Shown in pieces: positions 1 to 64,000 of a DNA stretch of 64,000 nt (positions are counted from its first letter, which is position 1; every line of letters begins with the position of its first letter). A program made the translations under genes and the position numbers. The stretch covers positions 992,001-1,056,000 of the forward strand of contig NZ_CP107834.1 in the NCBI RefSeq assembly GCF_036346595.1. The letters run 5' to 3'. The notes beneath the pieces are model-generated. The model ran no database searches and had not been told where the DNA came from. It saw only the letters and a program-made list of their open reading frames with translations. This DNA comes from Streptomyces sp. NBC_00525. GTDB lineage: Bacteria > Actinomycetota > Actinomycetes > Streptomycetales > Streptomycetaceae.

Positions 1-172
1 GACGGCGGGAGCGGGCAACAGGAGGGTGCGGCGACTGGGCCGAACGGGGGGCGCGGAGGCCGTCGCCGGGGCCGCGCGAAAGGCGGCGAACCGTTTTTGC
101 CCGGACCCGTAACCCGGCCGCTCCGGCCGCGTTGTTCCCGGTGACGGCCGTGGCGGGGAGCCCCCGAGCCCC

Positions 173-188
173 CACCACGGCCGTGGTG
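173..188. terminator. Perfect 16-bp palindrome downstream of the LLM oxidoreductase gene
   Basis: CACCACGG is followed directly by CCGTGGTG, a perfect dyad with no spacer. It lies about 45 bases past the stop of the leftward gene at 232-1281, so a transcription-ending hairpin is the simplest reading. There is no T tract, which is common for actinomycete terminators. The remaining bases of 1-231 hold no gene that I can support. Confidence 0.35.
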
Positions 189-231
189 CGTGGTACGCCG
201 CTCCCGCGCGGTGTACGCGGCCCCGGCGGGG

Positions 232-1281
232 TTACGCGAGCCCGGCGCGCTCCAGGGCGTCCGTGCCCGCCCGCAGCGCGGCGATCCGCTCGTCCAGGGT
301 GAAGCCGGCCGGGGCCAGGGTCAGCGTCGTGACCCCCACCTCCGCGTACGCCTGCATGCGCTCGGCGATCCGGTCCACCGAGCCGAGCAGCGTCGTCTGG
401 TCGATCAGCTGGTGCGGGACGGCCGCCGCGGCGCCGCTCTTGTCGCCGGAGAGGTACTTCTCCTGGATCTCGGCGGCCTCCTTCTCGTACCCCATGCGCT
501 GGGCGAGCCGGTTGTAGAAGTTCTGCTTGGCGCTGCCCATCCCGCCGACGTAGAGCGCGGTGTAGGGGCGGAACATGTCCGCCAGGCCGTGGATGTCGTC
601 GCCGACGGCGAGCGGCACGGTCGGGCAGACGTCGAAGCCCTCCATCGTCTTCCCGGCCTTCTCCCGGCCGGCCCGCAGTTGGCGGACGGCGGTCTCCTCC
701 AGGTGCTCGGCGGACGGGAAGATCAGCAGCGCGCCGTCGGCGATCTCACCCGTCTGCTCCAGGTTCTTCGGGCCGATCGCGGCGATGTAGAGCGGGATGT
801 GCTCGCGCTGCGGGTGCACGGTCAGCTTGAGCGGCTTGCCCGGACCGTCCGGCAGCGGGAGCGTCCAGTGCTCCCCCTCGTACGACAGCCGCTCGCGGGT
901 CATCGCCCGGCGGACGATCTCGACGTACTCGCGGGTGCGGGCCAGCGGCTTGTCGAACCGGACGCCGTACCAGCCCTCCGAGACCTGCGGTCCCGACACG
1001 CCGAGGCCGAGGCGGAACCGGCCGCCGGACAGGGAGTCGAGCGTGGCCGCGGTCATGGCCGCCATCGCGGGCTGGCGCGCCGGGATCTGGAGGATGGCGG
1101 AGCCGACGTCGATCGACTCCGTCTGCGCGGCCACCCAGGCCAGTACGGTCGGCGCGTCGGAGCCGTACGCCTCGGCCGCCCAGCAGACGTCGTAGCCGAG
1201 CCGGTCGGCCTCCTGCGCGACGGCGAGGTTGTCGCCGTCCATTCCCGCGCCCCAGTAGCCGAGATTGATGCCGAGCCGCAT
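232..1281 (-). CDS. LLM-class F420-dependent oxidoreductase
   Basis: A 349-residue luciferase-like monooxygenase-family protein, expected to use the deazaflavin F420 to reduce or oxidise an unknown substrate in the cytoplasm. The N-terminus MRLGINLGYWGAG, the segment with AQEADRLGYDVCWAAEAYGSDAP near residues 23-45, and the LGLGVSGPQVSEGWYG segment near residues 93-108 are typical of this TIM-barrel family, and the length is normal. The ATG at 1281 is the only start that keeps the whole first beta strand. It is divergent from the aldo/keto reductase at 1423, with a short shared promoter region between them. The substrate cannot be deduced. Confidence 0.85.
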   Translation of the reverse strand: MRLGINLGYWGAGMDGDNLAVAQEADRLGYDVCWAAEAYGSDAPTVLAWVAAQTESIDVGSAILQIPARQPAMAAMTAATLDSLSGGRFRLGLGVSGPQVSEGWYGVRFDKPLARTREYVEIVRRAMTRERLSYEGEHWTLPLPDGPGKPLKLTVHPQREHIPLYIAAIGPKNLEQTGEIADGALLIFPSAEHLEETAVRQLRAGREKAGKTMEGFDVCPTVPLAVGDDIHGLADMFRPYTALYVGGMGSAKQNFYNRLAQRMGYEKEAAEIQEKYLSGDKSGAAAAVPHQLIDQTTLLGSVDRIAERMQAYAEVGVTTLTLAPAGFTLDERIAALRAGTDALERAGLA

Positions 1282-1422
1282 AGCCGAACCCCTTACCGAT
1301 CAGTAACGTCCCTGAGTTCCGGACTCTAGCGCGCGGTGGGACGATCCGTCAGCGGTCCGCCACCGCGCCGGTCGTCCACAGCCCTGCGACGCCCGCGGCC
1401 GCGGCCAGTAATCTCAGCGCCC

Positions 1423-2406
1423 ATGGAGCAGAGGCATCTCGGCCGCACCGGCCTACGAGTGTCCCGGATCGGGCTCGGCACCCTCACCTGGGGCCGGGAC
1501 ACCGACGAGCACGACGCTGCCGAGCAGCTGAAGGCGTTCTGGGAGGCGGGCGGCACCCTGGTCGACACGGCCGACGTGTACGGCGGCGGCGAGGCGGAGT
1601 ACCTGCTCGGGCGGCTCATGGACGGCCTGGTGCCCAGGCGCGATCTGGTCGTCGCGACCAAGGCGGGCAGCGTCGCCGACCCGTACCGCAGGGTGGACGG
1701 CTCGCGCGGGCATCTGCTGGCGGCCCTGGACGCCTCGCTGGACCGGCTCGGCACGGACTACGTGGACCTGTGGCAGCTGCACGCCTTCGACCCGGCGACC
1801 CCGCTGGAGGAGACCCTCCAGGCCCTGGACCTCGCCGTGTCCTCCGGGCGCGCCCGCTACGCCGGGGTGTCCGGCTTCTGCGGCTGGCAGCTCGCCAAGG
1901 CGGCGACCTGGCAGCTGGCGGCGCCCGGCACCCGGACCCGGCTGGCCGCGACGCAGATGGAGTACTCGCTGCTCCAGCGCGGCGTGGAGCGCGAGGTGCT
2001 GCCCGCCGCGCTCGACCTCGGCATCGGGCTGCTGCCCGCGTCGCCGCTGGGCCGGGGCGTGCTCACCGGCAAGTACCGCACCGGTACGCCGTCCGGCTCG
2101 CGCGGCGCGTCGGAGCTGCTGGCCCCCTTCGTCGAGCCCTATCTGGACGACGCGGCGAGCCGCATCGTGGACGCCGTCGCCACGGCGGCCGAGGGGCTGG
2201 CCACGACGCCCGTCCAGGTCGCCCTGGCGTGGGTCAGGGACCGGCCGGGCGTGACGGCGCCGATCGTCGGCGCGCGCAACGCGAAGCAGCTGACGGAGGC
2301 GTTGTCAGTGGAGACGCTTAGTCTTCCTGACGAGATCTGCCAGGCGCTCGACGACGTGTCGGCGCCCGTGCACCGCTATCCCGACCAGGACTGGAGCACG
2401 CTGTGA
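1423..2406 (+). CDS. Aldo/keto reductase family oxidoreductase
   Basis: A 327-residue NADPH-dependent TIM-barrel reductase. The catalytic tetrad residues are visible: Asp and Tyr in DTADVYGGGEAEYLLG, Lys in VVATKAG, and His in DLWQLHAFD. The C-terminal motif with PIVGARNAKQL is the usual nucleotide-binding segment. The ATG at 1423 is chosen because family homology begins at MEQRHLGRTGLRVSRIGLG; the frame is open upstream to 1336 but that part is Arg/Pro-rich and unlike the family. The stop overlaps the GTG start of the next gene by four bases, so the two are translationally coupled. Substrate unknown. Confidence 0.9.
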   Translation: MEQRHLGRTGLRVSRIGLGTLTWGRDTDEHDAAEQLKAFWEAGGTLVDTADVYGGGEAEYLLGRLMDGLVPRRDLVVATKAGSVADPYRRVDGSRGHLLAALDASLDRLGTDYVDLWQLHAFDPATPLEETLQALDLAVSSGRARYAGVSGFCGWQLAKAATWQLAAPGTRTRLAATQMEYSLLQRGVEREVLPAALDLGIGLLPASPLGRGVLTGKYRTGTPSGSRGASELLAPFVEPYLDDAASRIVDAVATAAEGLATTPVQVALAWVRDRPGVTAPIVGARNAKQLTEALSVETLSLPDEICQALDDVSAPVHRYPDQDWSTL

Positions 2407-4571
2407 CCGCGCGACCCGCAGGCGACGACACCCCCGCCGACGCCCCGGCCACCCCGACCCCGGAGGCGCCCGACGACGCGGACGGGGGCGGGGCGGAGAC
2501 CGGCGACGCGGGTGGGGAGGCCGGCGCCGAGGACGCCCCCGCGCTGTCCGAGGCCGAGGCCGAACTCGCCGCGCAGCGGGCCCTGCGGGAGCGGATCGAA
2601 GAGCGCAAGGCCGCCAAGGACGGGCCCATCGAGGCCGGGGGCAAGCTGAGCGGCGCTGCGGCCGATCTGCTGGCGGCCGTCCGGGCCGTGGAGAGCGGCG
2701 GCAAGCCCGCGACGGACTTCTTCGACTCCGCCGCCCCCGCCCCCGCCCGCCGGCCCGCGCCGGTACGGGAACGGGCGCCCGAGCCCGCCCCCGCGCCCCG
2801 CGCGGCACCGGCGGAGACCGTCACCGCCGTGGCGGCCGTGCTCGCCGCGGGCGGGGCCCCGGAGGCCCTGGCCCGGCCCGCCGCCGAGCGGCTCGGTGAG
2901 CGGGCCGCCGAGCTGCTGCGCGAGGACCCCTGGCAGCTGCTGGCCCTGCCCGGCGTCGCGCCCGAGCAGGCCGACGCCTTCGCCCGCGCGCTGCTCGGCG
3001 CGGCCTGCGGCCCGGACGACGAGCGGCGCACCGCCGCGCTGACCGGCTGGCTGCTGGAGCGGGCCGCGCTGCGGGGCCACACCGCGCAGGACGCCGACCA
3101 GGTGCGCGACGCCCTGGGCGCACGCGGCGTGAGCGACCCCGCCGAGGCCGTACGGCACGCCGTCGCGGAGGGCGTCGTGCTGGTCTTCCAGGACGGACAG
3201 GAGGACGAGCCCGCGGACGCGACGGAGGACGGCCGGGAGGACGGGGGCGCCGAGGAACCCGCCGAGGAGGCGGCCGGTTCCGTACAGGTGCTCCTCGGGC
3301 TCGACCGGTACGCCCTGGCGGAGGAGAGCCTGGCCGACGGACTGGCCCGGCTGGCCAACGGCGGCGGCGCGGCGACGGACCCCGCGACCGCACCGGAGGC
3401 GGACTGGGCGCGGGCTGCCGACGCCGCCCCCTCCCCCTCGGCCGCCGAGCTGATCCGTACGGCCGCCGCCCACCGCCTCGTCGCGCACACCGGCGGCGAG
3501 ACGGCCCGCGCCGAGCCCGCCGCGCTGATCGCCGCCGCGCGCGGCCTCGGCCTGCGCGCCCTGGGCGCCACGCACAGCGAGGACGGCCGGCGGCGGCTGG
3601 CCCGCGACACCGGCGCCCCGGAGTCGGCCGTCACGCTCGCCGGGCTGCTGTCCGGCGCCGAGGGGCCGGGCCGGGACGAGGAGGGAGCGCTCGCCCTCGA
3701 CCTCCTCGTCGTGCTGGACGCGCCCCAACTGGACGTGGAGACCGGCGCGATGCTGGTGGAGTCCCTGGCGGACGGCACCCGCCTGGTGCTCAGCGGCGAC
3801 CCCGGCGTGCTGGGCTCGGCGGGCGCCGGGCAGGTGTTCGCCGATGTGCTGGCCGCCCGCGCCTTCCCCCGCGTCGTCTCGCGCACCCCGGACGCGGGCC
3901 CGATCGGCGAGCTGGTGTCGGGCATCGGCATCGGTGAGCTGAACCAGGTGGCGGCGCCCGGCAAGGAGGTCGTCATCGTGCCCGTGCGGGACGCGGGCGA
4001 GGCGGTGCACCGTACGGTCCAGCTCGTCGCGGACTCGGTGCCGCGCGCCCTCGGGGTGCCGTCCGGCGACACCCAGGTGATCACGGTCGGCCACGGCGGG
4101 GCGGCCGGCACCCGCGCGCTGAACGAGGCGCTGAAGCAGCGGCTCAACCCCGGTCCGGGCCGCTTCGGCGGATTCGATCCGGGCGACCGGGTCGCCCACG
4201 TCCCGGCGCCGGGGCGGACGGTGCCCGGCGTGGTCGTCTCGGCCGACGCGGAGGGCCTGCACCTGGACTGCGCGGGCACCCCGGTCGTCGTACCGCAGGA
4301 GCGGGTCGCCGGGTCCGTGCGCCACGCGTGGGCGCTCAGCGCCCATCAGGCGGCCGGGATGCGGTGGCCCGCCGCGGTCGTGGTGCTGCCGGGCGACGCG
4401 GCGCGCGGGCTGAGCCGGCCGTGGGTGTACACGGCGTTCGGCCGGGGCGAGCGGCATCTGTCCGTGGTGCACGGCGTGGACCAGGCCCTGCCGCGCGCGG
4501 TCGCCGAGGTGCCCGCCCAGGAGCGCACCACACGTCTGCGGACGCTCCTGGAAGCCCCGCAGGCGCCGTAG
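2403..4571 (+). CDS. RecD2-like helix-hairpin-helix protein with degenerate ATPase motifs
   Basis: A 722-residue protein. Residues 1-140 are low-complexity Ala/Pro/Asp/Glu. Residues 165-200 (REDPWQLLALPGVAPEQADAFA) resemble the helix-hairpin-helix region of RecD2 helicases. The ATPase core can be aligned by eye to RecD2, but its key residues are gone: where Walker A should be, about 360-372, it reads HTGGETARAEP without GKT, and the Walker B/DEA motif near 432-441 reads LLVVLDAPQLD. The SF1 motif near 461-480 (RLVLSGDPGVLGSAGAGQVF) is kept, and the C-terminal HAWALSAHQAAG segment matches the UvrD C-terminal fold. It is probably a DNA-binding pseudo-helicase rather than an active motor. It starts inside the aldo/keto reductase stop codon. 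Confidence 0.75.
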   Translation: MTARPAGDDTPADAPATPTPEAPDDADGGGAETGDAGGEAGAEDAPALSEAEAELAAQRALRERIEERKAAKDGPIEAGGKLSGAAADLLAAVRAVESGGKPATDFFDSAAPAPARRPAPVRERAPEPAPAPRAAPAETVTAVAAVLAAGGAPEALARPAAERLGERAAELLREDPWQLLALPGVAPEQADAFARALLGAACGPDDERRTAALTGWLLERAALRGHTAQDADQVRDALGARGVSDPAEAVRHAVAEGVVLVFQDGQEDEPADATEDGREDGGAEEPAEEAAGSVQVLLGLDRYALAEESLADGLARLANGGGAATDPATAPEADWARAADAAPSPSAAELIRTAAAHRLVAHTGGETARAEPAALIAAARGLGLRALGATHSEDGRRRLARDTGAPESAVTLAGLLSGAEGPGRDEEGALALDLLVVLDAPQLDVETGAMLVESLADGTRLVLSGDPGVLGSAGAGQVFADVLAARAFPRVVSRTPDAGPIGELVSGIGIGELNQVAAPGKEVVIVPVRDAGEAVHRTVQLVADSVPRALGVPSGDTQVITVGHGGAAGTRALNEALKQRLNPGPGRFGGFDPGDRVAHVPAPGRTVPGVVVSADAEGLHLDCAGTPVVVPQERVAGSVRHAWALSAHQAAGMRWPAAVVVLPGDAARGLSRPWVYTAFGRGERHLSVVHGVDQALPRAVAEVPAQERTTRLRTLLEAPQAP

Positions 4572-4581
4572 CGGACGCACG

Positions 4582-4622
4582 GGAGGGCCCTGCGGGCGCA
4601 CGGGGCGTCCGCAGGGCCCTCC
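4582..4622. terminator. Strong bidirectional terminator hairpin
   Basis: Arms GGAGGGCCCTGCGG (4582-4595) and CCGCAGGGCCCTCC (4609-4622) are perfectly complementary over 14 bp with a 13-base loop. It lies between the convergent genes ending at 4571 and 4645, so it can serve both. Confidence 0.8.
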
Positions 4623-4644
4623 GGCCGGATGCGGGCGGGGCGGG

Positions 4645-5313
4645 TCAGCCGATGCCGAGCGCGGGGCCCTCCGGCCCCTCCGGTTCGTCGTCGAACTCGT
4701 CGTCGTCGAAGACGGCGCTGACGTCGAAGCGGCAGACCACCAGCTCCGGGTCCGCGTCGTCGAACGGGGCGGCCAGCCACTCCCCCGGCTCGGACAGCTC
4801 GTCCGCCGCCGCGACCCAGAGCGTGGCGTCGCCCTCCTCCAGGCCGAACTCGGTGTGCCGGGAGGCGATCTCGTCCGCCTCGTACTCGCCGAAGAGCACG
4901 CCGAGCGCCGCGTGGACGCTGCCGCCCACCGCCTCGGCGCCCTCGCCGTCCCGGATGTCCGGGTCCGCGTCGGCCAGACGCTGGGCCTGGGCCAGCAGCC
5001 GCTGGGGCTCCACCACGGCGTAGTCGCGGCGGATCAGCACGCTGATCGCGTGCGGCTCGTCGGGTCCGTTGTAGGGCGGGAGCGCGTCCTGCTCCCCCGG
5101 AATCTCGAAGGGTGTGACCTCGTCGTAGCGGTCGTAGAGGAGTTCGTCGTAGGCCTCGGCCGCGGCGGCCAATGCGTTGAACGCGTCGTAGACGGCGGGA
5201 TCATCGTCCCCCGACCGGCGTTCGACCGCCGCGAGGTGGTGGTCGATCGCGGCTTTGACCGCGTTGGCGGCGGCGCGTACCTCGGCAGCGGTGGGCTGCG
5301 CAGCATCAGACAT
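4645..5313 (-). CDS. Conserved acidic hypothetical protein
   Basis: A 222-residue soluble, very acidic protein with no catalytic motif that I recognise. It starts MSDAAQPTAAEVRAAANAVK, and an amphipathic N-terminal helix is likely. The segment with FEIPGEQDALPPYNGPDEP and the later DYAVVEPQRLLAQAQ looks like a compact conserved domain. The C-terminus is rich in Asp/Glu (FDDDEFDDEPEGPEG). The ATG at 5313 is preferred because upstream codons to 5397 do not look protein-like. It is divergent from the DUF5703 gene with only about 45 bases between starts. Function unknown. Confidence 0.7.
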   Translation of the reverse strand: MSDAAQPTAAEVRAAANAVKAAIDHHLAAVERRSGDDDPAVYDAFNALAAAAEAYDELLYDRYDEVTPFEIPGEQDALPPYNGPDEPHAISVLIRRDYAVVEPQRLLAQAQRLADADPDIRDGEGAEAVGGSVHAALGVLFGEYEADEIASRHTEFGLEEGDATLWVAAADELSEPGEWLAAPFDDADPELVVCRFDVSAVFDDDEFDDEPEGPEGPALGIG

Positions 5314-5351
5314 GGGGCAGACGCTATCCGTACCGGGCCCCTGCCCGCACA

Positions 5352-5549
5352 ATGGATTCGATGCCGGAATACGAATTTGTCGATGTGTACGTACCACGCG
5401 GGGTGTCCCGGAAGGACACGGCCCGCCTGTTGACCGACCATGCCGAGTACGGGCACTGGGAGCTGGACCGCCTGACGCTGCGCCGGGACGGGAGCCGCCG
5501 CGTGCGGCTGCGCCGCCGGATCATCCGTCAGCTGCGGGCCACGTGGTGA
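5352..5549 (+). CDS. DUF5703 family small protein
   Basis: A 65-residue basic protein. The run MPEYEFVDVYVPRGVSRKD followed by LLTDHAEYGHWELDRL and a terminal Arg-rich helix (RRVRLRRRIIRQ) is a widely conserved Streptomyces small-protein pattern that I recognise as DUF5703. There is no signal peptide or membrane segment. Start may be ATG 5352 or the second ATG at 5361, where homology begins. It reads away from the acidic hypothetical gene and ends before the terminator at 5587. Role unknown. Confidence 0.75.
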   Translation: MDSMPEYEFVDVYVPRGVSRKDTARLLTDHAEYGHWELDRLTLRRDGSRRVRLRRRIIRQLRATW

Positions 5550-5586
5550 GCCGGACCAGCCGGCCGTAACCCGACCGCGCATACGA

Positions 5587-5615
5587 AACGGGCCCCGCCG
5601 TGTGCGGGGCCCGTT
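5587..5615. terminator. Bidirectional terminator hairpin
   Basis: AACGGGCCCCGC (5587-5598) pairs perfectly with GCGGGGCCCGTT (5604-5615) around a 5-base loop, followed by a pyrimidine-rich stretch on the plus strand. It lies between the convergent DUF5703 and long chaplin genes. Confidence 0.85.
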
Positions 5616-5649
5616 CCCTTCGTCGTACCCACCCCCTGGAGGGCTGCCG

Positions 5650-6411
5650 TCAGGCGGCGGCCTTGGCCCGGCGGTAGAGCACCGTGCCCGCTCCGGCGAG
5701 CAGCAGGCCCGCGCTGGCCGGAATGAGCAGGTCGAGCCCGCCCGCTCCGGTGTGGGCGAGCTGCGGCGCCTCCGGCACGGTCTGCGGCTCCGGCACGTTC
5801 GGGACCTCCGGATGGTGCGGCTCCGGGGTCGGCGGGGTGACGTGCTCGACCGGGGGCTCCGGAACGTCCACCGGCGGCGTGCTGTCGTTCTCGCACGAGT
5901 TGCCGAACGCGGGGTTGAGCAGCGCGATGACGTCGACGCTGTTGCCGCAGGCGTTCACGGGGATGTCGAGAGGCGCCTGGATCAGGTTGCCCGAAAGCAC
6001 ACCGGGCGACCCCTGGGCGTATCCCTCGGCGGTCGCGCCGCCGCCGTTGCCGTCGGCCCGGTGCTTGCCGGTGCCCGCCCCCTGGTGGTGTCCGCCGGAG
6101 GCCGGGGTGCCGGCGTGGCTGCCGGACGTGTTCGACGCGGCGCCGTGGCCACCGGCGGTGGCGCCGTTCGACGTGTTCGCGCAGGCGTTGCCGAAAGTTG
6201 GGTTCAGCAGCCCCACGACGTCCACGGAGTTTCCGCAGACGTTGACCGGCACGTTGACCGGAATCTGCACCGAATTCCCTGAAAGCACCCCCGGGGAATT
6301 CGTCGCGGCGCCGGACGCTCCCGCGTCGGCGTGCGCGTAGCCGCCGCTGAGGGCGAGAACGCCGCCCGCGGCCGCCATGGTGATCAGGCCTTTACGCGTG
6401 ACCTGTCGCAT
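5650..6411 (-). CDS. chpC: Long chaplin with two chaplin domains and an LAxTG sorting signal
   Basis: A 253-residue secreted cell-surface protein. A signal peptide (about 1-28, ending AHA) is followed by a first chaplin domain near 33-78 (PGVLSGNSVQIPVNVPVNVCGNSV, two Cys), a Gly/Ser/His-rich linker, and a second chaplin domain near 133-176 (GVLSGNLIQAPLDIPVNACG, two Cys). A Pro-rich spacer leads to LAHTGAGG, a hydrophobic segment and RRAKAAA, which is the class E sortase wall-anchoring signal. Chaplins form amyloid fibres on aerial hyphae and spores and lower surface tension; long forms are anchored to peptidoglycan and may recruit short ones. The neighbouring short chaplin matches the chpC-chpH pairing known in S. 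coelicolor, hence the symbol. Confidence 0.92.
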   Translation of the reverse strand: MRQVTRKGLITMAAAGGVLALSGGYAHADAGASGAATNSPGVLSGNSVQIPVNVPVNVCGNSVDVVGLLNPTFGNACANTSNGATAGGHGAASNTSGSHAGTPASGGHHQGAGTGKHRADGNGGGATAEGYAQGSPGVLSGNLIQAPLDIPVNACGNSVDVIALLNPAFGNSCENDSTPPVDVPEPPVEHVTPPTPEPHHPEVPNVPEPQTVPEAPQLAHTGAGGLDLLIPASAGLLLAGAGTVLYRRAKAAA

Positions 6412-6478
6412 AGGTGTTTCCTGCCTTCTACCTTCCGGAGTACCCCCGGACTACCGTGCGGAGGCAAAGGACCCCGCA

Positions 6479-6509
6479 GCCCCGGAACGCATGGAGTGCG
6501 CTCCGGGGC
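6479..6509 (-). terminator. Probable terminator downstream of chpH
   Basis: GCCCCGGA (6479-6486) and TCCGGGGC (6502-6509) form an 8-bp stem, and CGC/GCG within the loop can add three pairs. It sits 38 bases past the chpH stop and upstream of the long chaplin start, so the two chaplin genes may be separate transcripts. Confidence 0.5.
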
Positions 6510-6546
6510 CGAGCGGGCTCAAACCCTTACGGGTTGACGCGCAACG

Positions 6547-6780
6547 TCAGTCGTTGATGCAGACGTTGCCGAAGGCCGGGTTCAGCAGCCCGATCACGTT
6601 GATCGTGTTGCCGCACACGTTCACCGGAACGTGGACGGGAACCTGGATGACGTTGCCCGAGATGACGCCGGGGCTGCCGATGGCGGCACCCTGCGCACCC
6701 GAGTCGGCGACGGCCATGCCGGCGCCGGCGAGCACCAGACCACCGGTGGCAGCCGCCGCGGCGACGATCTTCTTGATCAT
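6547..6780 (-). CDS. chpH: Short chaplin ChpH
   Basis: A 77-residue precursor. The signal peptide MIKKIVAAAAATGGLVLAGAGMAVA is followed by a mature peptide of about 51 residues starting DSGAQGAA. The mature part is one chaplin domain with GSPGVISGNVIQVPVHVPVNVCG and LLNPAFGNVC; the two cysteines would form the single disulfide needed for amyloid assembly at the air-water interface. The ATG at 6780 is fixed by the strong AGGAGG site just upstream; the open frame above it is not signal-peptide-like. Length and adjacency to the anchored chaplin match ChpH, one of the minimal chaplins of S. coelicolor. Confidence 0.93.
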   Translation of the reverse strand: MIKKIVAAAAATGGLVLAGAGMAVADSGAQGAAIGSPGVISGNVIQVPVHVPVNVCGNTINVIGLLNPAFGNVCIND

Positions 6781-6960
6781 GATTCCTCCTAGTTGGCAAA
6801 CACGGTCCCAGCCGCGGACCGCATCACCTGTAACGAGGAGGGGGTGAACGGGGCTACGAGTAAAACGCCCCATTCACCCGTTCCGGTTAGAGGCGTACAC
6901 CCTGGCGAATTACGCCGTCGCGTATCGGCGTGGACCGGCGGGCCAGGGCGCCGGCACGGA

Positions 6961-8295
6961 TCAGCTGTGGTCGATGAAGCGGTCCAGGACGCGGGCGCCG
7001 AACTTCAGGCCCTCGACCGGCACCCGCTCGTCCACGCCGTGGAACATGCCCGCGAAGTCCAGCTCGGGCGGCAGCTGCAACGGGGCGAAGCCGAAGCAGC
7101 GGATGCCCAGGTCGTCGAAGGACTTGGCATCCGTACCGCCGGAGAGCATGTAGGGGACGGCGCGGGCGATCGGGTCCTCGGCCTTGAGGGCCGTCTGCAT
7201 CGCGTCCACGAGCGCCCCGTCGAAGTCGGTCTCCAGCGCCTTGTCCCCGTGCACGTCCTCGCGCCGCACGCGCGGGCCCAGGATGCGGTCGAGGTCGGCC
7301 AGGAACTCCTGCTCGTACCCCGGCAGGAACCGCCCGTCGACGTGGGCGGTGGCCTGTCCGGGGATCACGTTGACCTTGTATCCGGCGCCCAGCATGGTGG
7401 GGGCGGCGGAGTTGCGCAGGGTGGCGCCGACCATCTTGGCGATGCCGCCCAGTTTGGCCAGGGTGGCGTCCATGTCCTCCGGGTCCAGCGGGGTGCCGAG
7501 CGCGTCCGACAGCTCGTCCAGGAAGGAGCGCACGGTCTTGGTCACCCGCACCGGCCAGGTGTGCCGGCCCAGCCGCCCGACCGCCTCGCACAGCTCGGTG
7601 ATCGCGTTGTCGTCGTTGGTCATGGAGCCGTGGCCCGCCGTGCCGTCCACGGTCAGGCGCATCCAGTGCATGCCCTTCTGCGCGGTCTCGACGAGGTAGA
7701 GCCGCAGGTTCTCGTTGACGGTGAACGAGAAGCCGCCGACCTCGCCGATGGCCTCGTTGACGCCCTCGAACAGGTCCGGGTGCTCGTCCACCAGGTAGCG
7801 GGCCCCGTAGGTGCCGCCGGCCTCCTCGTCCGCGAGGAACGCCAGCACGATGTCGCGCGGGGGCTTGCGCCCGCTGCGCATCCGGTCGCGCACCACCGCG
7901 AGCGTCATCGCGTCCATGTCCTTCATGTCCACCGCGCCCCGGCCCCATACGCAGCCGTCCGCGATCTCGCCGGAGAACGGGTGGTGGGTCCAGTCGTGGG
8001 CGTTGGCCGGTACGACGTCGGTGTGGCCGTGGATCAGCAGGGCCGGCCGGGACGGGTCCTCGCCCTCGATCCGCGCCACGGTGGAGGCCCGGCCCTTGTG
8101 GGACTCGAAGATCTTCGGCTCCAGCCCGACCTCCGCGAGCTTCTCGGCCACGTACTCGGCGGCCGCCCGCTCGCCGGGCCCGGAGTGGTCGCCGTAGTTG
8201 CTGGTGTCGATCCGGATCAGGTCACGACAGAGGTCCACCACCTCGGTCTCGGCAGTCTCGCCCAGGCCGCTCAGGGCCGCATCGGTCTCGCTCAC
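6961..8295 (-). CDS. M20-family metallopeptidase (dipeptidase/acylase-like)
   Basis: A 444-residue zinc hydrolase of the M20/M25/M40 family, probably cleaving a small peptide or N-acyl amino acid in the cytoplasm. Zinc-site motifs are HGHTDVVP near residue 80, WGRGAVDMKD near 110-120 and the catalytic/ligand glutamates in LADEEAGGTYGA near 150. The dimerisation insert begins after GHGSM. GTG at 8295 is taken as the start (SETDAALSGLGETAETEVV follows); it has a GGAA site upstream, and the earlier in-frame ATG at 8361 adds a Gly/Arg stretch unlike the family. It sits between chpH and tRNA-Leu. Confidence 0.88.
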   Translation of the reverse strand: MSETDAALSGLGETAETEVVDLCRDLIRIDTSNYGDHSGPGERAAAEYVAEKLAEVGLEPKIFESHKGRASTVARIEGEDPSRPALLIHGHTDVVPANAHDWTHHPFSGEIADGCVWGRGAVDMKDMDAMTLAVVRDRMRSGRKPPRDIVLAFLADEEAGGTYGARYLVDEHPDLFEGVNEAIGEVGGFSFTVNENLRLYLVETAQKGMHWMRLTVDGTAGHGSMTNDDNAITELCEAVGRLGRHTWPVRVTKTVRSFLDELSDALGTPLDPEDMDATLAKLGGIAKMVGATLRNSAAPTMLGAGYKVNVIPGQATAHVDGRFLPGYEQEFLADLDRILGPRVRREDVHGDKALETDFDGALVDAMQTALKAEDPIARAVPYMLSGGTDAKSFDDLGIRCFGFAPLQLPPELDFAGMFHGVDERVPVEGLKFGARVLDRFIDHS

Positions 8296-8478
8296 GCTGG
8301 TTCCTTCCACTGTCGCCGCGGTGCTCCCCTTCATCCTCCCGCGCCCGGCCCCCGCACCCAAGGCCGGACGCGCCTCGTCATGGGGCCTTCACACAGGACC
8401 GGGCGTGATCGAGCACCCTCCAATGTTTGCTATGGTTTCCCACGTCGGAACGGGCACGGCCCGCGAGACAGACACCTT

Positions 8479-8566
8479 GTCCGGGTGGCGGAATGGCAGA
8501 CGCGCTAGCTTGAGGTGCTAGTGCCCTTTATCGGGCGTGGGGGTTCAAGTCCCCCCTCGGACACCA
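8479..8566 (+). tRNA. tRNA-Leu (anticodon GAG)
   Basis: The acceptor stem GTCCGGG (8479-8485) pairs with CTCGGAC (8556-8562). The anticodon stem CTAGC/GCTAG encloses the loop TTGAGGT, giving anticodon GAG. A long variable arm marks a class II tRNA, and the T arm contains GGTTCAAGTCC. Discriminator A is followed by an encoded CCA. At 88 bases the size is normal for tRNA-Leu. The accessory segment from about 8.6 to 17.3 kb begins directly after it. Confidence 0.95.
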
Positions 8567-8592
8567 TCGGGACGTTCACGAGATCGTCCCGA
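8567..8592 (+). terminator. Terminator after tRNA-Leu
   Basis: TCGGGACG (8567-8574) pairs perfectly with CGTCCCGA (8585-8592) around a 10-base loop, beginning one base after the encoded CCA. Confidence 0.7.
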
Positions 8593-8732
8593 AGCGTTCA
8601 CGAATTACCGGTCGAGTCATGTGACTCACCGGTATTTCGTCGTTTTCTGGGGCCTCGAGCCTCTCGATCGGCCCGATGAGGGGGTGAGGCGGTGGCGGTC
8701 CAGGTCCTGCGCCCCTCACCTGCGGAAACAGG

Positions 8733-8773
8733 ACATGCCTACGCGACGGCTGGTAGCCGTCGCGTAGGCATGT
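8733..8773. repeat. Perfect 19-bp inverted repeat with 3-base loop
   Basis: The left arm ACATGCCTACGCGACGGCT (8733-8751) and the right arm 8755-8773 are exact reverse complements around GGT. No T tract follows. It could be an unusually strong actinomycete terminator for the tRNA transcript or the leftward IS remnant, or a structure belonging to a mobile element. It is not inside any gene that I can support. Confidence 0.8.
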
Positions 8774-8968
8774 GGGGTCGGAGGGCTCACCGGGTCGGGT
8801 TACGGCGCTCTGCGTGCCGGCTTCGCGGGGCTGGATGTTCTGATTGCGCAGGAACCGTCGGATGGCTCTGAGGTTCGCCACGAAGACGATGCCGGTATGA
8901 GCAGGGTCTGTGCGACGCGTCCGTGCGGCAGGCAGCAGTCACGAGTCAGTGAACCTTTTCCCTCTTGA

Positions 8969-9270
8969 TCAGGTGGAGAGTTCGAGGGCGAGGACGGCAC
9001 GGACGACGGCTGTGATCCGGGTGGTGCCGCAGCCGAGCTTCCGCAGGGGCCGCCAGGACTTGAGGACGGCCATGGCGCGTTCGCCGAGGCTGCGGATCTT
9101 GGCGTGCTCGCGGTTGCGACGGTCAGCGCCGGCCGCGCAGGTGCTTGTCCCGGATCGGGACACGGATCACAGGGGCAGCGCCCTGATACGCCTTGTCGGC
9201 CCAGCACTTGATGCCGTCGGCGGCGAGGGCGGCGGGAATGGGCCCGCGCCGCGGTCACGAAGAAGAGCAG
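8969..9270 (-). pseudogene. Decayed IS5-type (DDE) transposase, C-terminal part
   Basis: Fragments of a transposase are readable in three leftward pieces with frameshifts between them: TAARAH near 9262, then ADGIKCWADKAYQGAAP near 9190-9230, then NREHAKIRSLGERAMAVLKS continuing to LRKLGCGTTRITAVV, ending at 8969. Together they match the end of IS5-family DDE transposases (the DKxYQGA and H-AKIR-LGE-A-LK-W motifs). The N-terminal half is absent and I find no terminal inverted repeats, so it is a relic and not mobile. It marks past insertion next to the tRNA. Confidence 0.7.
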
Positions 9271-9464
9271 TGTCCCGTCCGCCGGCAGGTCGAAGCCGTC
9301 GACTCTCGGCAGCGCCCCACAATCGACGGAAAGGAGGACTGCCCGACGAAACTCGCCCTGATGATCCATGCCCGAGAAGGTAACCCCTTCGCAACCCGGC
9401 CGCGCCCCGGGGGCTTTGGCGGGCATGGCCGTACGTGGTGGAGCGAGCGGTCAGTCACCTCGGA

Positions 9465-9641
9465 TCATCCCAGCGGATCCACCTCCAGGAAGCCGCGCAG
9501 CCCCAAGGCGAGGTTGTGCATGTCCTCTCCGGGAGCGTAATCAGTCCTGACTTCGATGGGCCACCCGCCGCCGGGGAATGGATGGTGCGGCCTCTCTGTC
9601 AGTTGGACATGAGGTCCCACGTACTTGGCTGAGACCGTCAT
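9465..9641 (-). CDS. Small hypothetical protein (58 residues)
   Basis: A short frame that looks protein-like: it begins MTVSAKYVGPHVQLTERPHH and ends with ALGLRGFLEVDPLG, with even amino-acid composition unlike the Arg/Pro/Ser-rich shadow frames nearby. No domain is recognised. The frame stays open far upstream (to 10475) but that part is antisense to the large ATPase gene. It may be a real small gene or the tail of a decayed one. Confidence 0.3.
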   Translation of the reverse strand: MTVSAKYVGPHVQLTERPHHPFPGGGWPIEVRTDYAPGEDMHNLALGLRGFLEVDPLG

Positions 9642-9966
9642 ACCTCGTTCCAAGGGACGCCAGGTTCGAACACCGTTCACCCACGAAGATCTCCCGCCGG
9701 CTCTGCCGAAAACACATCGGGTCCATCCCCGCACACATCGCGACCGGGAGGGAGGTTGGAAAAGGCTCACTGAATGGCCTGGCACCAGTCGCCCCCTCCG
9801 GTGCCTTCGCTGATCGGGTAGGAGACGGGGGCTTCGAGGGCATTCGTACCATTCCGTGAGGACGAGGAGTCCTCGCTGACCGGCATGTTCCGGGTTGTGC
9901 GTCTGAATGTCAGTGGTTACCTCTATCGTCGGCATCAGTGCGTTCAGGGGGCTTCGGGGGGAAACA
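9642..9966. other. Non-coding stretch upstream of the large ATPase gene
   Basis: About 325 bases with lower G+C than its surroundings by eye. No open frame looks coding and I see no clear hairpin. It should hold the promoter of the ATPase gene. Confidence 0.4.
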
Positions 9967-12900
9967 GTGACCGACGGGCAGGGGCGGGCGAGGCGGTCCA
10001 CGGGCGCCGGCGGCTCGGCCAGGCGGAAGCAGGTCGTTGCGACGGCGGTGATGGAGGCCGAGGGGTGCCTCGCCGACCTCAAGCGCGGACGGCGTGCCGC
10101 CCTCGAGATCAAAGAGATCACCGAACGGATGCTCTCCCCCGAGTACAAGGGGCGCGTGCTTGTGGAATTGCTCCAGAACGCACATGACGCGCACCCCGCC
10201 CGGGACGGCGTCGGCCGTGTCGAGATCGTGCTTGACGAGGACGAGGGCGAACACGGCGTCCTGTACGTGGCAAATGGTGGCCGGCCCCTTGGGTACAAGA
10301 ACTTCGAGGCGCTCTGCAGCATCGGTCTGTCGAGCAAGCGTCCAGACGAGGGCATCGGCCACAAGGGCGTCGGCTTCAAGAGCGTCCTGCAACTCAGCGC
10401 GGCCCCGGAGCTGTACAGCGTTGTGCGAGCCACGTCCAAAACCTTCGACGGGTTCTGCTTCCGCTTCGCCCGCAACGAGGACTTCGACTGGCTGGCGGAC
10501 CAGGTCTCGCTCGGCGACCCGGAGGCAGCCGGCCAACTGCGGGCGAACCTGTCGTCGTTGAAGGTCCCGGTGCCGGTGGACGACGTCCCGGCCGCGGTGG
10601 TGCCCTTCCGCCGACGCGGGCTGGTGACTGTGGTCAGGCTCCCGCTGCGGAACGCCGACGCGAAGCGGGAAGCGGTACGCCAGCTGGACGAACTGACCGA
10701 CGACGGGGCGCCGTTCGAACTGTTCCTGGAGCGTCTGGGCAGGGTTTCCGTGACGCATCGCGTGGGCGGCCGGGGGCGTCCACGCGTCTACACGCGCAAG
10801 GTGGAGCCGCTCTTCACCTCGCGCGGCCTGAAGATCCAGCAGATCACATTGCGCCGTCGCACCCGCCTGATCACGGTGATGGCCGCGGTGGACCGTGAGC
10901 GCGCGCATGAGGCGATCGCTGCCGGCGTCGAATCAGGACCGCTGACGGATGACTGGCAGTCCCTGGGCGACTCGGCCGTGGTCAGTGTGGCGGTACCCGT
11001 GGGCGAGCCGCTGGAGCGCGGCAGGCTGTACACGTTCCTGCCCATGGGCTCACAGGCGACCTGTCCGGTCCGCGGATTCCTCAATGCTCCGTTCCACACG
11101 GACGTGAGCCGGCGCACCATGGCGGAGGCCACACAGTGGAACGACCTGCTGCTCGACACCGTGGCGGCCGCCTGCGCGCAGGCGGCCCTGCTGGTCGACG
11201 AGGGACGCGTCACGATGTCCGCGGGTGCCCTGGTCGACCTGATGTGCTGGGAGCACGATCAGATGCGGCGCCTGGAGCTGGCCTTCAAGGCACTGGACCT
11301 TGATTTCAACGACGTGCCGTTCATGCCGGTACTGCACCCTGCGGGTGCCCGAACCTCGTACAGGCACGGCTATTTGTGGCACGGCCCCGATCGGGCCCGC
11401 GTGTTCACACCGCAGGCCGTTGCTGCAGCCGGGGCTCAGCAGGTGATCGACCCGCGGCTCCATCCTCTGCGCGCCGAGCGGCTGGTTGCCCTGGGTGAGG
11501 CCCGTGGCCTGGGCCTCCTCCCACAGTCCTCTGTGCTCGCCGGCTGGGCGGAGAGCGTCGCCTCGGACCTCTCCGAGAAGGAGTTCGACGCGGGCAGGTG
11601 GGCGGACTACTACCACGACCTCTCGGTCTGCTTCGCCCGCGATGGCAAGGAACTGAGAGGGAGGAAGATCATCCTCACGGTCGGCGGGAAGCGGGCTTCG
11701 GCCGGCGATCCCGGTTTGTTCTTCCGCCGTGCGGAAGGCCCGTCGGCCTCACTGCCGGCCCTGCCGCCCGGCCTCGTGAAGAGCATCTCCTTCGTCCATA
11801 GTGAGATCGCCTGGACGGGAAGGCGAACCAGTCGGCGCTCATGGGGCCGTACCTGGCTGGAAGAACAGGGGCTGGTGCGCGACTACAGTCCGCAAGCCCT
11901 CCTGGAGGTGCTGGGCGATGCCATGCGGAAGGTCCGTGAGGACGACGAGGCCCTGTGCGAGCACCTCCTGTTCGCGTGCGACCTGTGGGCGTCGTCCCCG
12001 GACCGGCACGGCAAGCGGCCCGTGATCAAGGGCCTGTTGGTGCCGGGGCGCAAAGGCTGGGTGCCCGCAACGGAGGCCATGTTCGGAGAGGGCTGGTCGG
12101 GCGGGCACGGCGGGATTGACGGGACACTGGCCCGCTTCCTCGACCGCACCGAAGCTGTCTCCCGTGACCTGGTCGCCACCGCCGACCGGGTTGTCCGCCC
12201 CGCCCGGGACATCTGTGTCGGCACCCGCACCGACGCACAGACCCTGCGCCGCTTTCTCGAACAGCAGGGCGTTCGCCACGGCCTGCTACCGACCTACGTG
12301 CCAGTGTTCCATGGGGTGAAGGGTCAGTATCTCAACTATCCCTCCGCCTTTCCCGGGCTGTGGGCCGTGAACCTGAGCCCGGACGAGCAAGCCCAATGGC
12401 AGTCGACGGCCCAGCGCTGGCCCAAGCGCCGCGGCGATCTCTTCCACACCGTTGAGTACCGCCCGACCCGCAGGAAGGTGGCCATGCTCCCCGGCCAGCG
12501 GGAGTACGTCGCGTTCGACGCGGAGAGCCGCCGACTCTACGCCGAACTGATCGTCTACGGCCTGGACAACTGGGCCGCCGAGGCACTCGAGTTCCGCTTC
12601 GCGGGCGGTTCGGACCTGAAGGGCACCCCGTGGCCCACCCCACTGGCGGCCTTCCTGAGCCGAGCGCACTGGATTCCCCAGACGGGCGACGATGAAGACG
12701 CCCCCGCGTTCACCACGGCCGACCAGGCGTGGTGGTGGGCCGCAGCGGAGGCGCCGCCCGCGTTCCTCACCGTCGCCTCCGCCGCGCTGCGCAGACGGCA
12801 GTCGGACCGGGTGCTCAAACGCCTGGGAGTGCTCGGCGTGCGCCGATGGGACGATCCCGGGACCGCCACGGACCGGCTCCGCCACCTGCCCTCCCTGCTC

Positions 12901-15288
12901 CGCCGTATGCCCCGGCTACGGCAGGGAAACCTCGGACATCTGCTGCGGCGGGCCTACGAACAGGCCTGGGCGGAACTCCTTCCTCCGGACGGGTTCGGCA
13001 GCGGGTGGCGATCCGGGACCCTCTCCGAACTCCTTGTGAGCCGAGCCGGGACACTGGACGTCCTGGCAGCCGAGTCCGAGCCGGAGCCGGTCTACGTGGC
13101 CGACCTCCGCGGCACCCAGCAGCGGAGGCTGCTCGACCAGACATCCCTGCCCGTCCTGCCGGTCGACGACAGGGCTCTGGGCCAGCGCGTCCACGAACAC
13201 CTGGAGACGCAGTGCCCTTTCATGATCCGGCCGACGAGCGAGGCGGAACTGGACGTCCGAGTCGACCAGCTGCCGATCGCCGACGCACCCCAAGTACCGC
13301 TTTTCGCTCTGGCCGGGCCCTGGCTGGAGACCCTCATGGTCGCGCTGGTCGAGTTCGACGAGGAGCGGTCCTCCCGAGCCACGGTCCCGGCCGCGCGCCG
13401 CGTCAGGCAACGGCTTCGGTCCTGTGGCGTCGTCGTGGCGCGGACCGCGGTCACCCATATCGCCGGGCACGCCCTCGACGCCTCCGACGATGACCGCTCT
13501 CTCCTGCACGACGATCCGGACGAACCCCGCCTCGTCGTGGTGTGCGCGCGGCAGCACTCCGACTGGCATGTGCTGGAGGTCGCCGCGACCGCCCTGAGTA
13601 CCCTGATCGGCGCCCCGTACCTCAGCACGGCGGTACAGCTGGCGTTCATCGCACTGAACCGGCTGAACCGAACCGTCACGGACGTCACCGAGGCGAACAT
13701 CGCCTCCGTGCTCGCCATCCCGCAACAACGCCTGCAGGCGGTGCTTGCCGACCGCGCCTCGATCCGCTCCGGCAGCGCCCGACTCGTCCCCCTGCTAGCC
13801 TGCGTCGACCTCGTCCTCGCCGAGGAACTGCAGCGCGGACAGGAGACCCTGCACGATCGCGGCGAACTTCACGACTGGCTGATCGCCCGGCTCGATATCG
13901 ACCGCGCTGACCACTTGCTGGGGCTCGTGGAGGAGAACGACTGGCAGCGGATGCTGTCCGAACTGGGAGTAGGCCTGGCCGAGGCCAACCGCTCTTGGGA
14001 AACACTGGGTCTGCCGACCATTGACAACGCGGACATCCACCAACGGCAGTTCCAGGCCTGGTTGCAGCAGAACCGGGCCCGCATGGCCGACCGCGTCCGT
14101 GACGCCTACGTGGCCACGCACAAGGCGGGTACCCCCCTCACGGAGTACGTCCGGCTGCGCTCGCTCCCCGGTCTGGAGCCGGACCCCCGGTGGGGAGTTG
14201 CATACTGGGACGTCTCTGTTGACCTGCTCGACGCCCACGCCGAGGAATGGACGGTCACGCACCTGCCCCCGCCACCGGCCTGGCAGCACCACCCGCGACC
14301 GGTGGCAGAGATCCACGAGGACTGCGTTGACACCATCCACGCGCGCCTTCCCCGTCTGCGTGTCCGCATGGAAGCCTGGTTGAACCGACAGGGCCGCGAA
14401 GCCCCCTCTCTGCCGTCGGCCACCGAGGTCGCGGCGGCGATGGACGCCGAAGGCCTGCTCGACTTCGAGCCGATCGGCACCCGTACGCTCATCGCCTGGC
14501 TCCAGAGCCACGGTCACTGGCCCGCGGGCATGCCCGCCACGGACCGCGCGTCGGACCTCGGCCTGCACGACCCCGCGCCCCTGCCGCCGAGCCCTCCCGT
14601 CGGTAACGCCCCGCTTCCCGCCCTGCCGTCGGGCCCGTCCATTCTCCTGAACGGCCGTGCCCTCCCAATCGGCCCCGACCATCTGCACGACCTCGCCCGG
14701 CAAGTCGCCGCCGACCTTACTCCCGGCCAGCTCTCCGCCTCCCCACAGCCCGGGACGCCGTCGGCGCCCGCCCTCCCCGGGCAGCGGACCACCTCCGCGG
14801 TCGCCGGTCGCGGCGGGGGATACCGGGCCGCCCCCCGGGACCCTCAGAGGGACAGAGCTGTCGGACTCGCCGGGGAGGTGGCCGTGGCCGCCTGGCTGGA
14901 GCGGCAATACGGCGTCCCTCGCGAAGAATCCTGGAAGTCCGGGCTACGCCGGCATGTCCTCGCCGACGGCGCGGGCGACGACAGCCTCGGCTACGACTTC
15001 CTGATCCACGACGGCGATCGCACCCTCCTGTTCGAAGTGAAGGCCTCCACCGGGGACCGGGGCGAGTTCGAACTCGGCGAGTCCGAAGTCGAACGAGCCA
15101 GTCACCTCCGCACGGATGAGACCTACACCATTGTCTACGTCACCCACGTCCTTGACAGCACCCACCGACGCATAACGCCCCTCCCCAACCCGTTCAGCGC
15201 TCCCGGCCTCGCCGGATACCGCCTCGTCGGCACGGCCATGCGCCTGCGGTTCGCATTACCGCCGGGGCGACCGGAACCTTCCCCGTAG
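9967..15288 (+). CDS. Sacsin/NO VEIN-like GHKL ATPase with C-terminal DUF3883 nuclease-like domain
   Basis: A 1773-residue accessory protein. The N-terminal GHKL ATPase shows the N box (GRVLVELLQNAHDA, about 62-75), a DxG-like strand (YVANGGRPLG, about 100-109) and the glycine lid (GIGHKGVGFKSV, about 129-140), as in the sacsin-type ATPase-like domain. The middle 1300 residues have no recognised domain. The last 145 residues fit DUF3883 (NO VEIN C-terminal) with PD-(D/E)XK-like residues: Glu in GLAGEVAVAAWL, Asp in LGYDF and LLFEVKAS. GTG at 9967 is preferred because GGGGGGA lies just before it; ATG at 9907 adds 20 residues but has no visible ribosome site. One TTA leucine codon lies at 15256-15258. 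A nucleic-acid-directed or defence role is inferred, not shown. Confidence 0.8.
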   Translation: MTDGQGRARRSTGAGGSARRKQVVATAVMEAEGCLADLKRGRRAALEIKEITERMLSPEYKGRVLVELLQNAHDAHPARDGVGRVEIVLDEDEGEHGVLYVANGGRPLGYKNFEALCSIGLSSKRPDEGIGHKGVGFKSVLQLSAAPELYSVVRATSKTFDGFCFRFARNEDFDWLADQVSLGDPEAAGQLRANLSSLKVPVPVDDVPAAVVPFRRRGLVTVVRLPLRNADAKREAVRQLDELTDDGAPFELFLERLGRVSVTHRVGGRGRPRVYTRKVEPLFTSRGLKIQQITLRRRTRLITVMAAVDRERAHEAIAAGVESGPLTDDWQSLGDSAVVSVAVPVGEPLERGRLYTFLPMGSQATCPVRGFLNAPFHTDVSRRTMAEATQWNDLLLDTVAAACAQAALLVDEGRVTMSAGALVDLMCWEHDQMRRLELAFKALDLDFNDVPFMPVLHPAGARTSYRHGYLWHGPDRARVFTPQAVAAAGAQQVIDPRLHPLRAERLVALGEARGLGLLPQSSVLAGWAESVASDLSEKEFDAGRWADYYHDLSVCFARDGKELRGRKIILTVGGKRASAGDPGLFFRRAEGPSASLPALPPGLVKSISFVHSEIAWTGRRTSRRSWGRTWLEEQGLVRDYSPQALLEVLGDAMRKVREDDEALCEHLLFACDLWASSPDRHGKRPVIKGLLVPGRKGWVPATEAMFGEGWSGGHGGIDGTLARFLDRTEAVSRDLVATADRVVRPARDICVGTRTDAQTLRRFLEQQGVRHGLLPTYVPVFHGVKGQYLNYPSAFPGLWAVNLSPDEQAQWQSTAQRWPKRRGDLFHTVEYRPTRRKVAMLPGQREYVAFDAESRRLYAELIVYGLDNWAAEALEFRFAGGSDLKGTPWPTPLAAFLSRAHWIPQTGDDEDAPAFTTADQAWWWAAAEAPPAFLTVASAALRRRQSDRVLKRLGVLGVRRWDDPGTATDRLRHLPSLLRRMPRLRQGNLGHLLRRAYEQAWAELLPPDGFGSGWRSGTLSELLVSRAGTLDVLAAESEPEPVYVADLRGTQQRRLLDQTSLPVLPVDDRALGQRVHEHLETQCPFMIRPTSEAELDVRVDQLPIADAPQVPLFALAGPWLETLMVALVEFDEERSSRATVPAARRVRQRLRSCGVVVARTAVTHIAGHALDASDDDRSLLHDDPDEPRLVVVCARQHSDWHVLEVAATALSTLIGAPYLSTAVQLAFIALNRLNRTVTDVTEANIASVLAIPQQRLQAVLADRASIRSGSARLVPLLACVDLVLAEELQRGQETLHDRGELHDWLIARLDIDRADHLLGLVEENDWQRMLSELGVGLAEANRSWETLGLPTIDNADIHQRQFQAWLQQNRARMADRVRDAYVATHKAGTPLTEYVRLRSLPGLEPDPRWGVAYWDVSVDLLDAHAEEWTVTHLPPPPAWQHHPRPVAEIHEDCVDTIHARLPRLRVRMEAWLNRQGREAPSLPSATEVAAAMDAEGLLDFEPIGTRTLIAWLQSHGHWPAGMPATDRASDLGLHDPAPLPPSPPVGNAPLPALPSGPSILLNGRALPIGPDHLHDLARQVAADLTPGQLSASPQPGTPSAPALPGQRTTSAVAGRGGGYRAAPRDPQRDRAVGLAGEVAVAAWLERQYGVPREESWKSGLRRHVLADGAGDDSLGYDFLIHDGDRTLLFEVKASTGDRGEFELGESEVERASHLRTDETYTIVYVTHVLDSTHRRITPLPNPFSAPGLAGYRLVGTAMRLRFALPPGRPEPSP

Positions 15289-15608
15289 GCACGCGAGTGC
15301 ATCCCAGCAATAACTGCATGCGCATCCGACCCCGGAAACATCAGCTGGTGGATCCACGCTGAGGCTGCCGTGTGGCCGCCGGTGGTCCGTATTCTTTCGC
15401 AGCGTGCGATCTCCGCGTGCCCCATGGGTCTCGTCGGCCCGCGCCAGGAGCCGCCGGTTGCGGCCGGATCATTGCAGGCGGGGGTGTCGTCCCTCCGCTG
15501 TGGGATCGTCAGTCCACCGCAGGAGAGCCAGTAGCTGCGTACACAAGGTTCAAGCCTTTCTCGTCGGACGTCAGCCGTAGGCTGTGAGGGGAAAACAAGG
15601 GGGAGACG
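15289..15608. other. Intergenic region, no gene supported
   Basis: A 320-base gap between the large ATPase gene and the membrane/coiled-coil gene. I see no coding frame, RNA or strong hairpin. GGGGGAG at 15600-15606 is the ribosome site of the next gene. Confidence 0.4.
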
Positions 15609-16916
15609 ATGACTGACCATCGCAAGGCCGTCGTTCCGGTGTGGACGCTGGCGACCGGTGACGCTCGGGTGCCGACATTGGCCGGAGACGAGCCGATGAC
15701 GGCTGAGCGCCTGGCTGAACTGCGTGGTGTGCTGGCCGCTCTGGCCGCCGCGCCGATCGCCACGCTCGAGGTGCATCCGCTGCCCGACAAGCTCGACCGC
15801 AGCCGAGGTATCCCGCTCGATGCCGCGAGTCCCCTGGCGCAGCACCTGTCGCAGTTCATCACGCGATCGACGCGAACTTCCCTTACGGCGGCCAGGGCGA
15901 CCGCCGCCGGCGAGAACCTGTATCGCATGGTGGTTCCGGCGAAGGTCGCCGCCCAGTTCAGTCAAGGCATCGTTCGCCCGATGGCGTCGAAGGCGGCGGC
16001 CGGTGGCATCCACAGCGCACTCATGAACTCGACGAACATCGCCGCCAATGCGACGTTCGTGCCAGTCGGCAAAGTGGCGGCAGCAGGCGCGGTCGGCGGA
16101 GCCGGTGCGACAGCCGGCGTCGCGGCCGCCGGCAGCGCTGCGCTCACCGTGGCCGCGCCGCTCGTGCTCATGGCCGTAGCGGTGGGAGTGAGCGCGCATG
16201 CCGACCACAAGCGCCAGCAGGCTGTCGAACACATCACAGAACTGCTGGAGCAGCTGCACGACCAGAAGATCGAAGACGAGCACAGCGCACTCGACGGCTG
16301 CCGCGATGCCATCGACAAGGCCACCGCCATTCTGCTCGACCAGGGCAAGCTCGGAGTCTCCCTGGGACTGGACTCGGCAGTGCACGCCATCAACACGGCG
16401 CTGGGCGCCGCTGACCGCCGCCTTGCCCGGTGGCAGAACGCACTCGACAAGTTGCCCGAGGGCAAGTGCGTCGACATCAGCACGCTGGCCAAGTCGTTCC
16501 CCGGCGTCGACGAGCATGGCGGCATGTTCCGCGCCCACCTCGAACTCGCCGCCCTGGCCATTGCGCTGAAGCGGCGGGTCGTCGTCCTACAGGCTGTCGA
16601 GCATGCCCAGGACAACCCTGACAACGTGTTCGAGAATTTCACCCGCGAGCTCAAGCGCGACCAGCAGCGCCTCGACGAACTGGAGTCGAGCATTGCCTGT
16701 GTCCTGGAACGCTTGTCGGCGCTGGAGCTGGCGGGTCCGCAAGGTCTGCGGCCCTTTCTCACGGCCGGTGAAGTCGATCGCCTGATGCGCGCGGCAAACC
16801 GGATTCGCAAGCTGGGGGACGGCGTCGTGGTCGACAGCCGCACGACAGACGTGGCGATCGAGATTGCCCGCAACAAGGACGGCTCGGTGGTCGTGTTCCC
16901 TGCGCTGTCCGCGTAG
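15609..16916 (+). CDS. Orphan protein with a Gly/Ala-rich membrane hairpin and coiled coil
   Basis: A 435-residue protein not matching any family that I know. Residues 1-150 are soluble and mixed. Residues 152-197 form one long hydrophobic Gly/Ala/Val-rich stretch (KVAAAGAVGGAGATAGVAAAG through PLVLMAVAVGV) that could make two membrane helices. Residues 200-285 and about 325-375 are charged helices with coiled-coil character (HITELLEQLHDQKIEDEHSA; FTRELKRDQQRLDELES). The end is a compact beta-rich piece. A hydrophobic hairpin flanked by long helices is the shape of some alpha-pore-forming proteins, but that is only a resemblance. ATG 15609 has a GGGGGAG site. It lies in the accessory segment. 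Confidence 0.65.
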   Translation: MTDHRKAVVPVWTLATGDARVPTLAGDEPMTAERLAELRGVLAALAAAPIATLEVHPLPDKLDRSRGIPLDAASPLAQHLSQFITRSTRTSLTAARATAAGENLYRMVVPAKVAAQFSQGIVRPMASKAAAGGIHSALMNSTNIAANATFVPVGKVAAAGAVGGAGATAGVAAAGSAALTVAAPLVLMAVAVGVSAHADHKRQQAVEHITELLEQLHDQKIEDEHSALDGCRDAIDKATAILLDQGKLGVSLGLDSAVHAINTALGAADRRLARWQNALDKLPEGKCVDISTLAKSFPGVDEHGGMFRAHLELAALAIALKRRVVVLQAVEHAQDNPDNVFENFTRELKRDQQRLDELESSIACVLERLSALELAGPQGLRPFLTAGEVDRLMRAANRIRKLGDGVVVDSRTTDVAIEIARNKDGSVVVFPALSA

Positions 16917-17336
16917 GGGGCGTAGTCGCGCTCGCACTCACGTGACGTAACCGAGGGTGCGATTGCGTGTGCGTATTTTCAGGGGATGATCTTGTGAACT
17001 ACCCACCATCGTGATCACGGGTGCCGACCGTTTGTTCTTTCGAGTCCGGTGGAGCTTGCGGCTCGGCTTGATAAGGGCCTTCGGGCAGCGCGCGAGCCGC
17101 CGTCGGCTGTGAACTCGCAACGGTCACGGGGGCGGTGGTGGTGGCGCTGTCGTGCAGGGCGGCGCGGGTGCGAAGATGCGGTTCTGGCGGGCGGTCCTGC
17201 TGACGGGCCGCCGTACAGAGTCCGTCGACCGGGACCGGGGGGCCGAGTTGACGCGCGACCCCTTTGCTTCCGGCAATCGATGACGTCGTAGCATCGTCGT
17301 TTCGTGCGATCTTCGCTATTCGCCAGGGGGAATGTG
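16917..17336. other. Intergenic region at the right edge of the accessory segment
   Basis: A 420-base gap. No coding frame convinces and no copy of the tRNA-Leu 3' end was found. AGGGGGA at 17325-17331 is the ribosome site of the next gene. I see nothing else in it. Confidence 0.4.
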
Positions 17337-18401
17337 ATGGGCATCGGCAGGCGACGAACGGCGGTTGTCGCCGGGGTGGTGGCCGGGGCGGTGCTGGCGA
17401 CCGGCACCGTGCTGTGGGCGACGGACAGCGGCCCGTTCAGGGAGAGTTACTGCTGGGGCGCGTGGCAGCAGGACAGCGGCGCGTCGTTCCTGGGGGACGG
17501 GGCGCTCGACAAGTCCGGCTCGAAGCGGCGTGCCACCGAGTCCGCCGCGCCCACGGCCGCCCGCCCGCAGGGCACTTGTACGGTCTCGGTCGCCTCCGAG
17601 GTGGCCGACGACGACTCCGACGAGCCGCTGTCCTTCCGGGAGGCGGTGACCCTGGAGTACGGGACGGCGCCCCGCGGGGTGAAGGAGCGCCGGGACTGGC
17701 TGGCCCGGTACTTCCACGGTTCGGCCTCCCCGCTGCCGGACGGGCTCGACGGCCTGGTCGCCGGCGACCGGGGCCTGCTGGTCCTGCCGCGGGCCTGCGA
17801 CGACGACGGCGAGCCGACCGTGGTGACGATCCGCAGCGAGGGCACCGGCGACGGCCATCTCGGCAAGGTGGCCATGCCGTTCACGATCGGCACCCGCACC
17901 GAGGTGCTCGGCCTGCTGCTCGACGCCGCCAACACCGGTATGAAGAAGGCCGGCTGCGCGCCCGCGCGGCCGCTGGGCAGCGATTCCCCGATGGTGACGG
18001 TGGCCGAGGACGAGGAGACGGCCCGGACACCGCTGTGCCGGATTCCGGGGATGACCTTCGACTACGGCGAGGGGATGCGCTACAAGCAGCAGGTGGGCGC
18101 GGTCACCGACCGGCTCCAGACCTGCTCGGTGGTGTGGAAGACGCTGCGGCTGCCCGACGAGCCGTCCGCGCAGTACGTGATGGCGAGCGGCACCCGGCTG
18201 GCGGACCTCTTCCGGGTGCTCCCGGAGGGCGCTGCCGAGGGGCTGGTGCGCCGTGACTGCGGCGGCCGGCCCACGGTGTTCTACGGGCATGTGGAGGCCG
18301 GTCTCCAGGACCGGGGACGCCCCTCCGACCGGCGGGTCTTCGACCGTTTCGTCGAGTCCGCGGGCAAGCGCATCGGTTGTGGAAGCGGTGAGGACGCGTG
18401 A
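17337..18401 (+). CDS. Membrane-anchored extracellular protein, paralogue A
   Basis: A 354-residue protein with a short basic start (MGIGRRRT) and a single hydrophobic helix (about 9-28, VVAGVVAGAVLATGTVLW), then a long extracellular domain with scattered cysteines (SYCWG, GTCTVSV, RACDDD, GCAPARP, LCRIPGM, TCSVVW, RDCGG). No enzyme motif is seen. ATG 17337 follows GGGGG; GTG 17334 is also possible. Its stop overlaps the start of the next gene, which has the same layout and matching cysteine blocks, so the two are tandem duplicates. Function unknown. Confidence 0.75.
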   Translation: MGIGRRRTAVVAGVVAGAVLATGTVLWATDSGPFRESYCWGAWQQDSGASFLGDGALDKSGSKRRATESAAPTAARPQGTCTVSVASEVADDDSDEPLSFREAVTLEYGTAPRGVKERRDWLARYFHGSASPLPDGLDGLVAGDRGLLVLPRACDDDGEPTVVTIRSEGTGDGHLGKVAMPFTIGTRTEVLGLLLDAANTGMKKAGCAPARPLGSDSPMVTVAEDEETARTPLCRIPGMTFDYGEGMRYKQQVGAVTDRLQTCSVVWKTLRLPDEPSAQYVMASGTRLADLFRVLPEGAAEGLVRRDCGGRPTVFYGHVEAGLQDRGRPSDRRVFDRFVESAGKRIGCGSGEDA

Positions 18402-19573
18402 GCGAGGAGACCAGTGGGGCGCAGCCCGGGGAGACGGCCGTGACGGCCCCGGCGCCGCTGCCCGAGGAGCCCCGGCCCCCCTTCGTACGCCGGCTGCTGC
18501 GCAGCCGTACCGCGCGGGCCGTGACCGCCGCCGCGCTGGCCGGGGCGCTGCTCGGCGCCGGCACGGTCGCCTGGCGCACGGACACGCTGCCGCTGACGGG
18601 GTCCTCGCCGTGCTGGGACTCGCTGGGCTCCGGCTCCATGGAGTCGCTGTTCGGGGACCGCGGGACGGTGACGGACGAGCAGGAGCTGCGCACCGACCCG
18701 ATGGGCGACGGCGGGATGTACGGGCAGTGCCGCATCACCTCCTACGAGGGCGAACGGGCCCGCCGCCAGGTCACGGTGAACGTGCGCCGGCTGGACGGGT
18801 TGCGGGGCACGGACGCGCAGGTCTGGCCGCGCGATTTCCTGTCCTCGGGCATGGTGTGGCTGGGTGAGGGGCTGCCCGGCATGACGTCGTCCTCGCGCGC
18901 CTGGATCGCCCTGCCGCAGGAGTGCACGGGGCGCCACGACTTCACCGGGCCCACCGTGGTGGACATCGGGATGGGCCGGGCCGACTTCGAGGTCTCCGCC
19001 GAGCACACCCTGCGGGACCGGGGCGCGCTGACCGATGCGCTGATCGACGTGGCCAACGGGGTCATCGACGCATTCGGCTGCTCCGGCACCTACCGGCTGC
19101 CGCGCGAGCTGCCGGCGCCGGTGAAGTGGCAGGACGCCGACGCCGACGCGTTCTGCGGCATCAAGGGCCTGGCCCTGCCGGCGGCGTACCGCAAGGAGCT
19201 GAAGGAGTCCCGCTCGGGCGGTGCCGGCGGACCGGCGCGGGTCTGCGAGGCGGGGGTCAGCTTCCGGGAGGCGTCGGTGCGGCTGACGACGGTGGTGGAC
19301 CCGGTGCTGGCCGAGATCTACTCCTGGGACGTGCTGCGCTCCGGCACGCCCGTCAAGGGCAGCACCGGCTACGGCCGGATCGGCGGCAACCGGGCCGTGT
19401 ACCGGGCGATCTGCCAGACCGGGCAGGTGATGTTCGTCCTGGAGCAGCTGCGGGCCACGCACGAGCGCGGCCGCTTCACGTTCGCCCGCGACCTGCTGCC
19501 GGCCTACGCGGCGGCGGAGGCGGAGCGGATCGGCTGCGGCCCGCTGAAGGTGACGCTCCCGGCGGAGAGCTGA
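18398..19573 (+). CDS. Membrane-anchored extracellular protein, paralogue B
   Basis: A 391-residue protein built like the preceding one: a cytoplasmic N-terminal tail of about 40 residues, one hydrophobic helix (about 45-65, ARAVTAAALAGALLGAGTVAW), then an extracellular domain with cysteines in similar places (SSPCWDS, GQCRITSY, LPQECTG, GCSGTYR, FCGIKGLALP, RVCEAGV, ICQTGQ, RIGCG). GTG 18398 overlaps the upstream TGA, so it is translationally coupled. The longer N-terminal tail distinguishes it from paralogue A. No function can be assigned. Confidence 0.75.
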   Translation: MSEETSGAQPGETAVTAPAPLPEEPRPPFVRRLLRSRTARAVTAAALAGALLGAGTVAWRTDTLPLTGSSPCWDSLGSGSMESLFGDRGTVTDEQELRTDPMGDGGMYGQCRITSYEGERARRQVTVNVRRLDGLRGTDAQVWPRDFLSSGMVWLGEGLPGMTSSSRAWIALPQECTGRHDFTGPTVVDIGMGRADFEVSAEHTLRDRGALTDALIDVANGVIDAFGCSGTYRLPRELPAPVKWQDADADAFCGIKGLALPAAYRKELKESRSGGAGGPARVCEAGVSFREASVRLTTVVDPVLAEIYSWDVLRSGTPVKGSTGYGRIGGNRAVYRAICQTGQVMFVLEQLRATHERGRFTFARDLLPAYAAAEAERIGCGPLKVTLPAES

Positions 19574-19655
19574 GCCGGGCCCGTCCCGCGCGCCGTGAAA
19601 GGATGCCCGGCACCATGATGACGAACTGCGTGCCGGTGACCACCGGGGGTCGGCG

Positions 19656-20591
19656 GTGAGGGGCCGGGCGAAGCCGCCGCCCTCGCCGCTCCCCCAGCGT
19701 GACGGCGTGGACCCGGTCCGGGTGCGGCTGCCGGCCGATCCGGGCGGCCGGTGGGCGACGGTCCGGGACCATCTGCTGGACCGGTTCTCCGGTGCGATCG
19801 GGGCCGACCGGGTGGAGGCGCTGCTCGCCGGGGGCCGGTTCGTCTCGACGGCGGGCCCGGTCTCCGGCGACGAGCCGTACACGGCGGGCCGCCACCTCTG
19901 GTTCCACCGGGACTTCGCGCCGGAGCAGCCGGTGCCGTTCCCGGTCGGGGTGGTGTACCGGGACGAGCATCTGGTCGTCGCGGACAAGCCGCACTTCCTG
20001 GCGACGATGCCGCGGGGCCGGCACATCACCGAGACGGCGGTGGCCCGGCTCCGGCGCGACCTGGGGCTGCCGCTGCTCCAGCCCGCGCACCGGCTGGACC
20101 GGCTGACGGCCGGGCTGGTGCTGTTCGTGGTGCGGCCGGCGGAGCGCGGCGCGTACCAGACGCTGTTCCGGGACCGGCTGGTGCGCAAGGAGTACGAGGC
20201 GGTGGCCCCGTACGATCCGGGTCTGGTGCTGCCGCGTACGGTGCGCAGCCGCATCGTGAAGGAGCGCGGGGTGCTCGCGGCGCGCGAGGAGCCGGGCGAG
20301 CCGAACAGCGAGAGCCGGATCGAGCTGCTGGAGCACCGGGACGGGTTCGGCCGCTACCGGCTGCTGCCCGCCACGGGACGCACGCATCAGCTGCGGGTGC
20401 ACATGAACAGCCTGGGCCTGCCGCTGGTCGACGACCCGGTCTACCCGGTGACCGCGCCGGACCCGGCGCCCGGTGACTTCTCGCGTCCGCTGCAACTGCT
20501 GGCCCGCGTCCTGGAGTTCACCGATCCGGTCACGGGAGAGCCGCGCCGCTTCGAGAGCGGGCTGCGGCTCTCCGCGTGGCCGGATCGGTAG
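19656..20591 (+). CDS. RluA-family pseudouridine synthase
   Basis: A 311-residue RNA-modifying enzyme that isomerises uridine to pseudouridine. The catalytic aspartate lies in PAHRLDRLTAGLVLF, and VVYRDEHLVVADKPHFL, RKEYEAV and the GRTHQLRVHMNSLGLPLVDDPVY segment are the conserved RluA motifs. There is a slightly extended N-terminus before the fold but no clear S4 domain. GTG 19656 is the first plausible start, after the GGGGGT stretch. rRNA or tRNA target is not deducible. It is followed by a convergent metallo-hydrolase gene only six bases away. Confidence 0.88.
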   Translation: MRGRAKPPPSPLPQRDGVDPVRVRLPADPGGRWATVRDHLLDRFSGAIGADRVEALLAGGRFVSTAGPVSGDEPYTAGRHLWFHRDFAPEQPVPFPVGVVYRDEHLVVADKPHFLATMPRGRHITETAVARLRRDLGLPLLQPAHRLDRLTAGLVLFVVRPAERGAYQTLFRDRLVRKEYEAVAPYDPGLVLPRTVRSRIVKERGVLAAREEPGEPNSESRIELLEHRDGFGRYRLLPATGRTHQLRVHMNSLGLPLVDDPVYPVTAPDPAPGDFSRPLQLLARVLEFTDPVTGEPRRFESGLRLSAWPDR

Positions 20592-20596
20592 AACCG

Positions 20597-21226
20597 TCAG
20601 TGGCCGCGGGCGATCCACTCGTCCAGGTGCGGGGCCTCCGCGCCGATGGTGGTGGAGTCGCCGTGCCCGGTGCGTACCTCGGTGGCCGGGTCCAGGGTGA
20701 GCAGCCGCTCCCTGATGGACTCGACGATCACCGGGAAGGACGAGAAGGACCGGCCGGTGGCGCCGGGGCCGCCCTGGAAGAGGGTGTCCCCGGTGAAGAC
20801 GGTGGCCAGTGCGGGGGCGTAGAGGCAGACCGCGCCGGGGGCGTGTCCCGGAGTGTGCAGCACGGTGAGCGTGGTGCCCGCGACGGTGATCTCCTGGCCG
20901 TCGGTCAGCTCGCCGTCGGGTGCCCGGTCCGGGTGGGTCCGCTGCCACAGCGGCAGGTCGTCCGGGTGGAGCAGGATCGGCGCGCCGGTGGCGTCGGCGA
21001 GGGCCGGGGCGGCGTCGATGTGGTCGTTGTGCGCGTGGGTGCAGATGATCGCGCGCAGCGTACGGCCGCCGAGGGCGTCCCGGATGGCGGTGGCGTCGTG
21101 GGCGGCGTCGATGACGACGGCCTCGGTGTCGTCGCCGACGATCCAGACGTTGTTGTCGACGTCCCACTCGCCGCCGTCGAGGGCGAAGGTGCCGGAGGTG
21201 ACGAGGTGGTCGATGCGGGCGGTCAT
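20597..21226 (-). CDS. MBL-fold metallo-hydrolase, partner of the mycothiol formaldehyde dehydrogenase
   Basis: A 209-residue metallo-beta-lactamase-fold hydrolase. The zinc motif THAHNDHID near residues 62-70, HTPGHAPGAV, FTGDTLF and the final TGHGDSTT give the complete set of ligands. Its ATG shares one base with the stop of the dehydrogenase gene (TGATG), so they are one operon. In mycothiol-making bacteria this pairing suggests that it hydrolyses S-formylmycothiol, or a related thioester, after formaldehyde oxidation. That role is inferred from the context. Confidence 0.85.
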   Translation of the reverse strand: MTARIDHLVTSGTFALDGGEWDVDNNVWIVGDDTEAVVIDAAHDATAIRDALGGRTLRAIICTHAHNDHIDAAPALADATGAPILLHPDDLPLWQRTHPDRAPDGELTDGQEITVAGTTLTVLHTPGHAPGAVCLYAPALATVFTGDTLFQGGPGATGRSFSSFPVIVESIRERLLTLDPATEVRTGHGDSTTIGAEAPHLDEWIARGH

Positions 21227-22311
21227 CAGAAGACCACCACCGAGCGCAGCACGTCGCCGTCGTGCATCCGGCCGAACGCCTGCTCGATGTCGCCGAGGCC
21301 GATGGTCTCGGTGACGAACGCTTCGAGGTCGAGCCGGCCCTGCTGGTGGAGGTCGACCAGCATCGGGAAGTCGCGGGAGGGCAGGCAGTCCCCGTACCAG
21401 GAGGACTTGAGGGAGCCGCCGCGGCCGAAGACGTCGAGCAGCGGGAGTTCCAGCCGCATCTCGGGGGTGGGTACGCCGACGAGGACGACGGTGCCGGCGA
21501 GGTCGCGGGCGTAGAACGCCTGCTTGTACGTCTCCGGGTGGCCGACCGCCTCGATGACGACGTCGGCGCCGTTGCCGCCGGTGAGTGCGCGGATGGCCTC
21601 GACGGGGTCGGTGGAGCGGGAGTTGACGGTGTGGGTGGCGCCCATCGTCTTCGCGGTCGCGAGCTTGCGGTCGTCGATGTCGACGGCGATGATCCGGGCC
21701 GCGCCGGCCAGCCGGGCGCCCGCGATCGCGGCGTCGCCGACGCCGCCGCAGCCGATGACGGCGACGGAGTCGCCCCGGCCGACCTGGCCGGTGTTGATGG
21801 CGGCGCCGATGCCGGCCATGACGCCGCAGCCGAGGAGTCCGGCGACGGCCGGGGAGACCGCGGGGTCCACCTTGGTGCACTGGCCGGCGGCGACGAGGGT
21901 CTTCTCGGCGAAGGCGCCGATGCCCAGGGCCGGGGACAGCTCGGTGCCGTCGAGGAGGGTCATCTTCTGCCGGGCGTTGTGCGTGTCGAAGCAGTACCAC
22001 GGGCGTCCGCGCAGACAGGCGCGGCACTGGCCGCACACCGCGCGCCAGTTGAGGATCACGAAGTCGCCCGGCGCGACCTCCGTGACGCCCTCGCCGACCG
22101 ATTCCACGACGCCCGCGGCCTCGTGGCCGAGGAGGAAGGGGAACTCGTCGTTGATGCCGCCCTGCTTGTAGTGCAGGTCGGTGTGGCAGACACCGCACGC
22201 CTGGACCTCGACCACGGCCTCACCGGGGCCGGGGTCCGGAATGACGATCGTCTCGACGCGCACCGGCTCGTTCTTCCCCGGTGCGATGACCCCTTGTACG
22301 TGCTGCGGCAT
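21226..22311 (-). CDS. mscR: S-(hydroxymethyl)mycothiol dehydrogenase
   Basis: A 361-residue zinc-dependent medium-chain dehydrogenase that oxidises the mycothiol-formaldehyde adduct and may also reduce S-nitrosomycothiol. Catalytic-zinc residues lie in [11 protein letters not shown] and [16 protein letters not shown]; the structural-zinc cysteines lie in [15 protein letters not shown]; the Rossmann motif is [12 protein letters not shown]. Length and the [11 protein letters not shown] segment match the actinobacterial mycothiol enzyme. It leads an operon with the MBL hydrolase. Together they detoxify formaldehyde. Confidence 0.88.
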
Positions 22312-22413
22312 GTCCTGTGGACTCCCTTTCCCGACTCTTCGCTGAGACCGGTGCTCCCGGCTTTCCGGGATCGATCACGGGCCACGGTACGCGGTGCGCG
22401 GCGGCGGGCGGGC

Positions 22414-23115
22414 TCAGGGCGCGAGGACGTCCAGTTCGTGGAGGGCGCCGGCGGTGATCTCCTTCGTCAGCCGCTCGGCGGCGGCCGGGTCCCCGGCGCG
22501 TACCGCCTCGGCGAGCCGGACGTGCAGGGTGACGGCCGCCGGATCGGGGTCCTCGAACATCACCTGGTGGTGCGTACGGCCCGCCAGGACCTCGGCGACC
22601 ACGTCGCCCAGGCGCGCGAACATCTCGTTGCCGGAGGCGTTCAGGACGATGCGGTGGAAGGCGACGTCGTGTTCGAGGTAGCCCTCCAGCTGCCCGCCGC
22701 GCGAGGTGGCGACCATGCCGAGGGCGCGGGCGGTCAGCTCGGCGCACTGCTCGGGGGTGGCGTGGCGGGCGGCGAGCGAGGCGGCGACGGGTTCGACCGC
22801 GGAGCGCAGCACGGTCAGCGAGCGCAGCTGGCGGGGGCGGTCGGCGCCGGCCAGCCGCCACCGGATGACCTGGGGGTCGTACACGTTCCACGCCTCGGCC
22901 GGGCGCACGGTCACGCCGACCCGGCGGCGCGACTCGACCAGGTGCATGGACTCCAGCACCCGGATCACCTCGCGGACCACGGTGCGCGAGACGTCGAAGC
23001 GGCGGGCCAGCTCGTCGGTGCGCAGCACCTGGCCGGGCGGATGCTCCCCGGCGGCGATCTCCAGGCCCAGGGCGTCCAGGACATGCGTGTGGAGTCCCTG
23101 GGCAGGTGTGGTCAT
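22414..23115 (-). CDS. gntR: FadR-type GntR regulator of the gluconate operon
   Basis: A 233-residue repressor-type regulator. The N-terminal winged helix (about 10-72) contains DELARRFDVSRTVVREVIRVL; the C-terminal FCD ligand domain has the AVEPVAASLAA helix and the metal-site histidines in LEHDVAFHRIV. ATG 23115 is chosen since homology begins at MTTPAQGLHTHVLDALGLEI. It is divergent from the gluconokinase-permease pair, and GTACGAC/GTCGTAC repeats lie between them, so it most likely represses the gluconate genes and responds to gluconate or a phosphorylated product. Confidence 0.85.
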   Translation of the reverse strand: MTTPAQGLHTHVLDALGLEIAAGEHPPGQVLRTDELARRFDVSRTVVREVIRVLESMHLVESRRRVGVTVRPAEAWNVYDPQVIRWRLAGADRPRQLRSLTVLRSAVEPVAASLAARHATPEQCAELTARALGMVATSRGGQLEGYLEHDVAFHRIVLNASGNEMFARLGDVVAEVLAGRTHHQVMFEDPDPAAVTLHVRLAEAVRAGDPAAAERLTKEITAGALHELDVLAP

Positions 23116-23151
23116 GGCCCCAGGGTACGGGGCGGCCCCCGGAGCCATTAA

Positions 23152-23190
23152 GTACGACGTTTACATCACAGCCTCTTGAATAAGTCGTAC
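23152..23190. promoter_or_regulatory. Candidate GntR operator pair
   Basis: GTACGAC (23152-23158) and its reverse complement GTCGTAC (23184-23190) lie 25 bases apart in the gap between the divergent gntR and gluconokinase starts. Flanking bases are AT-rich compared with the neighbourhood, as in a promoter. Confidence 0.55.
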
Positions 23191-23257
23191 GTATAGGTTT
23201 CAGTAGCGCGACGGACCGACGTCGAGGACGACGTCGAAGAGACAGCGAGGCACCGCT

Positions 23258-23767
23258 ATGAGCACCCCCCACGTCGTCGTGGTGATGGGCGTGGCAGGGA
23301 CCGGCAAGACCACGATCGGCCCCCTGCTCGCCGCCGCCCTGGGCGTTCCGTACGCCGAGGGCGACGACTTCCATCCCCCCGCGAACATCGCCAAGATGTC
23401 GGCCGGCACCCCGCTGGACGACGCGGACCGGTGGCCCTGGCTCGACGCGATCGGGCAGTGGGCGCACGGGAGGGCGGGGCTCGGCGGGGTGGTCAGCAGT
23501 TCGGCCCTCAAGCGGGCCTACCGCGACCGGCTGCGCCGCGAGGCGCCCGGCGCCGTCTTTCTGCATCTGACCGGTGACCGGCCCCTGATCGAGGAGCGCA
23601 TGGCGGGCCGCAAGGGCCACTTCATGCCGGCCGCCCTGCTCGACTCGCAGTTCGCCACCCTCCAGCCGCTGGAGGACGACGAGGCCGGCGTCGCCGTGGA
23701 CGTCGCCGGCACCCCCGAGGAAATCACCGAGCGAGCCGTCGCCGCGCTGCGCCGGCTCGACAGCTAA
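23258..23767 (+). CDS. gntK: Gluconokinase
   Basis: A 169-residue kinase that phosphorylates gluconate to 6-phosphogluconate, feeding the pentose phosphate pathway. The Walker A loop MGVAGTGKTT is at residues 10-19, EGDDFHPPANIAKMSAGTPL is the substrate-binding signature of the GntK family, and VVSSSALKRAYRDRLR and RKGHFMPAALLDSQFATLQPL complete it. Length is typical. The permease starts 11 bases after its stop, so the two form an operon under the divergent GntR. Confidence 0.95.
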   Translation: MSTPHVVVVMGVAGTGKTTIGPLLAAALGVPYAEGDDFHPPANIAKMSAGTPLDDADRWPWLDAIGQWAHGRAGLGGVVSSSALKRAYRDRLRREAPGAVFLHLTGDRPLIEERMAGRKGHFMPAALLDSQFATLQPLEDDEAGVAVDVAGTPEEITERAVAALRRLDS

Positions 23768-23777
23768 GGATCACACC

Positions 23778-25175
23778 GTGACCAGTCTCAGCGTCGAGAC
23801 GCTGGCAGCGGACGCCGTCGAACCGATCACGTCGGCCGGCAACGCGCAGTTGGGCATCGCCGTCCTGGCGGGCATCGCCGTCATCGTCCTGCTCATCACC
23901 AAGCTCAGAATGCACGCGTTCCTCGCGCTGACCATCGGCTCGCTGGCGCTCGGCTCCTTCGCCGGTGCCGCGCCGGCGAAGACGATAGCGAGCTTCACCG
24001 CGGGCCTCGGCTCGACCGTCGCGGGCGTCGGCGTCCTGATCGCGCTCGGCGCGATCCTGGGCAAGCTGCTCGCCGACTCCGGTGGCGCCGACCAGATCGT
24101 GGACACCATCCTGGCGCGCACGGGCAAGCGGGCCATGCCGTGGGCGATGGTCCTCATCGCCTCGGTCATCGGCCTGCCGCTGTTCTTCGAGGTCGGGATC
24201 GTCCTGCTGATCCCGGTGGTGCTGCTCGTCGCCAAGCGCGGCAACTACTCCCTGATGCGCATCGGCATCCCGGCCCTGGCCGGCCTGTCCGTGATGCACG
24301 GCCTGATCCCGCCGCACCCCGGACCGCTCGTCGCGATCGACGCGCTCGACGCGAACCTCGGCGTCACGCTGGCGCTCGGCGTGGTCGTCGCGATCCCGAC
24401 GGTGATCATCGCCGGTCCGGTCTTCTCCCGCTACGCCGCCCGCTGGGTGGACATCCAGGCGCCCGAGAAGATGATCCCGCAGCGGCCCTCCGAGGAGCTG
24501 GAGCGCCGTCCCGGCTTCGGCGCCACCCTGGCCACGATCCTGCTGCCGGTCGTGCTGATGCTGGTCAAGGCGTTCGTGGACATCGTGGTGGACGATCCGG
24601 AGCAGGGGCTCCAGAAGGTCACCGATGTGATCGGCTCGCCGCTGATCGCGCTGCTCGCGGCCGTGCTCGTGGGCATGGTCACGCTGGGCCGGGCGGCCGG
24701 CTTCACCCGGGCGCGGCTCTCCACCACCGTGGAGAAGTCCCTCGCCCCGATCGCCGGGGTGCTGCTCATCGTGGGCGCGGGCGGCGGCTTCAAGCAGACG
24801 CTGATCGACGCCGGCGTGGGGCAGATGATCCTGGACTTCTCCGAGGACTGGTCGATCCCGGCGCTGCTGCTCGGCTGGCTGATCGCCGTGGCGATCCGGC
24901 TCGCGACCGGTTCGGCGACCGTGGCGACGATCTCGGCGGCCGGGCTGGTCGCCCCGCTGGCGGCCGACATGTCCACCGCGCACGCGGCCCTGCTGGTGCT
25001 CGCGGTGGGCGCGGGCTCGCTCTTCTTCAGCCATGTCAACGACGCCGGGTTCTGGCTGGTGAAGGAGTACTTCGGCATGGACGTCGGCCAGACCGTGAAG
25101 ACGTGGTCGGTGATGGAGACCATCATCTCGGTGGCCTCGCTGCTGTTCATCCTGCTGCTGTCCCTGGTGCTGTAG
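23778..25175 (+). CDS. gntP: Gluconate permease (GntP family)
   Basis: A 465-residue membrane transporter with about 12 hydrophobic segments; the GLPLFFEVGIVLLIPVV and GLSVMHGLIPPHPGPLVAI segments are hallmarks of the GntP family of gluconate:H+ symporters. The C-terminal half has RLATGSATVATISAAG and LFFSHVNDAGFWLVKEYFG, which are equally characteristic. GTG 23778 is the start. It is coupled to the kinase upstream, so gluconate is taken up and phosphorylated by one operon. Confidence 0.94.
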   Translation: MTSLSVETLAADAVEPITSAGNAQLGIAVLAGIAVIVLLITKLRMHAFLALTIGSLALGSFAGAAPAKTIASFTAGLGSTVAGVGVLIALGAILGKLLADSGGADQIVDTILARTGKRAMPWAMVLIASVIGLPLFFEVGIVLLIPVVLLVAKRGNYSLMRIGIPALAGLSVMHGLIPPHPGPLVAIDALDANLGVTLALGVVVAIPTVIIAGPVFSRYAARWVDIQAPEKMIPQRPSEELERRPGFGATLATILLPVVLMLVKAFVDIVVDDPEQGLQKVTDVIGSPLIALLAAVLVGMVTLGRAAGFTRARLSTTVEKSLAPIAGVLLIVGAGGGFKQTLIDAGVGQMILDFSEDWSIPALLLGWLIAVAIRLATGSATVATISAAGLVAPLAADMSTAHAALLVLAVGAGSLFFSHVNDAGFWLVKEYFGMDVGQTVKTWSVMETIISVASLLFILLLSLVL

Positions 25176-25201
25176 CGCCCCGGCACCCGGCCTGCCCAGT
25201 C

Positions 25202-25234
25202 CCCGGCCCGCCCGGACCCCCGGTGCGGGCCGGG
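25202..25234 (+). terminator. Terminator after the gluconate operon
   Basis: CCCGGCCCGC (25202-25211) pairs with GCGGGCCGGG (25225-25234) over a 13-base loop, 27 bases past the gntP stop. Confidence 0.6.
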
Positions 25235-25253
25235 CGGGTGCCAGACTGGCGCC

Positions 25254-25697
25254 ATGCCGAACCGCGAAGCGCTGAAGCCCTTTCTGCTCGCCTTCCCCGG
25301 TCCGCTGCGCGACCAGCTGGTCGCCGCGGTCCTGGAGGGGCGCAAGGTCTCGACCTCGGGACTGCTCGTGGAGTACGAGATCGAGGACGAGGAACTGCCC
25401 CCGGTCGGTGAGCGCTCCGCCCTCATCGACTCGGACGGCCGCGAGATCGCCGTCGTCGAGGTCACCGGGGTGCGGGTGCTCCGCCTCGCCGACGTGGATC
25501 TGCGGCACGCCCTGGACGAGGGCGAGGGGTACGCCTCGGTCGCCGAGTGGCGGACGGCCCACGAACGGTTCTGGCACAGCGCGGAGATGCGCGAGGCGCT
25601 CGGCGACCCGGAGTTCACCGTCGGCGACGACACCATGATCGTGGCCGAGCGGTTCCGGGTCGTCGAGCGCCTCGACGGGCACCCGGCGCGCGACTGA
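25254..25697 (+). CDS. ASCH-domain protein
   Basis: A 147-residue soluble protein. The segment LVAAVLEGRKVSTSGLLVEYE with later GREIAVVEVTGVRVLRLADVD and EGYASVAEWRTAHERFW matches the ASCH domain, a beta-barrel related to PUA domains and thought to bind RNA or modified nucleotides. One domain fills the whole protein. It follows the gluconate terminator, so it is likely transcribed alone. The precise substrate is not known. Confidence 0.8.
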   Translation: MPNREALKPFLLAFPGPLRDQLVAAVLEGRKVSTSGLLVEYEIEDEELPPVGERSALIDSDGREIAVVEVTGVRVLRLADVDLRHALDEGEGYASVAEWRTAHERFWHSAEMREALGDPEFTVGDDTMIVAERFRVVERLDGHPARD

Positions 25698-25709
25698 GCG
25701 GGCCCGGTC

Positions 25710-26960
25710 TCACCGCGCCCCGGCGTCCGCCTTCTTCTTGCGGCCCCCGCCCTTCACCGGGCCCAGCCTGCGCCGCAGGGCGTGCAGCCGGGGGTGGCGC
25801 TCGTGCAGGTAGGCGGAGCGGCGGTCCAGCTCCTGGCCCAGCCGCTCGGCGCGCTTCTCGATGTCGAGCTCGTCCAGGATGCGGTCCACCTCGGCGAGCA
25901 GGGCGCCGTGCAGCTGCCACTTCCTGGGGTGCTCCTGGACGGCGGCCAGCAGCATGTCGGCGACCAGGTCGCGGGTCCTGCGGCTGGTGTCGAGCGCGTC
26001 GGTGAGCCGGTCCTCGGCCTCCTCGGCGCTGGCGGCGACCGGCGTCGTGATGAGCAGCGCGAAGCTCTCGATGGCCCCCGCCATCTGCTCGAACAGTTCC
26101 GTCATGTGGGCCGCGACCTCGGCCGGGAACTGGGGTGCGTCACCCCGGTCCTTGGCGAGGTCGGTCAGCGTCCTGGACAGCACCCGGACGACGACGGCGC
26201 AGATCTCCAGCGTGTCGAGTCCGGTGCGCAGCACCACCCGGTGCAGCAGTCCCTGCCTCACCCTCGGGTTGAGCATGAGACTTTCCTCGGCCTGCCGCAG
26301 CGAGGCGTCCACCTCCACGATGTCGTGGTCGAGGCGGCGGGCCCGGTGCAGCCGCTCGGCCGCCTCCGGGACGGTGACCGGGTGGGCGAGGTCGCTGCCC
26401 AGGTCGCGGAACATCTGCCCCATCTCGCGGGCCAGCCCGTCGATGGAGGCGCCCGCGGTCTGCACCCAGACGGGCGGCGCGAACAGCAGGTTGAACGCCA
26501 GGCCCACCCCGGCGCCGATCAGCGTCTCGAAGACGCGCTCCCAGGCCATGTCGGTCCGCGCCGACACCGAGGTGACGCCCAGGACGAGCATGGCGCTGAT
26601 CGCCACCTCGGGGACGAATTCGTCCACCCGGACCAGTCTGCCGATGATCAGGGCCGTGAAGATGGTCAGCCCCAGGCTCCACCAGGACAGGCCGACCAGG
26701 GAACTGAAGCCGCTCGCGATGAGGACACCGACGACGACGGCCGTGACACGTTTGACCGACATGTTGAGGGTCGCGTAGAGGGTGACCTGGACGACGAGCA
26801 GCGCGGTGAGCGGTGCGGTCAGCGGCGCGGGCTCGGGCAGCGTCGCGGTCGCCACGGCGTAGGCGATCACCGCGGCACCCGTGGAGCGCAGGGTCTGCGC
26901 GGCCACGGGTTCGGTGGTGCGCCGGACGAGGTTGATGACGGGTTCGGCTACTCCTGGCAT
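25710..26960 (-). CDS. FUSC/aromatic-acid-exporter-like membrane protein
   Basis: A 416-residue protein with an N-terminal membrane block of about six helices (residues 20-165, including LTALLVVQVTLYATLNMSVKR and FETLIGAGVGLAFNLLFAPP) and a long cytoplasmic helical half ending in a Lys/Arg-rich tail (KGGGRKKKADAGAR). The LNMSVKRVTAVVVG motif is typical of FUSC/ArAE-type proteins, proposed to export aromatic acids or related compounds. It reads convergently to the ASCH gene. Substrate unknown. Confidence 0.8.
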   Translation of the reverse strand: MPGVAEPVINLVRRTTEPVAAQTLRSTGAAVIAYAVATATLPEPAPLTAPLTALLVVQVTLYATLNMSVKRVTAVVVGVLIASGFSSLVGLSWWSLGLTIFTALIIGRLVRVDEFVPEVAISAMLVLGVTSVSARTDMAWERVFETLIGAGVGLAFNLLFAPPVWVQTAGASIDGLAREMGQMFRDLGSDLAHPVTVPEAAERLHRARRLDHDIVEVDASLRQAEESLMLNPRVRQGLLHRVVLRTGLDTLEICAVVVRVLSRTLTDLAKDRGDAPQFPAEVAAHMTELFEQMAGAIESFALLITTPVAASAEEAEDRLTDALDTSRRTRDLVADMLLAAVQEHPRKWQLHGALLAEVDRILDELDIEKRAERLGQELDRRSAYLHERHPRLHALRRRLGPVKGGGRKKKADAGAR

Positions 26961-27045
26961 CTTCTTCCCATGCCCGGATACGGCGCCGGTCCACGGTTCC
27001 GGCGCCGGAACCCCTCCGTACGGACGCGCCCGGCGCCCGGCTCCG

Positions 27046-28701
27046 CTACCCGACGGCGTGGGCCGCCGCGCGGCCGGCGGAGCGGCCGGAGAAGATGCAG
27101 CCGCCGAGGAAGGTGCCCTCCAGGGAGCGGTAGCCGTGCACCCCGCCGCCGCCGAAGCCGGCCGCCTCCCCGGCCGCGTACACCCCGGCCAGCGGGGTGC
27201 CGTCCGGGGTCAGGACGCGGGACGACAGGTCGGTCTCCAGGCCGCCGAGCGACTTGCGGGTCAGGATGTTCAGCCGTACGGCGATGAGCGGGCCGGCCTT
27301 GGGGTCGAGGATGCGGTGGGGCGGCGCGGTGCGGATCAGCTTGTCGCCGATGTAGGAGCGGGCGCCCCGGATCGCGGTGATCTGGAGGTCCTTGGTGAAG
27401 GGGTTGGCGATCTCGCGGTCGCGGGCGGTGATCTCGTGGCGCAGCGCGTCCTCGTCGATGAGCCCGTCGCCGGTGAGCGCGTTCATGCCGCGCACCAGGG
27501 CGCCGAGGTCCTTCTCGACGACGAAGTCCGCGCCGTGGTCCATGAACGCCTTGACGGGTACCGGCACGTCGGCGCGGGCGCGGCCGATGACGTCCCGGAC
27601 CGACTTGCCGGTCAGGTCGGGGTTCTGCTCGGAGCCGGAGAGCGCGAACTCCTTGCCGATGATCTTCCGGTCCAGCACGAACCAGGTGTAGTCGTGGCCG
27701 GTGCGCATGATGTGTTCGAGGGTGCCGAGGGTGTCGAAGCCGGGGAAGAGCGGGACGGGCAGCCGCTTGCCGGTCGCGTCCAGCCAGAGCGAGGACGGGC
27801 CGGGCAGGATGCGGATGGCGTGCTTGTCCCAGACGGGGTTCCAGTTCTCGATGCCCTCGGTGTAGTGCCACATCCGGTCGCGGTTGATGTGGTGGGCGCC
27901 GGCCTCCTCGGCGATGCCGAGCATCAGCCCGTCCACATGCGCGGGGACGCCGGAGAGCAGCTTGGCCGGCGGGGTGCCGAGCCGGTCGGGCCACTGTGCG
28001 CGTACGAGGTCGTGGTTGCCGCCGATGCCGCCGGAGGTGACGATCACCGCCTGGGCGCGCAGTTCGAAGGTGCCGGCGACCTCCCGGCCGCTGGCGGTTC
28101 CGCGCGGGGCGGCGCTCGGCTCCAGGATCTCGCCGGTCACCGTGTCCACGGCGCCCCCGGTGCGGGCGAGGCCGGTGACCCGGTGACGGAAGCGGAAGGT
28201 GACCAGGCCCTTGGCGACGCCCTCGCGGACGCGGCGTTCGAAGGGGGCGACGACGCCGGGCCCGGTGCCCCAGGTGATGTGGAAGCGGGGGACGGAGTTG
28301 CCGTGGCCGTTGGCGTCGTAGCCGCCGCGTTCGGCCCAGCCGACGACGGGGAAGAGGCGCAGGCCCCGCGCGCGCAGCCAGGCGCGCTTCTCACCGGCCG
28401 CGAAGTCGACGTACGCCTCGGCCCATTTGCGGGGCCAGTGGTCCTCGTCGCGGTCGAAGCCGGCCGTGCCCATCCAGTCCTGGAGGGCCAGCTCGCGGCT
28501 GTCCCGGATGCGCATCCGGCGCTGTTCGGGCGAGTCCACGAGGAAGAGCCCGCCGAAGGACCAGTGCGCCTGGCCGCCGAGCGACTGCTCGGGCTCCTGG
28601 TCGAGCAGGATCACCGAACGTCCGGCGTCGACCAGCTCCGCGGTGGCCACGAGTCCCGCGAGCCCCGCCCCGATCACGATCACATCAGCGTCGTACGCCA
28701 T
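27046..28701 (-). CDS. FAD-binding dehydrogenase (KstD/fumarate-reductase-like flavoprotein)
   Basis: A 551-residue flavoprotein. The dinucleotide motif DVIVIGAGLAGLVATAELVDAG is at the N-terminus, QSLGGQAHWSFGGLFLVDSPEQ and VIVTSGGIGGNHDLVR are typical of the FAD_binding_2 group, and YAAGEAAGFGGGGVHGYRSLEG near the C-terminus is the second FAD motif. Related enzymes dehydrogenate ketosteroids or similar rings, but the substrate cannot be fixed here. ATG 28701 is chosen for the GGAAG site before it; ATG 28710 would add three residues. No signal peptide. Confidence 0.85.
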   Translation of the reverse strand: MAYDADVIVIGAGLAGLVATAELVDAGRSVILLDQEPEQSLGGQAHWSFGGLFLVDSPEQRRMRIRDSRELALQDWMGTAGFDRDEDHWPRKWAEAYVDFAAGEKRAWLRARGLRLFPVVGWAERGGYDANGHGNSVPRFHITWGTGPGVVAPFERRVREGVAKGLVTFRFRHRVTGLARTGGAVDTVTGEILEPSAAPRGTASGREVAGTFELRAQAVIVTSGGIGGNHDLVRAQWPDRLGTPPAKLLSGVPAHVDGLMLGIAEEAGAHHINRDRMWHYTEGIENWNPVWDKHAIRILPGPSSLWLDATGKRLPVPLFPGFDTLGTLEHIMRTGHDYTWFVLDRKIIGKEFALSGSEQNPDLTGKSVRDVIGRARADVPVPVKAFMDHGADFVVEKDLGALVRGMNALTGDGLIDEDALRHEITARDREIANPFTKDLQITAIRGARSYIGDKLIRTAPPHRILDPKAGPLIAVRLNILTRKSLGGLETDLSSRVLTPDGTPLAGVYAAGEAAGFGGGGVHGYRSLEGTFLGGCIFSGRSAGRAAAHAVG

Positions 28702-28870
28702 GGCTTCCATCCTTGTCGGGGCTCGCGAAGTTACTGGTGCGTCAGATCTTGGGCACGGGCCGTCCCCGCGTCAACCGCCCGGTCGGCCGCGCTGTCGCCG
28801 TTCGGGCCGGTGCGGCCGCTATCGTCGGAGCACATCACCTCTCTTCCGGCCTGACGTGGGGTGCAGAAGC

Positions 28871-29761
28871 GTGTCGGTGCTGGTCCTCGTGCTCGCCGTG
28901 TCCGCCGCGTGCTGCCTGGGGTTCGGCTTCGTGTTCCAGCAGGCCGCCGCCGCCCATGCGCCCAAGCGCGACTATCTGACGTTCCGGCTGCTGCTCGACC
29001 TGATGAAGGTGCGCAGCTGGCTGGCCGGGATCGCGCTGATGGTGTGCGGGATGGTCCTGGGGGCGCTGGCGCTGGGCAAGGGCGAGGTGTCCCTGGTCGA
29101 GCCGCTGCTGGCGACCAATCTGCTCTTCGCGATGGCCCTGTCCCGGCACCGCACCGGCCAGCGGCTGGGCCGGCAGGGCTGGGCGGGGCTGTGGCTGCTG
29201 GCCGGCGGCGTCGCCGCGTTCCTGGTGGCGGGCGAGCCGCAGGGCGGCCGGGCGGTGGCGGCCCCGCTGCGGCACTGGCTGGTGGTGGGCGTGGTGGCCG
29301 GGCTCGCCCTGCTGCTCACCGCGATCGCCAAGCGCCGCCGTTCGACGGCCTCCCCGGCGCTGCTGGCGGTGGCGGCCGGGCTGCTGTACGGGTTGCAGGA
29401 CGCGCTCACCCGGGTCAGCGGGCAGCGCTTCTCGGAGTCGGGGCTCGCCGGGCTGCTGACGTCCTGGCAGCCGTACGCGGTGGTGGTCCTGGGGGTGACC
29501 GGGCTGCTGCTGGTGCAGAGCGCGTTCGAGACGGGGCCGCTGCGGATGTCGCTGCCCGCCCTGACGGCGGCCCAGCCGCTGGCCGGGATCGCCTGCGGGA
29601 TCGGGTTCATGGGCGACCAGGTCCGGACGGACGCGGGCGCGCTGGCCTGGCAGGCCGCCGGGCTGGCGGCGATCGTGGCCGGCATCGTGCTGCTGGGTCT
29701 GCACCCGGCGATGCCGGCGGGGCCGGTGCGGCGCGGGACGCACAGTCTCCAGCGGCGCTGA
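28871..29761 (+). CDS. EamA/DMT-type membrane transporter
   Basis: A 296-residue protein with about nine to ten hydrophobic helices and almost no loops. It starts with VLVLVLAVSAACCLGFGFVF and includes GMVLGALALGKGEVSLVEPLLATN, the kind of Glu-containing helix found in drug/metabolite transporter folds. The GTG at 28871 is the best start because the first helix follows at once; the frame is open upstream to 28427 but antisense to the flavoprotein gene. Substrate unknown; the ALVLF-rich paralogues in Streptomyces are often annotated only as integral membrane proteins. Confidence 0.75.
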   Translation: MSVLVLVLAVSAACCLGFGFVFQQAAAAHAPKRDYLTFRLLLDLMKVRSWLAGIALMVCGMVLGALALGKGEVSLVEPLLATNLLFAMALSRHRTGQRLGRQGWAGLWLLAGGVAAFLVAGEPQGGRAVAAPLRHWLVVGVVAGLALLLTAIAKRRRSTASPALLAVAAGLLYGLQDALTRVSGQRFSESGLAGLLTSWQPYAVVVLGVTGLLLVQSAFETGPLRMSLPALTAAQPLAGIACGIGFMGDQVRTDAGALAWQAAGLAAIVAGIVLLGLHPAMPAGPVRRGTHSLQRR

Positions 29762-29810
29762 GAGCGGGCGGTGCGGCAGGGGCCGGGGCGGCTGCGGTTG
29801 GATGGCGGGC

Positions 29811-30386
29811 ATGACACCTTCTGCGGCCATGCCGCCCTCCGATTCCGCGGCCATGCCGCCTTCCGATGCTGCGGGCATGCGGCCTTCCGACGAGATCCTG
29901 GACATCGTCGACGAGCACGACGTGGTCGTGGGGCAGGCGCCGCGCGGCGAGGCGACGGCGCGGGGGCTGCGCCACCGCTGCGTCTTCATCGAGGTGCGGG
30001 ACGCGGACGGCCGGATCTTCGTGCACCGCAGGACCGCCACGAAGCTGGTGTTCCCCTCGCATTACGACATGTTCGTCGGCGGGGTGGTCGGCGCGGGCGA
30101 GAGCTACGACGAGGCGGCCCTGCGGGAGGCGGAGGAGGAGCTGGGCGTCTCGGGCCTCCCCCGCCCGGAGCCGCTGTTCCGGTTCCTGTACGAGGGCGGC
30201 CGGCACACCTGGTGGTGCGCCGTGTACCAGGTGAGGTGCGAGCTTCCGGTGCGGCCGCAGGCGGAGGAGATCGACTGGCACGCCTTCTGGGACGACGCGG
30301 AGCTGGAGCGGCGGCTCGGGGACCGGCCGTGGGTGCCGGACGGCCTCGACTGCCACCGGCGGCTGCGGGCGTTCCGGGCGGTCTAA
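29811..30386 (+). CDS. Nudix hydrolase
   Basis: A 191-residue hydrolase. The Nudix box GVVGAGESYDEAALREAEEELGV (about 85-107) is complete, with the catalytic REAEEELG glutamates. FPSHYDMFVGG before it and the IDWHAFWDDAEL region after it suggest the IDI/YfcD-like subgroup of Nudix proteins. The first 25 residues are three copies of an eight-residue unit (AAMPPSDS and variants) with no role evident. ATG 29811 or 29802 may start it. It leads closely into the DUF202 pair. Confidence 0.85.
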   Translation: MTPSAAMPPSDSAAMPPSDAAGMRPSDEILDIVDEHDVVVGQAPRGEATARGLRHRCVFIEVRDADGRIFVHRRTATKLVFPSHYDMFVGGVVGAGESYDEAALREAEEELGVSGLPRPEPLFRFLYEGGRHTWWCAVYQVRCELPVRPQAEEIDWHAFWDDAELERRLGDRPWVPDGLDCHRRLRAFRAV

Positions 30387-30395
30387 GGTCCAGGC

Positions 30396-30791
30396 GTGAA
30401 CGAATTCGTACAAAGTCTGCGGTTGTGGTTCGCGCCGCAGCGCATTCGCGGTGAGGGCGAGACGCCGGACTACCGTTTCTCGCTCGCCAACGAGCGGACG
30501 TTCCTCGCGTGGATTCGGACGGCGCTGGCGCTCATCGGCGGGGGCTTCGCGGTGGACCAGTTCCTGCCGGAGTTGTCCTGGGGGGTGCGGGCGGGGCTGG
30601 CCCTGGCGCTGCTGGCGGCCGGGGTGCTGTGCGCGCTGCGGGCGGTCAACCACTGGATGCGGTGCGAACGGGCGATGCGGCGCGGTGAGGACCTGCCGGT
30701 CTCGCGGTTCCCTACGCTGCTGAGCCTCGCGGTGGCCGTGGTGGCGGTGGCGATGGTGGTGGTGGTCGTCTTCGGCTGGGAGGGCCGTTGA
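30396..30791 (+). CDS. DUF202 (YidH-type) membrane protein
   Basis: A 131-residue membrane protein with the YidH/DUF202 signature FSLANERTFLAWIRTALALIGGG at residues 28-50, two following helices (about 60-80 and 104-124) and the VNHWMRCERAMRRGEDLPV loop. The function of the family is unknown. The next gene begins within its stop codon and is a second DUF202 protein, an arrangement common in bacteria, so they probably act as a pair. Confidence 0.88.
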   Translation: MNEFVQSLRLWFAPQRIRGEGETPDYRFSLANERTFLAWIRTALALIGGGFAVDQFLPELSWGVRAGLALALLAAGVLCALRAVNHWMRCERAMRRGEDLPVSRFPTLLSLAVAVVAVAMVVVVVFGWEGR

Positions 30792-31099
30792 CGACGGGCG
30801 CGCGCGATCCGGGCCTTCAGCCGGAGCGGACCCGGCTGGCGTGGCGGCGTACGACGCTGTCCTGCACGGTGGCCGCGGTGCTGGGCGTGAAGCAGGCGCT
30901 GCACGACGGGGCGACGGGCGCCGGGGTCATCGCGCTGTCGCTGACCGCGCTGGCCTGGCTGGGCTTCCTGGGGGTCGCCCACCGCCGGGTGCAGAGCCTG
31001 GGCGGCGTCCGGCCGCGTCCGCTGGCGGCGGGCGGCGCGCTCACGGCCGCCGCGTGCACGCTGGCGCTGGCGGTGTTCGCGGCGGCCATGCTGTTCTGA
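30788..31099 (+). CDS. DUF202 membrane protein, second of pair
   Basis: A 103-residue membrane protein with the shorter DUF202 signature (PERTRLAWRRTTLSCTVAAVL at about 12-32) and two further helices. It begins with a TTG codon overlapping the TGA of the previous gene, so translation is coupled; no other start fits the conserved motif. The last codons lie in a 21-bp tandem duplication. Confidence 0.82.
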   Translation: MTTGARDPGLQPERTRLAWRRTTLSCTVAAVLGVKQALHDGATGAGVIALSLTALAWLGFLGVAHRRVQSLGGVRPRPLAAGGALTAAACTLALAVFAAAMLF

Positions 31100-31131
31100 C
31101 CGGCGCCCACGCTGTTCTGACCGGCGCCCCC
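31090..31131. repeat. 21-bp tandem duplication at the end of the DUF202 gene
   Basis: GCTGTTCTGACCGGCGCCC occurs at 31090-31108 and again at 31111-31129, a 21-base period with one change in the last bases. The first copy contains the DUF202 stop codon; the second copy is non-coding. Confidence 0.75.
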
Positions 31132-31188
31132 ACCGGAAGGGGCCTCTCAGCCCGCCGGGGCGCGCCTCGGCCCGCCGGCCCGTGCGCC

Positions 31189-32133
31189 TCAGTCCTCCGG
31201 GGCGTCCCAGTCGACCGTGACGACGATCTTGCCGCGGGTGCGTCCCTCGGCGTTGAGGCGCTGGGCCGCCGCCGTCTCGGCCAGCGGGAAGACCCGGTCG
31301 ACGTGGACGGTGACGATGCCCTGCTCGGCCAGTTCCGCCAGGTGTGCCAGATCGGCGGCGTCGGGACGGACGAACGCGTACCGGCCGCCGTACGAGAACA
31401 CCTCGGTGTCCACGATGGAGGCCAGCCGCCCGCCGGGGGCCAGGGTCTCGGCGGAGGCGCGCAGCGCGTCCCCGCCCACGGTGTCGAAGGCGGCGTCGAT
31501 GCCGTCGGGGGCCAGGGCCCGCAGCCGGTCCACGAGCCCGTCGCCGTACTCCACGGGCTCCGCGCCGAGCCGCCGCAGATGGTCGTGGTTGCGTTCGCTC
31601 GCGGTGCCGATGACGCGGCAGCCGGTGTGCCGGGCGAGCTGGACGGCGAGCGAGCCGACACCGCCGGCCGCGGCGTGGACCAGGACGGTGTCGCCCTCCC
31701 GGACGCGCAGGGTGCGGTGGAGGACCTGGTAGGCGGTGAGCCCGGCCAGCGGCAGTCCGGCCGCCTCCTCGAAGCTGAGGCGCAGCGGTTTGCGCGCGAG
31801 GGTGCGCACGGGCGCGGCCACGTACTCGGCGAAGGTTCCCCGGCTGAGGAAGTCCTCGCGCACATAGCCGATGACCTCGTCGCCCACCGCGAACTCGTCC
31901 ACGGCGACGCCGGGCTGGACGACGACCCCGGAGACGTCCCAGCCGGGGATGACCGGGAAGACCGTGTCCAGGACGCCGTCGAGCTTCCCCTCGCGGGTCT
32001 GCCGGTCGACGGGGTTCACGGCGGCGGCCCGCACCTTGACCAGGACGGCGTCGGGGGCCACCTTCGGGTCGGGCCGCTCCCCGTACTCCAGGACGTCCGT
32101 GTCGCCGAATCCGCTGTAACTGATCGCCTTCAT
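31189..32133 (-). CDS. NADP-dependent quinone-oxidoreductase-like enzyme
   Basis: A 314-residue member of the medium-chain reductase superfamily, zinc-free quinone oxidoreductase group. It begins MKAISYSGFGDTDVLEYGE, has RAAAVNPVDRQTREG, and the nucleotide loop VHAAAGGVGSLAVQLAR near 145-162. Zinc-ligand cysteines are absent, as expected. It is divergent from the phosphotransferase gene, and a TetR-type dyad (32201-32218) lies between them, so it may belong to that regulon. Substrate unknown. Confidence 0.85.
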   Translation of the reverse strand: MKAISYSGFGDTDVLEYGERPDPKVAPDAVLVKVRAAAVNPVDRQTREGKLDGVLDTVFPVIPGWDVSGVVVQPGVAVDEFAVGDEVIGYVREDFLSRGTFAEYVAAPVRTLARKPLRLSFEEAAGLPLAGLTAYQVLHRTLRVREGDTVLVHAAAGGVGSLAVQLARHTGCRVIGTASERNHDHLRRLGAEPVEYGDGLVDRLRALAPDGIDAAFDTVGGDALRASAETLAPGGRLASIVDTEVFSYGGRYAFVRPDAADLAHLAELAEQGIVTVHVDRVFPLAETAAAQRLNAEGRTRGKIVVTVDWDAPED

Positions 32134-32200
32134 GCTCCGACCCTCCCGGCGGTCCGGGGCGCCCGCAACTCAGCCAGTCCGTTCACCCGGACTGGACGAC

Positions 32201-32218
32201 ATACCGACTGGTCGGCAT
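32201..32218. promoter_or_regulatory. Candidate TetR operator, site 1
   Basis: ATACCGACTGGTCGGCAT is an imperfect dyad (ATxCCGACx repeated inverted). The 12-mer ATACCGACTGGT recurs as its reverse complement at 37250-37261 upstream of the SDR gene. It lies 41 bases before the phosphotransferase start. Confidence 0.65.
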
Positions 32219-32258
32219 CATGAGATCGGACCGTTCACCCACCCCGGAGGTACGCACG

Positions 32259-33281
32259 ATGAGCCACGCCCATCCGCCAGGTCTCGATCTCGGCCGGCTG
32301 CGCGGACAGCTGGACCGCGAGCGGCCGGGCCTGGTGAACGGACCGCTCGACGCCCGCGTCGTGGAGGGCGGCCGGTCGAACCTGACCTATGTCGTCACCG
32401 ACGGCACCGCGCGCTGGGTGGTCCGCCGCCCGCCGCTCGGGCATGTGCTGGCCACCGCGCACGACATGAGGCGCGAGCACCGCGTGATCAGCGCCCTGCA
32501 CCCGACCGCCGTGCCGGTCCCCGAACCGCTGCTCCTCTGCGAGGACGACACCGTCATCGGCGCGCCGTTCTACGTCATGGAGTACGTCGAGGGCACCCCG
32601 TACCGCACGGCGGAGCAGCTCGCCCCGCTCGGCCCGGAGCGCACCCGCGCGGCGGTGCTCGCCCTGGTCGACACCCTGGTCGAGCTGCACGCGGTGGACC
32701 CCGAGGCGGTCGGTCTCGGCGACTTCGGGCGACCCGAAGGCTTCCTGGAGCGCCAGCTGCGGCGCTGGGGCAAGCAGCTTGACGCCTCCCGCAACCGCGA
32801 ACTGCCGGGCATCGACGCCCTGCACACGGCGCTCGGCCGCGACCTGCCCGTCTCCCCCGCGCCCACCGTGGTGCACGGCGACTACCGCCTGGACAACGCG
32901 CTGATCGGCGCAGACGACGCCATCAAGGCCGTCCTGGACTGGGAGATGTCCACGCTCGGCGACCCGCTCACCGACCTCGGGCTGCTGGTGATGTACAGCT
33001 CCGACCTGGGCCTGCCCGAGTCGCCCGTCTCCACCACCAGCGGCGCGCCCGGCCACCCCTCCCCCGCCGAGCTGATCGAGCGCTACGCGGCCCGCTCCGG
33101 CCGGGACACCTCCGCCCTCTCCTGGTACACCGCGTTCGCCTGGTTCAAGCTCGCCGTGATCCTGGAGGGCATCCACTACCGCTACACCCTGGGCCAGACG
33201 GTCGGCGCCGGCTTCGACCGCATCGGCGACCTCGTCCCCGTCTTCATCGAGCACGGCCTCACCACCCTCCAGGAAGGCTGA
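32259..33281 (+). CDS. Phosphotransferase family protein (APH/ACAD10 N-domain type)
   Basis: A 340-residue kinase-fold protein of the aminoglycoside-phosphotransferase superfamily. The nucleotide-loop segment is VEGGRSNLTYVVTDG, the catalytic loop TVVHGDYRLDNALI (about 204-217) and the metal-binding AVLDWEMSTLGDPLTDLG. Such proteins next to acyl-CoA dehydrogenases resemble the two halves of eukaryotic ACAD10/11, where the kinase phosphorylates 4-hydroxyacyl-CoAs. ATG 32259 follows a CGGAGG site. The acyl-CoA dehydrogenase starts eight bases after its stop. Confidence 0.87.
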   Translation: MSHAHPPGLDLGRLRGQLDRERPGLVNGPLDARVVEGGRSNLTYVVTDGTARWVVRRPPLGHVLATAHDMRREHRVISALHPTAVPVPEPLLLCEDDTVIGAPFYVMEYVEGTPYRTAEQLAPLGPERTRAAVLALVDTLVELHAVDPEAVGLGDFGRPEGFLERQLRRWGKQLDASRNRELPGIDALHTALGRDLPVSPAPTVVHGDYRLDNALIGADDAIKAVLDWEMSTLGDPLTDLGLLVMYSSDLGLPESPVSTTSGAPGHPSPAELIERYAARSGRDTSALSWYTAFAWFKLAVILEGIHYRYTLGQTVGAGFDRIGDLVPVFIEHGLTTLQEG

Positions 33282-33289
33282 CCCACGCC

Positions 33290-34504
<1,215 letters not shown>

Positions 34505-34534
34505 CGAAGGACCTCTGGAGCGGCCCTCGGGGCG

Positions 34535-34699
34535 TCAGTAGCCGCCGCCCGGCACATGGTCGGCCAGGGCCAGTTCGCGGGCGAAGGCCCGTACCCGCAG
34601 CAGGGTGCGGGCCAGCAGCCGGACCGGGCGGGGGCGGTCGGGGCCGTAGGCCGCGGCCCACAGGACGGGGATGCGGGTGGAGCTCTGGAGGTGCGCCAT
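34535..34699 (-). CDS. Small hypothetical protein (54 residues)
   Basis: A short frame, MAHLQSSTRIPVLWAAAYGP through ALADHVPGGGY, that looks like a real peptide with an amphipathic basic helix (RLLARTLLRVRAFARELALA). It lies alone between the acyl-CoA dehydrogenase stop and the divergent LysR gene, so it could be that regulator's target. GGAG precedes the ATG at close spacing. No family recognised. Confidence 0.4.
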   Translation of the reverse strand: MAHLQSSTRIPVLWAAAYGPDRPRPVRLLARTLLRVRAFARELALADHVPGGGY

Positions 34700-34737
34700 G
34701 TCTCCAGCTTCGCCCCGGCCGCACGGCCGGTCCAACA

Positions 34738-34773
34738 GATGGATTCGCCGGCAGCCATCGATTCCGTAGATGG
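34738..34773. promoter_or_regulatory. Candidate LysR binding region
   Basis: Half-sites GATGG (34738-34742), CCATC (34755-34759) and GATGG (34769-34773) alternate in orientation. CCATC-N9-GATGG contains the T-N11-A arrangement of LysR boxes. The site lies between the divergent small gene and the LysR gene. Confidence 0.5.
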
Positions 34774-34792
34774 ATGTGGCTAGCGTGCGGGG

Positions 34793-35692
34793 ATGGAGAT
34801 ACGCCAGCTCCGCCACTTCATGGCGGTGATCACGCACGGCAGTTTCACCGCCGCCGCCCGTGCCGAGCTGATCGTGCAGTCGGCGCTGAGCACCTCCGTG
34901 CGCAACCTCGAACGTGAGCTGGGCGCCGAGCTGTTCGAGCGCACCGGGCGCCGGGTGGTGCTGACTGAGGCGGGCCGGGCGCTGCTGCCCGCCGCGCGGA
35001 CGGTGCTCGCCGGGACGGACGCCGCGCGCGACGCGGTCGCCGCCGTGTCGGAGCTGGCGACCGGGCGGGTGCGCGTCGGCACCATCCAGACCCTGACCTG
35101 TGTGGACCTGGCGGCCGAGCTGGCCGCGTTCCACCGGCTGTGGCCCGGGGTGCAGATCTCGTTGCGCGAGGCGACGACCGCGGAGCTGGTGGCCGGGGTG
35201 CGCGCGGGCGAGCTGGATCTCGCGTTCCTGGCGCCGGACGCGGCCGACGTGCCCGAGGGGCTGACCGCGTTCGCCACCTGGCGGGAGGATCTGGTGCTGA
35301 TCACCGCCCCCGGTCACCGGCTCGCGACGGCCGGGCGCACCCTGATCAGGGATCTCGCCGACGAGCCGTTCGTCGACTTCCGCGCCGGTACGGGCCTGGA
35401 GACGGCGGTGCGCCGGCTGGCCGCGCACTGCGGTCTGGAGCGCCGGATCACCTGCGACGTCACCCAGATCCGGCTCCTGGTGGAGCTGGTCCGGGCGGGC
35501 ATCGGTGTGGCGATCGTGCCGCGCCGGATCGGCGAGGACGCGGGGCTGCCGTGCGTCACCATCCGGCAGCCGGAGCCGGGCCGGACGGTGCTGCTGGTGG
35601 GCCGGACGCCCCGGCCCCGCAACCCGGCGGCCGCGGCGCTGCTCGGGCGGCTGGGCGGCGGCGGGGAGGGCGGGGCCGGCGCTACGGCCTGA
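34793..35692 (+). CDS. LysR-family transcriptional regulator
   Basis: A 299-residue regulator. The winged helix-turn-helix is at residues 1-60 (MEIRQLRHFMAVITHGSFTA, then QSALSTSVRNLERELGAELFERTGRRVVLTEAG), and the type-2 periplasmic-binding-like effector domain fills 90-290. Effector unknown. Likely acts on its own promoter and on the divergent small gene, where GATGG/CCATC dyads lie. Its stop is seven bases from the stop of the convergent TetR gene, and a 12-base direct repeat (ACGGCCTGAGCG at 35684 and 35701) spans both ends. Confidence 0.88.
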   Translation: MEIRQLRHFMAVITHGSFTAAARAELIVQSALSTSVRNLERELGAELFERTGRRVVLTEAGRALLPAARTVLAGTDAARDAVAAVSELATGRVRVGTIQTLTCVDLAAELAAFHRLWPGVQISLREATTAELVAGVRAGELDLAFLAPDAADVPEGLTAFATWREDLVLITAPGHRLATAGRTLIRDLADEPFVDFRAGTGLETAVRRLAAHCGLERRITCDVTQIRLLVELVRAGIGVAIVPRRIGEDAGLPCVTIRQPEPGRTVLLVGRTPRPRNPAAAALLGRLGGGGEGGAGATA

Positions 35693-35698
35693 GCGGAG

Positions 35699-36292
35699 TC
35701 ACGGCCTGAGCGCGCGCAGCAGCAGGTCGGCGAGGTGGTCGGCGACCTCCTGCGGGGTGAGGGGGCCGTCCGGGCGGTACCAGGTGGACAGGTGGTGGAC
35801 CGAGCCGAAGTGGTAGTCCACGATGAGGTCCGCCGGGGTGGCCGTGGAGAACACGCCGCTGTGCTGGCCCTCCTCGACCAGGGCGCGGAAGCGCTCGTGG
35901 TAGCGCCGCCGCTCGCCGCGCACCTGCTTGTTCTTCTCCGGGCTCAGGTGGTGCATGGAGCGGAAGAAGATCGAGGCGTCGTCGAGGTTCTCGATGGTGG
36001 TGACGACCACGTCGGCCGCCGCGTCGCGCAGCCGCTTCTCGATGGGCGCGTCGGCGTTCGCGAAGGCGTCGAGCCGCTCCTGCTGGAGGCGCAGCACCCG
36101 GGCGTACACCTCCTGGAGCAGGTCCTCCTTGGAGCCGAAGTAGTGGTAGAGCGCCCCCTTGGTGACGCCGGCCGCCTCCACGATCTCCTGCACCGAGGTG
36201 CGGTCGTAGCCCTGCTCGGCGAAGAGCCGGGTGGCGGCGGCGAGCAGCCGCTGCGGGACGGGGGTGCCGCTCCCGTCCATTTCCTTGGCCAT
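35699..36292 (-). CDS. TetR-family regulator of the acyl-CoA cluster
   Basis: A 197-residue regulator. The helix-turn-helix is RLLAAATRLFAEQGYDRTSVQEIVEAAGVTKGALYHYFGSKEDLL (about 15-58); the C-terminal ligand domain has no known motif but resembles TetR proteins controlling fatty-acid use. ATG 36292 follows GGAAGGTGG. It is the last gene of a leftward unit with the SDR gene and the acyl-CoA ligase remnant. The dyads at 32201 and 37250 are candidate binding sites, which would mean control of its own operon and of the phosphotransferase/dehydrogenase operon. Confidence 0.85.
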   Translation of the reverse strand: MAKEMDGSGTPVPQRLLAAATRLFAEQGYDRTSVQEIVEAAGVTKGALYHYFGSKEDLLQEVYARVLRLQQERLDAFANADAPIEKRLRDAAADVVVTTIENLDDASIFFRSMHHLSPEKNKQVRGERRRYHERFRALVEEGQHSGVFSTATPADLIVDYHFGSVHHLSTWYRPDGPLTPQEVADHLADLLLRALRP

Positions 36293-36342
36293 GGCCGCCA
36301 CCTTCCTTCCGTTCCTTGGTGGGCAGTGCCCGGTACGTCGTT

Positions 36343-36432
36343 TCAGCGGGGTGAACGCAGTTCCCGCCGAAGGATCTTCCCACTTGCCGTCGGCGGCGGC
36401 GCGGCCAGGATCTCGACTTCGCGGGGGTACTG
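36343..36432 (-). pseudogene. Remnant of an acyl-CoA ligase: last 29 codons only
   Basis: Directly after the SDR stop codon, in the same frame, the sequence reads QYPREVEILAAPPPTASGKI then LRRELRSPR and a stop. This is the C-terminal signature of ANL-superfamily acyl-CoA synthetases, including the conserved P-x-T-x-SGK lysine motif followed by LRRELR. The other roughly 500 residues are missing, so a deletion has removed almost the whole gene between the SDR and TetR genes. The tail has no start and cannot be functional. Confidence 0.75.
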
Positions 36433-37197
36433 CTACCCGGCCGGCTGTTCCCAGGTGCGCTGGAGGCGGTTCATGCCGCGGAGCCAGCGTTCGGTGTCCT
36501 CGGCGCGGGCCCGGTAGTAGCCGGCGACCTCGGGGTGGGGCAGGACGAGGAAGCGGTCCTCGGCCATGGCGTCGAACAGGGCGTCGGCGACGGCCTCGGG
36601 CTCGATGGCGCCGGGGGCCAGGACGAGGTCGCCGGCGGAGCCGGACGCCGTCAGCATGTCGGTGCGTACGCCCTGCGGGCAGATGGCGTGGACCTTGAGG
36701 CCGCGGTGCCGGTAGGTCAGCGAGAGCCACTCCGCGAAGGCGACCGCGCCGTGCTTGGTGACGCTGTACGGGGCCGCGCCGATCATGGTCAGCAGTCCGG
36801 CGGCGGACGCGGTGGCGACGAACCGGCCGCTCCCGCGCTCCAGCCAGTCCGGGAGGAGCGCGCGGGCCGCCCGGACGTGGGCCATGACGTTGACGTCCCA
36901 GGCGGCGGCCCACACCTCCTCGTCGGCCATCGGGTCGCCGGGCGAGGCCAGGCCCGCGTTGGCGCAGTAGACGTCGATGGTGCCGTCCAGCGCGTTCCGG
37001 GCCGCGTCCACGATCCGTGAGGCGTCGCCTGCGACCGCGACGGCGCCGATCTCCCCGGCGAGCGTCGTGATCCGGGCCTCGTCGAGGTCGTTGACGACGA
37101 CCCGTGCGCCCTCGGCGGCGAATCTGCGGGCGAGCGCGGCGCCGATGCCGCCTCCGGCCCCGGTGACCACCACGCCCGCGCCCCGCACCATGCTCAT
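36433..37197 (-). CDS. Short-chain dehydrogenase/reductase
   Basis: A 254-residue Rossmann-fold oxidoreductase. The cofactor loop is VVVTGAGGGIGAALARRF, the NAG motif is VYCANAG, and the catalytic Ser and Tyr-x3-Lys lie in VATASAAG and YSVTKHG. NDLDEARI after strand 2 suggests NAD(H) preference. ATG 37197 or 37191 may start it. Leftward unit with the ligase remnant and TetR; operator site 2 lies 53 bases upstream. Likely oxidises a hydroxyacyl intermediate in the same pathway as the acyl-CoA dehydrogenase at 33290. Confidence 0.87.
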   Translation of the reverse strand: MSMVRGAGVVVTGAGGGIGAALARRFAAEGARVVVNDLDEARITTLAGEIGAVAVAGDASRIVDAARNALDGTIDVYCANAGLASPGDPMADEEVWAAAWDVNVMAHVRAARALLPDWLERGSGRFVATASAAGLLTMIGAAPYSVTKHGAVAFAEWLSLTYRHRGLKVHAICPQGVRTDMLTASGSAGDLVLAPGAIEPEAVADALFDAMAEDRFLVLPHPEVAGYYRARAEDTERWLRGMNRLQRTWEQPAG

Positions 37198-37244
37198 CGT
37201 TCACGCCTCTCCCGATCGGCTCCCCCGATCGACTCCCTTGGCAG

Positions 37245-37261
37245 ACTAACCAGTCGGTATG
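37245..37261. promoter_or_regulatory. Candidate TetR operator, site 2
   Basis: ACTAACCAGTCGGTAT lies upstream of the SDR gene; its ACCAGTCGGTAT (37250-37261) is the exact reverse complement of ATACCGACTGGT at 32201-32212. Half-sites ACTAAC and GTCGGT flank a CA centre. Confidence 0.6.
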
Positions 37262-37382
37262 TCGTCGGGGAAGGGGTGCGCCACGCCCGTCGGGGGCTTG
37301 TGTGCCGGATGCGTTCCGCCCGGCCCGCCCGCGCGCTAGCGTGCGTGGCCATGACACTCGTCGCGATCTTGGAGGTAGCCGC

Positions 37383-38672
37383 ATGAGCCTGTCCAGGCGT
37401 GGTTTGCTGACCGCCGGCGGTGCGATGGGGGCCCTCGCGGCCACGGCCGGGTCCGCCGCGGCCGGGTCGCCGCAGGCCGGCGGCCGGGGGGACGGCAAGG
37501 GGCACGGCAGGGGCAAGGGGCAGCGGGTCCGTACCGGGTTCGACCGGCTGGCCGCCGACGGCTACGCGCTGCTGGCGGGCCAGAAGGCCGGGATCGTCAC
37601 CAACCCGACCGGCATCACCCCGGACGCCCGGCACATCGTGGATGTGATGCACCCGGACGACCGGGTGGACCTGCGAGCCGTCTTCGGGCCGGAGCACGGC
37701 TTCCGGGGCACCGCGCAGGCGGGCGGCTCGGAAGGGCGGTACGACGACCCCGCGACCGGGCTGCCGGTCCACGACACGTATCTGAAGAGCGGTCAGGCCC
37801 TGGCCGACGTGTTCACGGCGTCCGGGGTGGACACGGTCGTCTTCGACATCCAGGACGTCGGCGCCCGCTTCTACACATACATCTGGACGCTGTACGACTG
37901 CATGGAGGCGGCGGCGCTCGCGGGCAAGCGGTTCGTCGTCCTGGACCGGCCGAACCCGGTGTCCGGGCGGGCGGCGCTCGGGCCGGTGCTGGACCCGGCG
38001 TTCGGCACGTTCGTGGGGCGGCGGGAGATCGCGCAGGCGCACGGGATGACGGTCGCGGAGCTGGCGCTGCTGTTCAACGGGGAGTTCCTGAAGGACCGCC
38101 CGGCCGACCTGGAGACCGTGACGATGTCCGGCTGGTCGCGCTCCGAGTTCTTCGACGACACGGGCCTGCCCTGGGTGCCGCCGAGCCCCAACATGCCGAT
38201 GCCCGACACGGCCCTCGTCTACTCCGGCACCTGCCTCTTCGAGGGCACGAACCTCTCCGAGGGGCGCGGCACGACCCGCCCGTTCGAGCTGCTGGGCGCG
38301 GAGGGCCTGGACCACGCCTGGGCGGACGCCGCCAACGCGCTGGAGCTGCCCGGAGTCGCGTTCCGCGAGGCGTACTTCGCACCGACATTCTCCAAGTTCC
38401 AGGGGAAGACGGTGGGCGGGGTGCAGCTGCACGTCCGGGACCGCGAGGCCTTCGACCCGGTGCGTACGGGCATCGCCTTGCTGATCACGGCCAAGCGGAC
38501 GTGGAGCGGGTTCGCCTGGCGGCCCGACAACTGGATCGACAAGCTCACCGGCAACACGCGGGTGCGCACGATGATCGACGCGGGGGCGGACGTGGACGAG
38601 GTGGTGGGCGCCTGGGCGGACGACCTCGCGAAGTTCCGGGCGGTGCGCAAGCGGTACCTGCGCTACCGCTGA
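37383..38672 (+). CDS. DUF1343 exo-beta-N-acetylmuramidase (NamZ-like), Tat-exported
   Basis: A 429-residue secreted protein. The twin-arginine signal SRRGLLTAGGAMGALAATAG ends near residue 32, followed by a Gly/Lys/His-rich stretch. The catalytic domain has GFDRLAADGYALLAGQKAGIVTNPTG, FGPEHGFRG, TVVFDIQDVGARFYTYIWTLY and VLDRPNPVSG, all marks of DUF1343, whose founding member NamZ removes terminal N-acetylmuramic acid from peptidoglycan fragments. ATG 37383 follows GGAGG. A role in cell-wall recycling or remodelling is likely. Confidence 0.88.
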   Translation: MSLSRRGLLTAGGAMGALAATAGSAAAGSPQAGGRGDGKGHGRGKGQRVRTGFDRLAADGYALLAGQKAGIVTNPTGITPDARHIVDVMHPDDRVDLRAVFGPEHGFRGTAQAGGSEGRYDDPATGLPVHDTYLKSGQALADVFTASGVDTVVFDIQDVGARFYTYIWTLYDCMEAAALAGKRFVVLDRPNPVSGRAALGPVLDPAFGTFVGRREIAQAHGMTVAELALLFNGEFLKDRPADLETVTMSGWSRSEFFDDTGLPWVPPSPNMPMPDTALVYSGTCLFEGTNLSEGRGTTRPFELLGAEGLDHAWADAANALELPGVAFREAYFAPTFSKFQGKTVGGVQLHVRDREAFDPVRTGIALLITAKRTWSGFAWRPDNWIDKLTGNTRVRTMIDAGADVDEVVGAWADDLAKFRAVRKRYLRYR

Positions 38673-38678
38673 GCCGGT

Positions 38679-38713
38679 GCCGGGCGGGTCCGTCGTCGGC
38701 GGGCCCGCCCGGC
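38679..38713. terminator. Bidirectional terminator between convergent genes
   Basis: GCCGGGCGGG (38679-38688) pairs with CCCGCCCGGC (38704-38713) around a 15-base loop, midway between the ends of the muramidase and acylase genes. Confidence 0.7.
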
Positions 38714-38734
38714 CCCGGTCGGTGGGGCGGTGGC

Positions 38735-41575
38735 TCAGCGGTGGCTCGGGAACTCCACCACCTGCTGGTACGTCGGACGGTTCTGCCAGTGCAGGGACTT
38801 CTGGGAGATGCCGCCCAGCGGCCGGTGGACGATCGAGTCCGTACACCACTGGTCACCGGCCCCGCAGCCGGCGTCGGCCGGGTAGACCTCCGCCGCCGGC
38901 ACCGCCGCCGCCTCCTTCAGCGAGGACAGCAGCGCCGTACGGCAGGCGCCCAGGTCGCCGCCGCCGCAGTACTCCCTGGCCAGCGGGCCCTCGACCGGCT
39001 GCCCGAGCACCTGGCGCAGGTCCTTGTCGGCGAAGCCCCACCAGCCGTACTGAAAGGCCGAACCGCTGTGCGCCCCGCTCGGTCCGTGGCTCGCGGCCGG
39101 GGACTCGTCGGTGGCCAGGTTGGCGGTCAGCGCCCCGTACAGGCCGTCACCGAGACCGGGGCGGAACTCCGCCTCGATCAGCCGCGGCCACCAGGCGTCC
39201 ATGATCCGGACCGCGTCGGCGTGCCCGTAGGTGTGCGAGCCGGGGCTCGTCTCCTTGCGCTGGGCGCCGGCCGCGCGCCAGGAGTCCAGCTGCTGGACGA
39301 CCGCGTTCAGCTCCGGGTCGGTCACCGGCTGGGAGCGGATGACCTTCAGCAGCTCGGGGAGCAGTTGTTCGCCGCGCAGGTCGGTGAGGGCCGCCTCGGC
39401 CATGGCGCGGGTCAGCGAGGCGCGGGTGACACCGCCATCGCCGACCAGCTTCGCGACCCGGTCGTCGAGCAGGTCGCCCCGGTGCACCGCGCTGAGCCCG
39501 AAGCCGGCGGCGGAGTAGCCCGCGGCCTGCTTGTTGTTCCAGGAGATGTAGTAGTCCTGCCCGCTGGAGTGCGGGTGCTCGGCGAACGGGGTGTACGCGG
39601 CGGTGTTGGCGGCCGGGTCGTAGCCCTGCCACTCGTACGCCTGCTCGGCCCGGACCGGCAGCGCCGGGTCCACGCCGGCCGCGCGTACCGGGTTCATGCC
39701 GCTGTTGTAGTAGGCGGCCGTGCGGGAGTCCGCGTAGAACCAGTTGAACGCGTAGTCGATGTTGCTCGCGGCGCGCTGGAAGGAGGCGGCGTCGGTGACG
39801 TACGACGGGTCGTTGAGCATCTGGAAGCCGATGATGGAGTCGGCCTCGTGGCGGTAGGTGGAGCGCAGCGAGGTGTACGCGACCGGCTTTCCGTCCACCG
39901 TGGCGCGGTGGGTGACGATGCCGTAGTCCGTGCGCCACACCCGCATCCGGTAGGAGCCCTTGGCGGTGGAGTCCGCGACGGTGGGCTTCCAGGAGTTGGC
40001 CTTCTCCATCTTCTCCATCGCCGTGCAGACGCCCCGGCGGAGGTAGTGCGTGGCGTCCTTGCCGGGCGCCGAGCCGTCCGGCTCGCACAGCTCGACGGCG
40101 TAGGTGTCGGTGATGTCCTGGCCGGCCGAGGTGGCGCTCCAGGCGTAGTCCTGGCCCCGGCCCATCTGGATGTACATGCCGACGCCGGCGAAGGAGACGC
40201 CGCGGGCGCTGATGCCGGGGCCCTGGATCTCCTGGAGCATCATCAGCTGCGGGGCGAAGTAGCCGGTCTGCGGTCCGAACACGGCGACGGGGTTGCCGCT
40301 CGCGGTGTGCGCGCCGGAGACCAGCAGGGCGTTGGACATGCCGCGCTTCTGGGCGCCGGGCCCGGAGCCGGGCAGCGAGCCCTCCGGCAGGACGCCGTCG
40401 TCGAACAGACCCTGCGCCTCGCGGAGCGCGGCCGGGGCCTCGACCGGGGCCTTCACCCCGGTGCCCGCCGAGCCGGTGCGGTCGTATATCAGGGGTTCGG
40501 CGGTGACGGAGCCGGGGTCGGGGAGCGCGGTGCCGACGGCTTTGTCGGGCTTGCCGGCGTACGGGAAGGCGGTGCCGTCGTGGACGGTGAGCACCGCCTC
40601 CGGGTCGTTGCGCTGGCGGAAGGACTCCCACACCTTCGTGCCCTCGGCGACGCCGTACTTCTGCTGGGCGGCGAGCAGCGAGAGCGCGGCCTGCACCTCG
40701 CCGCCGCCCCCGCCGCCGAACTGGCCGCCGACCACGGAGGCGATGGAGATGAGGTCGGTCAGTTTGAACGGCTGGATCTCGCCGATGTTGGTGAGGGCGT
40801 CGATCTTGCCGGTGAGGACGTACTCGCCGGGGAAGTAGCGGCCGTCCTTGGCCTTCTTGCGGTAGGCGTTGATGCCGTCCACATACGCCTGCGCGTCCGC
40901 CATGGCCTGTTCGCCGCGGGCGCCCTCATGGGTTCTGATGTACTCGACCTGGGCCTCCAGGTCGGCCTCGGTGTACGGGGCCTGCGGCCAGAACTGCTGC
41001 TCCAGGCCCTGGTTGGCGAGGGCCCCGCCGGCGAACGAGGTCAGCTCGCCGCGCCCGATGTGCCGGAAGAGGTCCATCAGCCAGAGCCGGTCCTGCCCGG
41101 CCGCGTACCCGGCGCCGAACTCGGTGCCGTAGCGGGTGGTGCCCTTGATGTGCGGGACGCCGGTCGCCTTGTCGCGGGTGATGGTGACGTCGTCGCGCGG
41201 CGAGGTGACGGACTCGACGCGGTCCGCCGGGACGCCGAAGGAGGCGTCGTTGAAGAAGTCGGTGAGCTTCCGGTCGGTGAGTCCGGTGTGCCCGGCGACC
41301 AGGCCGTCGTACCGGTCGAGCTGGTCGTCGCTGTGCGCGGGGTGGGTGCCGAACGCCTTGTTCCCGAGGATCTCGACGAGGGTCGCGTTGCCGTTCTCGC
41401 CGGGCGGCAGGATGTCGGCGCACTGCCCCTGGCAGTGGTCGGGGACGGGGTCCGCCTCGGCGGCGCCGGCGTGGGGCGCGGCGGCGAGCAGCGAGGTGCC
41501 GAGGGCGAGAGCGGCGGCGACGGCCCCGGCTCTGGTGGTGCCGGTGCGGGCGGTCATACGGGTGCGTGGGGGCAT
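38735..41575 (-). CDS. Penicillin acylase family protein (secreted Ntn hydrolase)
   Basis: A 946-residue precursor. The signal peptide spans about 1-39 (AAALALGTSLLAAAPHAGA). The alpha-chain region includes DDVTITRDKATGVPHIKGTTRYGTEFGAGYAAGQDRLW, typical of the family. Self-cleavage is expected before Ser414 in KRGMSNALLVSGAHTASGNP, which becomes the N-terminal nucleophile of the beta chain. Such enzymes hydrolyse amide bonds of acylated compounds, for example acyl-homoserine lactones, penicillins, cyclic lipopeptides or aculeacin-like molecules; which one is not evident. GGAGGAG precedes ATG 41575. Confidence 0.9.
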   Translation of the reverse strand: MPPRTRMTARTGTTRAGAVAAALALGTSLLAAAPHAGAAEADPVPDHCQGQCADILPPGENGNATLVEILGNKAFGTHPAHSDDQLDRYDGLVAGHTGLTDRKLTDFFNDASFGVPADRVESVTSPRDDVTITRDKATGVPHIKGTTRYGTEFGAGYAAGQDRLWLMDLFRHIGRGELTSFAGGALANQGLEQQFWPQAPYTEADLEAQVEYIRTHEGARGEQAMADAQAYVDGINAYRKKAKDGRYFPGEYVLTGKIDALTNIGEIQPFKLTDLISIASVVGGQFGGGGGGEVQAALSLLAAQQKYGVAEGTKVWESFRQRNDPEAVLTVHDGTAFPYAGKPDKAVGTALPDPGSVTAEPLIYDRTGSAGTGVKAPVEAPAALREAQGLFDDGVLPEGSLPGSGPGAQKRGMSNALLVSGAHTASGNPVAVFGPQTGYFAPQLMMLQEIQGPGISARGVSFAGVGMYIQMGRGQDYAWSATSAGQDITDTYAVELCEPDGSAPGKDATHYLRRGVCTAMEKMEKANSWKPTVADSTAKGSYRMRVWRTDYGIVTHRATVDGKPVAYTSLRSTYRHEADSIIGFQMLNDPSYVTDAASFQRAASNIDYAFNWFYADSRTAAYYNSGMNPVRAAGVDPALPVRAEQAYEWQGYDPAANTAAYTPFAEHPHSSGQDYYISWNNKQAAGYSAAGFGLSAVHRGDLLDDRVAKLVGDGGVTRASLTRAMAEAALTDLRGEQLLPELLKVIRSQPVTDPELNAVVQQLDSWRAAGAQRKETSPGSHTYGHADAVRIMDAWWPRLIEAEFRPGLGDGLYGALTANLATDESPAASHGPSGAHSGSAFQYGWWGFADKDLRQVLGQPVEGPLAREYCGGGDLGACRTALLSSLKEAAAVPAAEVYPADAGCGAGDQWCTDSIVHRPLGGISQKSLHWQNRPTYQQVVEFPSHR

Positions 41576-41608
41576 GCGTACTCCTCCGAGAGGCCAGTGC
41601 GCGGCAGG

Positions 41609-41634
41609 TTACCGACGGTATGACCGACCGGTAA
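41609..41634. promoter_or_regulatory. Inverted repeat in the acylase promoter region
   Basis: TTACCG (41609-41614) and CGGTAA (41629-41634) are inverted around 14 bases, 34 bases upstream of the acylase start. ACCGAC half-sites recall TetR operators at 32201, but the match is partial. Confidence 0.3.
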
Positions 41635-41805
41635 GGTGAACATCGGTCACCTTCTCCGAATCGCCACATCCGGGCGGATACTGTGCGGGCGTCTCACCAG
41701 TCGGACATCCGCACCCTTGGAGGGAGCCGATCCGGGCAGTCGTACGTCCATCCCCTGACGCCGAAGTACGGGCGACGGAGTACGAGCGACGGAGGTGGCG
41801 GTTCA

Positions 41806-42417
41806 ATGGCCGGTTTCCGGAGTCTGGCGAGACAGGTCCGCGATCCCGGAAGCGATCTGGCACTGCGGCGGTACTCGCTGCGCAAGTGCCTGGAGCGGTT
41901 CGCCCCTTACGGGCACCGGGCGACCTGGGACCATCTGTGCGCGCGGCACGGCATCGACCCCGAGGACCGGGCGCCCGACCCGGTGCGGCTGGTGCGGGCC
42001 CTGGAGGAGCTGGAGCGGGCCCGCGCGGTCTGGCTCGGCTACGAGGCGGGGTTCGCGGAGCGCCGCAGGCGGGAGAAGCACCGGGGGCTGCGCCGCCCTG
42101 CCGCCTTCGACGACTGGCACCGGCGCACCTGGGGCGGCAACGGGGTCGCGCGCTGCGACGATCCGGCGGTGCACCCCTCGGTGCCGCTGGCCGAGGTGCT
42201 GGGCCGGCTGATCACGGCCCTGGAGGGCGAGCCGGGCACCGGCTGCCCGGTGTGCGGCCAGCCCCGGATCACCTGGCGGCACGACCTGGGCAGCGAGCCG
42301 TGGTCCGGGCCGGTGTGCACGGGGTGCGGGATCGTGGTGCCGCAGCCCGTGCTCACCCCGGCGGCCCTGGCGAGGGCCCGGCGCGCCCGCACCGACGAAC
42401 TGGCCTCGGCGGCCTGA
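41806..42417 (+). CDS. Hypothetical protein with C-terminal zinc ribbon
   Basis: A 203-residue protein. The N-terminal 130 residues are helical and basic (RYSLRKCLERFAPYGHRATW; RRRREKHRGLRRPAAFDDWHRRTW). Near the end CPVCG (about 148-152) and CTGCG (about 175-179) would bind a zinc ion as a ribbon. ATG 41806 follows GGAGG by ten bases. It is divergent from the acylase and convergent with soxR. Nucleic-acid binding is plausible but not proven. Confidence 0.65.
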   Translation: MAGFRSLARQVRDPGSDLALRRYSLRKCLERFAPYGHRATWDHLCARHGIDPEDRAPDPVRLVRALEELERARAVWLGYEAGFAERRRREKHRGLRRPAAFDDWHRRTWGGNGVARCDDPAVHPSVPLAEVLGRLITALEGEPGTGCPVCGQPRITWRHDLGSEPWSGPVCTGCGIVVPQPVLTPAALARARRARTDELASAA

Positions 42418-42428
42418 GCCGGCACGCG

Positions 42429-42462
42429 GGACGGGCCGCCGACCGGGGTGGCCGCCCCGTCC
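42429..42462. terminator. Terminator between zinc-ribbon gene and soxR
   Basis: GGACGGG (42429-42435) and CCCGTCC (42456-42462) form a 7-bp stem with a 20-base loop between two convergent genes. Confidence 0.45.
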
Positions 42463-42496
42463 GGCCCGGTCGGCGCGTCAGCCCGGTCGGCGTCCG

Positions 42497-43033
42497 TCAG
42501 CCGCACTCGTCGGCGCACTCCGCCGCCGCGGCGACCGGTTCGGGAGCGGCCGGTCCGGGGGCGGGCGTACGGCGCACCGGGCGCTCCGGCATCAGGCGGG
42601 AGCCGCTGATCCGCTCGCCGTTGATGTCGTCCGGGTTGGACAGCACACAGGTCTCCAGCGAGAGGCAGCCGCAGCCGATGCAGTCGGTGAGATGGTCCCG
42701 CAGCCGGGCCAGCCGCGTGATCCGGTCGTCCAGCTCGGCGCGCCAGGCGCGGGAGAGCCGCGCCCAGTCCTCGTGGTTGGGCGTGCGCTCCTCGGGCAGT
42801 TGGGCCAGCGCCTCGCGGATCGTGGCCAGCGGGATGCCCACCCGCTGGGCCGCGCGGACGAAGGCGACCCGGCGCAGGGCGTCCCTGCTGTAGCGGCGCT
42901 GGTTGCCGCTGGTGCGGCGGCTGCTGATCAGCCCCTTGGCCTCGTAGAAGTGCAGGGCCGACACGGCGGCGCCGCTGCGCGCGGAGAGCTGGCCGACGGT
43001 GAGTTCTTGAAGTGTCTGCGGGATCTTGGGCAC
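42497..43033 (-). CDS. soxR: Redox-sensing regulator SoxR
   Basis: A 178-residue MerR-family regulator. The winged helix contains LTVGQLSARSGAAVSALHFYEAKGLI at the N-terminus and the dimerisation helix ends at the 2Fe-2S motif CIGCGCLSLETC (Cx2CxCx5C) near residue 122. In streptomycetes SoxR senses redox-active pigments such as actinorhodin and induces a small set of oxidoreductase and export genes. The Ala/Pro/Glu-rich C-terminal tail is normal for the genus. GTG 43033 is chosen since homology begins at PKIPQTLQELTVGQL. Confidence 0.92.
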   Translation of the reverse strand: MPKIPQTLQELTVGQLSARSGAAVSALHFYEAKGLISSRRTSGNQRRYSRDALRRVAFVRAAQRVGIPLATIREALAQLPEERTPNHEDWARLSRAWRAELDDRITRLARLRDHLTDCIGCGCLSLETCVLSNPDDINGERISGSRLMPERPVRRTPAPGPAAPEPVAAAAECADECG

Positions 43034-43099
43034 CCGTCGAAGCCTACGTGGCCCGGCGCCACCGGTCCGTCGTTGACAGGAACGCACCCGCCAACCATG

Positions 43100-43115
43100 C
43101 TGAGCAAGCGCTTAG
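43100..43115. promoter_or_regulatory. Candidate TetR operator upstream of maoC-type gene
   Basis: CTGAGCAAGCGCTTAG, centred on the palindrome AAGCGCTT, lies 45 bases before the MaoC gene start and is repeated exactly at 44304-44319 before the TetR gene. Confidence 0.75.
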
Positions 43116-43159
43116 ACAGTGCGCGATGGACGCAGAGCGGGAAGGCAGGGACCGGGGAC

Positions 43160-43621
43160 ATGGCAGAGCCGAGGATCTTCAACTCCGCGCAGGAGCTGCG
43201 GGACGGCGTGGGCGAACAGCTGGGCCACAGCGACTGGCTGGAGGTCGACCAGAAGCGGATCGACCTGTTCGCCGACGCCACGGGCGACCACCAGTGGATT
43301 CATGTGGACCCGGAGAAGGCGGCGGCCGGCCCGTTCGGGAGGACCATCGCGCACGGCTATCTGACGCTGTCCCTGCTGCCGGCGCTCGTCCCGCAGGTGA
43401 TGGCCGTCGAGGGTGCGCGGATGGGCATCAACTACGGCACCAACAAGGTCCGCTTCCCCTCCCCCGTACCGGTGGGCTCGCGGCTGCGGGCGACCGCCGT
43501 GCTCAAGAGCGTGGAGGAGGCGGGCGGCGGAGTGCAGATCACCGCCCTGGTGACGGTCGAGCGCGAGGGCGGCGACAAGCCGGCCTGCGTGGCCGAGTCG
43601 GTGTCGCGCTACTACTTCTGA
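43160..43621 (+). CDS. MaoC-family (R)-specific enoyl-CoA hydratase
   Basis: A 153-residue hot-dog-fold protein. The hydratase motif FADATGDHQWIHVDPEKAA (Asp and His catalytic pair) and GPFGRTIAHGYLTLSLLPAL are clear. Likely hydrates enoyl-CoA thioesters in fatty-acid breakdown or polyketide/PHA-type metabolism. GGGGA precedes ATG 43160. The convergent TetR gene ends 12 bases away, and the same 16-bp operator lies before both genes, so this is probably the main target of that regulator. Confidence 0.9.
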   Translation: MAEPRIFNSAQELRDGVGEQLGHSDWLEVDQKRIDLFADATGDHQWIHVDPEKAAAGPFGRTIAHGYLTLSLLPALVPQVMAVEGARMGINYGTNKVRFPSPVPVGSRLRATAVLKSVEEAGGGVQITALVTVEREGGDKPACVAESVSRYYF

Positions 43622-43632
43622 GCGCGCGGCGT

Positions 43633-44256
43633 TCAGCGTCCGGCGGCGACCATCCGCAGCACCAGACCGGCGTACAGCTCGCCGACCTCGTCGGGCGTCC
43701 TGCTGCCCTGCGCGTTGAACCACCGCGCCACATCGATGCAGAGCGAGAGCACCGCGAGCGTGGTGCCCGGCACGTCCGGCACGTCGAACTCGCCGGAGGC
43801 GACGCCCTCGCCGATGATCCGGCGCACCACCGCGTCGGTCCGGCGGCGCAGCGCGATGATCTCGGTGCGGTGCTCCTCGCCGAGCGCGTCGAGCTCGTAC
43901 TGGACGACGCGGGCCGTGGTGTGGCGTTCGGCGTGCCAGCGGACGAAGGAGCGTACGGCGGAGGCGAGGCGCTCGGCGGCGGTGCCGCCGCTGTCGGCGG
44001 CCGACTCCAGCAGGGCCAGCGCCCGGTCGTGACCGATGCGACTGATCCGGTGGAGCAGCTCTTCCTTCGTCTTGTAGTGGATGTAGAGCGCGGCGGGGCT
44101 CATGCCGGCGCGGCCCGCGATGTCACGGGTGGTGGTCGCGTGGTACCCGCGCTCGGCGAAGGCGTCGACGGCCGCGACGAGGAGCCGCCGGGCGGCCTCG
44201 GGCGTCACCTCGGCCCACGGCGGGTCCTCGGCGTCGGTCTCCTGCGCCGTGCTCAT
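43633..44256 (-). CDS. TetR-family regulator
   Basis: A 207-residue regulator with the helix-turn-helix AVDAFAERGYHATTTRDIAGRAGMSPAALYIHYKTKEELL at about 29-67 and a helical ligand domain of the kind seen in acyl-CoA-sensing TetR proteins. The operator CTGAGCAAGCGCTTAG, 48 bases upstream, recurs before the MaoC gene, implying self-repression and control of MaoC. An acyl-CoA ligand is inferred from this partnership. Confidence 0.88.
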   Translation of the reverse strand: MSTAQETDAEDPPWAEVTPEAARRLLVAAVDAFAERGYHATTTRDIAGRAGMSPAALYIHYKTKEELLHRISRIGHDRALALLESAADSGGTAAERLASAVRSFVRWHAERHTTARVVQYELDALGEEHRTEIIALRRRTDAVVRRIIGEGVASGEFDVPDVPGTTLAVLSLCIDVARWFNAQGSRTPDEVGELYAGLVLRMVAAGR

Positions 44257-44303
44257 CGTCGCTCGCCCCTCTCAGTCAGCAGGACGAACACCATACCGCG
44301 ATC

Positions 44304-44319
44304 CTGAGCAAGCGCTTAG
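44304..44319. promoter_or_regulatory. Candidate TetR self-operator
   Basis: CTGAGCAAGCGCTTAG, identical over 16 bases to 43100-43115. Confidence 0.75.
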
Positions 44320-44351
44320 GGAAACCTTTCGCCGTGGACCGCCGCCGACGC

Positions 44352-44642
44352 TCAGAGCTTCTGGAAGGGGTCGTGCTCGGCGAGGATCTTCTCCAGCCGG
44401 GCCTGGTCCACCCGACTGACCAGCTGTCCCGCCTCCTGGCGGTCCCGGATGACCTTGGCCAGGGTGAAGCAGGAGGTCACCAGATACATGACGCCGATGG
44501 CGAGGAAGCCGCGCACCCAGGCGTTCGCGTCGAGGAAGTAGATACCGAGGGCCACCGCGCCCATCGCCACGCCGAAGGAGGCGACGGCCTGCCCGTAGAA
44601 GGCGGCGGTGTTCTGCTGTTTGACCGGTGTCGTGTCACTCAT
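44352..44642 (-). CDS. YiaA/YiaB-type inner membrane protein
   Basis: A 96-residue membrane protein with two helices (about 15-36, YGQAVASFGVAMGAVALGIYF, and 41-62, VRGFLAIGVMYLVTSCFTLAK), followed by RDRQEAGQLVSRVDQARLEK. This is the YiaAB domain layout. ATG 44642 is preferred over the open upstream frame. Role unknown. Confidence 0.82.
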   Translation of the reverse strand: MSDTTPVKQQNTAAFYGQAVASFGVAMGAVALGIYFLDANAWVRGFLAIGVMYLVTSCFTLAKVIRDRQEAGQLVSRVDQARLEKILAEHDPFQKL

Positions 44643-44701
44643 GGCGCCCAGCTTCCGCCGGAGTAACCCGCGCCACATCCGTGCGGATACTCAGACGGTA
44701 C

Positions 44702-45853
44702 TCAGAACGCGGAGACGCCCGTCAGGGCCCGGCCGATGATCAGCTTCTGGATCTGGCTGGTGCCCTCGTAGAGCGTCATCACCCGGGCGTCCCGCAGCAG
44801 CTTGCCGACCGGGTACTCGTCGATGTAGCCGTAGCCGCCGAAGACCTGGAGGGCGTTGTTGGCGGCGCGCACGGCGGCCTCGGAGGCGAACAGCTTCGCC
44901 TGCGAGGCGGCGGTGGCGAAGTCCCGGCCCCGGTCCACGAGGTCGGCGACGCGCCAGGTCAGCAGCCGCGCGGCCTCGACGTCCACGGAGATGTCGCTGA
45001 TGAGTTCCTGGACGAGCTGGTAGCCCGCGATGGGCCGGCCGAACTGCTCGCGCTGCCCGGCGTACCCCACGGCCGCGTCCAGGGCGGCCCGGGCGATGCC
45101 GACACAGCCGGCCGCCACCGACATCCGGCCCTTGGCCAGGGCGGACATGGCGATCGAGAAGCCCTTGCCCTCGGGGCCCAGCAGCGCGCTCGCGGGCACC
45201 CGGACGTCCCGCAGGACCAGTTCCGCCGTGGCCTGGCCGCGCAGGCCGAGCTTGCCGTGGATGGCGCGGCGGGTGAGGCCGGGGGTGTCGGCGGGGATCA
45301 GGAAGGCGGAGACGCCCCGGTGGCCGGGGTCGGCGTTGGTGCGGGCGAAGAGGAGCACCACATCGGCCCAGGTGCCGTTGGTGATGAACATCTTGCTGCC
45401 GTTGATCACGTAGTCCCCGCCGTCGCGGACTGCGCGGGTGGCCAGCGCGGCGGCGTCCGAGCCGGTGCCCGGTTCGGTCAGGCCGAAGCAGCCGACCGCG
45501 TCGCCGGAGGTGAGCCGGGGCAGCCACCGCCGCTTCTGCTCCTCGTCGCCCCAGGCGGCAACGGTCTTGGCGACCAGGCCCAGGGAGACCGAGACGATGC
45601 CGCGCACCGAGGAGTCGCCCCGGCCCAGCTCCTCGGTGACCAGGCAGTAGGCGAGGTGGTCGCCGCCGGAGCCGCCGTACTCCTCGGGGACGGTCAGGCC
45701 GAGGAAGCCGAGGGAACCCAGCTTCTTCACGATCGACTTATCGACGTTCTCGGAGCGGTCCCACTCGGCGGCGTACGGGGCGACGTCGCGGGCGACGAAG
45801 TCCCGGGCGAGCTGCCGCACGGCCTCCTGCTCCTCGCTGAGCTCCAGGTTCAC
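44702..45853 (-). CDS. Acyl-CoA dehydrogenase
   Basis: A 383-residue flavoenzyme: LELSEEQEAVRQLARDFVARDVAP at the N-terminus, CFGLTEPGTGSDAAALATRA and YVINGSKMFITNGTWAD for the FAD/substrate region, and QVFGGYGYIDEYPVGKLLRDARVMTLYEGTSQIQKLIIGRAL at the C-terminus, which is the classical short/medium-chain or isovaleryl-type signature. GTG 45853 follows GGGAGG. It is divergent from a TetR gene with a TAGCACTGCTA palindrome between them. Substrate unknown. Confidence 0.92.
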   Translation of the reverse strand: MNLELSEEQEAVRQLARDFVARDVAPYAAEWDRSENVDKSIVKKLGSLGFLGLTVPEEYGGSGGDHLAYCLVTEELGRGDSSVRGIVSVSLGLVAKTVAAWGDEEQKRRWLPRLTSGDAVGCFGLTEPGTGSDAAALATRAVRDGGDYVINGSKMFITNGTWADVVLLFARTNADPGHRGVSAFLIPADTPGLTRRAIHGKLGLRGQATAELVLRDVRVPASALLGPEGKGFSIAMSALAKGRMSVAAGCVGIARAALDAAVGYAGQREQFGRPIAGYQLVQELISDISVDVEAARLLTWRVADLVDRGRDFATAASQAKLFASEAAVRAANNALQVFGGYGYIDEYPVGKLLRDARVMTLYEGTSQIQKLIIGRALTGVSAF

Positions 45854-45873
45854 AGCCCGCGCCTCCCTCTTAA

Positions 45874-45886
45874 TTAGCACTGCTAG
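45874..45886. promoter_or_regulatory. Candidate TetR operator between acyl-CoA dehydrogenase and TetR genes
   Basis: TTAGCACTGCTAG contains the perfect palindrome TAGCA-C-TGCTA and is followed by TTTTTAGGTCGC. A near copy, CTAGCGCTGTTAG followed by TTTTTGGGCGCC, is at 49191-49203 before the aldehyde dehydrogenase gene. Confidence 0.75.
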
Positions 45887-45917
45887 TTTTTAGGTCGCAG
45901 GGCCTACTATGTGCCGC

Positions 45918-46580
45918 ATGGCCCGCCCGCGCAAGCCCCTGCTGAGCAGAGAACGCATCGTCGAGACGGCGAGCGCCCTCGTGGACGCCGAGGGGCTCGA
46001 CGCCGTCTCGACCCGCCGCCTGGCGGCCGAACTGGGGGTCAGCGGGCCCTCGCTGTACAACCACTTCCGCAACAAGGACGAGATCCTGGACGCGGTCGCC
46101 GACGCCGTCTCCGCGCAGGTCGATCTGTCGATGTTCGAGGAGTCCGATCCGCGTGACTGGCGGGCCGCCCTGCACGACTGGGCGGTCTCCTACCGCGCGG
46201 CGCTCGCCGCGCATCCGCACATCGTCCCGGTGCTGGCCCGGGGGCCGGGGCGGCGCCCGGCCGGGCTGCGGGTGGCGGACGCGGTGTTCGGGGCCATGGT
46301 GCGCGCGGGCTGGCCGCCGGCCCGGGCGACCTGCATCGGCGCGCTGATGCGCTACTTCATCACCGGTTCGGCCCTGGGCTCGTTCGCCCGCGGGTTCGTG
46401 GACGACGAGGCGGCGTACGACCCGGCCGACTATCCGCATCTGGGGCAGGCCCACCTGCTGGCCGAGCGGCGCCAGCAGGTGGACGAGGGGGCGTTCGAGA
46501 CGGGGCTGCGCGCCCTGGTGGACGGGCTCGAACTGCAGTACGCGCAGCTGGAGCCCGCCTCCCGGCAGGATCAGCCCTAG
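45918..46580 (+). CDS. TetR-family regulator
   Basis: A 220-residue regulator with the helix-turn-helix IVETASALVDAEGLDAVSTRRLAAELGVSGPSLYNHFRNKDEIL near the N-terminus and a TetR_C-type ligand domain (LAAHPHIVPVLARGPG; MRYFITGSALGSFARGF). ATG 45918 or 45909 may start it. The palindrome at 45874 lies in its promoter and is shared with the divergent dehydrogenase gene and the aldehyde dehydrogenase gene at 49140, suggesting a small regulon. Its stop overlaps the end of the convergent alcohol dehydrogenase. Confidence 0.88.
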   Translation: MARPRKPLLSRERIVETASALVDAEGLDAVSTRRLAAELGVSGPSLYNHFRNKDEILDAVADAVSAQVDLSMFEESDPRDWRAALHDWAVSYRAALAAHPHIVPVLARGPGRRPAGLRVADAVFGAMVRAGWPPARATCIGALMRYFITGSALGSFARGFVDDEAAYDPADYPHLGQAHLLAERRQQVDEGAFETGLRALVDGLELQYAQLEPASRQDQP

Positions 46581-47656
46581 AAGACCACCAGGGCGCGGCC
46601 GCCCTTGCCGGCGATCATGTGGTCGAAGGCGGCCGGGATGCCGTCCAGGCCGATCCGGTCGGTGACCATCATGGACAGGTCGAAGCGTCCCGCGCGGATG
46701 TGTTCGGCCAGTACGGGCAGGTCGCGGGCCGGGTCGCTGTTGCCGTAGACGCAGCCGGACAGGGTCCGGCCCCAGTGGAAGATCTCCAGGGCGTTGAAGG
46801 TCACCTGCTGGTCCTTGCCGCCGATGCCGACGACCGTGGTGCGGCCGCCCCGGCGGGTGGACTCCCAGGCGGTGCGGATGGTGGCCGCCCGGCCCACGCA
46901 CTCCACGGCCACGTCGGCCCCCTGGCCGCCGGTGAGGGCGCGGACGGCGCGGGGGGTGGTGTCCGAGGCGACGACGTAGTCGGTGGCGCCGGCCCGGCGG
47001 GCCAGCTCCTCCTTCTCCGGGGAGACGTCCACCGCGACGATCGTCGAGGCGCCGGCGATCCGGGCGGCCTGGAGCACGGCGAGCCCGACGCCGCCGATGC
47101 CGAACACCACGACGGACTCGCCGGCGCGGACCCGGGCGCTGTGGTGGACGGCGCCGTAGCCGGTGAGCACCGCGCAGCCGAGCAGCGCGGCGTCGGTGAG
47201 CGGGATGCCGTCCGGGGCGGGCAGCACGCAGTTCGCGGCGACGACGGTCTCCTCGGCGAAGGCCGCCACGTTCAGGCCGGGGTGCAGTTCGGTGCCGTCG
47301 GCCGTGCGGGCGTGGACGGCGGAGGTGCCGGCCAGGGCGGAGGCGCAGAGCCACACCTCGCCGATGCCGCAGTGGTGGCAGCTGCCGCAGGAGGGCGCCC
47401 AGTTGAGGACGACGCCGTCGCCGGGGGCGACATGGGTGACGCCCTCGCCGGTCGCGACGACGGTGCCGGCGCCCTCGTGGCCGAGGACGGCGGGGACGGG
47501 CACCCGCATCGTGCCGTTGGACAGCGAGAGGTCGGAGTGGCAGACCCCGGCGGCGGCGAGACGGACGCGCACCCGGCCGGGGCCGGGCTCCGGCAGAACG
47601 ATGTCGGTGATCTCCATCGGAGCTCCGACGGCGGACAGTACGGCGGCGCGGACCAC
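46577..47656 (-). CDS. Zinc-dependent alcohol dehydrogenase
   Basis: A 359-residue medium-chain dehydrogenase with the catalytic-zinc motif AAGVCHSDLSLSNG and LGHEGAGTVVATGEG, structural-zinc cysteines in CGSCHHCGIGEVWLC, and the Rossmann motif VFGIGGVGLAVLQ. It resembles the Zn-ADH group acting on medium-chain or aromatic alcohols. GTG 47656 follows AAGGAG. It lies 89 bases after the aldehyde dehydrogenase in the same direction, so alcohol to aldehyde to acid oxidation is a sensible joint role. Confidence 0.9.
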   Translation of the reverse strand: MVRAAVLSAVGAPMEITDIVLPEPGPGRVRVRLAAAGVCHSDLSLSNGTMRVPVPAVLGHEGAGTVVATGEGVTHVAPGDGVVLNWAPSCGSCHHCGIGEVWLCASALAGTSAVHARTADGTELHPGLNVAAFAEETVVAANCVLPAPDGIPLTDAALLGCAVLTGYGAVHHSARVRAGESVVVFGIGGVGLAVLQAARIAGASTIVAVDVSPEKEELARRAGATDYVVASDTTPRAVRALTGGQGADVAVECVGRAATIRTAWESTRRGGRTTVVGIGGKDQQVTFNALEIFHWGRTLSGCVYGNSDPARDLPVLAEHIRAGRFDLSMMVTDRIGLDGIPAAFDHMIAGKGGRALVVF

Positions 47657-47745
47657 GGACTGGCTCCTTGCTGTTCGGTGGGCGGGACGGGTACGGAACG
47701 GGCGGCGCCGGCCGGTGCGGGCGGACGGGGCCGGTCGCGGCCGGG

Positions 47746-49140
47746 TCAGAACTGGAGGGACTTGGTCTGGAGGTATTCGCTCAGGCCGTGCTCGCCCAGT
47801 TCCCGGCCGACGCCGGACTGCTTGTAGCCGCCGAAGGGCGCGAGCGGGTTGAAGCGGCCCCCGTTGATGTCGACCTGGCCGGTGTCCATGCGGCGGGCGA
47901 AGGCCACGGCCGTCTCGTCGTCGGCGGCCCAGACGGCGCCCGCGAGCCCGTAGACGGTGCCGTTGGCGATGCGCAGCGCGTCCTCCTCGTCCTCGTACTT
48001 CAGGATGGACAGGACCGGGCCGAAGATCTCCTCCTGGGCGATGGTCATCTCCGGGGTGACGTCGGCGAAGACCGTGGGGCTGACGTAGTAGCCGGTGGGC
48101 AGCGGGGCCTCGGGGCCGCCGGCCACGAGCCGGGCGCCCTCCTCGACGCCCTTCTCGATGTAACCGCGCACCCGGGCCTGCTGCTTGGCGTTGACGAGCG
48201 GGCCGATCCGGTCGCCCGGCACGTACTTGGCGACGGCCGCCGCCGCGAGGGCCACGGCCTCCTCGTACCGGTCGGCGTCCACCAGCATCCGGGTCCAGGC
48301 GCTGCACGTCTGGCCGGAGTTGGACATCACGTTGGCGACGCCCACGTTGACCGCGCGGGCGAGGTCGGCGCCGGGGAGGACGACGTTGGCGGACTTGCCG
48401 CCGAGTTCCAGCGCGACGCGCTTGACGGCGCCGCCGGCGAGGGCGCCGATGCGGCGGCCCACGGCGGTGGACCCGGTGAAGGAGACCAGGTCGACGTCCT
48501 CGTGCTCGGCGAGCGCCTGTCCGGCGACCGGGCCGAGGCCGGTGACCAGGTTGAACACGCCGGCGGGCAGCCCGGACTCGTCCACCGCCTCGGCGAACAG
48601 TCGGGCGGTGAGCGGGGTGTCCTCGGCGGGCTTGACGACGACCGTGCAGCCGGCGGCGAGCGCGGGCGCCACCTTGGCGACGATCTGGTGCAGCGGATAG
48701 TTCCACGGGGTGATCGCGCCGACGACGCCGACCGGCTCCAGGTACACCGCGGAGCTGCCGTGCCGCTGCTCGAAGGAGTACGTGGCGGCGAGGTCGGCGT
48801 AGGAGGAGGCGACCAGGACCGGGAGCCCGGCGTGCACGGAGGCGGCCAGGGCGGGCGGGGCGCCCAGTTCGGCGGTGACCGTCCCGGCGATCTCCTCCGC
48901 GCGCGCGGCCAGCACGTCGCGCAGGGCCGCGAGGCGGGCGGCGCGCTCGGCGGGCGGGGTGGCGGCCCAGCCGGGGAAGGCGGCGCGCGCGGCCCGTACC
49001 GCGGCGTCCACGTCCTCGGCGGTGCCGGCCGGGACATGGCCGATGACCTGCTCGTCCGCCGGGTTCACGACGGCGATCGTGTCCGTTCCCGCGGCGGGCC
49101 GCCAGGCGCCGCCGATGTACATACCCTCGTGGGCCCTCAT
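47746..49140 (-). CDS. Aldehyde dehydrogenase family protein
   Basis: A 464-residue NAD(P)-dependent aldehyde dehydrogenase. Motifs: [48 protein letters not shown], the general-base Glu in [15 protein letters not shown] and the catalytic Cys in [17 protein letters not shown] 49140 follows GGGAGGA. It leads a leftward pair with the alcohol dehydrogenase. The TetR-type site at 49191-49203 is 51 bases upstream. It likely oxidises the aldehyde produced by the partner enzyme to a carboxylate. Confidence 0.92.
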
Positions 49141-49187
49141 CGCTGTTCCTCCCGGCTCGCGGTGACGGACGGGATCGTCCGGGCCCC

Positions 49188-49206
49188 AAACTAGCGCTGT
49201 TAGTTT
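49188..49206. promoter_or_regulatory. Candidate TetR operator upstream of aldehyde dehydrogenase
   Basis: AAACTA (49188-49193) and TAGTTT (49201-49206) are inverted around GCGCTGT. The core CTAGCGCTGTTAG and the following TTTTTGGGC closely match the site at 45874. Confidence 0.7.
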
Positions 49207-49267
49207 TTGGGCGCCAGAGACCCTCGTCACGTCGGCGTGCCGGGCGGGCGGGGACCCGCGGAGCTCC

Positions 49268-50629
49268 CTACATGTCCAGGCCGGGTACGTCCTTCGGCAG
49301 CGGGCAGATGCGGCGGCCCTGGTGGTCGAAGACGTAGAGGTGCGCGAGGTCGACCAGGAGCGGCACCTGTCCGCCGGTGCGCAGCATCATGTCGGGCCCG
49401 GTCCGCACGACGAGGTCGCTGGAGGTGACGGCGGGCCGGTCCGGGCTGTGCGCGCCGGGCGGCAGGCCGCCGGTCTCCGGCGCTTCCAGGACGGCGACGG
49501 AACCGCCGCCGACGTAGGAGGCGGCGCGCTCCTTGATCCGCTCCAGCACTCCGGCGCCGCCCGCCGCGCCGCGCCGCCGGCGTACCGGTCCCCGGTCGGT
49601 GCGGGCGGACTCCAGCTCCGGGACCACGGCGGGCCGCGAGCCGGTGTTGAGGTGCACCAGCGCCTCGTGGCCCTGGTACTCGACGTGCTCGACGATCCCG
49701 CTGAGCGCGACCTCGCCCGGCCGGGCCTGGCTGGGCGGGGCGATCCGGACCGCCTCGGAGCGCAGTCCGACGATGATCGGGCGGCCCTGCTGGATGCGCA
49801 GCAACTGGTGGTCGTGGCTGAGCGGTTCGGACAGCGGCAGGCGCTGGCGGCCCAGGTCGATGGACATCCGGCCCTCCAGCGGCGCGTGCACCACGGCCTG
49901 GAGGAGGTTGATCCGGGGCGTGCCGATGAAGGCGGCGACGAACACGTTCTCCGGCAGGGCGTACACCTCGCGCGGGGTGCTGACCTGCTGGAGGATTCCG
50001 CCGCGCATGACGGCGACCCGGTGGCCCAGCGACATGGCCTCCGCCTGGTCGTGCGTCACATAGACGGTGGTGACGCCGAGTTCCTTGGTGAGCTGGGATA
50101 TCTCGGCGCGCAGATGGTTGCGGAGCTTGGCGTCGAGGTTGGACAGCGGCTCGTCCATCAGGAAGGCGGACGGCTGGCGCGAGATGGCCCGCCCCATGGC
50201 GACCCGCTGGCGCTCGCCGCCGGAGAGCTGGCCGGGACGGCGGTCCAGGACGCGCTCGATGCCGAGCATCCTGGCCGTGTTCTCGATGCGTTCGGTGTGG
50301 TCCTGGCGCGGGTTCTCCAGTTTCAGCGGGAAGCCGATGTTGTCCCGGTTGGTCATGGTGGGGTAGAGCGCGAAGTTCTGGAAGACCATGGCCATCCCGC
50401 GCTCGCGCGGGGTGAGGTGGTTGGCCTGTTCGCCGTCGAGGAGGAGCTCGCCGTCGGTGATGTCCTCCAGGCCGGCGATCATGCGGAGCACCGTCGACTT
50501 CCCGCACCCCGAGGGGCCGAGCAGGACGACGAACTCGCCCGGATCGATGTGGAGCGAGAGGCGGTCGACGGCGCGTGGGGACCGTCCGTATGCCTTGCTG
50601 ACGTTGTTGAGCGTGATGGCGCGAGTCAT
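49268..50629 (-). CDS. ABC transporter ATP-binding protein (MalK/UgpC type)
   Basis: A 453-residue ATPase of the sugar/osmolyte importer class. Walker A is [13 protein letters not shown], the signature [21 protein letters not shown], Walker [15 protein letters not shown], and the H-loop YVTHDQAE. The C-terminal TOBE region is longer than usual, with an Arg-rich insert ([12 protein letters not shown]) and an Ala/Gly stretch. No permease or binding protein lies nearby, so it may serve distant permeases, as multitask ATPases do in Streptomyces. Confidence 0.88.
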
Positions 50630-50778
50630 GTGGTTCCGCCCGGAAAGGATGGTGGTGGAGCGGTGGGGAGCGGCAGCAGTGGCCTGAAATTAGCCCACCG
50701 CGCCCGGTGAGGGAATGACTCGCGCAAAGTTGTCCCGCACCGGGCGCGGTTCACAGGCACGCCTGTGCCGGCCGCCGC

Positions 50779-51399
50779 TCAGTCGAGCCGTCGCGCGAGG
50801 TAGGCGTGGAGGAGTTCGCGGGTCTCGGCGACGATCGCGGCGTCGCCGGACGGGTCGGCGCGGAAGGCGAGTTTCAGCAGGGCGTCGGCCGCCTCCACGC
50901 AGACCAGGATGGCGCGCGAGAGGTCGTCGTCGGCCTCCCGGCCCAGCTGGGCGGCCAGGAGTTCGGCGAGCCGGCCGGCGACCCGCTGGTTGGCGTCGTC
51001 GGCCGGGTCCTCGTCGGGGGCGGGGGCGCCGAAGTCGACCAGGGCGAAGCCGGGCACGGTGCGCTTCATCGCCAGGTACTCGTCGAGCACGGCGTCGATG
51101 GCGCCGCGCCAGTCGGCGGACGCGACGGCGGTCAGCCGGGCGGTGATCCGCTCGGCGTAGCTGTCCAGGTTGCGGCGGGCCAGCGCGTCCGCCAGGGAGC
51201 GCTTGTTGGAGAAGAAGCGGTAGACGGAGCCGATGGGCACCCCGGCGCGGGCGGCGACCGCGCGGGTGGACAGCTGCTCGTAGCCGGTCTCGTCCAGGAG
51301 CTGGGCGCAGGCGTCGAGTATCCGGGCGAGCCGTTCGGCGCTGCGCTGCTGCACGGGCGCGCGGCGGAGGTTGGTGTGGGCGTGGGGCACGTCTTCCAT
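50779..51399 (-). CDS. TetR-family regulator
   Basis: A 206-residue regulator. The helix-turn-helix is RILDACAQLLDETGYEQLSTRAVAARAGVPIGSVYRFFSNKRSLADALARRN at about 26-76. The C-terminal part matches no specific subfamily that I can name. It lies 45 bases after the polytopic membrane gene in the same direction and could be the last gene of that operon. No clear operator was seen. Confidence 0.85.
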   Translation of the reverse strand: MEDVPHAHTNLRRAPVQQRSAERLARILDACAQLLDETGYEQLSTRAVAARAGVPIGSVYRFFSNKRSLADALARRNLDSYAERITARLTAVASADWRGAIDAVLDEYLAMKRTVPGFALVDFGAPAPDEDPADDANQRVAGRLAELLAAQLGREADDDLSRAILVCVEAADALLKLAFRADPSGDAAIVAETRELLHAYLARRLD

Positions 51400-51444
51400 G
51401 ATGCCGTGGACCTCCTGCGCGCCCGGCGCGGGGCGGGTGCGCGG

Positions 51445-52755
51445 TCAGGCGATGAGCAGGGCGAGACCTCCGACCGTGTACGCGATCATCAGGACGAGCA
51501 GCGGGAGCTGGCCGATGACGGCGCGCCGGGGCGGCATGAGCCGTACGGATCTGTCGTGCGCGGCGATGACCCCGAGGACGTGTCCGGTGACGATCGCGAG
51601 GACCTGGAGGGTGGCGACGCCGCCGGGCCCCAGCGGCGGTGCGGGCGGGTCCGGCCGGTCGGCGCCGAGCAGCAGGCGCAGGGTGCGCGGGCCCTCGGTG
51701 GCGAAGAGCGTGAAGTAGTGGGCGACGAGGTAGCCGAGGGCGATCGGTACCAGGGAGTGGGCGAACGCGGCGAGTGGGTGCGCGAGTTGACCGCACACCA
51801 GCCGGACCGCCCCGGCGCACAGCGCGTACAGGGCGGCGACCAGGGCGACCGCGCCGAGCAGCCCCAGGGTGGCGGTGGTGGTCCGGCCCAGGGCGGAGGT
51901 CTGCACGGTGCCGATCCAGCGCGGCGCGTCGGAGAAGCCGTCGTACGCGGTGGAGCCGAGCATCACACAGACGGTGGCGGTGAGTCCGGGGAGCCGGGGT
52001 GTGGCGTCGAGCCCGTTGAACGGGGAGCGCACCACGAGCCGGCGGTCGGCGGGGCGGCGGCCGAGCGGGGCGAGCCGGGCGAGCAGGCCGGAGTAGACCT
52101 CGAAGGCGTCGGCGTGCTCGAACCAGCGGGCCCCGTACACCGCGGCGCCCGCCAGCTGGACGGCCACGTAGCAGCCGAGGAACGCCAGCAGGGCGGTGGG
52201 CGAGGCGGGGTCGGGCGCGACGAGTTCGAGCCAGGTGAAGGCGAGGAGCCCGGCCGCCGCGGGCCACATGCCGAGGCGTACGGGGAGGGGGCGGCCGGTC
52301 TCCGGGTCGCGGCCGAGGGCCCGGCAGGCGAGCAGGTGCAGGGTGCGCAGCGGGTTGAGGGGCCGCCAGACGGGCCCCAGGAGCAGCGAGGCCGGGACGA
52401 GTCCGACCCACAGCAGGACGTAGACCGCACCGGGTGCCGGGTTGCGGTCCGGGCCGGCGGGGCCGGTGAGCAGGGCGAGCACCACATACAGCGCGGCGGC
52501 CAGGCCGAGTGCGCGGGCGGTGAGCCGGGTGGCGCGGGCGTCGGTGAGGCGCTGGACGGCGGCCGGGAGCGGGCGGCCCGCCCGCCGGCCGGTGAACCGC
52601 GAGTCGGACCAGAGCAGTCCGAGCGCCAGGAAGGAGACGAACAGCGCGGCGAAGGCCCCGGCGAAGGCGTAGAACGGCGAGAGCGGCAGGTCGTGCCGGG
52701 CCCCGATGCCGTGGGCGAGGACGGTCGCTGCGCCGGGGGCGGGGGCGCCGGTCAC
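51445..52755 (-). CDS. Polytopic membrane protein, third gene of the beta-helix operon
   Basis: A 436-residue protein with about ten membrane helices. Marked segments: HDLPLSPFYAFAGAFAALFVSFLALGLLWSDSRF near the start and PVWRPLNPLRTLHLLACRALG. Homologues in actinobacteria carry the name fenitrothion hydrolase in some annotations, but nothing here supports that activity. Its GTG overlaps the stop of the lipoprotein gene by four bases. Role unknown; acts with the lipoprotein and beta-helix protein. Confidence 0.72.
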   Translation of the reverse strand: MTGAPAPGAATVLAHGIGARHDLPLSPFYAFAGAFAALFVSFLALGLLWSDSRFTGRRAGRPLPAAVQRLTDARATRLTARALGLAAALYVVLALLTGPAGPDRNPAPGAVYVLLWVGLVPASLLLGPVWRPLNPLRTLHLLACRALGRDPETGRPLPVRLGMWPAAAGLLAFTWLELVAPDPASPTALLAFLGCYVAVQLAGAAVYGARWFEHADAFEVYSGLLARLAPLGRRPADRRLVVRSPFNGLDATPRLPGLTATVCVMLGSTAYDGFSDAPRWIGTVQTSALGRTTTATLGLLGAVALVAALYALCAGAVRLVCGQLAHPLAAFAHSLVPIALGYLVAHYFTLFATEGPRTLRLLLGADRPDPPAPPLGPGGVATLQVLAIVTGHVLGVIAAHDRSVRLMPPRRAVIGQLPLLVLMIAYTVGGLALLIA

Positions 52756-53579
52756 CGGACGACGAGCTGGGTCAGCAGCAGGTCCGACTCATGGGTCTCG
52801 ACCTCGAAGAGTCCGGCCCGGTCGGCGGTGAAGGTGAGCGTGACCGTGCGTCCGGCGGGCAGTTCGGCCTCCTTGTCGTAGCCGTGGACGTGCAGGGTGT
52901 CGTCCCGGTCGCTGCGTACCCGCAGGCGCACGGTGGAGCCCTTGTCGATGCCGGTGCGGCCGGGTGCCGGGTGGACCGTGCCGTGCTCGACGGTGACCGT
53001 GACGGTGGTGGTGCCGTCGTCGGGTGCGGCGGTGGCGCTCGCGGGGGCGCCGCCGAGGGTCGTAGCGGCCCGGACCGGCTTCGCGTCCACGGCCCAGGCG
53101 GTGTGGTCGTCGGCGTACAGGCCGGCGGTGAGCCGGGTGCCGCCTCCGGCGGAGCGCAGCAGCGCCTCGGGGAGGTGGAACCAGGCGCCGTAGACGCGGG
53201 CGAGCGGGTGGCCGTCCAGGAAGAGCCGGGCGTGGCCGCGTCCGGCGAGCGCGCCGCCGCCCACGCTGTCCGGGGTGAACCGGAAGTTGCGCACGGTGAG
53301 GTGGACGTTCCAGCCGTCCTCGGAGTCGGCCCGGACGGCGAGGTCGAGTTCGGGGGCGCCTTCGGGGTCGACCTGGCGGAGCCGGTGGCCGTCGCCGTCG
53401 TCGGTCTTCAGCAGGCGGCCGTTGCTGCCGGTGTCCTCGGCGTGGCTGGTGCCGGGCTTGTGGTGGGTGGTGGCCCGGCCCCCGCAGCCGGCCGCGCCGA
53501 GGGCGAGAAGGGCGGCGGTGAGCAGGGCGAGGGCGGGGCGGGCGAGGCGGGCACGGTAGGCGCGGGGGGCGCGGTTCAT
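52752..53579 (-). CDS. Lipoprotein with C-terminal cupredoxin-like domain
   Basis: A 275-residue exported lipoprotein. The lipobox is LLALGAAGC with Cys32 as the acylation site. The middle has HLTVRNFRFTPDSVGGG and GHARLFLDGHPLARVYGAWFHL. The end, HVHGYDKEAELPAGRTVTLTFTADRAGLFEVETHES, resembles the cupredoxin-1 fold, though the full copper ligand set is not evident. Both ends overlap neighbours by four bases, so it is translationally tied to the beta-helix and polytopic proteins. Confidence 0.8.
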   Translation of the reverse strand: MNRAPRAYRARLARPALALLTAALLALGAAGCGGRATTHHKPGTSHAEDTGSNGRLLKTDDGDGHRLRQVDPEGAPELDLAVRADSEDGWNVHLTVRNFRFTPDSVGGGALAGRGHARLFLDGHPLARVYGAWFHLPEALLRSAGGGTRLTAGLYADDHTAWAVDAKPVRAATTLGGAPASATAAPDDGTTTVTVTVEHGTVHPAPGRTGIDKGSTVRLRVRSDRDDTLHVHGYDKEAELPAGRTVTLTFTADRAGLFEVETHESDLLLTQLVVR

Positions 53580-55645
53580 GAGGGGTCGCCTTCCGGGACC
53601 GTGGTGCCGGGCTTCGGGGCGGTGGCGTCGCCGGCGGGTTCCCGAGCGGGCCGCTCCCCGTGGCGGGCGGCGGCCACGACGGCCCAGACGACCCAGACCA
53701 TGCCGAGCAGTCCGCGTACCCACGCCGGGCTGAGCGGAATCCACGGGATCATGAACACGCCCTTGTCCAGCGCGTCCAGGAGCGTCAGCGCGCCCAGGGC
53801 GACCGTCACCCACGCGAACACCGGGCGGGCCGGGCGCAGCGCCAGGCCGATGCCCGTCCACCAGAGCCCGGTGAGCAGGAGTGCGACGGCGGGGACGTAG
53901 GTGGCGGCGAGGCCCATGGTGGACCCGGCGACGTCGAGGCCGAGGCCGATGACGCCGAGGGCGCTCGCTGCGGTGGCGAGCCGGCTGGTGCGCAGCCGGC
54001 GCCACCACAGCACCCCGCCGACGAGCGCCAGGACCGCGGCGATGCCCAGGGCGGCCTGGAACTCGATGCGTTCGATGCCGCGTGCCCCGTACCAGTCGCA
54101 GCCGGCCGGGAGCCGGCGGGCCTGTACGTCGTAGTCGGCGCAGACCAGCAGCTGGGCGAGCTTGACGGGTTCGCCGGCGATCCGGTCGGTGGCGCCGGAG
54201 ACGGCGCCGCGCTCCTCTCCGCAGCGGGGCAGGGAGCGCGGGGTGGAGGCGCCGGTGTCCGACTGCCAGCAGTTGCCCTTGCCCTGGCCGTCCCACCAGA
54301 CGTCGGTGCCGTTGGGGCGGGCCTTTCCGTTCCGGTCGACGCCGAGGTGGTTGCCGGCGTACCGGTTGTGGTGCGAGGTGTCGGTCTGCTTGTCCAGCGC
54401 GTTCTCGCCGCGGATGAAGGCGGGGACGGCGCTGAGGAAGAACGCGGCGCGCCGCTGGCCGTAGATCCAGTTGTCCTCGTAGAGGTTCCAGTTGCCGCCC
54501 GCGGTGATGATTCCGGTGCCGGGCGGCATGGATATCTGGGGGCAGACCACTCCGTCCTCGTAGCCGCGTTCGGCGGGCGGCCGGGCGCAGGTGCCGTCGG
54601 CGACGTAGCGGTAGTAGTCGGCGTTGTTGTCGTGGATGAGGTTGCGTTCGAAGCGGGCGTGGTTCTGCGGGAGGCCGGGGTGGCCGGGGAAGGCGCTGTC
54701 CATGGAGGCGCCGCCCATGTTGTGGTCGAACTCGTTGTCGTGGACGTAGACGGAGTCGCCCGCGGTGCCGGAGTAGCCGACCATGCTGTGGTGGCTGCGG
54801 CAGCCGGTGATCTCGATGGAGTAGCGCGGCACGTCGTAGCCGTAGCCGTCGTTGATGTTCGAGGCGCTGCCGGGGTAGATGCCGGAGTCGCCGTTGCCGT
54901 AGGACTCGCAGTTCTTGTACAGGCCGTGGTCACTGGCGAAGGTCAGGAAGCCGTACTCGTCGTTCCAGCGGGTCAGTACGTCGTCGATGACGAAGCCGTC
55001 CTGGGCCAGGACGTAGAGCGAGTTGAAGGTGGTGCGCTGCGCGGTGAAGTTCTTGAAGTAGACGCCGTCGGAGCCGTCCGAGCGGATGGCGTTGAGCTTG
55101 CGGTACTTGGCGTCGATGACGACGTCCGTGCGGGCGGCGCCGGTGCCCTCGATCTGGAGGTCCTTCTTGCCGAGGATCGCCACCAGGTTCTGGTTGTGCG
55201 GGCACTTCAGCTGCTGGGCGTAGCTGAGGATCTGGTAGCCGAGCTTGGAGTCGGGTGCCTTCAGCCGGGCGCACTCCCCCGCCGGCTTCGGCAGCGAGGG
55301 CTCCTCCTCGTACAGGCCGGGGAGGATCGCGATGTTCATGCCGGGACGGTCGACGGCGTCCACGGCCTGCTGGAGGTGGCGGTAGCCGGAGGCGCGGCAG
55401 CGTTCGAAGAGCTTGAGGTTGCGGGTCCTCAGCGCCTCGGGGAAGCCGGACACCCGGCGTTCGAAGTCGGCGCGGTCGGTCTTGCAGACCAGCAGGTCGG
55501 GTGCGCCGGACCGGTACTCGGGGACGCTGCCGGTGCCGTCGGGCAGGGTGACCGGCCGTTCCTCGTGCGCCCGGGCGGCCGGGGCCGCCAGAGTTGCGGC
55601 GACGAGCGCCGCCAGGACCACCGAAAGTCTACGTGTCCACGACAT
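53576..55645 (-). CDS. Exported right-handed beta-helix protein with C-terminal membrane helices
   Basis: A 689-residue protein. Signal peptide about 1-26 (MSWTRRLSVVLAALVAATLA then APAARA). Residues 80-125 include RHLQQAVDAVDRPGMNIAILPGLYEE, the usual lead-in to a parallel beta-helix; repeats run to about 440 (GVYFKNFTAQRTTFNSLYVLAQDGFVIDDVL; HHSMVGYSGTAGDSVYVHDNEFDHNMGGASM). Four or five hydrophobic helices follow from about 550, placing the helix outside the membrane. ATG 55645 is chosen because it begins the signal peptide. It is first of a three-gene overlapping operon. The substrate, if any, is unknown; polysaccharide binding is possible. Confidence 0.82.
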   Translation of the reverse strand: MSWTRRLSVVLAALVAATLAAPAARAHEERPVTLPDGTGSVPEYRSGAPDLLVCKTDRADFERRVSGFPEALRTRNLKLFERCRASGYRHLQQAVDAVDRPGMNIAILPGLYEEEPSLPKPAGECARLKAPDSKLGYQILSYAQQLKCPHNQNLVAILGKKDLQIEGTGAARTDVVIDAKYRKLNAIRSDGSDGVYFKNFTAQRTTFNSLYVLAQDGFVIDDVLTRWNDEYGFLTFASDHGLYKNCESYGNGDSGIYPGSASNINDGYGYDVPRYSIEITGCRSHHSMVGYSGTAGDSVYVHDNEFDHNMGGASMDSAFPGHPGLPQNHARFERNLIHDNNADYYRYVADGTCARPPAERGYEDGVVCPQISMPPGTGIITAGGNWNLYEDNWIYGQRRAAFFLSAVPAFIRGENALDKQTDTSHHNRYAGNHLGVDRNGKARPNGTDVWWDGQGKGNCWQSDTGASTPRSLPRCGEERGAVSGATDRIAGEPVKLAQLLVCADYDVQARRLPAGCDWYGARGIERIEFQAALGIAAVLALVGGVLWWRRLRTSRLATAASALGVIGLGLDVAGSTMGLAATYVPAVALLLTGLWWTGIGLALRPARPVFAWVTVALGALTLLDALDKGVFMIPWIPLSPAWVRGLLGMVWVVWAVVAAARHGERPAREPAGDATAPKPGTTVPEGDPS

Positions 55646-55665
55646 GTGGCGGAGAGTAGAGCATT

Positions 55666-55681
55666 GTTCAGCTTTTTGAAC
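55666..55681. promoter_or_regulatory. Dyad in the divergent beta-helix/hmgA promoter region
   Basis: GTTCA (55666-55670) and TGAAC (55677-55681) are inverted around GCTTTT, between two divergent starts. The flanks are unusually AT-rich. Confidence 0.35.
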
Positions 55682-55765
55682 CCCTTCTGCACGGCGAATG
55701 CCGTTGACGCGCCCGGATTCCATTCCTACGGTTATGCATAGGATTTCTTCTCACCGGGAGCGCAC

Positions 55766-57091
55766 ATGAGCGGCATCGAGCAGGCGAGGAAGACGGCGGA
55801 GGCGCTTGCGTACTCCACCGGTTTCGGCAATCAGCACAGCTCCGAGGCAGTACCGGGAGCGCTCCCGCACGGGCGCAACTCGCCCCAGCGGGCCCCGCTG
55901 GGGCTGTACGCGGAGCAGCTGAGCGGTTCGGCGTTCACCGAGCCGCGCGCCCACAACCAGCGCAGCTGGCTGTACCGCATCCGCCCCTCGGCCGCCCATC
56001 CGCCGTTCGTCCGCGCGGACAACGGCGCGCTGCGCACCGCCCCGTTCACCGAGACCGTCCCCGACCCGAACCGGCTGCGCTGGGACCCGCTCCCGGACCC
56101 GGCGCCCGGCACGGACTTCCTCGCCGGTCTGTGGACGCTGGGCGGCAACGGCGACGCGGCGCAGCGCACCGGCATGGCCGTGCACCTCTACCACGCCGAC
56201 ACGTCCATGGACCGGGTGTTCAGCGACAGCGACGGCGAACTGCTGATCGTCCCCGAGCACGGCGGGCTGCTCCTGCGCACCGAGCTGGGCATGCTGCGCG
56301 CCGAGCCCGGTCATGTGGCCCTGATCCCGCGCGGCGTCCGCTTCCGGGTGGAGCTGCTCGACGCCACGGCGCGCGGGTACGTCTGCGAGAACTACGGCCG
56401 CCCCTTCGTCCTGCCGGACCTGGGGCCGATCGGCGCCAACGGGCTGGCCAACGCCCGCGACTTCCTGGCGCCGGTCGCCGCCTACGAGGACGTGGAGCGC
56501 CCGGTCGAGGTGGTCAACAAGTACTGCGGCAACCTCTGGACGGCGACGTACGACCACTCCCCGCTCGATGTGGTGGCCTGGCACGGCAACCACACCCCGT
56601 ACGTCTACGACCTGCGCCGCTTCAACGTCATCGGCTCGATCAGCTACGACCACCCGGACCCGTCGATCTTCACGGTGCTGACCTCGCCCTCGGACACGCC
56701 GGGCCTGGCCGGCGTCGACTTCGTGGTGTTCGCGCCGCGCTGGCTGGTCGGCGAGGACACGTTCCGCCCGCCGTACTTCCACCGCAATGTGATGAGCGAG
56801 TACATGGGCCTGATCGAGGGCGCCTACGACGCGAAGACGGCCGGCAAGGGCGGCTTCGTGCCCGGCGGCGGCTCGCTGCACAACATGATGTCGGCGCACG
56901 GCCCGGACCGGGAGACCTTCGACAGGGCGAGCGCGGCCGAGCTGAAGCCGCAGAAGATCGACGACGGACTGGCCTTCATGTTCGAGACCCGCTGGCCGGT
57001 CACCGCCACCGCTCAGGCGGCGTCGGCGGACCATCTTCAGCACGGTTACGACGACGTATGGCAGGGTCTGAGCCGCAACTTCCGGCCGTGA
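55766..57091 (+). CDS. hmgA: Homogentisate 1,2-dioxygenase
   Basis: A 441-residue iron dioxygenase that opens the ring of homogentisate to maleylacetoacetate in tyrosine and phenylalanine breakdown. [25 protein letters not shown] at the N-terminus, [17 protein letters not shown] with the iron ligands His and Glu, and [11 protein letters not shown] with the third ligand region are all present. Full length. The GntR gene follows 46 bases later and may regulate it. Confidence 0.95.
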
Positions 57092-57137
57092 CGGACCCCG
57101 CCGCCCGAGCCGGCGTCCCCGCAGGCAGGAGAACCAG

Positions 57138-57923
57138 GTGCCGCAACCCGCTCCCCGTACCCCCGCGCCCCGCGATGCCTCGTTCGCGCCCGACTCGCTG
57201 GTCCTGAACCGCAAGCTGCCGCTGTGGTACCAGGTCTCGCAGTCGCTGCGGGCGTCGATACTGGGCCGTGCCCCGGACGCCACGCTGCGGCTGCCCACCG
57301 AGGAGCGGCTCGCGGCGCACTACGGGGTGAGCGTCCTGACCATGCGCCAGGCGCTCAAGGAGCTGGAGACGGAGGGACTGATCAGCCGGCACCGGCGGCG
57401 CGGCACGTTCATCGAGCCGCACGCCCGCCGCAGCTCGCCGGTCCGGCTGCTGGGCTCCATCGACGCGATCGTGGCCCAGCAGTCGGGCGAGCGCTCCACG
57501 CTGCTGGACCACGGCCCGGTCCCGGTGCCGGGCGAGGTGGCGGAGTACTTCCCCGGCTGCGCGGAGGTCGTCGGCTACCGCCGGCTGCGGTGCGAGGAGG
57601 AGAGCGGCGAGCCGACCAACTGGGCGCAGAACTGGGTGCACCCCGAGGTCGCGGCGGACCTGGACGCGGCGGACCTCGACCGGTGGCCGATGACGAAGGT
57701 GCTGCGCGACCGGGTCGGGGTGCCCATCTCCCGGATCACCGACACGGTCGAGGCCCGGCTCGCCGACCCGGCCACCGCCGAACTGCTGGGTGTGCCGCTG
57801 CTGAGCCCGATCCTGTACTACACGGGCGTCACCTACGACGAGGGCGGCCGGGTGGTCGATGTGGCGCAGATCCGCTACCGGGGCGACCGGTTCTCGTTCT
57901 CGGTGACGGTCGAGGCGCACTGA
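57138..57923 (+). CDS. GntR-family regulator with UTRA domain
   Basis: A 261-residue HutC-type regulator. The helix-turn-helix is LPTEERLAAHYGVSVLTMRQALKELETEGLISRHRRRGTFI (about 53-93), followed by a UTRA ligand domain (about 110-255). GTG 57138 follows GGAG. It follows hmgA on the same strand and may control aromatic catabolism. Its last codons, SVTVEAH, lie in the first copy of a 17-bp tandem duplication, and the stop codon is made by the start of the second copy. Confidence 0.88.
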   Translation: MPQPAPRTPAPRDASFAPDSLVLNRKLPLWYQVSQSLRASILGRAPDATLRLPTEERLAAHYGVSVLTMRQALKELETEGLISRHRRRGTFIEPHARRSSPVRLLGSIDAIVAQQSGERSTLLDHGPVPVPGEVAEYFPGCAEVVGYRRLRCEEESGEPTNWAQNWVHPEVAADLDAADLDRWPMTKVLRDRVGVPISRITDTVEARLADPATAELLGVPLLSPILYYTGVTYDEGGRVVDVAQIRYRGDRFSFSVTVEAH

Positions 57924-57937
57924 CGGTCGAGGCGCAC
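57904..57937. repeat. 17-bp perfect tandem duplication across a gene junction
   Basis: TGACGGTCGAGGCGCAC occurs at 57904-57920 and immediately again at 57921-57937. Both copies can encode TVEAH, the first in the GntR frame and the second in the frame of the following gene. Since 17 is not a multiple of three, a single copy would join the two frames. Confidence 0.9.
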
Positions 57938-58006
57938 CGGGCCGTGCACGGGGTCGTTACGATGCCGGGGAAGGCGGCGGGCGCGGCAGGCGGGGAGGGC
58001 GACACG

Positions 58007-59251
58007 GTGGCAGCACCGGCAGCGGCCGGGTCCGGCACGGACCCGAGCGGCCCGCTCCTCGACGACCTCATGCCCTGGTCGGTGCGGCCGCTGCGGACCG
58101 GTCGCGCCTGGGTCACCTCCCCCGACACGGCATCGCTGCGGGCCCGCTGGGAGCGTCTGGTACGCGCCGACGGCGAGGAGCGCGAGCGGCTGTTCGCGCC
58201 GACCCGGGCCCGTACGCAGCACAGCGCGGTGGCCGCCCTGCCCGGCCGGCCCGGCGCCACCGGCCGCTTCGCCCGTGAGTCGGGCCCCTGTCCGGAGCCG
58301 GTGCGGGTGCTGCACGGCCCATTCGACGAGCAGTGGCTGCTCCCCGACCACCGGCTGATCGACGTGGCCCGGCCCGAGCTGTGGCGGGTGGCCGACGCCG
58401 GGCAGCTCTTCCTCGTGGAGCACGGCCGGGTGCCGCACGATCCGGGCCCGCCCGTGTCGGTGACGACGCTGCTGCCGGACGGCCACTCCCCCGCCGGGCG
58501 CCCCGGCCGCGTCCGCCCGCTGCACCGCCGCCCCGGCGGCCTCGAACCCAACCTCGCGCCGGGCCTGCTGTCCGCGCTGCGCGCCCGGTACGGGGACGGG
58601 GTGAGCGCCGACGCGGTGGCGGCCTGGATTCTGGCGGCGGCCCGCCCCTCGCCGGCCGGCTGCGTGGTCCCGCTCCCGGCGGACGCCGCGCGCTGGGCGG
58701 AGGGGGTCGGGCTGGGCCGGGAGCTGCTGCGGCTCCAGTTGCGCGGGGCGCGCGGGGCGGAGCGGCCCCGGCTGCCGGGCGGGCAGCGGCCCTATGTGCG
58801 GGCCGCCGTGGGGCCGGACCCGACGCCCCTGGTGTACGACGCCGGGGAGCGGGTGCTCCACCTCGGTGCGGGCCGCATCGCGCCGGTGCCCGCGGGGGCG
58901 TGGGAGTTCCGGGTGAGCGGGGTGCGGGTGCTGGAGCTGTGGTGCGAGCGGCGGGCGGCGGCGTGTGGGGCGGCGGGGGCCGGGGATGCGGGGCTCGACG
59001 CGGTGCGGGCGCGCGGCTGGCTCCAGGAGTGGACCTCGGAGCTGCTGGAGCTGATCTCGCTGCTCGCCCTGCTGGCCGAGCTGCGGCCCCGGCAGGAGGC
59101 GCTGGCCGGGGCGCTGGCGGCGGAGCCGGGGATCGGCGCCGACGAGCTGCGGGCGGCCGGGGTGCTGCCGGTGCCGGAGGCCGCGCGGCGGCCCGCATCG
59201 GTGCTCGATCACCGCGAGGAGGGCCCGGACGGGCAGTTCGCGCTGCTGTGA
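58007..59251 (+). CDS. Orphan type ISP restriction-modification specificity-domain protein
   Basis: A 414-residue protein made only of what I recognise as the type ISP restriction/modification C-terminal (specificity) domain: DDLMPWSVRPLRTGRAWVTSPD, FAPTRARTQHSAVAALPG, CPEPVRVLHGPFDEQWLLPDHRLIDVARPELWRV, and VRPLHRRPGGLEPNLAPGLL. The nuclease, helicase and methyltransferase parts of a real type ISP enzyme are absent here and in the neighbours. GTG 58007 follows GGGGAGGG; ATG 57962 is an alternative. Restriction activity is therefore unlikely; the domain may have another, conserved use in Streptomyces. Confidence 0.75.
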   Translation: MAAPAAAGSGTDPSGPLLDDLMPWSVRPLRTGRAWVTSPDTASLRARWERLVRADGEERERLFAPTRARTQHSAVAALPGRPGATGRFARESGPCPEPVRVLHGPFDEQWLLPDHRLIDVARPELWRVADAGQLFLVEHGRVPHDPGPPVSVTTLLPDGHSPAGRPGRVRPLHRRPGGLEPNLAPGLLSALRARYGDGVSADAVAAWILAAARPSPAGCVVPLPADAARWAEGVGLGRELLRLQLRGARGAERPRLPGGQRPYVRAAVGPDPTPLVYDAGERVLHLGAGRIAPVPAGAWEFRVSGVRVLELWCERRAAACGAAGAGDAGLDAVRARGWLQEWTSELLELISLLALLAELRPRQEALAGALAAEPGIGADELRAAGVLPVPEAARRPASVLDHREEGPDGQFALL

Positions 59252-59257
59252 GCGGGG

Positions 59258-59884
59258 CTACTTCCGGGACATATCCCGGTCCGGGAGGGCGGCGGGGCGG
59301 TCCAGTGCGCCGAGCAGCCGGACGAAGCCGGACTCCAGGAAGGCGGCGAGTTCGTCCGGGGCGTCCGGCTCCTCCAGCGGCCAGCTGGTGACGGCCTCCT
59401 CGGCGAAGGCGAGCCAGGCGCGGGCGGCCAGGGTCAGCCGGGGCGACGGCGGCATGCCGAGTGCGCGCTGCCCCTCCTCGACCCGGCGCGCCAGGGTGGC
59501 GCGGGTGGTCTCGACGATGTCCTCGACGGCGGGGTGGCTCCCGGCGGCGCCCCGGACGAGGGCGAGATAGATCCTGCGGCGCCCGGCGACGTACGCGACG
59601 AATCCGGCGATGAACGCCCGCGTCCAGCAGACCGGGTCCAGCGAGGCGTCCGGTTCGGTGGCGGCGGCGAAGTCGTCGCACACCTGGCGCACCACGGAGC
59701 GGTAGAAGTCGCGTTTGGACTCGAAATAGTGGAAGAGCAGGCCCCGCGATATTCCGGCGCGGCGGGCCACGGCATCGGTGGACAGCTCGTCCAGGGTGCA
59801 ATCGGCGAGCATATCCATGCCAATCGCCACCAGCTGGGCTCTTCGCTCATCGGGGCGCAGGCGCGCTGCTCGCTTCTCGGACAT
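59258..59884 (-). CDS. Self-regulating TetR-family regulator
   Basis: A 208-residue regulator with helix-turn-helix LVAIGMDMLADCTLDELSTDAVARRAGISRGLLFHYFESKRDFYRSVVRQ at about 18-67. The C-terminal domain has no recognised subfamily. A near-perfect 20-bp dyad, GTAGTTCGACTTCGAATTAC, lies 15 bases before the start, which fits autorepression. ATG 59884 is preferred over GTG 59890. Other targets unknown. Confidence 0.87.
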   Translation of the reverse strand: MSEKRAARLRPDERRAQLVAIGMDMLADCTLDELSTDAVARRAGISRGLLFHYFESKRDFYRSVVRQVCDDFAAATEPDASLDPVCWTRAFIAGFVAYVAGRRRIYLALVRGAAGSHPAVEDIVETTRATLARRVEEGQRALGMPPSPRLTLAARAWLAFAEEAVTSWPLEEPDAPDELAAFLESGFVRLLGALDRPAALPDRDMSRK

Positions 59885-59899
59885 GGGCACAGTGTAGAA

Positions 59900-59919
59900 G
59901 TAGTTCGACTTCGAATTAC
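59900..59919. promoter_or_regulatory. Likely operator of the TetR at 59258-59884
   Basis: GTAGTTCGACTTCGAATTAC: arms GTAxTTCGA and TCGAAxTAC are exact inverted repeats except for one position in each arm, with a 2-base centre. It lies immediately upstream of the regulator start in a local AT-rich patch. Confidence 0.75.
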
Positions 59920-60050
59920 CTCCCTACCCGTCCGAGTCCGCCGGGCACGGTGCGTAACCGGGTGCGGACATGGCGACGCGCCACTGCCGCTCCGGGGATG
60001 ACGGGAGAGCGGGCAGCGGCGCGCTGCGTGAATCCGGGGCGGCCGTGGGG

Positions 60051-60314
60051 TCAGTGGCGGCTGCCGAAGAGGGAGCGCCGCAGCCGGCGCAGTGGTGCGA
60101 AGAGCGAGACCCGTGCACTTCGGCTGCGCCGGGCATGCCCGACGTCGCGCGAGGTCAGCTCGCGCATCAGCAGTGTCGCTTCCGCGGATTCGCGCTGCGG
60201 GACGACGGGGCCGCCCAGCACCGCGAGATGGCGGTCGAGGCGCGAACTCGTCGCACCGCTCCCGCAGGTAATGGCAGGTACGCGCGCCCTGCTGCGTACC
60301 GTTATCTGTTCCAT
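60051..60314 (-). CDS. Small basic hypothetical protein
   Basis: An 87-residue protein: MEQITVRSRARVPAITCGSG at the start, then TSSRLDRHLAVLGGPVV, and a strongly basic end (RRSRSARVSLFAPLRRLRRSLFG). GGGGAG precedes ATG 60314. The even composition and good ribosome site favour a real gene over a shadow frame. Membrane-surface or nucleic-acid contact is possible from the basic tail, but the function is unknown. Confidence 0.55.
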   Translation of the reverse strand: MEQITVRSRARVPAITCGSGATSSRLDRHLAVLGGPVVPQRESAEATLLMRELTSRDVGHARRSRSARVSLFAPLRRLRRSLFGSRH

Positions 60315-60436
60315 GTCACTCCCCACCCGTACGAGGGCACTCGGCCGCAGGTTAACCCTATCCCCTGCCACCGACACTCGTGTATCCCGCCACCGGGATT
60401 GCGCACACATGTACGGAGGTTGACGCCGTGTCGGCG

Positions 60437-60460
60437 GGCGCGCCCCTTCCGGGGCGCGCC
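60437..60460 (-). terminator. Terminator of the SGNH esterase gene
   Basis: GGCGCGCCCC (60437-60446) pairs with GGGGCGCGCC (60451-60460) around TTCC. It starts six bases after the end of the leftward esterase gene. Confidence 0.85.
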
Positions 60461-60465
60461 TCCGG

Positions 60466-61266
60466 TCAGTCGAGCGCGTTGAGGACGGGCAGGTAGCCAC
60501 CGGACTGGCCGGCGGCGAAGGGGTGGTACGACTCGCCGATGTTCAGCCAGTTGAGGCTGTGCAGCCAGGAGTCGCCGGAGCAGATCTCGTGCCCCGCGAA
60601 GGCGGAGGTGACACTGCCGAAGGTGAAGCCGTGGTCGGCGGCGCGCTTGGCGGTGGCCGTGTTGAGGTAGTCGGCGGCGCCGTTGATGGCGCTGCGGATC
60701 GTGTCGTTGAGGCCGACGATGCAGGAGCCGCCGATCTTGTAGAAGCGCGGGTAGCCGAGGACGACCACCCGGGCGTTGGGCGCCTTGGCCCTGATCGCGG
60801 AGTACACCGAGTCGAGCTTGCCGGGCAGCGTGTTGTCCACGTAGCTGCGGGCGGTCGCGATGCGGCTGAGGCAGGTGGACTGCGACTGGAGGACACAGGT
60901 CGTCATGACGTCGGCGAAGCCCGCGTCGTTGCCGCCGATGGAGATGGAGACCAGGTCGGTCGAGGAGTTGAGCGGGCCCAGCTGACCGGCGGTCACATCG
61001 CCGGTGCGCGCGCCGGAGCAGGCGGTGAAGGCGAAGGAGGAGGGCGAGTGGGCCGCGGCCCAGAGGGAGGGGTAGGCGCGGGTGCTGCGCTTGCAGTCGC
61101 CGCTGGAGCTGATGTAACTCCCGGACCCGACACCCGAGGAGTACGAGTCCCCGAGGGCGACGTAGTCGACGGAGGCCGCGGCGCTCGCGCTGCCCGCCCC
61201 GGTCAGGGCGAGAACGGCACCGAGCAGGACTGAGGACGAGAAAGCCACGAGTCTGGACAATTTCAC
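60466..61266 (-). CDS. Secreted SGNH/GDSL esterase (SCO1725-like)
   Basis: A 266-residue secreted lipase/esterase. The signal peptide is MKLSRLVAFSSSVLLGAVLALTGAGSASA. Block I is YVALGDSYSSGVGSG with catalytic Ser41; ISIGGNDAGFAD is block III; the His lies in NIGESYHPFAAGQSGGYLP. Six cysteines (for example GDCKRS, TACSG, TTCVLQ, TCLSR, GSCIVG, HEICSG) would form three disulfides as in the Streptomyces GDSL enzymes of known structure. It hydrolyses short- to medium-chain esters outside the cell. Confidence 0.92.
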   Translation of the reverse strand: MKLSRLVAFSSSVLLGAVLALTGAGSASAAASVDYVALGDSYSSGVGSGSYISSSGDCKRSTRAYPSLWAAAHSPSSFAFTACSGARTGDVTAGQLGPLNSSTDLVSISIGGNDAGFADVMTTCVLQSQSTCLSRIATARSYVDNTLPGKLDSVYSAIRAKAPNARVVVLGYPRFYKIGGSCIVGLNDTIRSAINGAADYLNTATAKRAADHGFTFGSVTSAFAGHEICSGDSWLHSLNWLNIGESYHPFAAGQSGGYLPVLNALD

Positions 61267-61544
61267 GGGATCTCCCTTGGACCGGCCGGCAGGATCTCTG
61301 CCCTACTCAGTGGTAGCAGCGCGGACCGGCTTTCCGGAAGTGTTCATGCCAAGTCAAATGGGTGAGCTTTCGACGACGGCTCCGTAACGGCCGGAAGGGC
61401 CAACTACCCGTTCCCACCAGGGGGTTGCAGCCACCCCGCACGGATGTTCTACTCCATTGGTCCAGGCCAATACCCCGCGGACAGGAGTCATCTCCTGTGA
61501 CTCCCGCGCATTCGCGGCGGCACCGACGAGAAGAGGAGATTTCC

Positions 61545-61766
61545 GTGAAGTTCATTACCGGACTCGGCGACACCCTGCTCCGGAAACTGGTGCCCGAAAC
61601 CGAGGCGCAGGCCGCCTGTGTCACCTGCGGCACGGGCTGCACGTCGTACAAGCAGTACAAGTGCGAGCAGGGCATGCGGCTCTTCGCCCGGTGCTGCTAC
61701 ATGGCGAACGGCAGCAACTGCACCGCCCCGTACTGCGGCAGCTGGAGCTACTGCGGCTTCTGCTGA
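61545..61766 (+). CDS. Cysteine-rich peptide precursor (putative secreted RiPP-like or disulfide-rich peptide)
   Basis: A 73-residue precursor. Residues 1-23 (MKFITGLGDTLLRKLVPETE then AQA) form an amphipathic leader, not a classical signal peptide. The remaining 50 residues hold ten cysteines at positions 25, 28, 32, 40, 50, 51, 59, 64, 70 and 73, spaced AC-x2-C-x3-C-x7-C-x9-CC-x7-C-x4-C-x5-C-x2-C, plus many Tyr, Ser and Gly. A cut after AQA is the obvious processing point. GTG 61545 is fixed by GAGGAG six bases before it; the upstream open frame to 61362 is not coding-like. The next genes encode a MauE membrane protein, a TlpA thioredoxin and an ABC exporter, suggesting oxidative folding and export of this peptide. 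Confidence 0.75.
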   Translation: MKFITGLGDTLLRKLVPETEAQAACVTCGTGCTSYKQYKCEQGMRLFARCCYMANGSNCTAPYCGSWSYCGFC

Positions 61767-61840
61767 CGCGGCCCGCACTTGATCGGGGCGGCCGACCGCT
61801 GACCGTCCGTCATCCGAACGGATTCCGACGAGGAGGACCT

Positions 61841-61954
61841 GTGCCGCGTCCGACACGGCTCCGGCCGTCCGGCCGCCACCGCCCGGCATGCCCGGCGGCC
61901 CTCCTCGCCGGGGTCCCGGCCGCCGGGGGAAGACCATGGCGTATGCCGTACTGA
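61841..61954 (+). CDS. Short open frame with strong ribosome site before mauE-like gene
   Basis: GAGGAGG precedes a GTG at 61841 that opens a 37-codon frame (MPRPTRLRPSGRHRPACPAA and onward) ending inside the first codons of the MauE-type gene. The product is Arg/Pro-rich with no recognised motif. It may be a translational coupling leader rather than a functional peptide. Confidence 0.3.
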   Translation: MPRPTRLRPSGRHRPACPAALLAGVPAAGGRPWRMPY

Positions 61955-62469
61955 CCGTGCGGTGGGCGCTCGCCGGGGTCTTCCTGGTGTCCGCCGCCGC
62001 CAAGGCGCGCGCCTTCCGGGACACGCTGACGATGGTGGAGCCGCTGCTGCTCCGCGCGGCCCGGCCGGTCGCCCGGCCGCTGACCCGGCCCGCCGCGCTG
62101 CTGCTGATCGCGGCGGAGGCCGCGACCGGGCTCGCCCTGCTCGGCGGGGCGCCCACCGCCGGGCCCGGTCTCGTCGCCGCCCTCGTCCTCACCGCCGGTT
62201 TCACCGCCCTCGCGGTGCTGGCCACCGTCTCGCGCACCGAGGTGAAGTGCGCCTGCTTCGGCCGCCCCGCGGCCCGGCTCGGCCCGCGCCATGTGGTGCG
62301 CAACGCCCTGCTGCTGGGCCTGGCGTGCCTGGGGCTGTGGGGGCCCGAGGCGGCCGCCGTGTCCGCGTCGGCCGGGCCGGCCCTCGTGATCTGCGCGACG
62401 GCCGCGGTGGTCGTCACCGCGGTGACCGCCTTCTACGACGACATCGTCGACCTAGTGAAGATCCCCTGA
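61936..62469 (+). CDS. MauE/DoxX-type membrane redox protein
   Basis: A 177-residue membrane protein with four helices: VLTVRWALAGVFLVSAAAKA, LTRPAALLLIAAEAATGLALL, LVAALVLTAGFTALAVLATV and a final pair. The KCACFGR motif near residue 105 is the CxCFG signature of the MauE family, which helps form disulfides in the methylamine dehydrogenase light chain. ATG 61936. It sits between the cysteine-rich peptide and a thioredoxin gene, so it likely passes electrons from peptide thiols to the membrane quinone pool. Confidence 0.82.
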   Translation: MAYAVLTVRWALAGVFLVSAAAKARAFRDTLTMVEPLLLRAARPVARPLTRPAALLLIAAEAATGLALLGGAPTAGPGLVAALVLTAGFTALAVLATVSRTEVKCACFGRPAARLGPRHVVRNALLLGLACLGLWGPEAAAVSASAGPALVICATAAVVVTAVTAFYDDIVDLVKIP

Positions 62470-62482
62470 AAGAGGAATGGGC

Positions 62483-63025
62483 ATGATCTATCTGACCGCC
62501 GGACTCGTGCTCGTGGGAGCCGTCACGGTACTCAATCTGATGCTGACCCTCGCGGTGATCAGGCGGCTGCGCAAGCACGAGGAGGAGCGGCGGCAGCAGA
62601 ACTTCGTCCCGCCCGAGTCCGGCCCGGAGACCGGCGCGGCGCTCCCCGCCTTCACCGCCGTGACCCTGGCGGGCGAGCCGGTCACCGCCGACTCGCTGAA
62701 GGGCCGTCAGGCCGCGCTCACCTTCCTGTCCACGGACTGCTCCGCCTGCGTCATGGCCGTGAACGACATGCCCGAGTTCGCCCGGCGGACCGGCATGGAC
62801 GCCTCGCAGATGCTGGTGGTCATCGCCGGGGACGAGGCCGACGCGCACCGGATGGCGGAGCCGCTCGCGGGCATCGCGACCGTGGTGGTGGAGGAGACCG
62901 GCGGCCCGCTCTCGGCGCTGTACTCGATCCGGGCGACCCCGACGACCGTGCTGGCGGACCCGGACGGCACGGTCACCTACGCCGAGGCCGGCACCAACCC
63001 CGTGCTCGAAGGCCTCCCGGCGTGA
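62483..63025 (+). CDS. TlpA/MauD-type membrane-anchored thioredoxin
   Basis: A 180-residue protein. One N-terminal helix (MIYLTAGLVLVGAVTVLNLM) anchors a thioredoxin fold outside the membrane. The active-site motif CSAC lies in FLSTDCSACVMAVNDM near 80-84, and the cis-Pro region is IRATPTTVLADPDGTV. MauD-type partners of MauE oxidise or isomerise cysteines during protein maturation. ATG 62483 gives a correct seven-base spacing from GAGG; ATG 62477 is too close. Its stop overlaps the ABC transporter start. Confidence 0.87.
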   Translation: MIYLTAGLVLVGAVTVLNLMLTLAVIRRLRKHEEERRQQNFVPPESGPETGAALPAFTAVTLAGEPVTADSLKGRQAALTFLSTDCSACVMAVNDMPEFARRTGMDASQMLVVIAGDEADAHRMAEPLAGIATVVVEETGGPLSALYSIRATPTTVLADPDGTVTYAEAGTNPVLEGLPA

Positions 63026-64000
63026 CCGGCGGCCAGGAGCCGGCCGTGCACCGGCTGGGCGGTCCCCGCGGACTGGTCACCGGCGCGGGCGCGGCCCTGG
63101 CCCTGACCTGGCGGGCGGGGCCGGGCGCCTTCACCTGCCAGGTCCTGCTCACCCTCGTACAGGGGCTGCTGCCCGCCGCGGTCACCCTGCTCACCAAGTG
63201 GCTCTTCGACTCCGTGCAGTACGGCACCATCCCGGGCGGGCTGTCGCCGATGGCCCTGGTGGCGGCGCTCGGCCTGTGCGGCACCCTGCTGGCGGCGCTG
63301 CCGTACGCCTCCGACTACGTCAAGTCCCGGCTGCGGCGCGGGATCTCCTACCGGGCGCAGCGGGAGCTGTACGGCAAGGTGGAGGGGTTCGTCGGGATGT
63401 CCCGCTTCGAGAACCCGGACTTCCTGGACCGGCTGCGGCTGGCCCAGGACTCGGCGACCGGGGCGCCCGACCAGATCACCACGGCGATGTTCGGCCTGGT
63501 GCAGCAGGCCACGGCCGTGACCGGGCTGGCCGTGGTCCTCTCCGGGGTCTCCCCCTGGCTGACGGCGGTCACCGTCGCGGCTGCGGTGCCCGCGCTGTTC
63601 ATCCAGGTCTCGCTCAGCCGCCGCGAGGCGCAGATGGTGTGGGCGATCAGTCCGCGCAACCGCCGCCAGTTGTTCTACCAGACCCTGATGCTGGACCTCG
63701 CCGCCGTGAAGGAGGTCCGGCTGTTCGGCGCCGGCGGCTTCCTGCTGCGGCGGATGAACGCCGAGACGCGGGCGATCAACGCCGCCGAGGAGCGGCTGGA
63801 CCGCCGGGTGCTGGCCTTCCAGGCCCCGACCTCCGCGCTGGGCGGGATCATCGCCGCGTGCGGGCTGGCGTGGATGATCCACGGCGCGCAGTCCGGCCGG
63901 TTCGGTGCGGGCGACGTGTCGGCGTTCATCGGCGCCTCGGCCGGCGTCCAGGGTGTCCTCTCCTCCGCCATCCTGCATGTCACCAGCGGCTACCAGGCGC
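63022..64000 (+). CDS. ABC transporter, membrane domain (partial; continues past the window)
   Basis: At least 326 residues, with no stop before the end of the window. The N-terminal membrane domain shows helices such as FTCQVLLTLVQGLLPAAVTLLTKWLF and LVAALGLCGTLLAALPYASDY and the exporter-type loop FENPDFLDRLRLAQDSATGAP. The ATPase domain is expected beyond 64000. GTG 63022 overlaps the TlpA stop (GTGA). As the last visible gene of the cysteine-rich peptide cluster it is the likely exporter; a peptidase domain is not present at this N-terminus. Confidence 0.85.
   Translation, partial: MTGGQEPAVHRLGGPRGLVTGAGAALALTWRAGPGAFTCQVLLTLVQGLLPAAVTLLTKWLFDSVQYGTIPGGLSPMALVAALGLCGTLLAALPYASDYVKSRLRRGISYRAQRELYGKVEGFVGMSRFENPDFLDRLRLAQDSATGAPDQITTAMFGLVQQATAVTGLAVVLSGVSPWLTAVTVAAAVPALFIQVSLSRREAQMVWAISPRNRRQLFYQTLMLDLAAVKEVRLFGAGGFLLRRMNAETRAINAAEERLDRRVLAFQAPTSALGGIIAACGLAWMIHGAQSGRFGAGDVSAFIGASAGVQGVLSSAILHVTSGYQA

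What the first reader, a model, noticed from the sequence alone, without database searches (positions are those of the whole stretch)
61545..64000. Four-gene system for a ten-cysteine peptide: precursor, MauE, TlpA thioredoxin, ABC exporter
The sequence shows a 73-residue precursor with ten cysteines in its last 49 residues and an amphipathic leader, followed by genes for a MauE-type CxCFG membrane protein, a membrane thioredoxin with CSAC, and an ABC exporter overlapping the thioredoxin stop. MauE/MauD are known to make disulfides in methylamine dehydrogenase light chain, but no such enzyme is visible here. Dedicated thiol oxidoreductases are known beside the disulfide-containing sublancin. 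The inference is a disulfide-rich peptide, perhaps antimicrobial or signalling, with its own folding pathway. I do not know this precursor family.
Basis: partly seen in the sequence, partly recalled or inferred. Interest (0 to 1): 0.85.

Follow-up and report, generated by a model that had tools for sequence, protein, structure and literature searches.

The report
Streptomyces cassette for cysteine-rich secreted peptides
A five-gene Streptomyces cassette appears to make, oxidise, export and trim a small peptide held together by disulfide bridges, and it recurs with similar machinery but very different peptides in relatives, which suggests a little-explored family of natural products.

Summary
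A 73-residue, ten-cysteine precursor (61545-61766) precedes MauE, a membrane TlpA thioredoxin (CSAC) and an ABC exporter. Past the window edge the exporter completes (631 aa) and overlaps by 4 nt a fifth gene, an S26 signal-peptidase-like protease.

The leader ends in L-V-P-x-x-x-A-x-A, a likely S26 cleavage site. Leader plus cassette recurs across the genus with very different cores: 50 MauE hits in 40 of 198 genomes; of 49 examined, 45 have TlpA, 44 the exporter, 42 S26, 41 a Cys-rich precursor. Cysteine number is even in 52 of 53 precursors. The genome's only other MauE gene belongs to a second cassette with an unrelated 8-Cys core. Seven named records, among them S. clavuligerus, Embleya and Nonomuraea, carry all four machinery genes.

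Most likely: an ABC-exported, oxidised and trimmed disulfide-rich peptide. Activity (probably antimicrobial) is inferred. MauE is lost or replaced in several close relatives, so it is not strictly required.

Not wholly new: decRiPPter (2020) flagged three mauE-containing candidate families with precursors of 8 or more cysteines. Added here: full cassette, shared leader, even-cysteine rule, hypervariable cores, wider range.

The parts
61533..61538 (+). GAGGAG, likely ribosome-binding site of the precursor
   Evidence: Read directly from the sequence; ends 6 nt before the GTG start
61545..61613 (+). Leader, residues 1-23 (VKFITGLGDTLLRKLVPETEAQA), ending in A-x-A
   Evidence: Columns P17, A21, A23 invariant in the 14-row alignment and the 12-row alignment; A-x-[AG] within residues 13-32 in 52 of 53 precursors (a loose pattern). 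Helix predicted at low confidence. The cleavage point is predicted, not shown
61614..61766 (+). Core of about 50 residues with ten cysteines, plus stop codon
   Evidence: three predicted strands, pLDDT blocks 79-86; even Cys number across the family
61936..62469 (+). MauE-type membrane protein with CxCFG, putative membrane partner in thiol oxidation
   Evidence: PF07291 78.4 bits, cut-off 27; C104, C106, F107, G108 invariant in the 20 members aligned
62477..63025 (+). Membrane-anchored TlpA-like thioredoxin (CSAC)
   Evidence: Redoxin 40.6 bits, AhpC-TSA 35.8 bits; first CxxC Cys invariant, second nearly so in 21 members
63022..64000 (+). ABC exporter, N-terminal part; the full gene (631 aa) ends at genome C1:1056917 and is followed with a 4-nt overlap by an S26 peptidase gene (C1:1056914-1057357), both beyond the window edge
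   Evidence: ABC_tran 108.7 bits, Peptidase_S26 70.4 bits; signal peptidase I model TIGR02227 57.7 bits, cut-off 47

Best explanation
The cassette makes one secreted, disulfide-bridged peptide. The ribosome makes a 73-residue precursor whose leader marks it for the dedicated ABC exporter. The exporter moves it across the membrane in reduced form. Outside, the membrane-anchored TlpA thioredoxin oxidises the cysteines and MauE re-oxidises TlpA from the membrane, giving five disulfides. The S26 peptidase cuts after Ala-x-Ala (after residue 23) and releases a core of about 50 residues. Shown here: gene order, conservation, cassette recurrence, even cysteine number, co-inheritance of exporter and core class. 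Inferred: direction of the redox step, order of events, cleavage site, five disulfides, export itself. Most likely role: antimicrobial or competition peptide (about 0.5); less likely a signal or surface-active peptide.
For: Census from MauE: TlpA 45, ABC 44, S26 42, precursor 41 of 49 loci examined; all four machinery genes in 7 of 7 named records scanned, out of 40 records that matched the exporter, and in S. clavuligerus ATCC 27064. Even Cys number in 52 of 53 precursors, 22 of 23 core clusters at 50% identity, binomial p 3e-6, and in 8 of 8 precursors of the seven named records; of 14 other ORFs that passed the same filter in those loci 6 are even (counted by hand). Leader more conserved than core: 100% against 86% and 92% against 71% identity in the two pairs with the window gene, core dN/dS 0.84 and 1.03 against 0.17 and 0.40 for TlpA, on few changes. 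A-x-A leaders beside an S26 peptidase. No C39 peptidase among the Pfam matches of the exporter, so another protease is needed. Exporter tree follows core class: 10 label changes against 21.3 shuffled, 0 of 200 as low, 32 of 49 rows labelled. Precedent: HumE (DoxX family) and HumF (thioredoxin) are assigned as the disulfide oxidoreductases of the two-disulfide lasso peptide humidimycin (PMC7168211, passages); in L142 and L143 a MauE found by the family profile sits in a lasso cluster with Asn-synthase-type cyclase, B2-type protease and two-Cys precursors.
Against: MauE is reduced to a remnant in L016, not found in L017, and an FtsX-type permease gene stands in its place in L028 and follows the precursors in L031, so it is not indispensable. 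One intact precursor has 7 Cys (L080). Of 18 loci reached by MauE alone, 8 gave no precursor: 2 cut by contig edges, 2 lasso clusters, and L134, L138, L139, L147. In L018/L019 the core is not fast: dN/dS 0.27 against 0.41 for TlpA; L016/L028 gives 0.64 against 0.35. TlpA proteins can be reductive (general knowledge), so oxidation is inferred. L070 and L071 have one of their two TlpA copies with CGPT in place of CxxC. At 40% identity the cores merge into 4 clusters and the parity p is 0.06. No product, disulfide map or activity is known; immunity genes were not searched for systematically.
Confidence: 0.78

Rival explanations
1. The cysteines bind metal, and MauE/TlpA keep them reduced, as in cytochrome c or copper centre maturation; the peptide would be a secreted metal carrier.
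For: Cys-rich; TlpA-family proteins include reductases; the TlpA's NCBIfam matches are MauD, ResA, StoA and DsbE, all far below cut-off.
Against: Even Cys parity in 52 of 53 precursors is expected of disulfides, not of metal sites; core length and Cys spacing differ so much that a shared metal site is unlikely.
Confidence: 0.1
2. The peptide is a small subunit or relative of an amine dehydrogenase light chain, matured by MauD/MauE as in the mau operon.
For: MauE family match; weak TIGR02661 MauD match (27.4 bits, cut-off 188.6).
Against: No PF02975 light chain in the genome, though no control genome rang so this is weak; no light-chain match of the precursors tested in PDB or Pfam; hypervariable cores do not look like an enzyme subunit.
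Confidence: 0.03
3. A classical RiPP with thioether or other cross-links, where MauE/TlpA only protect or present thiols.
For: Leader-core layout and exporter; a BTAD (SARP-type) regulator cluster beside 15 of 40 loci by BLAST, with two BTAD regulators confirmed by Pfam; one precursor, L075, gave sub-threshold cinnamycin (16.5 bits, cut-off 35) and DurB-like matches.
Against: None of the five cassette genes matches a lanthionine, radical SAM or YcaO enzyme. In the window locus the next genes are GNAT-like, DUF402 and SGNH-like (GNAT and SGNH are my reading). Genes around the other loci were not all scanned.
Confidence: 0.07
4. The product is a developmental signal or surface-active peptide for the producer rather than a weapon.
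For: No immunity gene recognised; BTAD and AraC-type neighbours could mean developmental timing.
Against: Patchy distribution (MauE hits in 40 of 198 genomes), plasmid locations and fast-changing cores in some pairs fit competition better than a conserved signal.
Confidence: 0.25

Closest known systems
decRiPPter mauE-containing candidate RiPP families in Streptomyces (Kloosterman et al. 2020, PMC7794033)
   Same: Streptomyces clusters with mauE (one also mauD) and predicted precursors of at least 8 Cys, no other mau genes found by them
   Different: There three separate candidate families, no product reported in the parts read; here one leader-defined superfamily with cores of 4-10 Cys, a MauE-TlpA-ABC-S26 cassette, parity and tree evidence. 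Their precursor table (S2) could not be compared
Siamycin-type class I lasso peptide clusters (humidimycin HumE/HumF, PMC7168211)
   Same: DoxX-family plus thioredoxin pair beside a disulfide-bearing secreted peptide
   Different: No lasso cyclase or B2 protease among the five cassette genes; longer cores with up to ten Cys
Methylamine dehydrogenase maturation (MauE, MauD)
   Same: MauE family; thioredoxin-like partner; multi-disulfide client
   Different: No light chain found (weak test); TlpA far below the MauD cut-off; client is a small peptide with an exporter and protease
Sublancin-type glycocins with thiol oxidoreductases (recalled)
   Same: Dedicated oxidoreductases beside a disulfide peptide
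   Different: No C39 domain match in the exporter and no glycosyltransferase match among the five genes
Laterosporulin/defensin-like bacteriocins
   Same: Small, disulfide-rich, beta strands

Membership tests
decRiPPter mauE candidate RiPP families | mauE homologue beside a small precursor gene in Streptomyces | tested here: met
decRiPPter mauE candidate RiPP families | No other mau genes in the genome | tested here: inconclusive
   Only PF02975 tried, control silent
decRiPPter mauE candidate RiPP families | Precursor with at least 8 Cys | tested here: met
   Ten Cys; 24 of 53 superfamily precursors have only 6 or 4
decRiPPter mauE candidate RiPP families | Sequence similarity to their listed precursors | not testable with these tools
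Methylamine dehydrogenase (mau) operon | MADH light chain (PF02975) | tested here: inconclusive
   No match in G000 but no control genome rang
Methylamine dehydrogenase (mau) operon | MauD equivalog (TIGR02661) above cut-off | tested here: not met
   27.4 bits, cut-off 188.6
Class I lasso peptides | Lasso cyclase and B2 protease in the cassette | tested here: not met
   Not among the matches of the five cassette proteins; wider neighbours not all scanned
C39-processed bacteriocins and glycocins | Peptidase C39 domain on the exporter | tested here: not met
   Pfam scan of the 631-aa exporter lists no C39 at E<=0.1
Cinnamycin-type lantibiotics | cinnamycin_RiPP NF033431 above cut-off | tested here: not met
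   Window precursor no match; L075 16.5 bits, cut-off 35
Defensin-like bacteriocins (laterosporulin) | Shared fold | tested here: inconclusive

The most novel reading that the evidence does not exclude
This is a bacterial counterpart of venom-peptide diversification: one conserved leader and one conserved export-oxidation-cleavage cassette, also carried on plasmids, that serves a large set of unrelated disulfide-rich cores (23 clusters at 50% core identity among 53 precursors) changing fast around paired cysteines, and so a distinct class of actinobacterial peptide natural products with no characterised member that I could find.
Probability: 0.45. Interest if true: 0.8.

Novelty: new variant of a known kind. 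Interest (0 to 1): 0.62.

Why it matters
If right, it gives a simple handle (leader plus MauE-TlpA-ABC-S26) to find a large set of stable, genetically encoded disulfide-rich scaffolds in actinomycetes, and a dedicated secretion and oxidative-folding route that could serve other Cys-rich peptides. It also gives MauE, whose exact role is not settled, a small and tractable client.

Tried and rejected

Rows dropped or weak: L067 (fused, degenerate frame, 7 Cys) and L092 (decayed copy) were left out of the parity count; L091, L095, L096 were taken as spurious hits; one of two end copies in G166 was not fetched; L146 was counted although its leader is atypical. The MauE profile behind the census was built from cassette loci, so the census is partly circular; the 18 loci reached only by MauE gave TlpA 14, family exporter 14, S26 11, precursor 10. 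Of 49 precursors in loci with an exporter, 42 lie upstream of it on the same strand; the rest are turned round or lie on the other side, one of them (L082) only because the script compared it with the other cassette copy.
Full report
WHAT IS THERE. The window is C1:992001-1056000 of genome G000. At 61545 a GTG-started ORF of 73 codons encodes VKFITGLGDTLLRKLVPETEAQAACVTCGTGCTSYKQYKCEQGMRLFARCCYMANGSNCTAPYCGSWSYCGFC, ten Cys in residues 25-73. It has a GAGGAG motif upstream and third-position GC of 0.93. It is followed by a MauE-family protein (PF07291) with KCACFG, a membrane thioredoxin with CSAC, and an ABC exporter that starts 4 nt inside the thioredoxin gene. In the continuation (L009) the exporter is complete at 631 aa and its stop overlaps by 4 nt a 147-aa S26 peptidase (Peptidase_S26 70.4 bits; signal peptidase I model 57.7 bits, cut-off 47). 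The finding is therefore a unit of at least five genes.

RELATIVES BY PRECURSOR. The 73-aa sequence matched 5 of 199 genomes of the genus, the own one included, with 6 loci. All six loci have TlpA, exporter and S26; MauE is in 4 of 6. In L016 MauE is reduced to a short remnant, and in L017 none was found. The contig scan (5 loci, three of them repeats of the above) added Streptomyces sp. AC1-42W (L028), where an FtsX-type permease stands in place of MauE and an extra ATPase gene lies before S26, and S. inusitatus (L031), with two precursors followed by an FtsX-type gene; L031 ends at a contig edge and the other cassette genes were not in the stretch held. A profile of 14 precursors then matched 29 of 198 genus genomes at E<=0.01.

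A LEADER FAMILY WITH HYPERVARIABLE CORES. The precursors share a leader of about 24 residues, roughly LGDxLLxRLVPxxxAxA; P17, A21 and A23 are invariant in the 14-row alignment. Behind it the cores differ widely and carry mostly 6, 8 or 10 cysteines. In 53 precursors from 47 loci the counts are 22 with 6, 14 with 8, 14 with 10, 2 with 4 and 1 with 7 (L080), so 52 of 53 are even. At 50% core identity there are 23 clusters, 22 even (p 3e-6); at 60% 31 of 32; at 40% only 4 clusters remain, all even, p 0.06. Two damaged loci (L067 with 7 Cys in a fused frame; L092 decayed) were left out. As a rough control, of 14 other ORFs that passed the same filter in those loci 6 are even and 8 odd (counted by hand). 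In pairs with the window gene the leader is 100% (L028) and 92% (L016) identical and the core 86% and 71%; core dN/dS is 0.84 and 1.03, TlpA 0.17 and 0.40. L016/L028 gives 0.64 against 0.35. In L018/L019 the core is the slower of the two, 0.27 against 0.41. Numbers of changes are small, so fast core evolution is suggested, not shown.

CENSUS FROM THE MACHINERY. I searched 198 genus genomes with a MauE profile (A3): 50 hits at E<=1e-15 in 40 genomes. For 49 I looked at the surroundings, TlpA within 3 kb, full exporter and S26 within 5 kb: TlpA 45, exporter 44, S26 42, all three 40, precursor in the locus 41. The profile was built from cassette loci, so I give apart the 18 loci reached only this way: TlpA 14, exporter 14, S26 11, precursor 10. 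Exceptions are an orphan MauE (L134) and two lasso clusters (L142, L143) with a PF00733 cyclase and PF13471 protease (tested on L142, near-identical proteins in L143) and precursors with two Cys. Gene order is mostly precursor, MauE, TlpA, ABC, S26; of 49 precursors in loci with an exporter 42 lie upstream of it on its strand, and in a few loci S26 or the precursor is turned round. G000 itself has two PF07291 genes; both are in cassettes. The second (L099, around C1:4942279-4946015) has MauE, TlpA, exporter, S26 and an 8-Cys precursor ending YCQCPAGTSTYCSGETLVTKFCCSWNCAAKPTCTYTYIYGGC.

NAMED RECORDS AND RANGE. A tblastn of the exporter against plasmid records matched 40 records at E<=1e-60, 25 of them listed. 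I fetched eight. Seven (S. atratus NBC_00041, S. clavuligerus F1D18, Streptomyces sp. NBC_00053 and NBC_00376, S. nigrescens HEK616, Embleya sp. NBC_00896, Nonomuraea gerenzanensis) all have MauE, TlpA, exporter and S26 (S26 on the other strand in Nonomuraea) and together eight precursors with 4, 6 or 8 Cys. The eighth, S. clavuligerus ATCC 27064 pCLA1, has the same cassette and the same two precursors as F1D18. Four of the eight stretches carry gene annotation, and there the precursor is called hypothetical protein. Nonomuraea shows that the family leaves Streptomycetaceae. An integrase gene near the S. atratus cassette and transposase genes near that of NBC_00376 suggest mobility.

CO-INHERITANCE. 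A maximum-likelihood tree of 49 exporters, 32 of them labelled by core class, needs 10 label changes against 21.3 for shuffled labels, 0 of 200 as low. Some classes (for instance the Trp-rich 10-Cys group) are not single clades. Exporter and peptide thus travel mostly together. ORFs of one BLAST cluster with a BTAD (SARP-type) regulator lie near 15 of 40 loci, and an AraC-type cluster near 5; one member of each was checked by Pfam, and the S. atratus regulator too. I recognised neither beside the window locus.

STRUCTURE. AlphaFold2 models of the window precursor (mean pLDDT 71, core blocks 79-86) and of a 6-Cys relative (L077, mean 68, core blocks 74-83) both show three strands in the core; the leader helix is at low confidence (under about 50) in both. 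Searches of the PDB gave only weak matches, so no fold is claimed.

HOW IT PROBABLY WORKS. The leader has no long hydrophobic stretch (my reading), the exporter shows no C39 domain, and an S26 protease is coded next to it, so I read: leader-directed ABC export, oxidation outside by TlpA with MauE as membrane partner, S26 cleavage after A21-Q22-A23. Even cysteine numbers argue for complete pairing. That TlpA and MauE oxidise rather than reduce is inference, supported by the DoxX-family/thioredoxin pair assigned to disulfide formation in humidimycin (PMC7168211, passages) and by the view of MauE quoted in PMC7794033. The loss of MauE in relatives suggests that TlpA can be served by another partner.

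WHAT IS KNOWN. decRiPPter (PMC7794033; passages and section 7) reported three candidate RiPP families with mauE, one with mauD, each with a precursor of at least 8 Cys, and proposed a role in precursor modification; I saw no product of them in the parts read. In four answered searches of the open-access library (20 of 61 listed, 30 of 457, 11 of 11, 40 of 42; listings only) I saw no other paper on such a peptide; most subscription papers and bioRxiv are not held, so this is no proof of absence. None of the 11 precursors tested against NCBIfam and Pfam reached a family cut-off.

VERDICT. Real, conserved, and more widespread than the finding claimed. Best filed as a new variant of a known kind: a disulfide-rich, leader-peptide natural product system with a dedicated MauE-TlpA-ABC-S26 cassette. 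Chemistry and activity are open and easy to test.

Noticed in passing
L099 (G000:C1:4936000-4953000): Second complete cassette in the same genome with an unrelated 8-Cys core.
   Followed up: yes
L142 and L143: A MauE found by the family profile sits in lasso-peptide clusters with two-Cys precursors (MKNTTTSLYEAPALLDAGDFTKVTLGRVSWGFDSSMLCRWLNCQV in both), LP2006-like by recall.
   Followed up: partly
L016, L028 and L031: MauE internally deleted in L016; an FtsX-type permease gene in its place in L028 and after the precursors in L031.
   Followed up: partly
L082 (G137): Two inverted copies of the cassette about 12 kb apart; the exporter of the first copy is split over several frames.
   Followed up: no
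G166:C1, 86240 and 9037807: Copies of the cassette near both chromosome ends in opposite orientation, perhaps in terminal inverted repeats.
   Followed up: no
L070 8612-9109 and L071 9749-10246: A second TlpA gene (CPSC) before the precursor; the TlpA after MauE has CGPT instead of CxxC.
   Followed up: partly
L073 6519-9041 and 14 other loci: BTAD (SARP-type) regulator cluster beside many cassettes, suggesting antibiotic-like regulation.
   Followed up: partly
L067 and L092: Decaying copies of the cassette with damaged precursors.
   Followed up: partly
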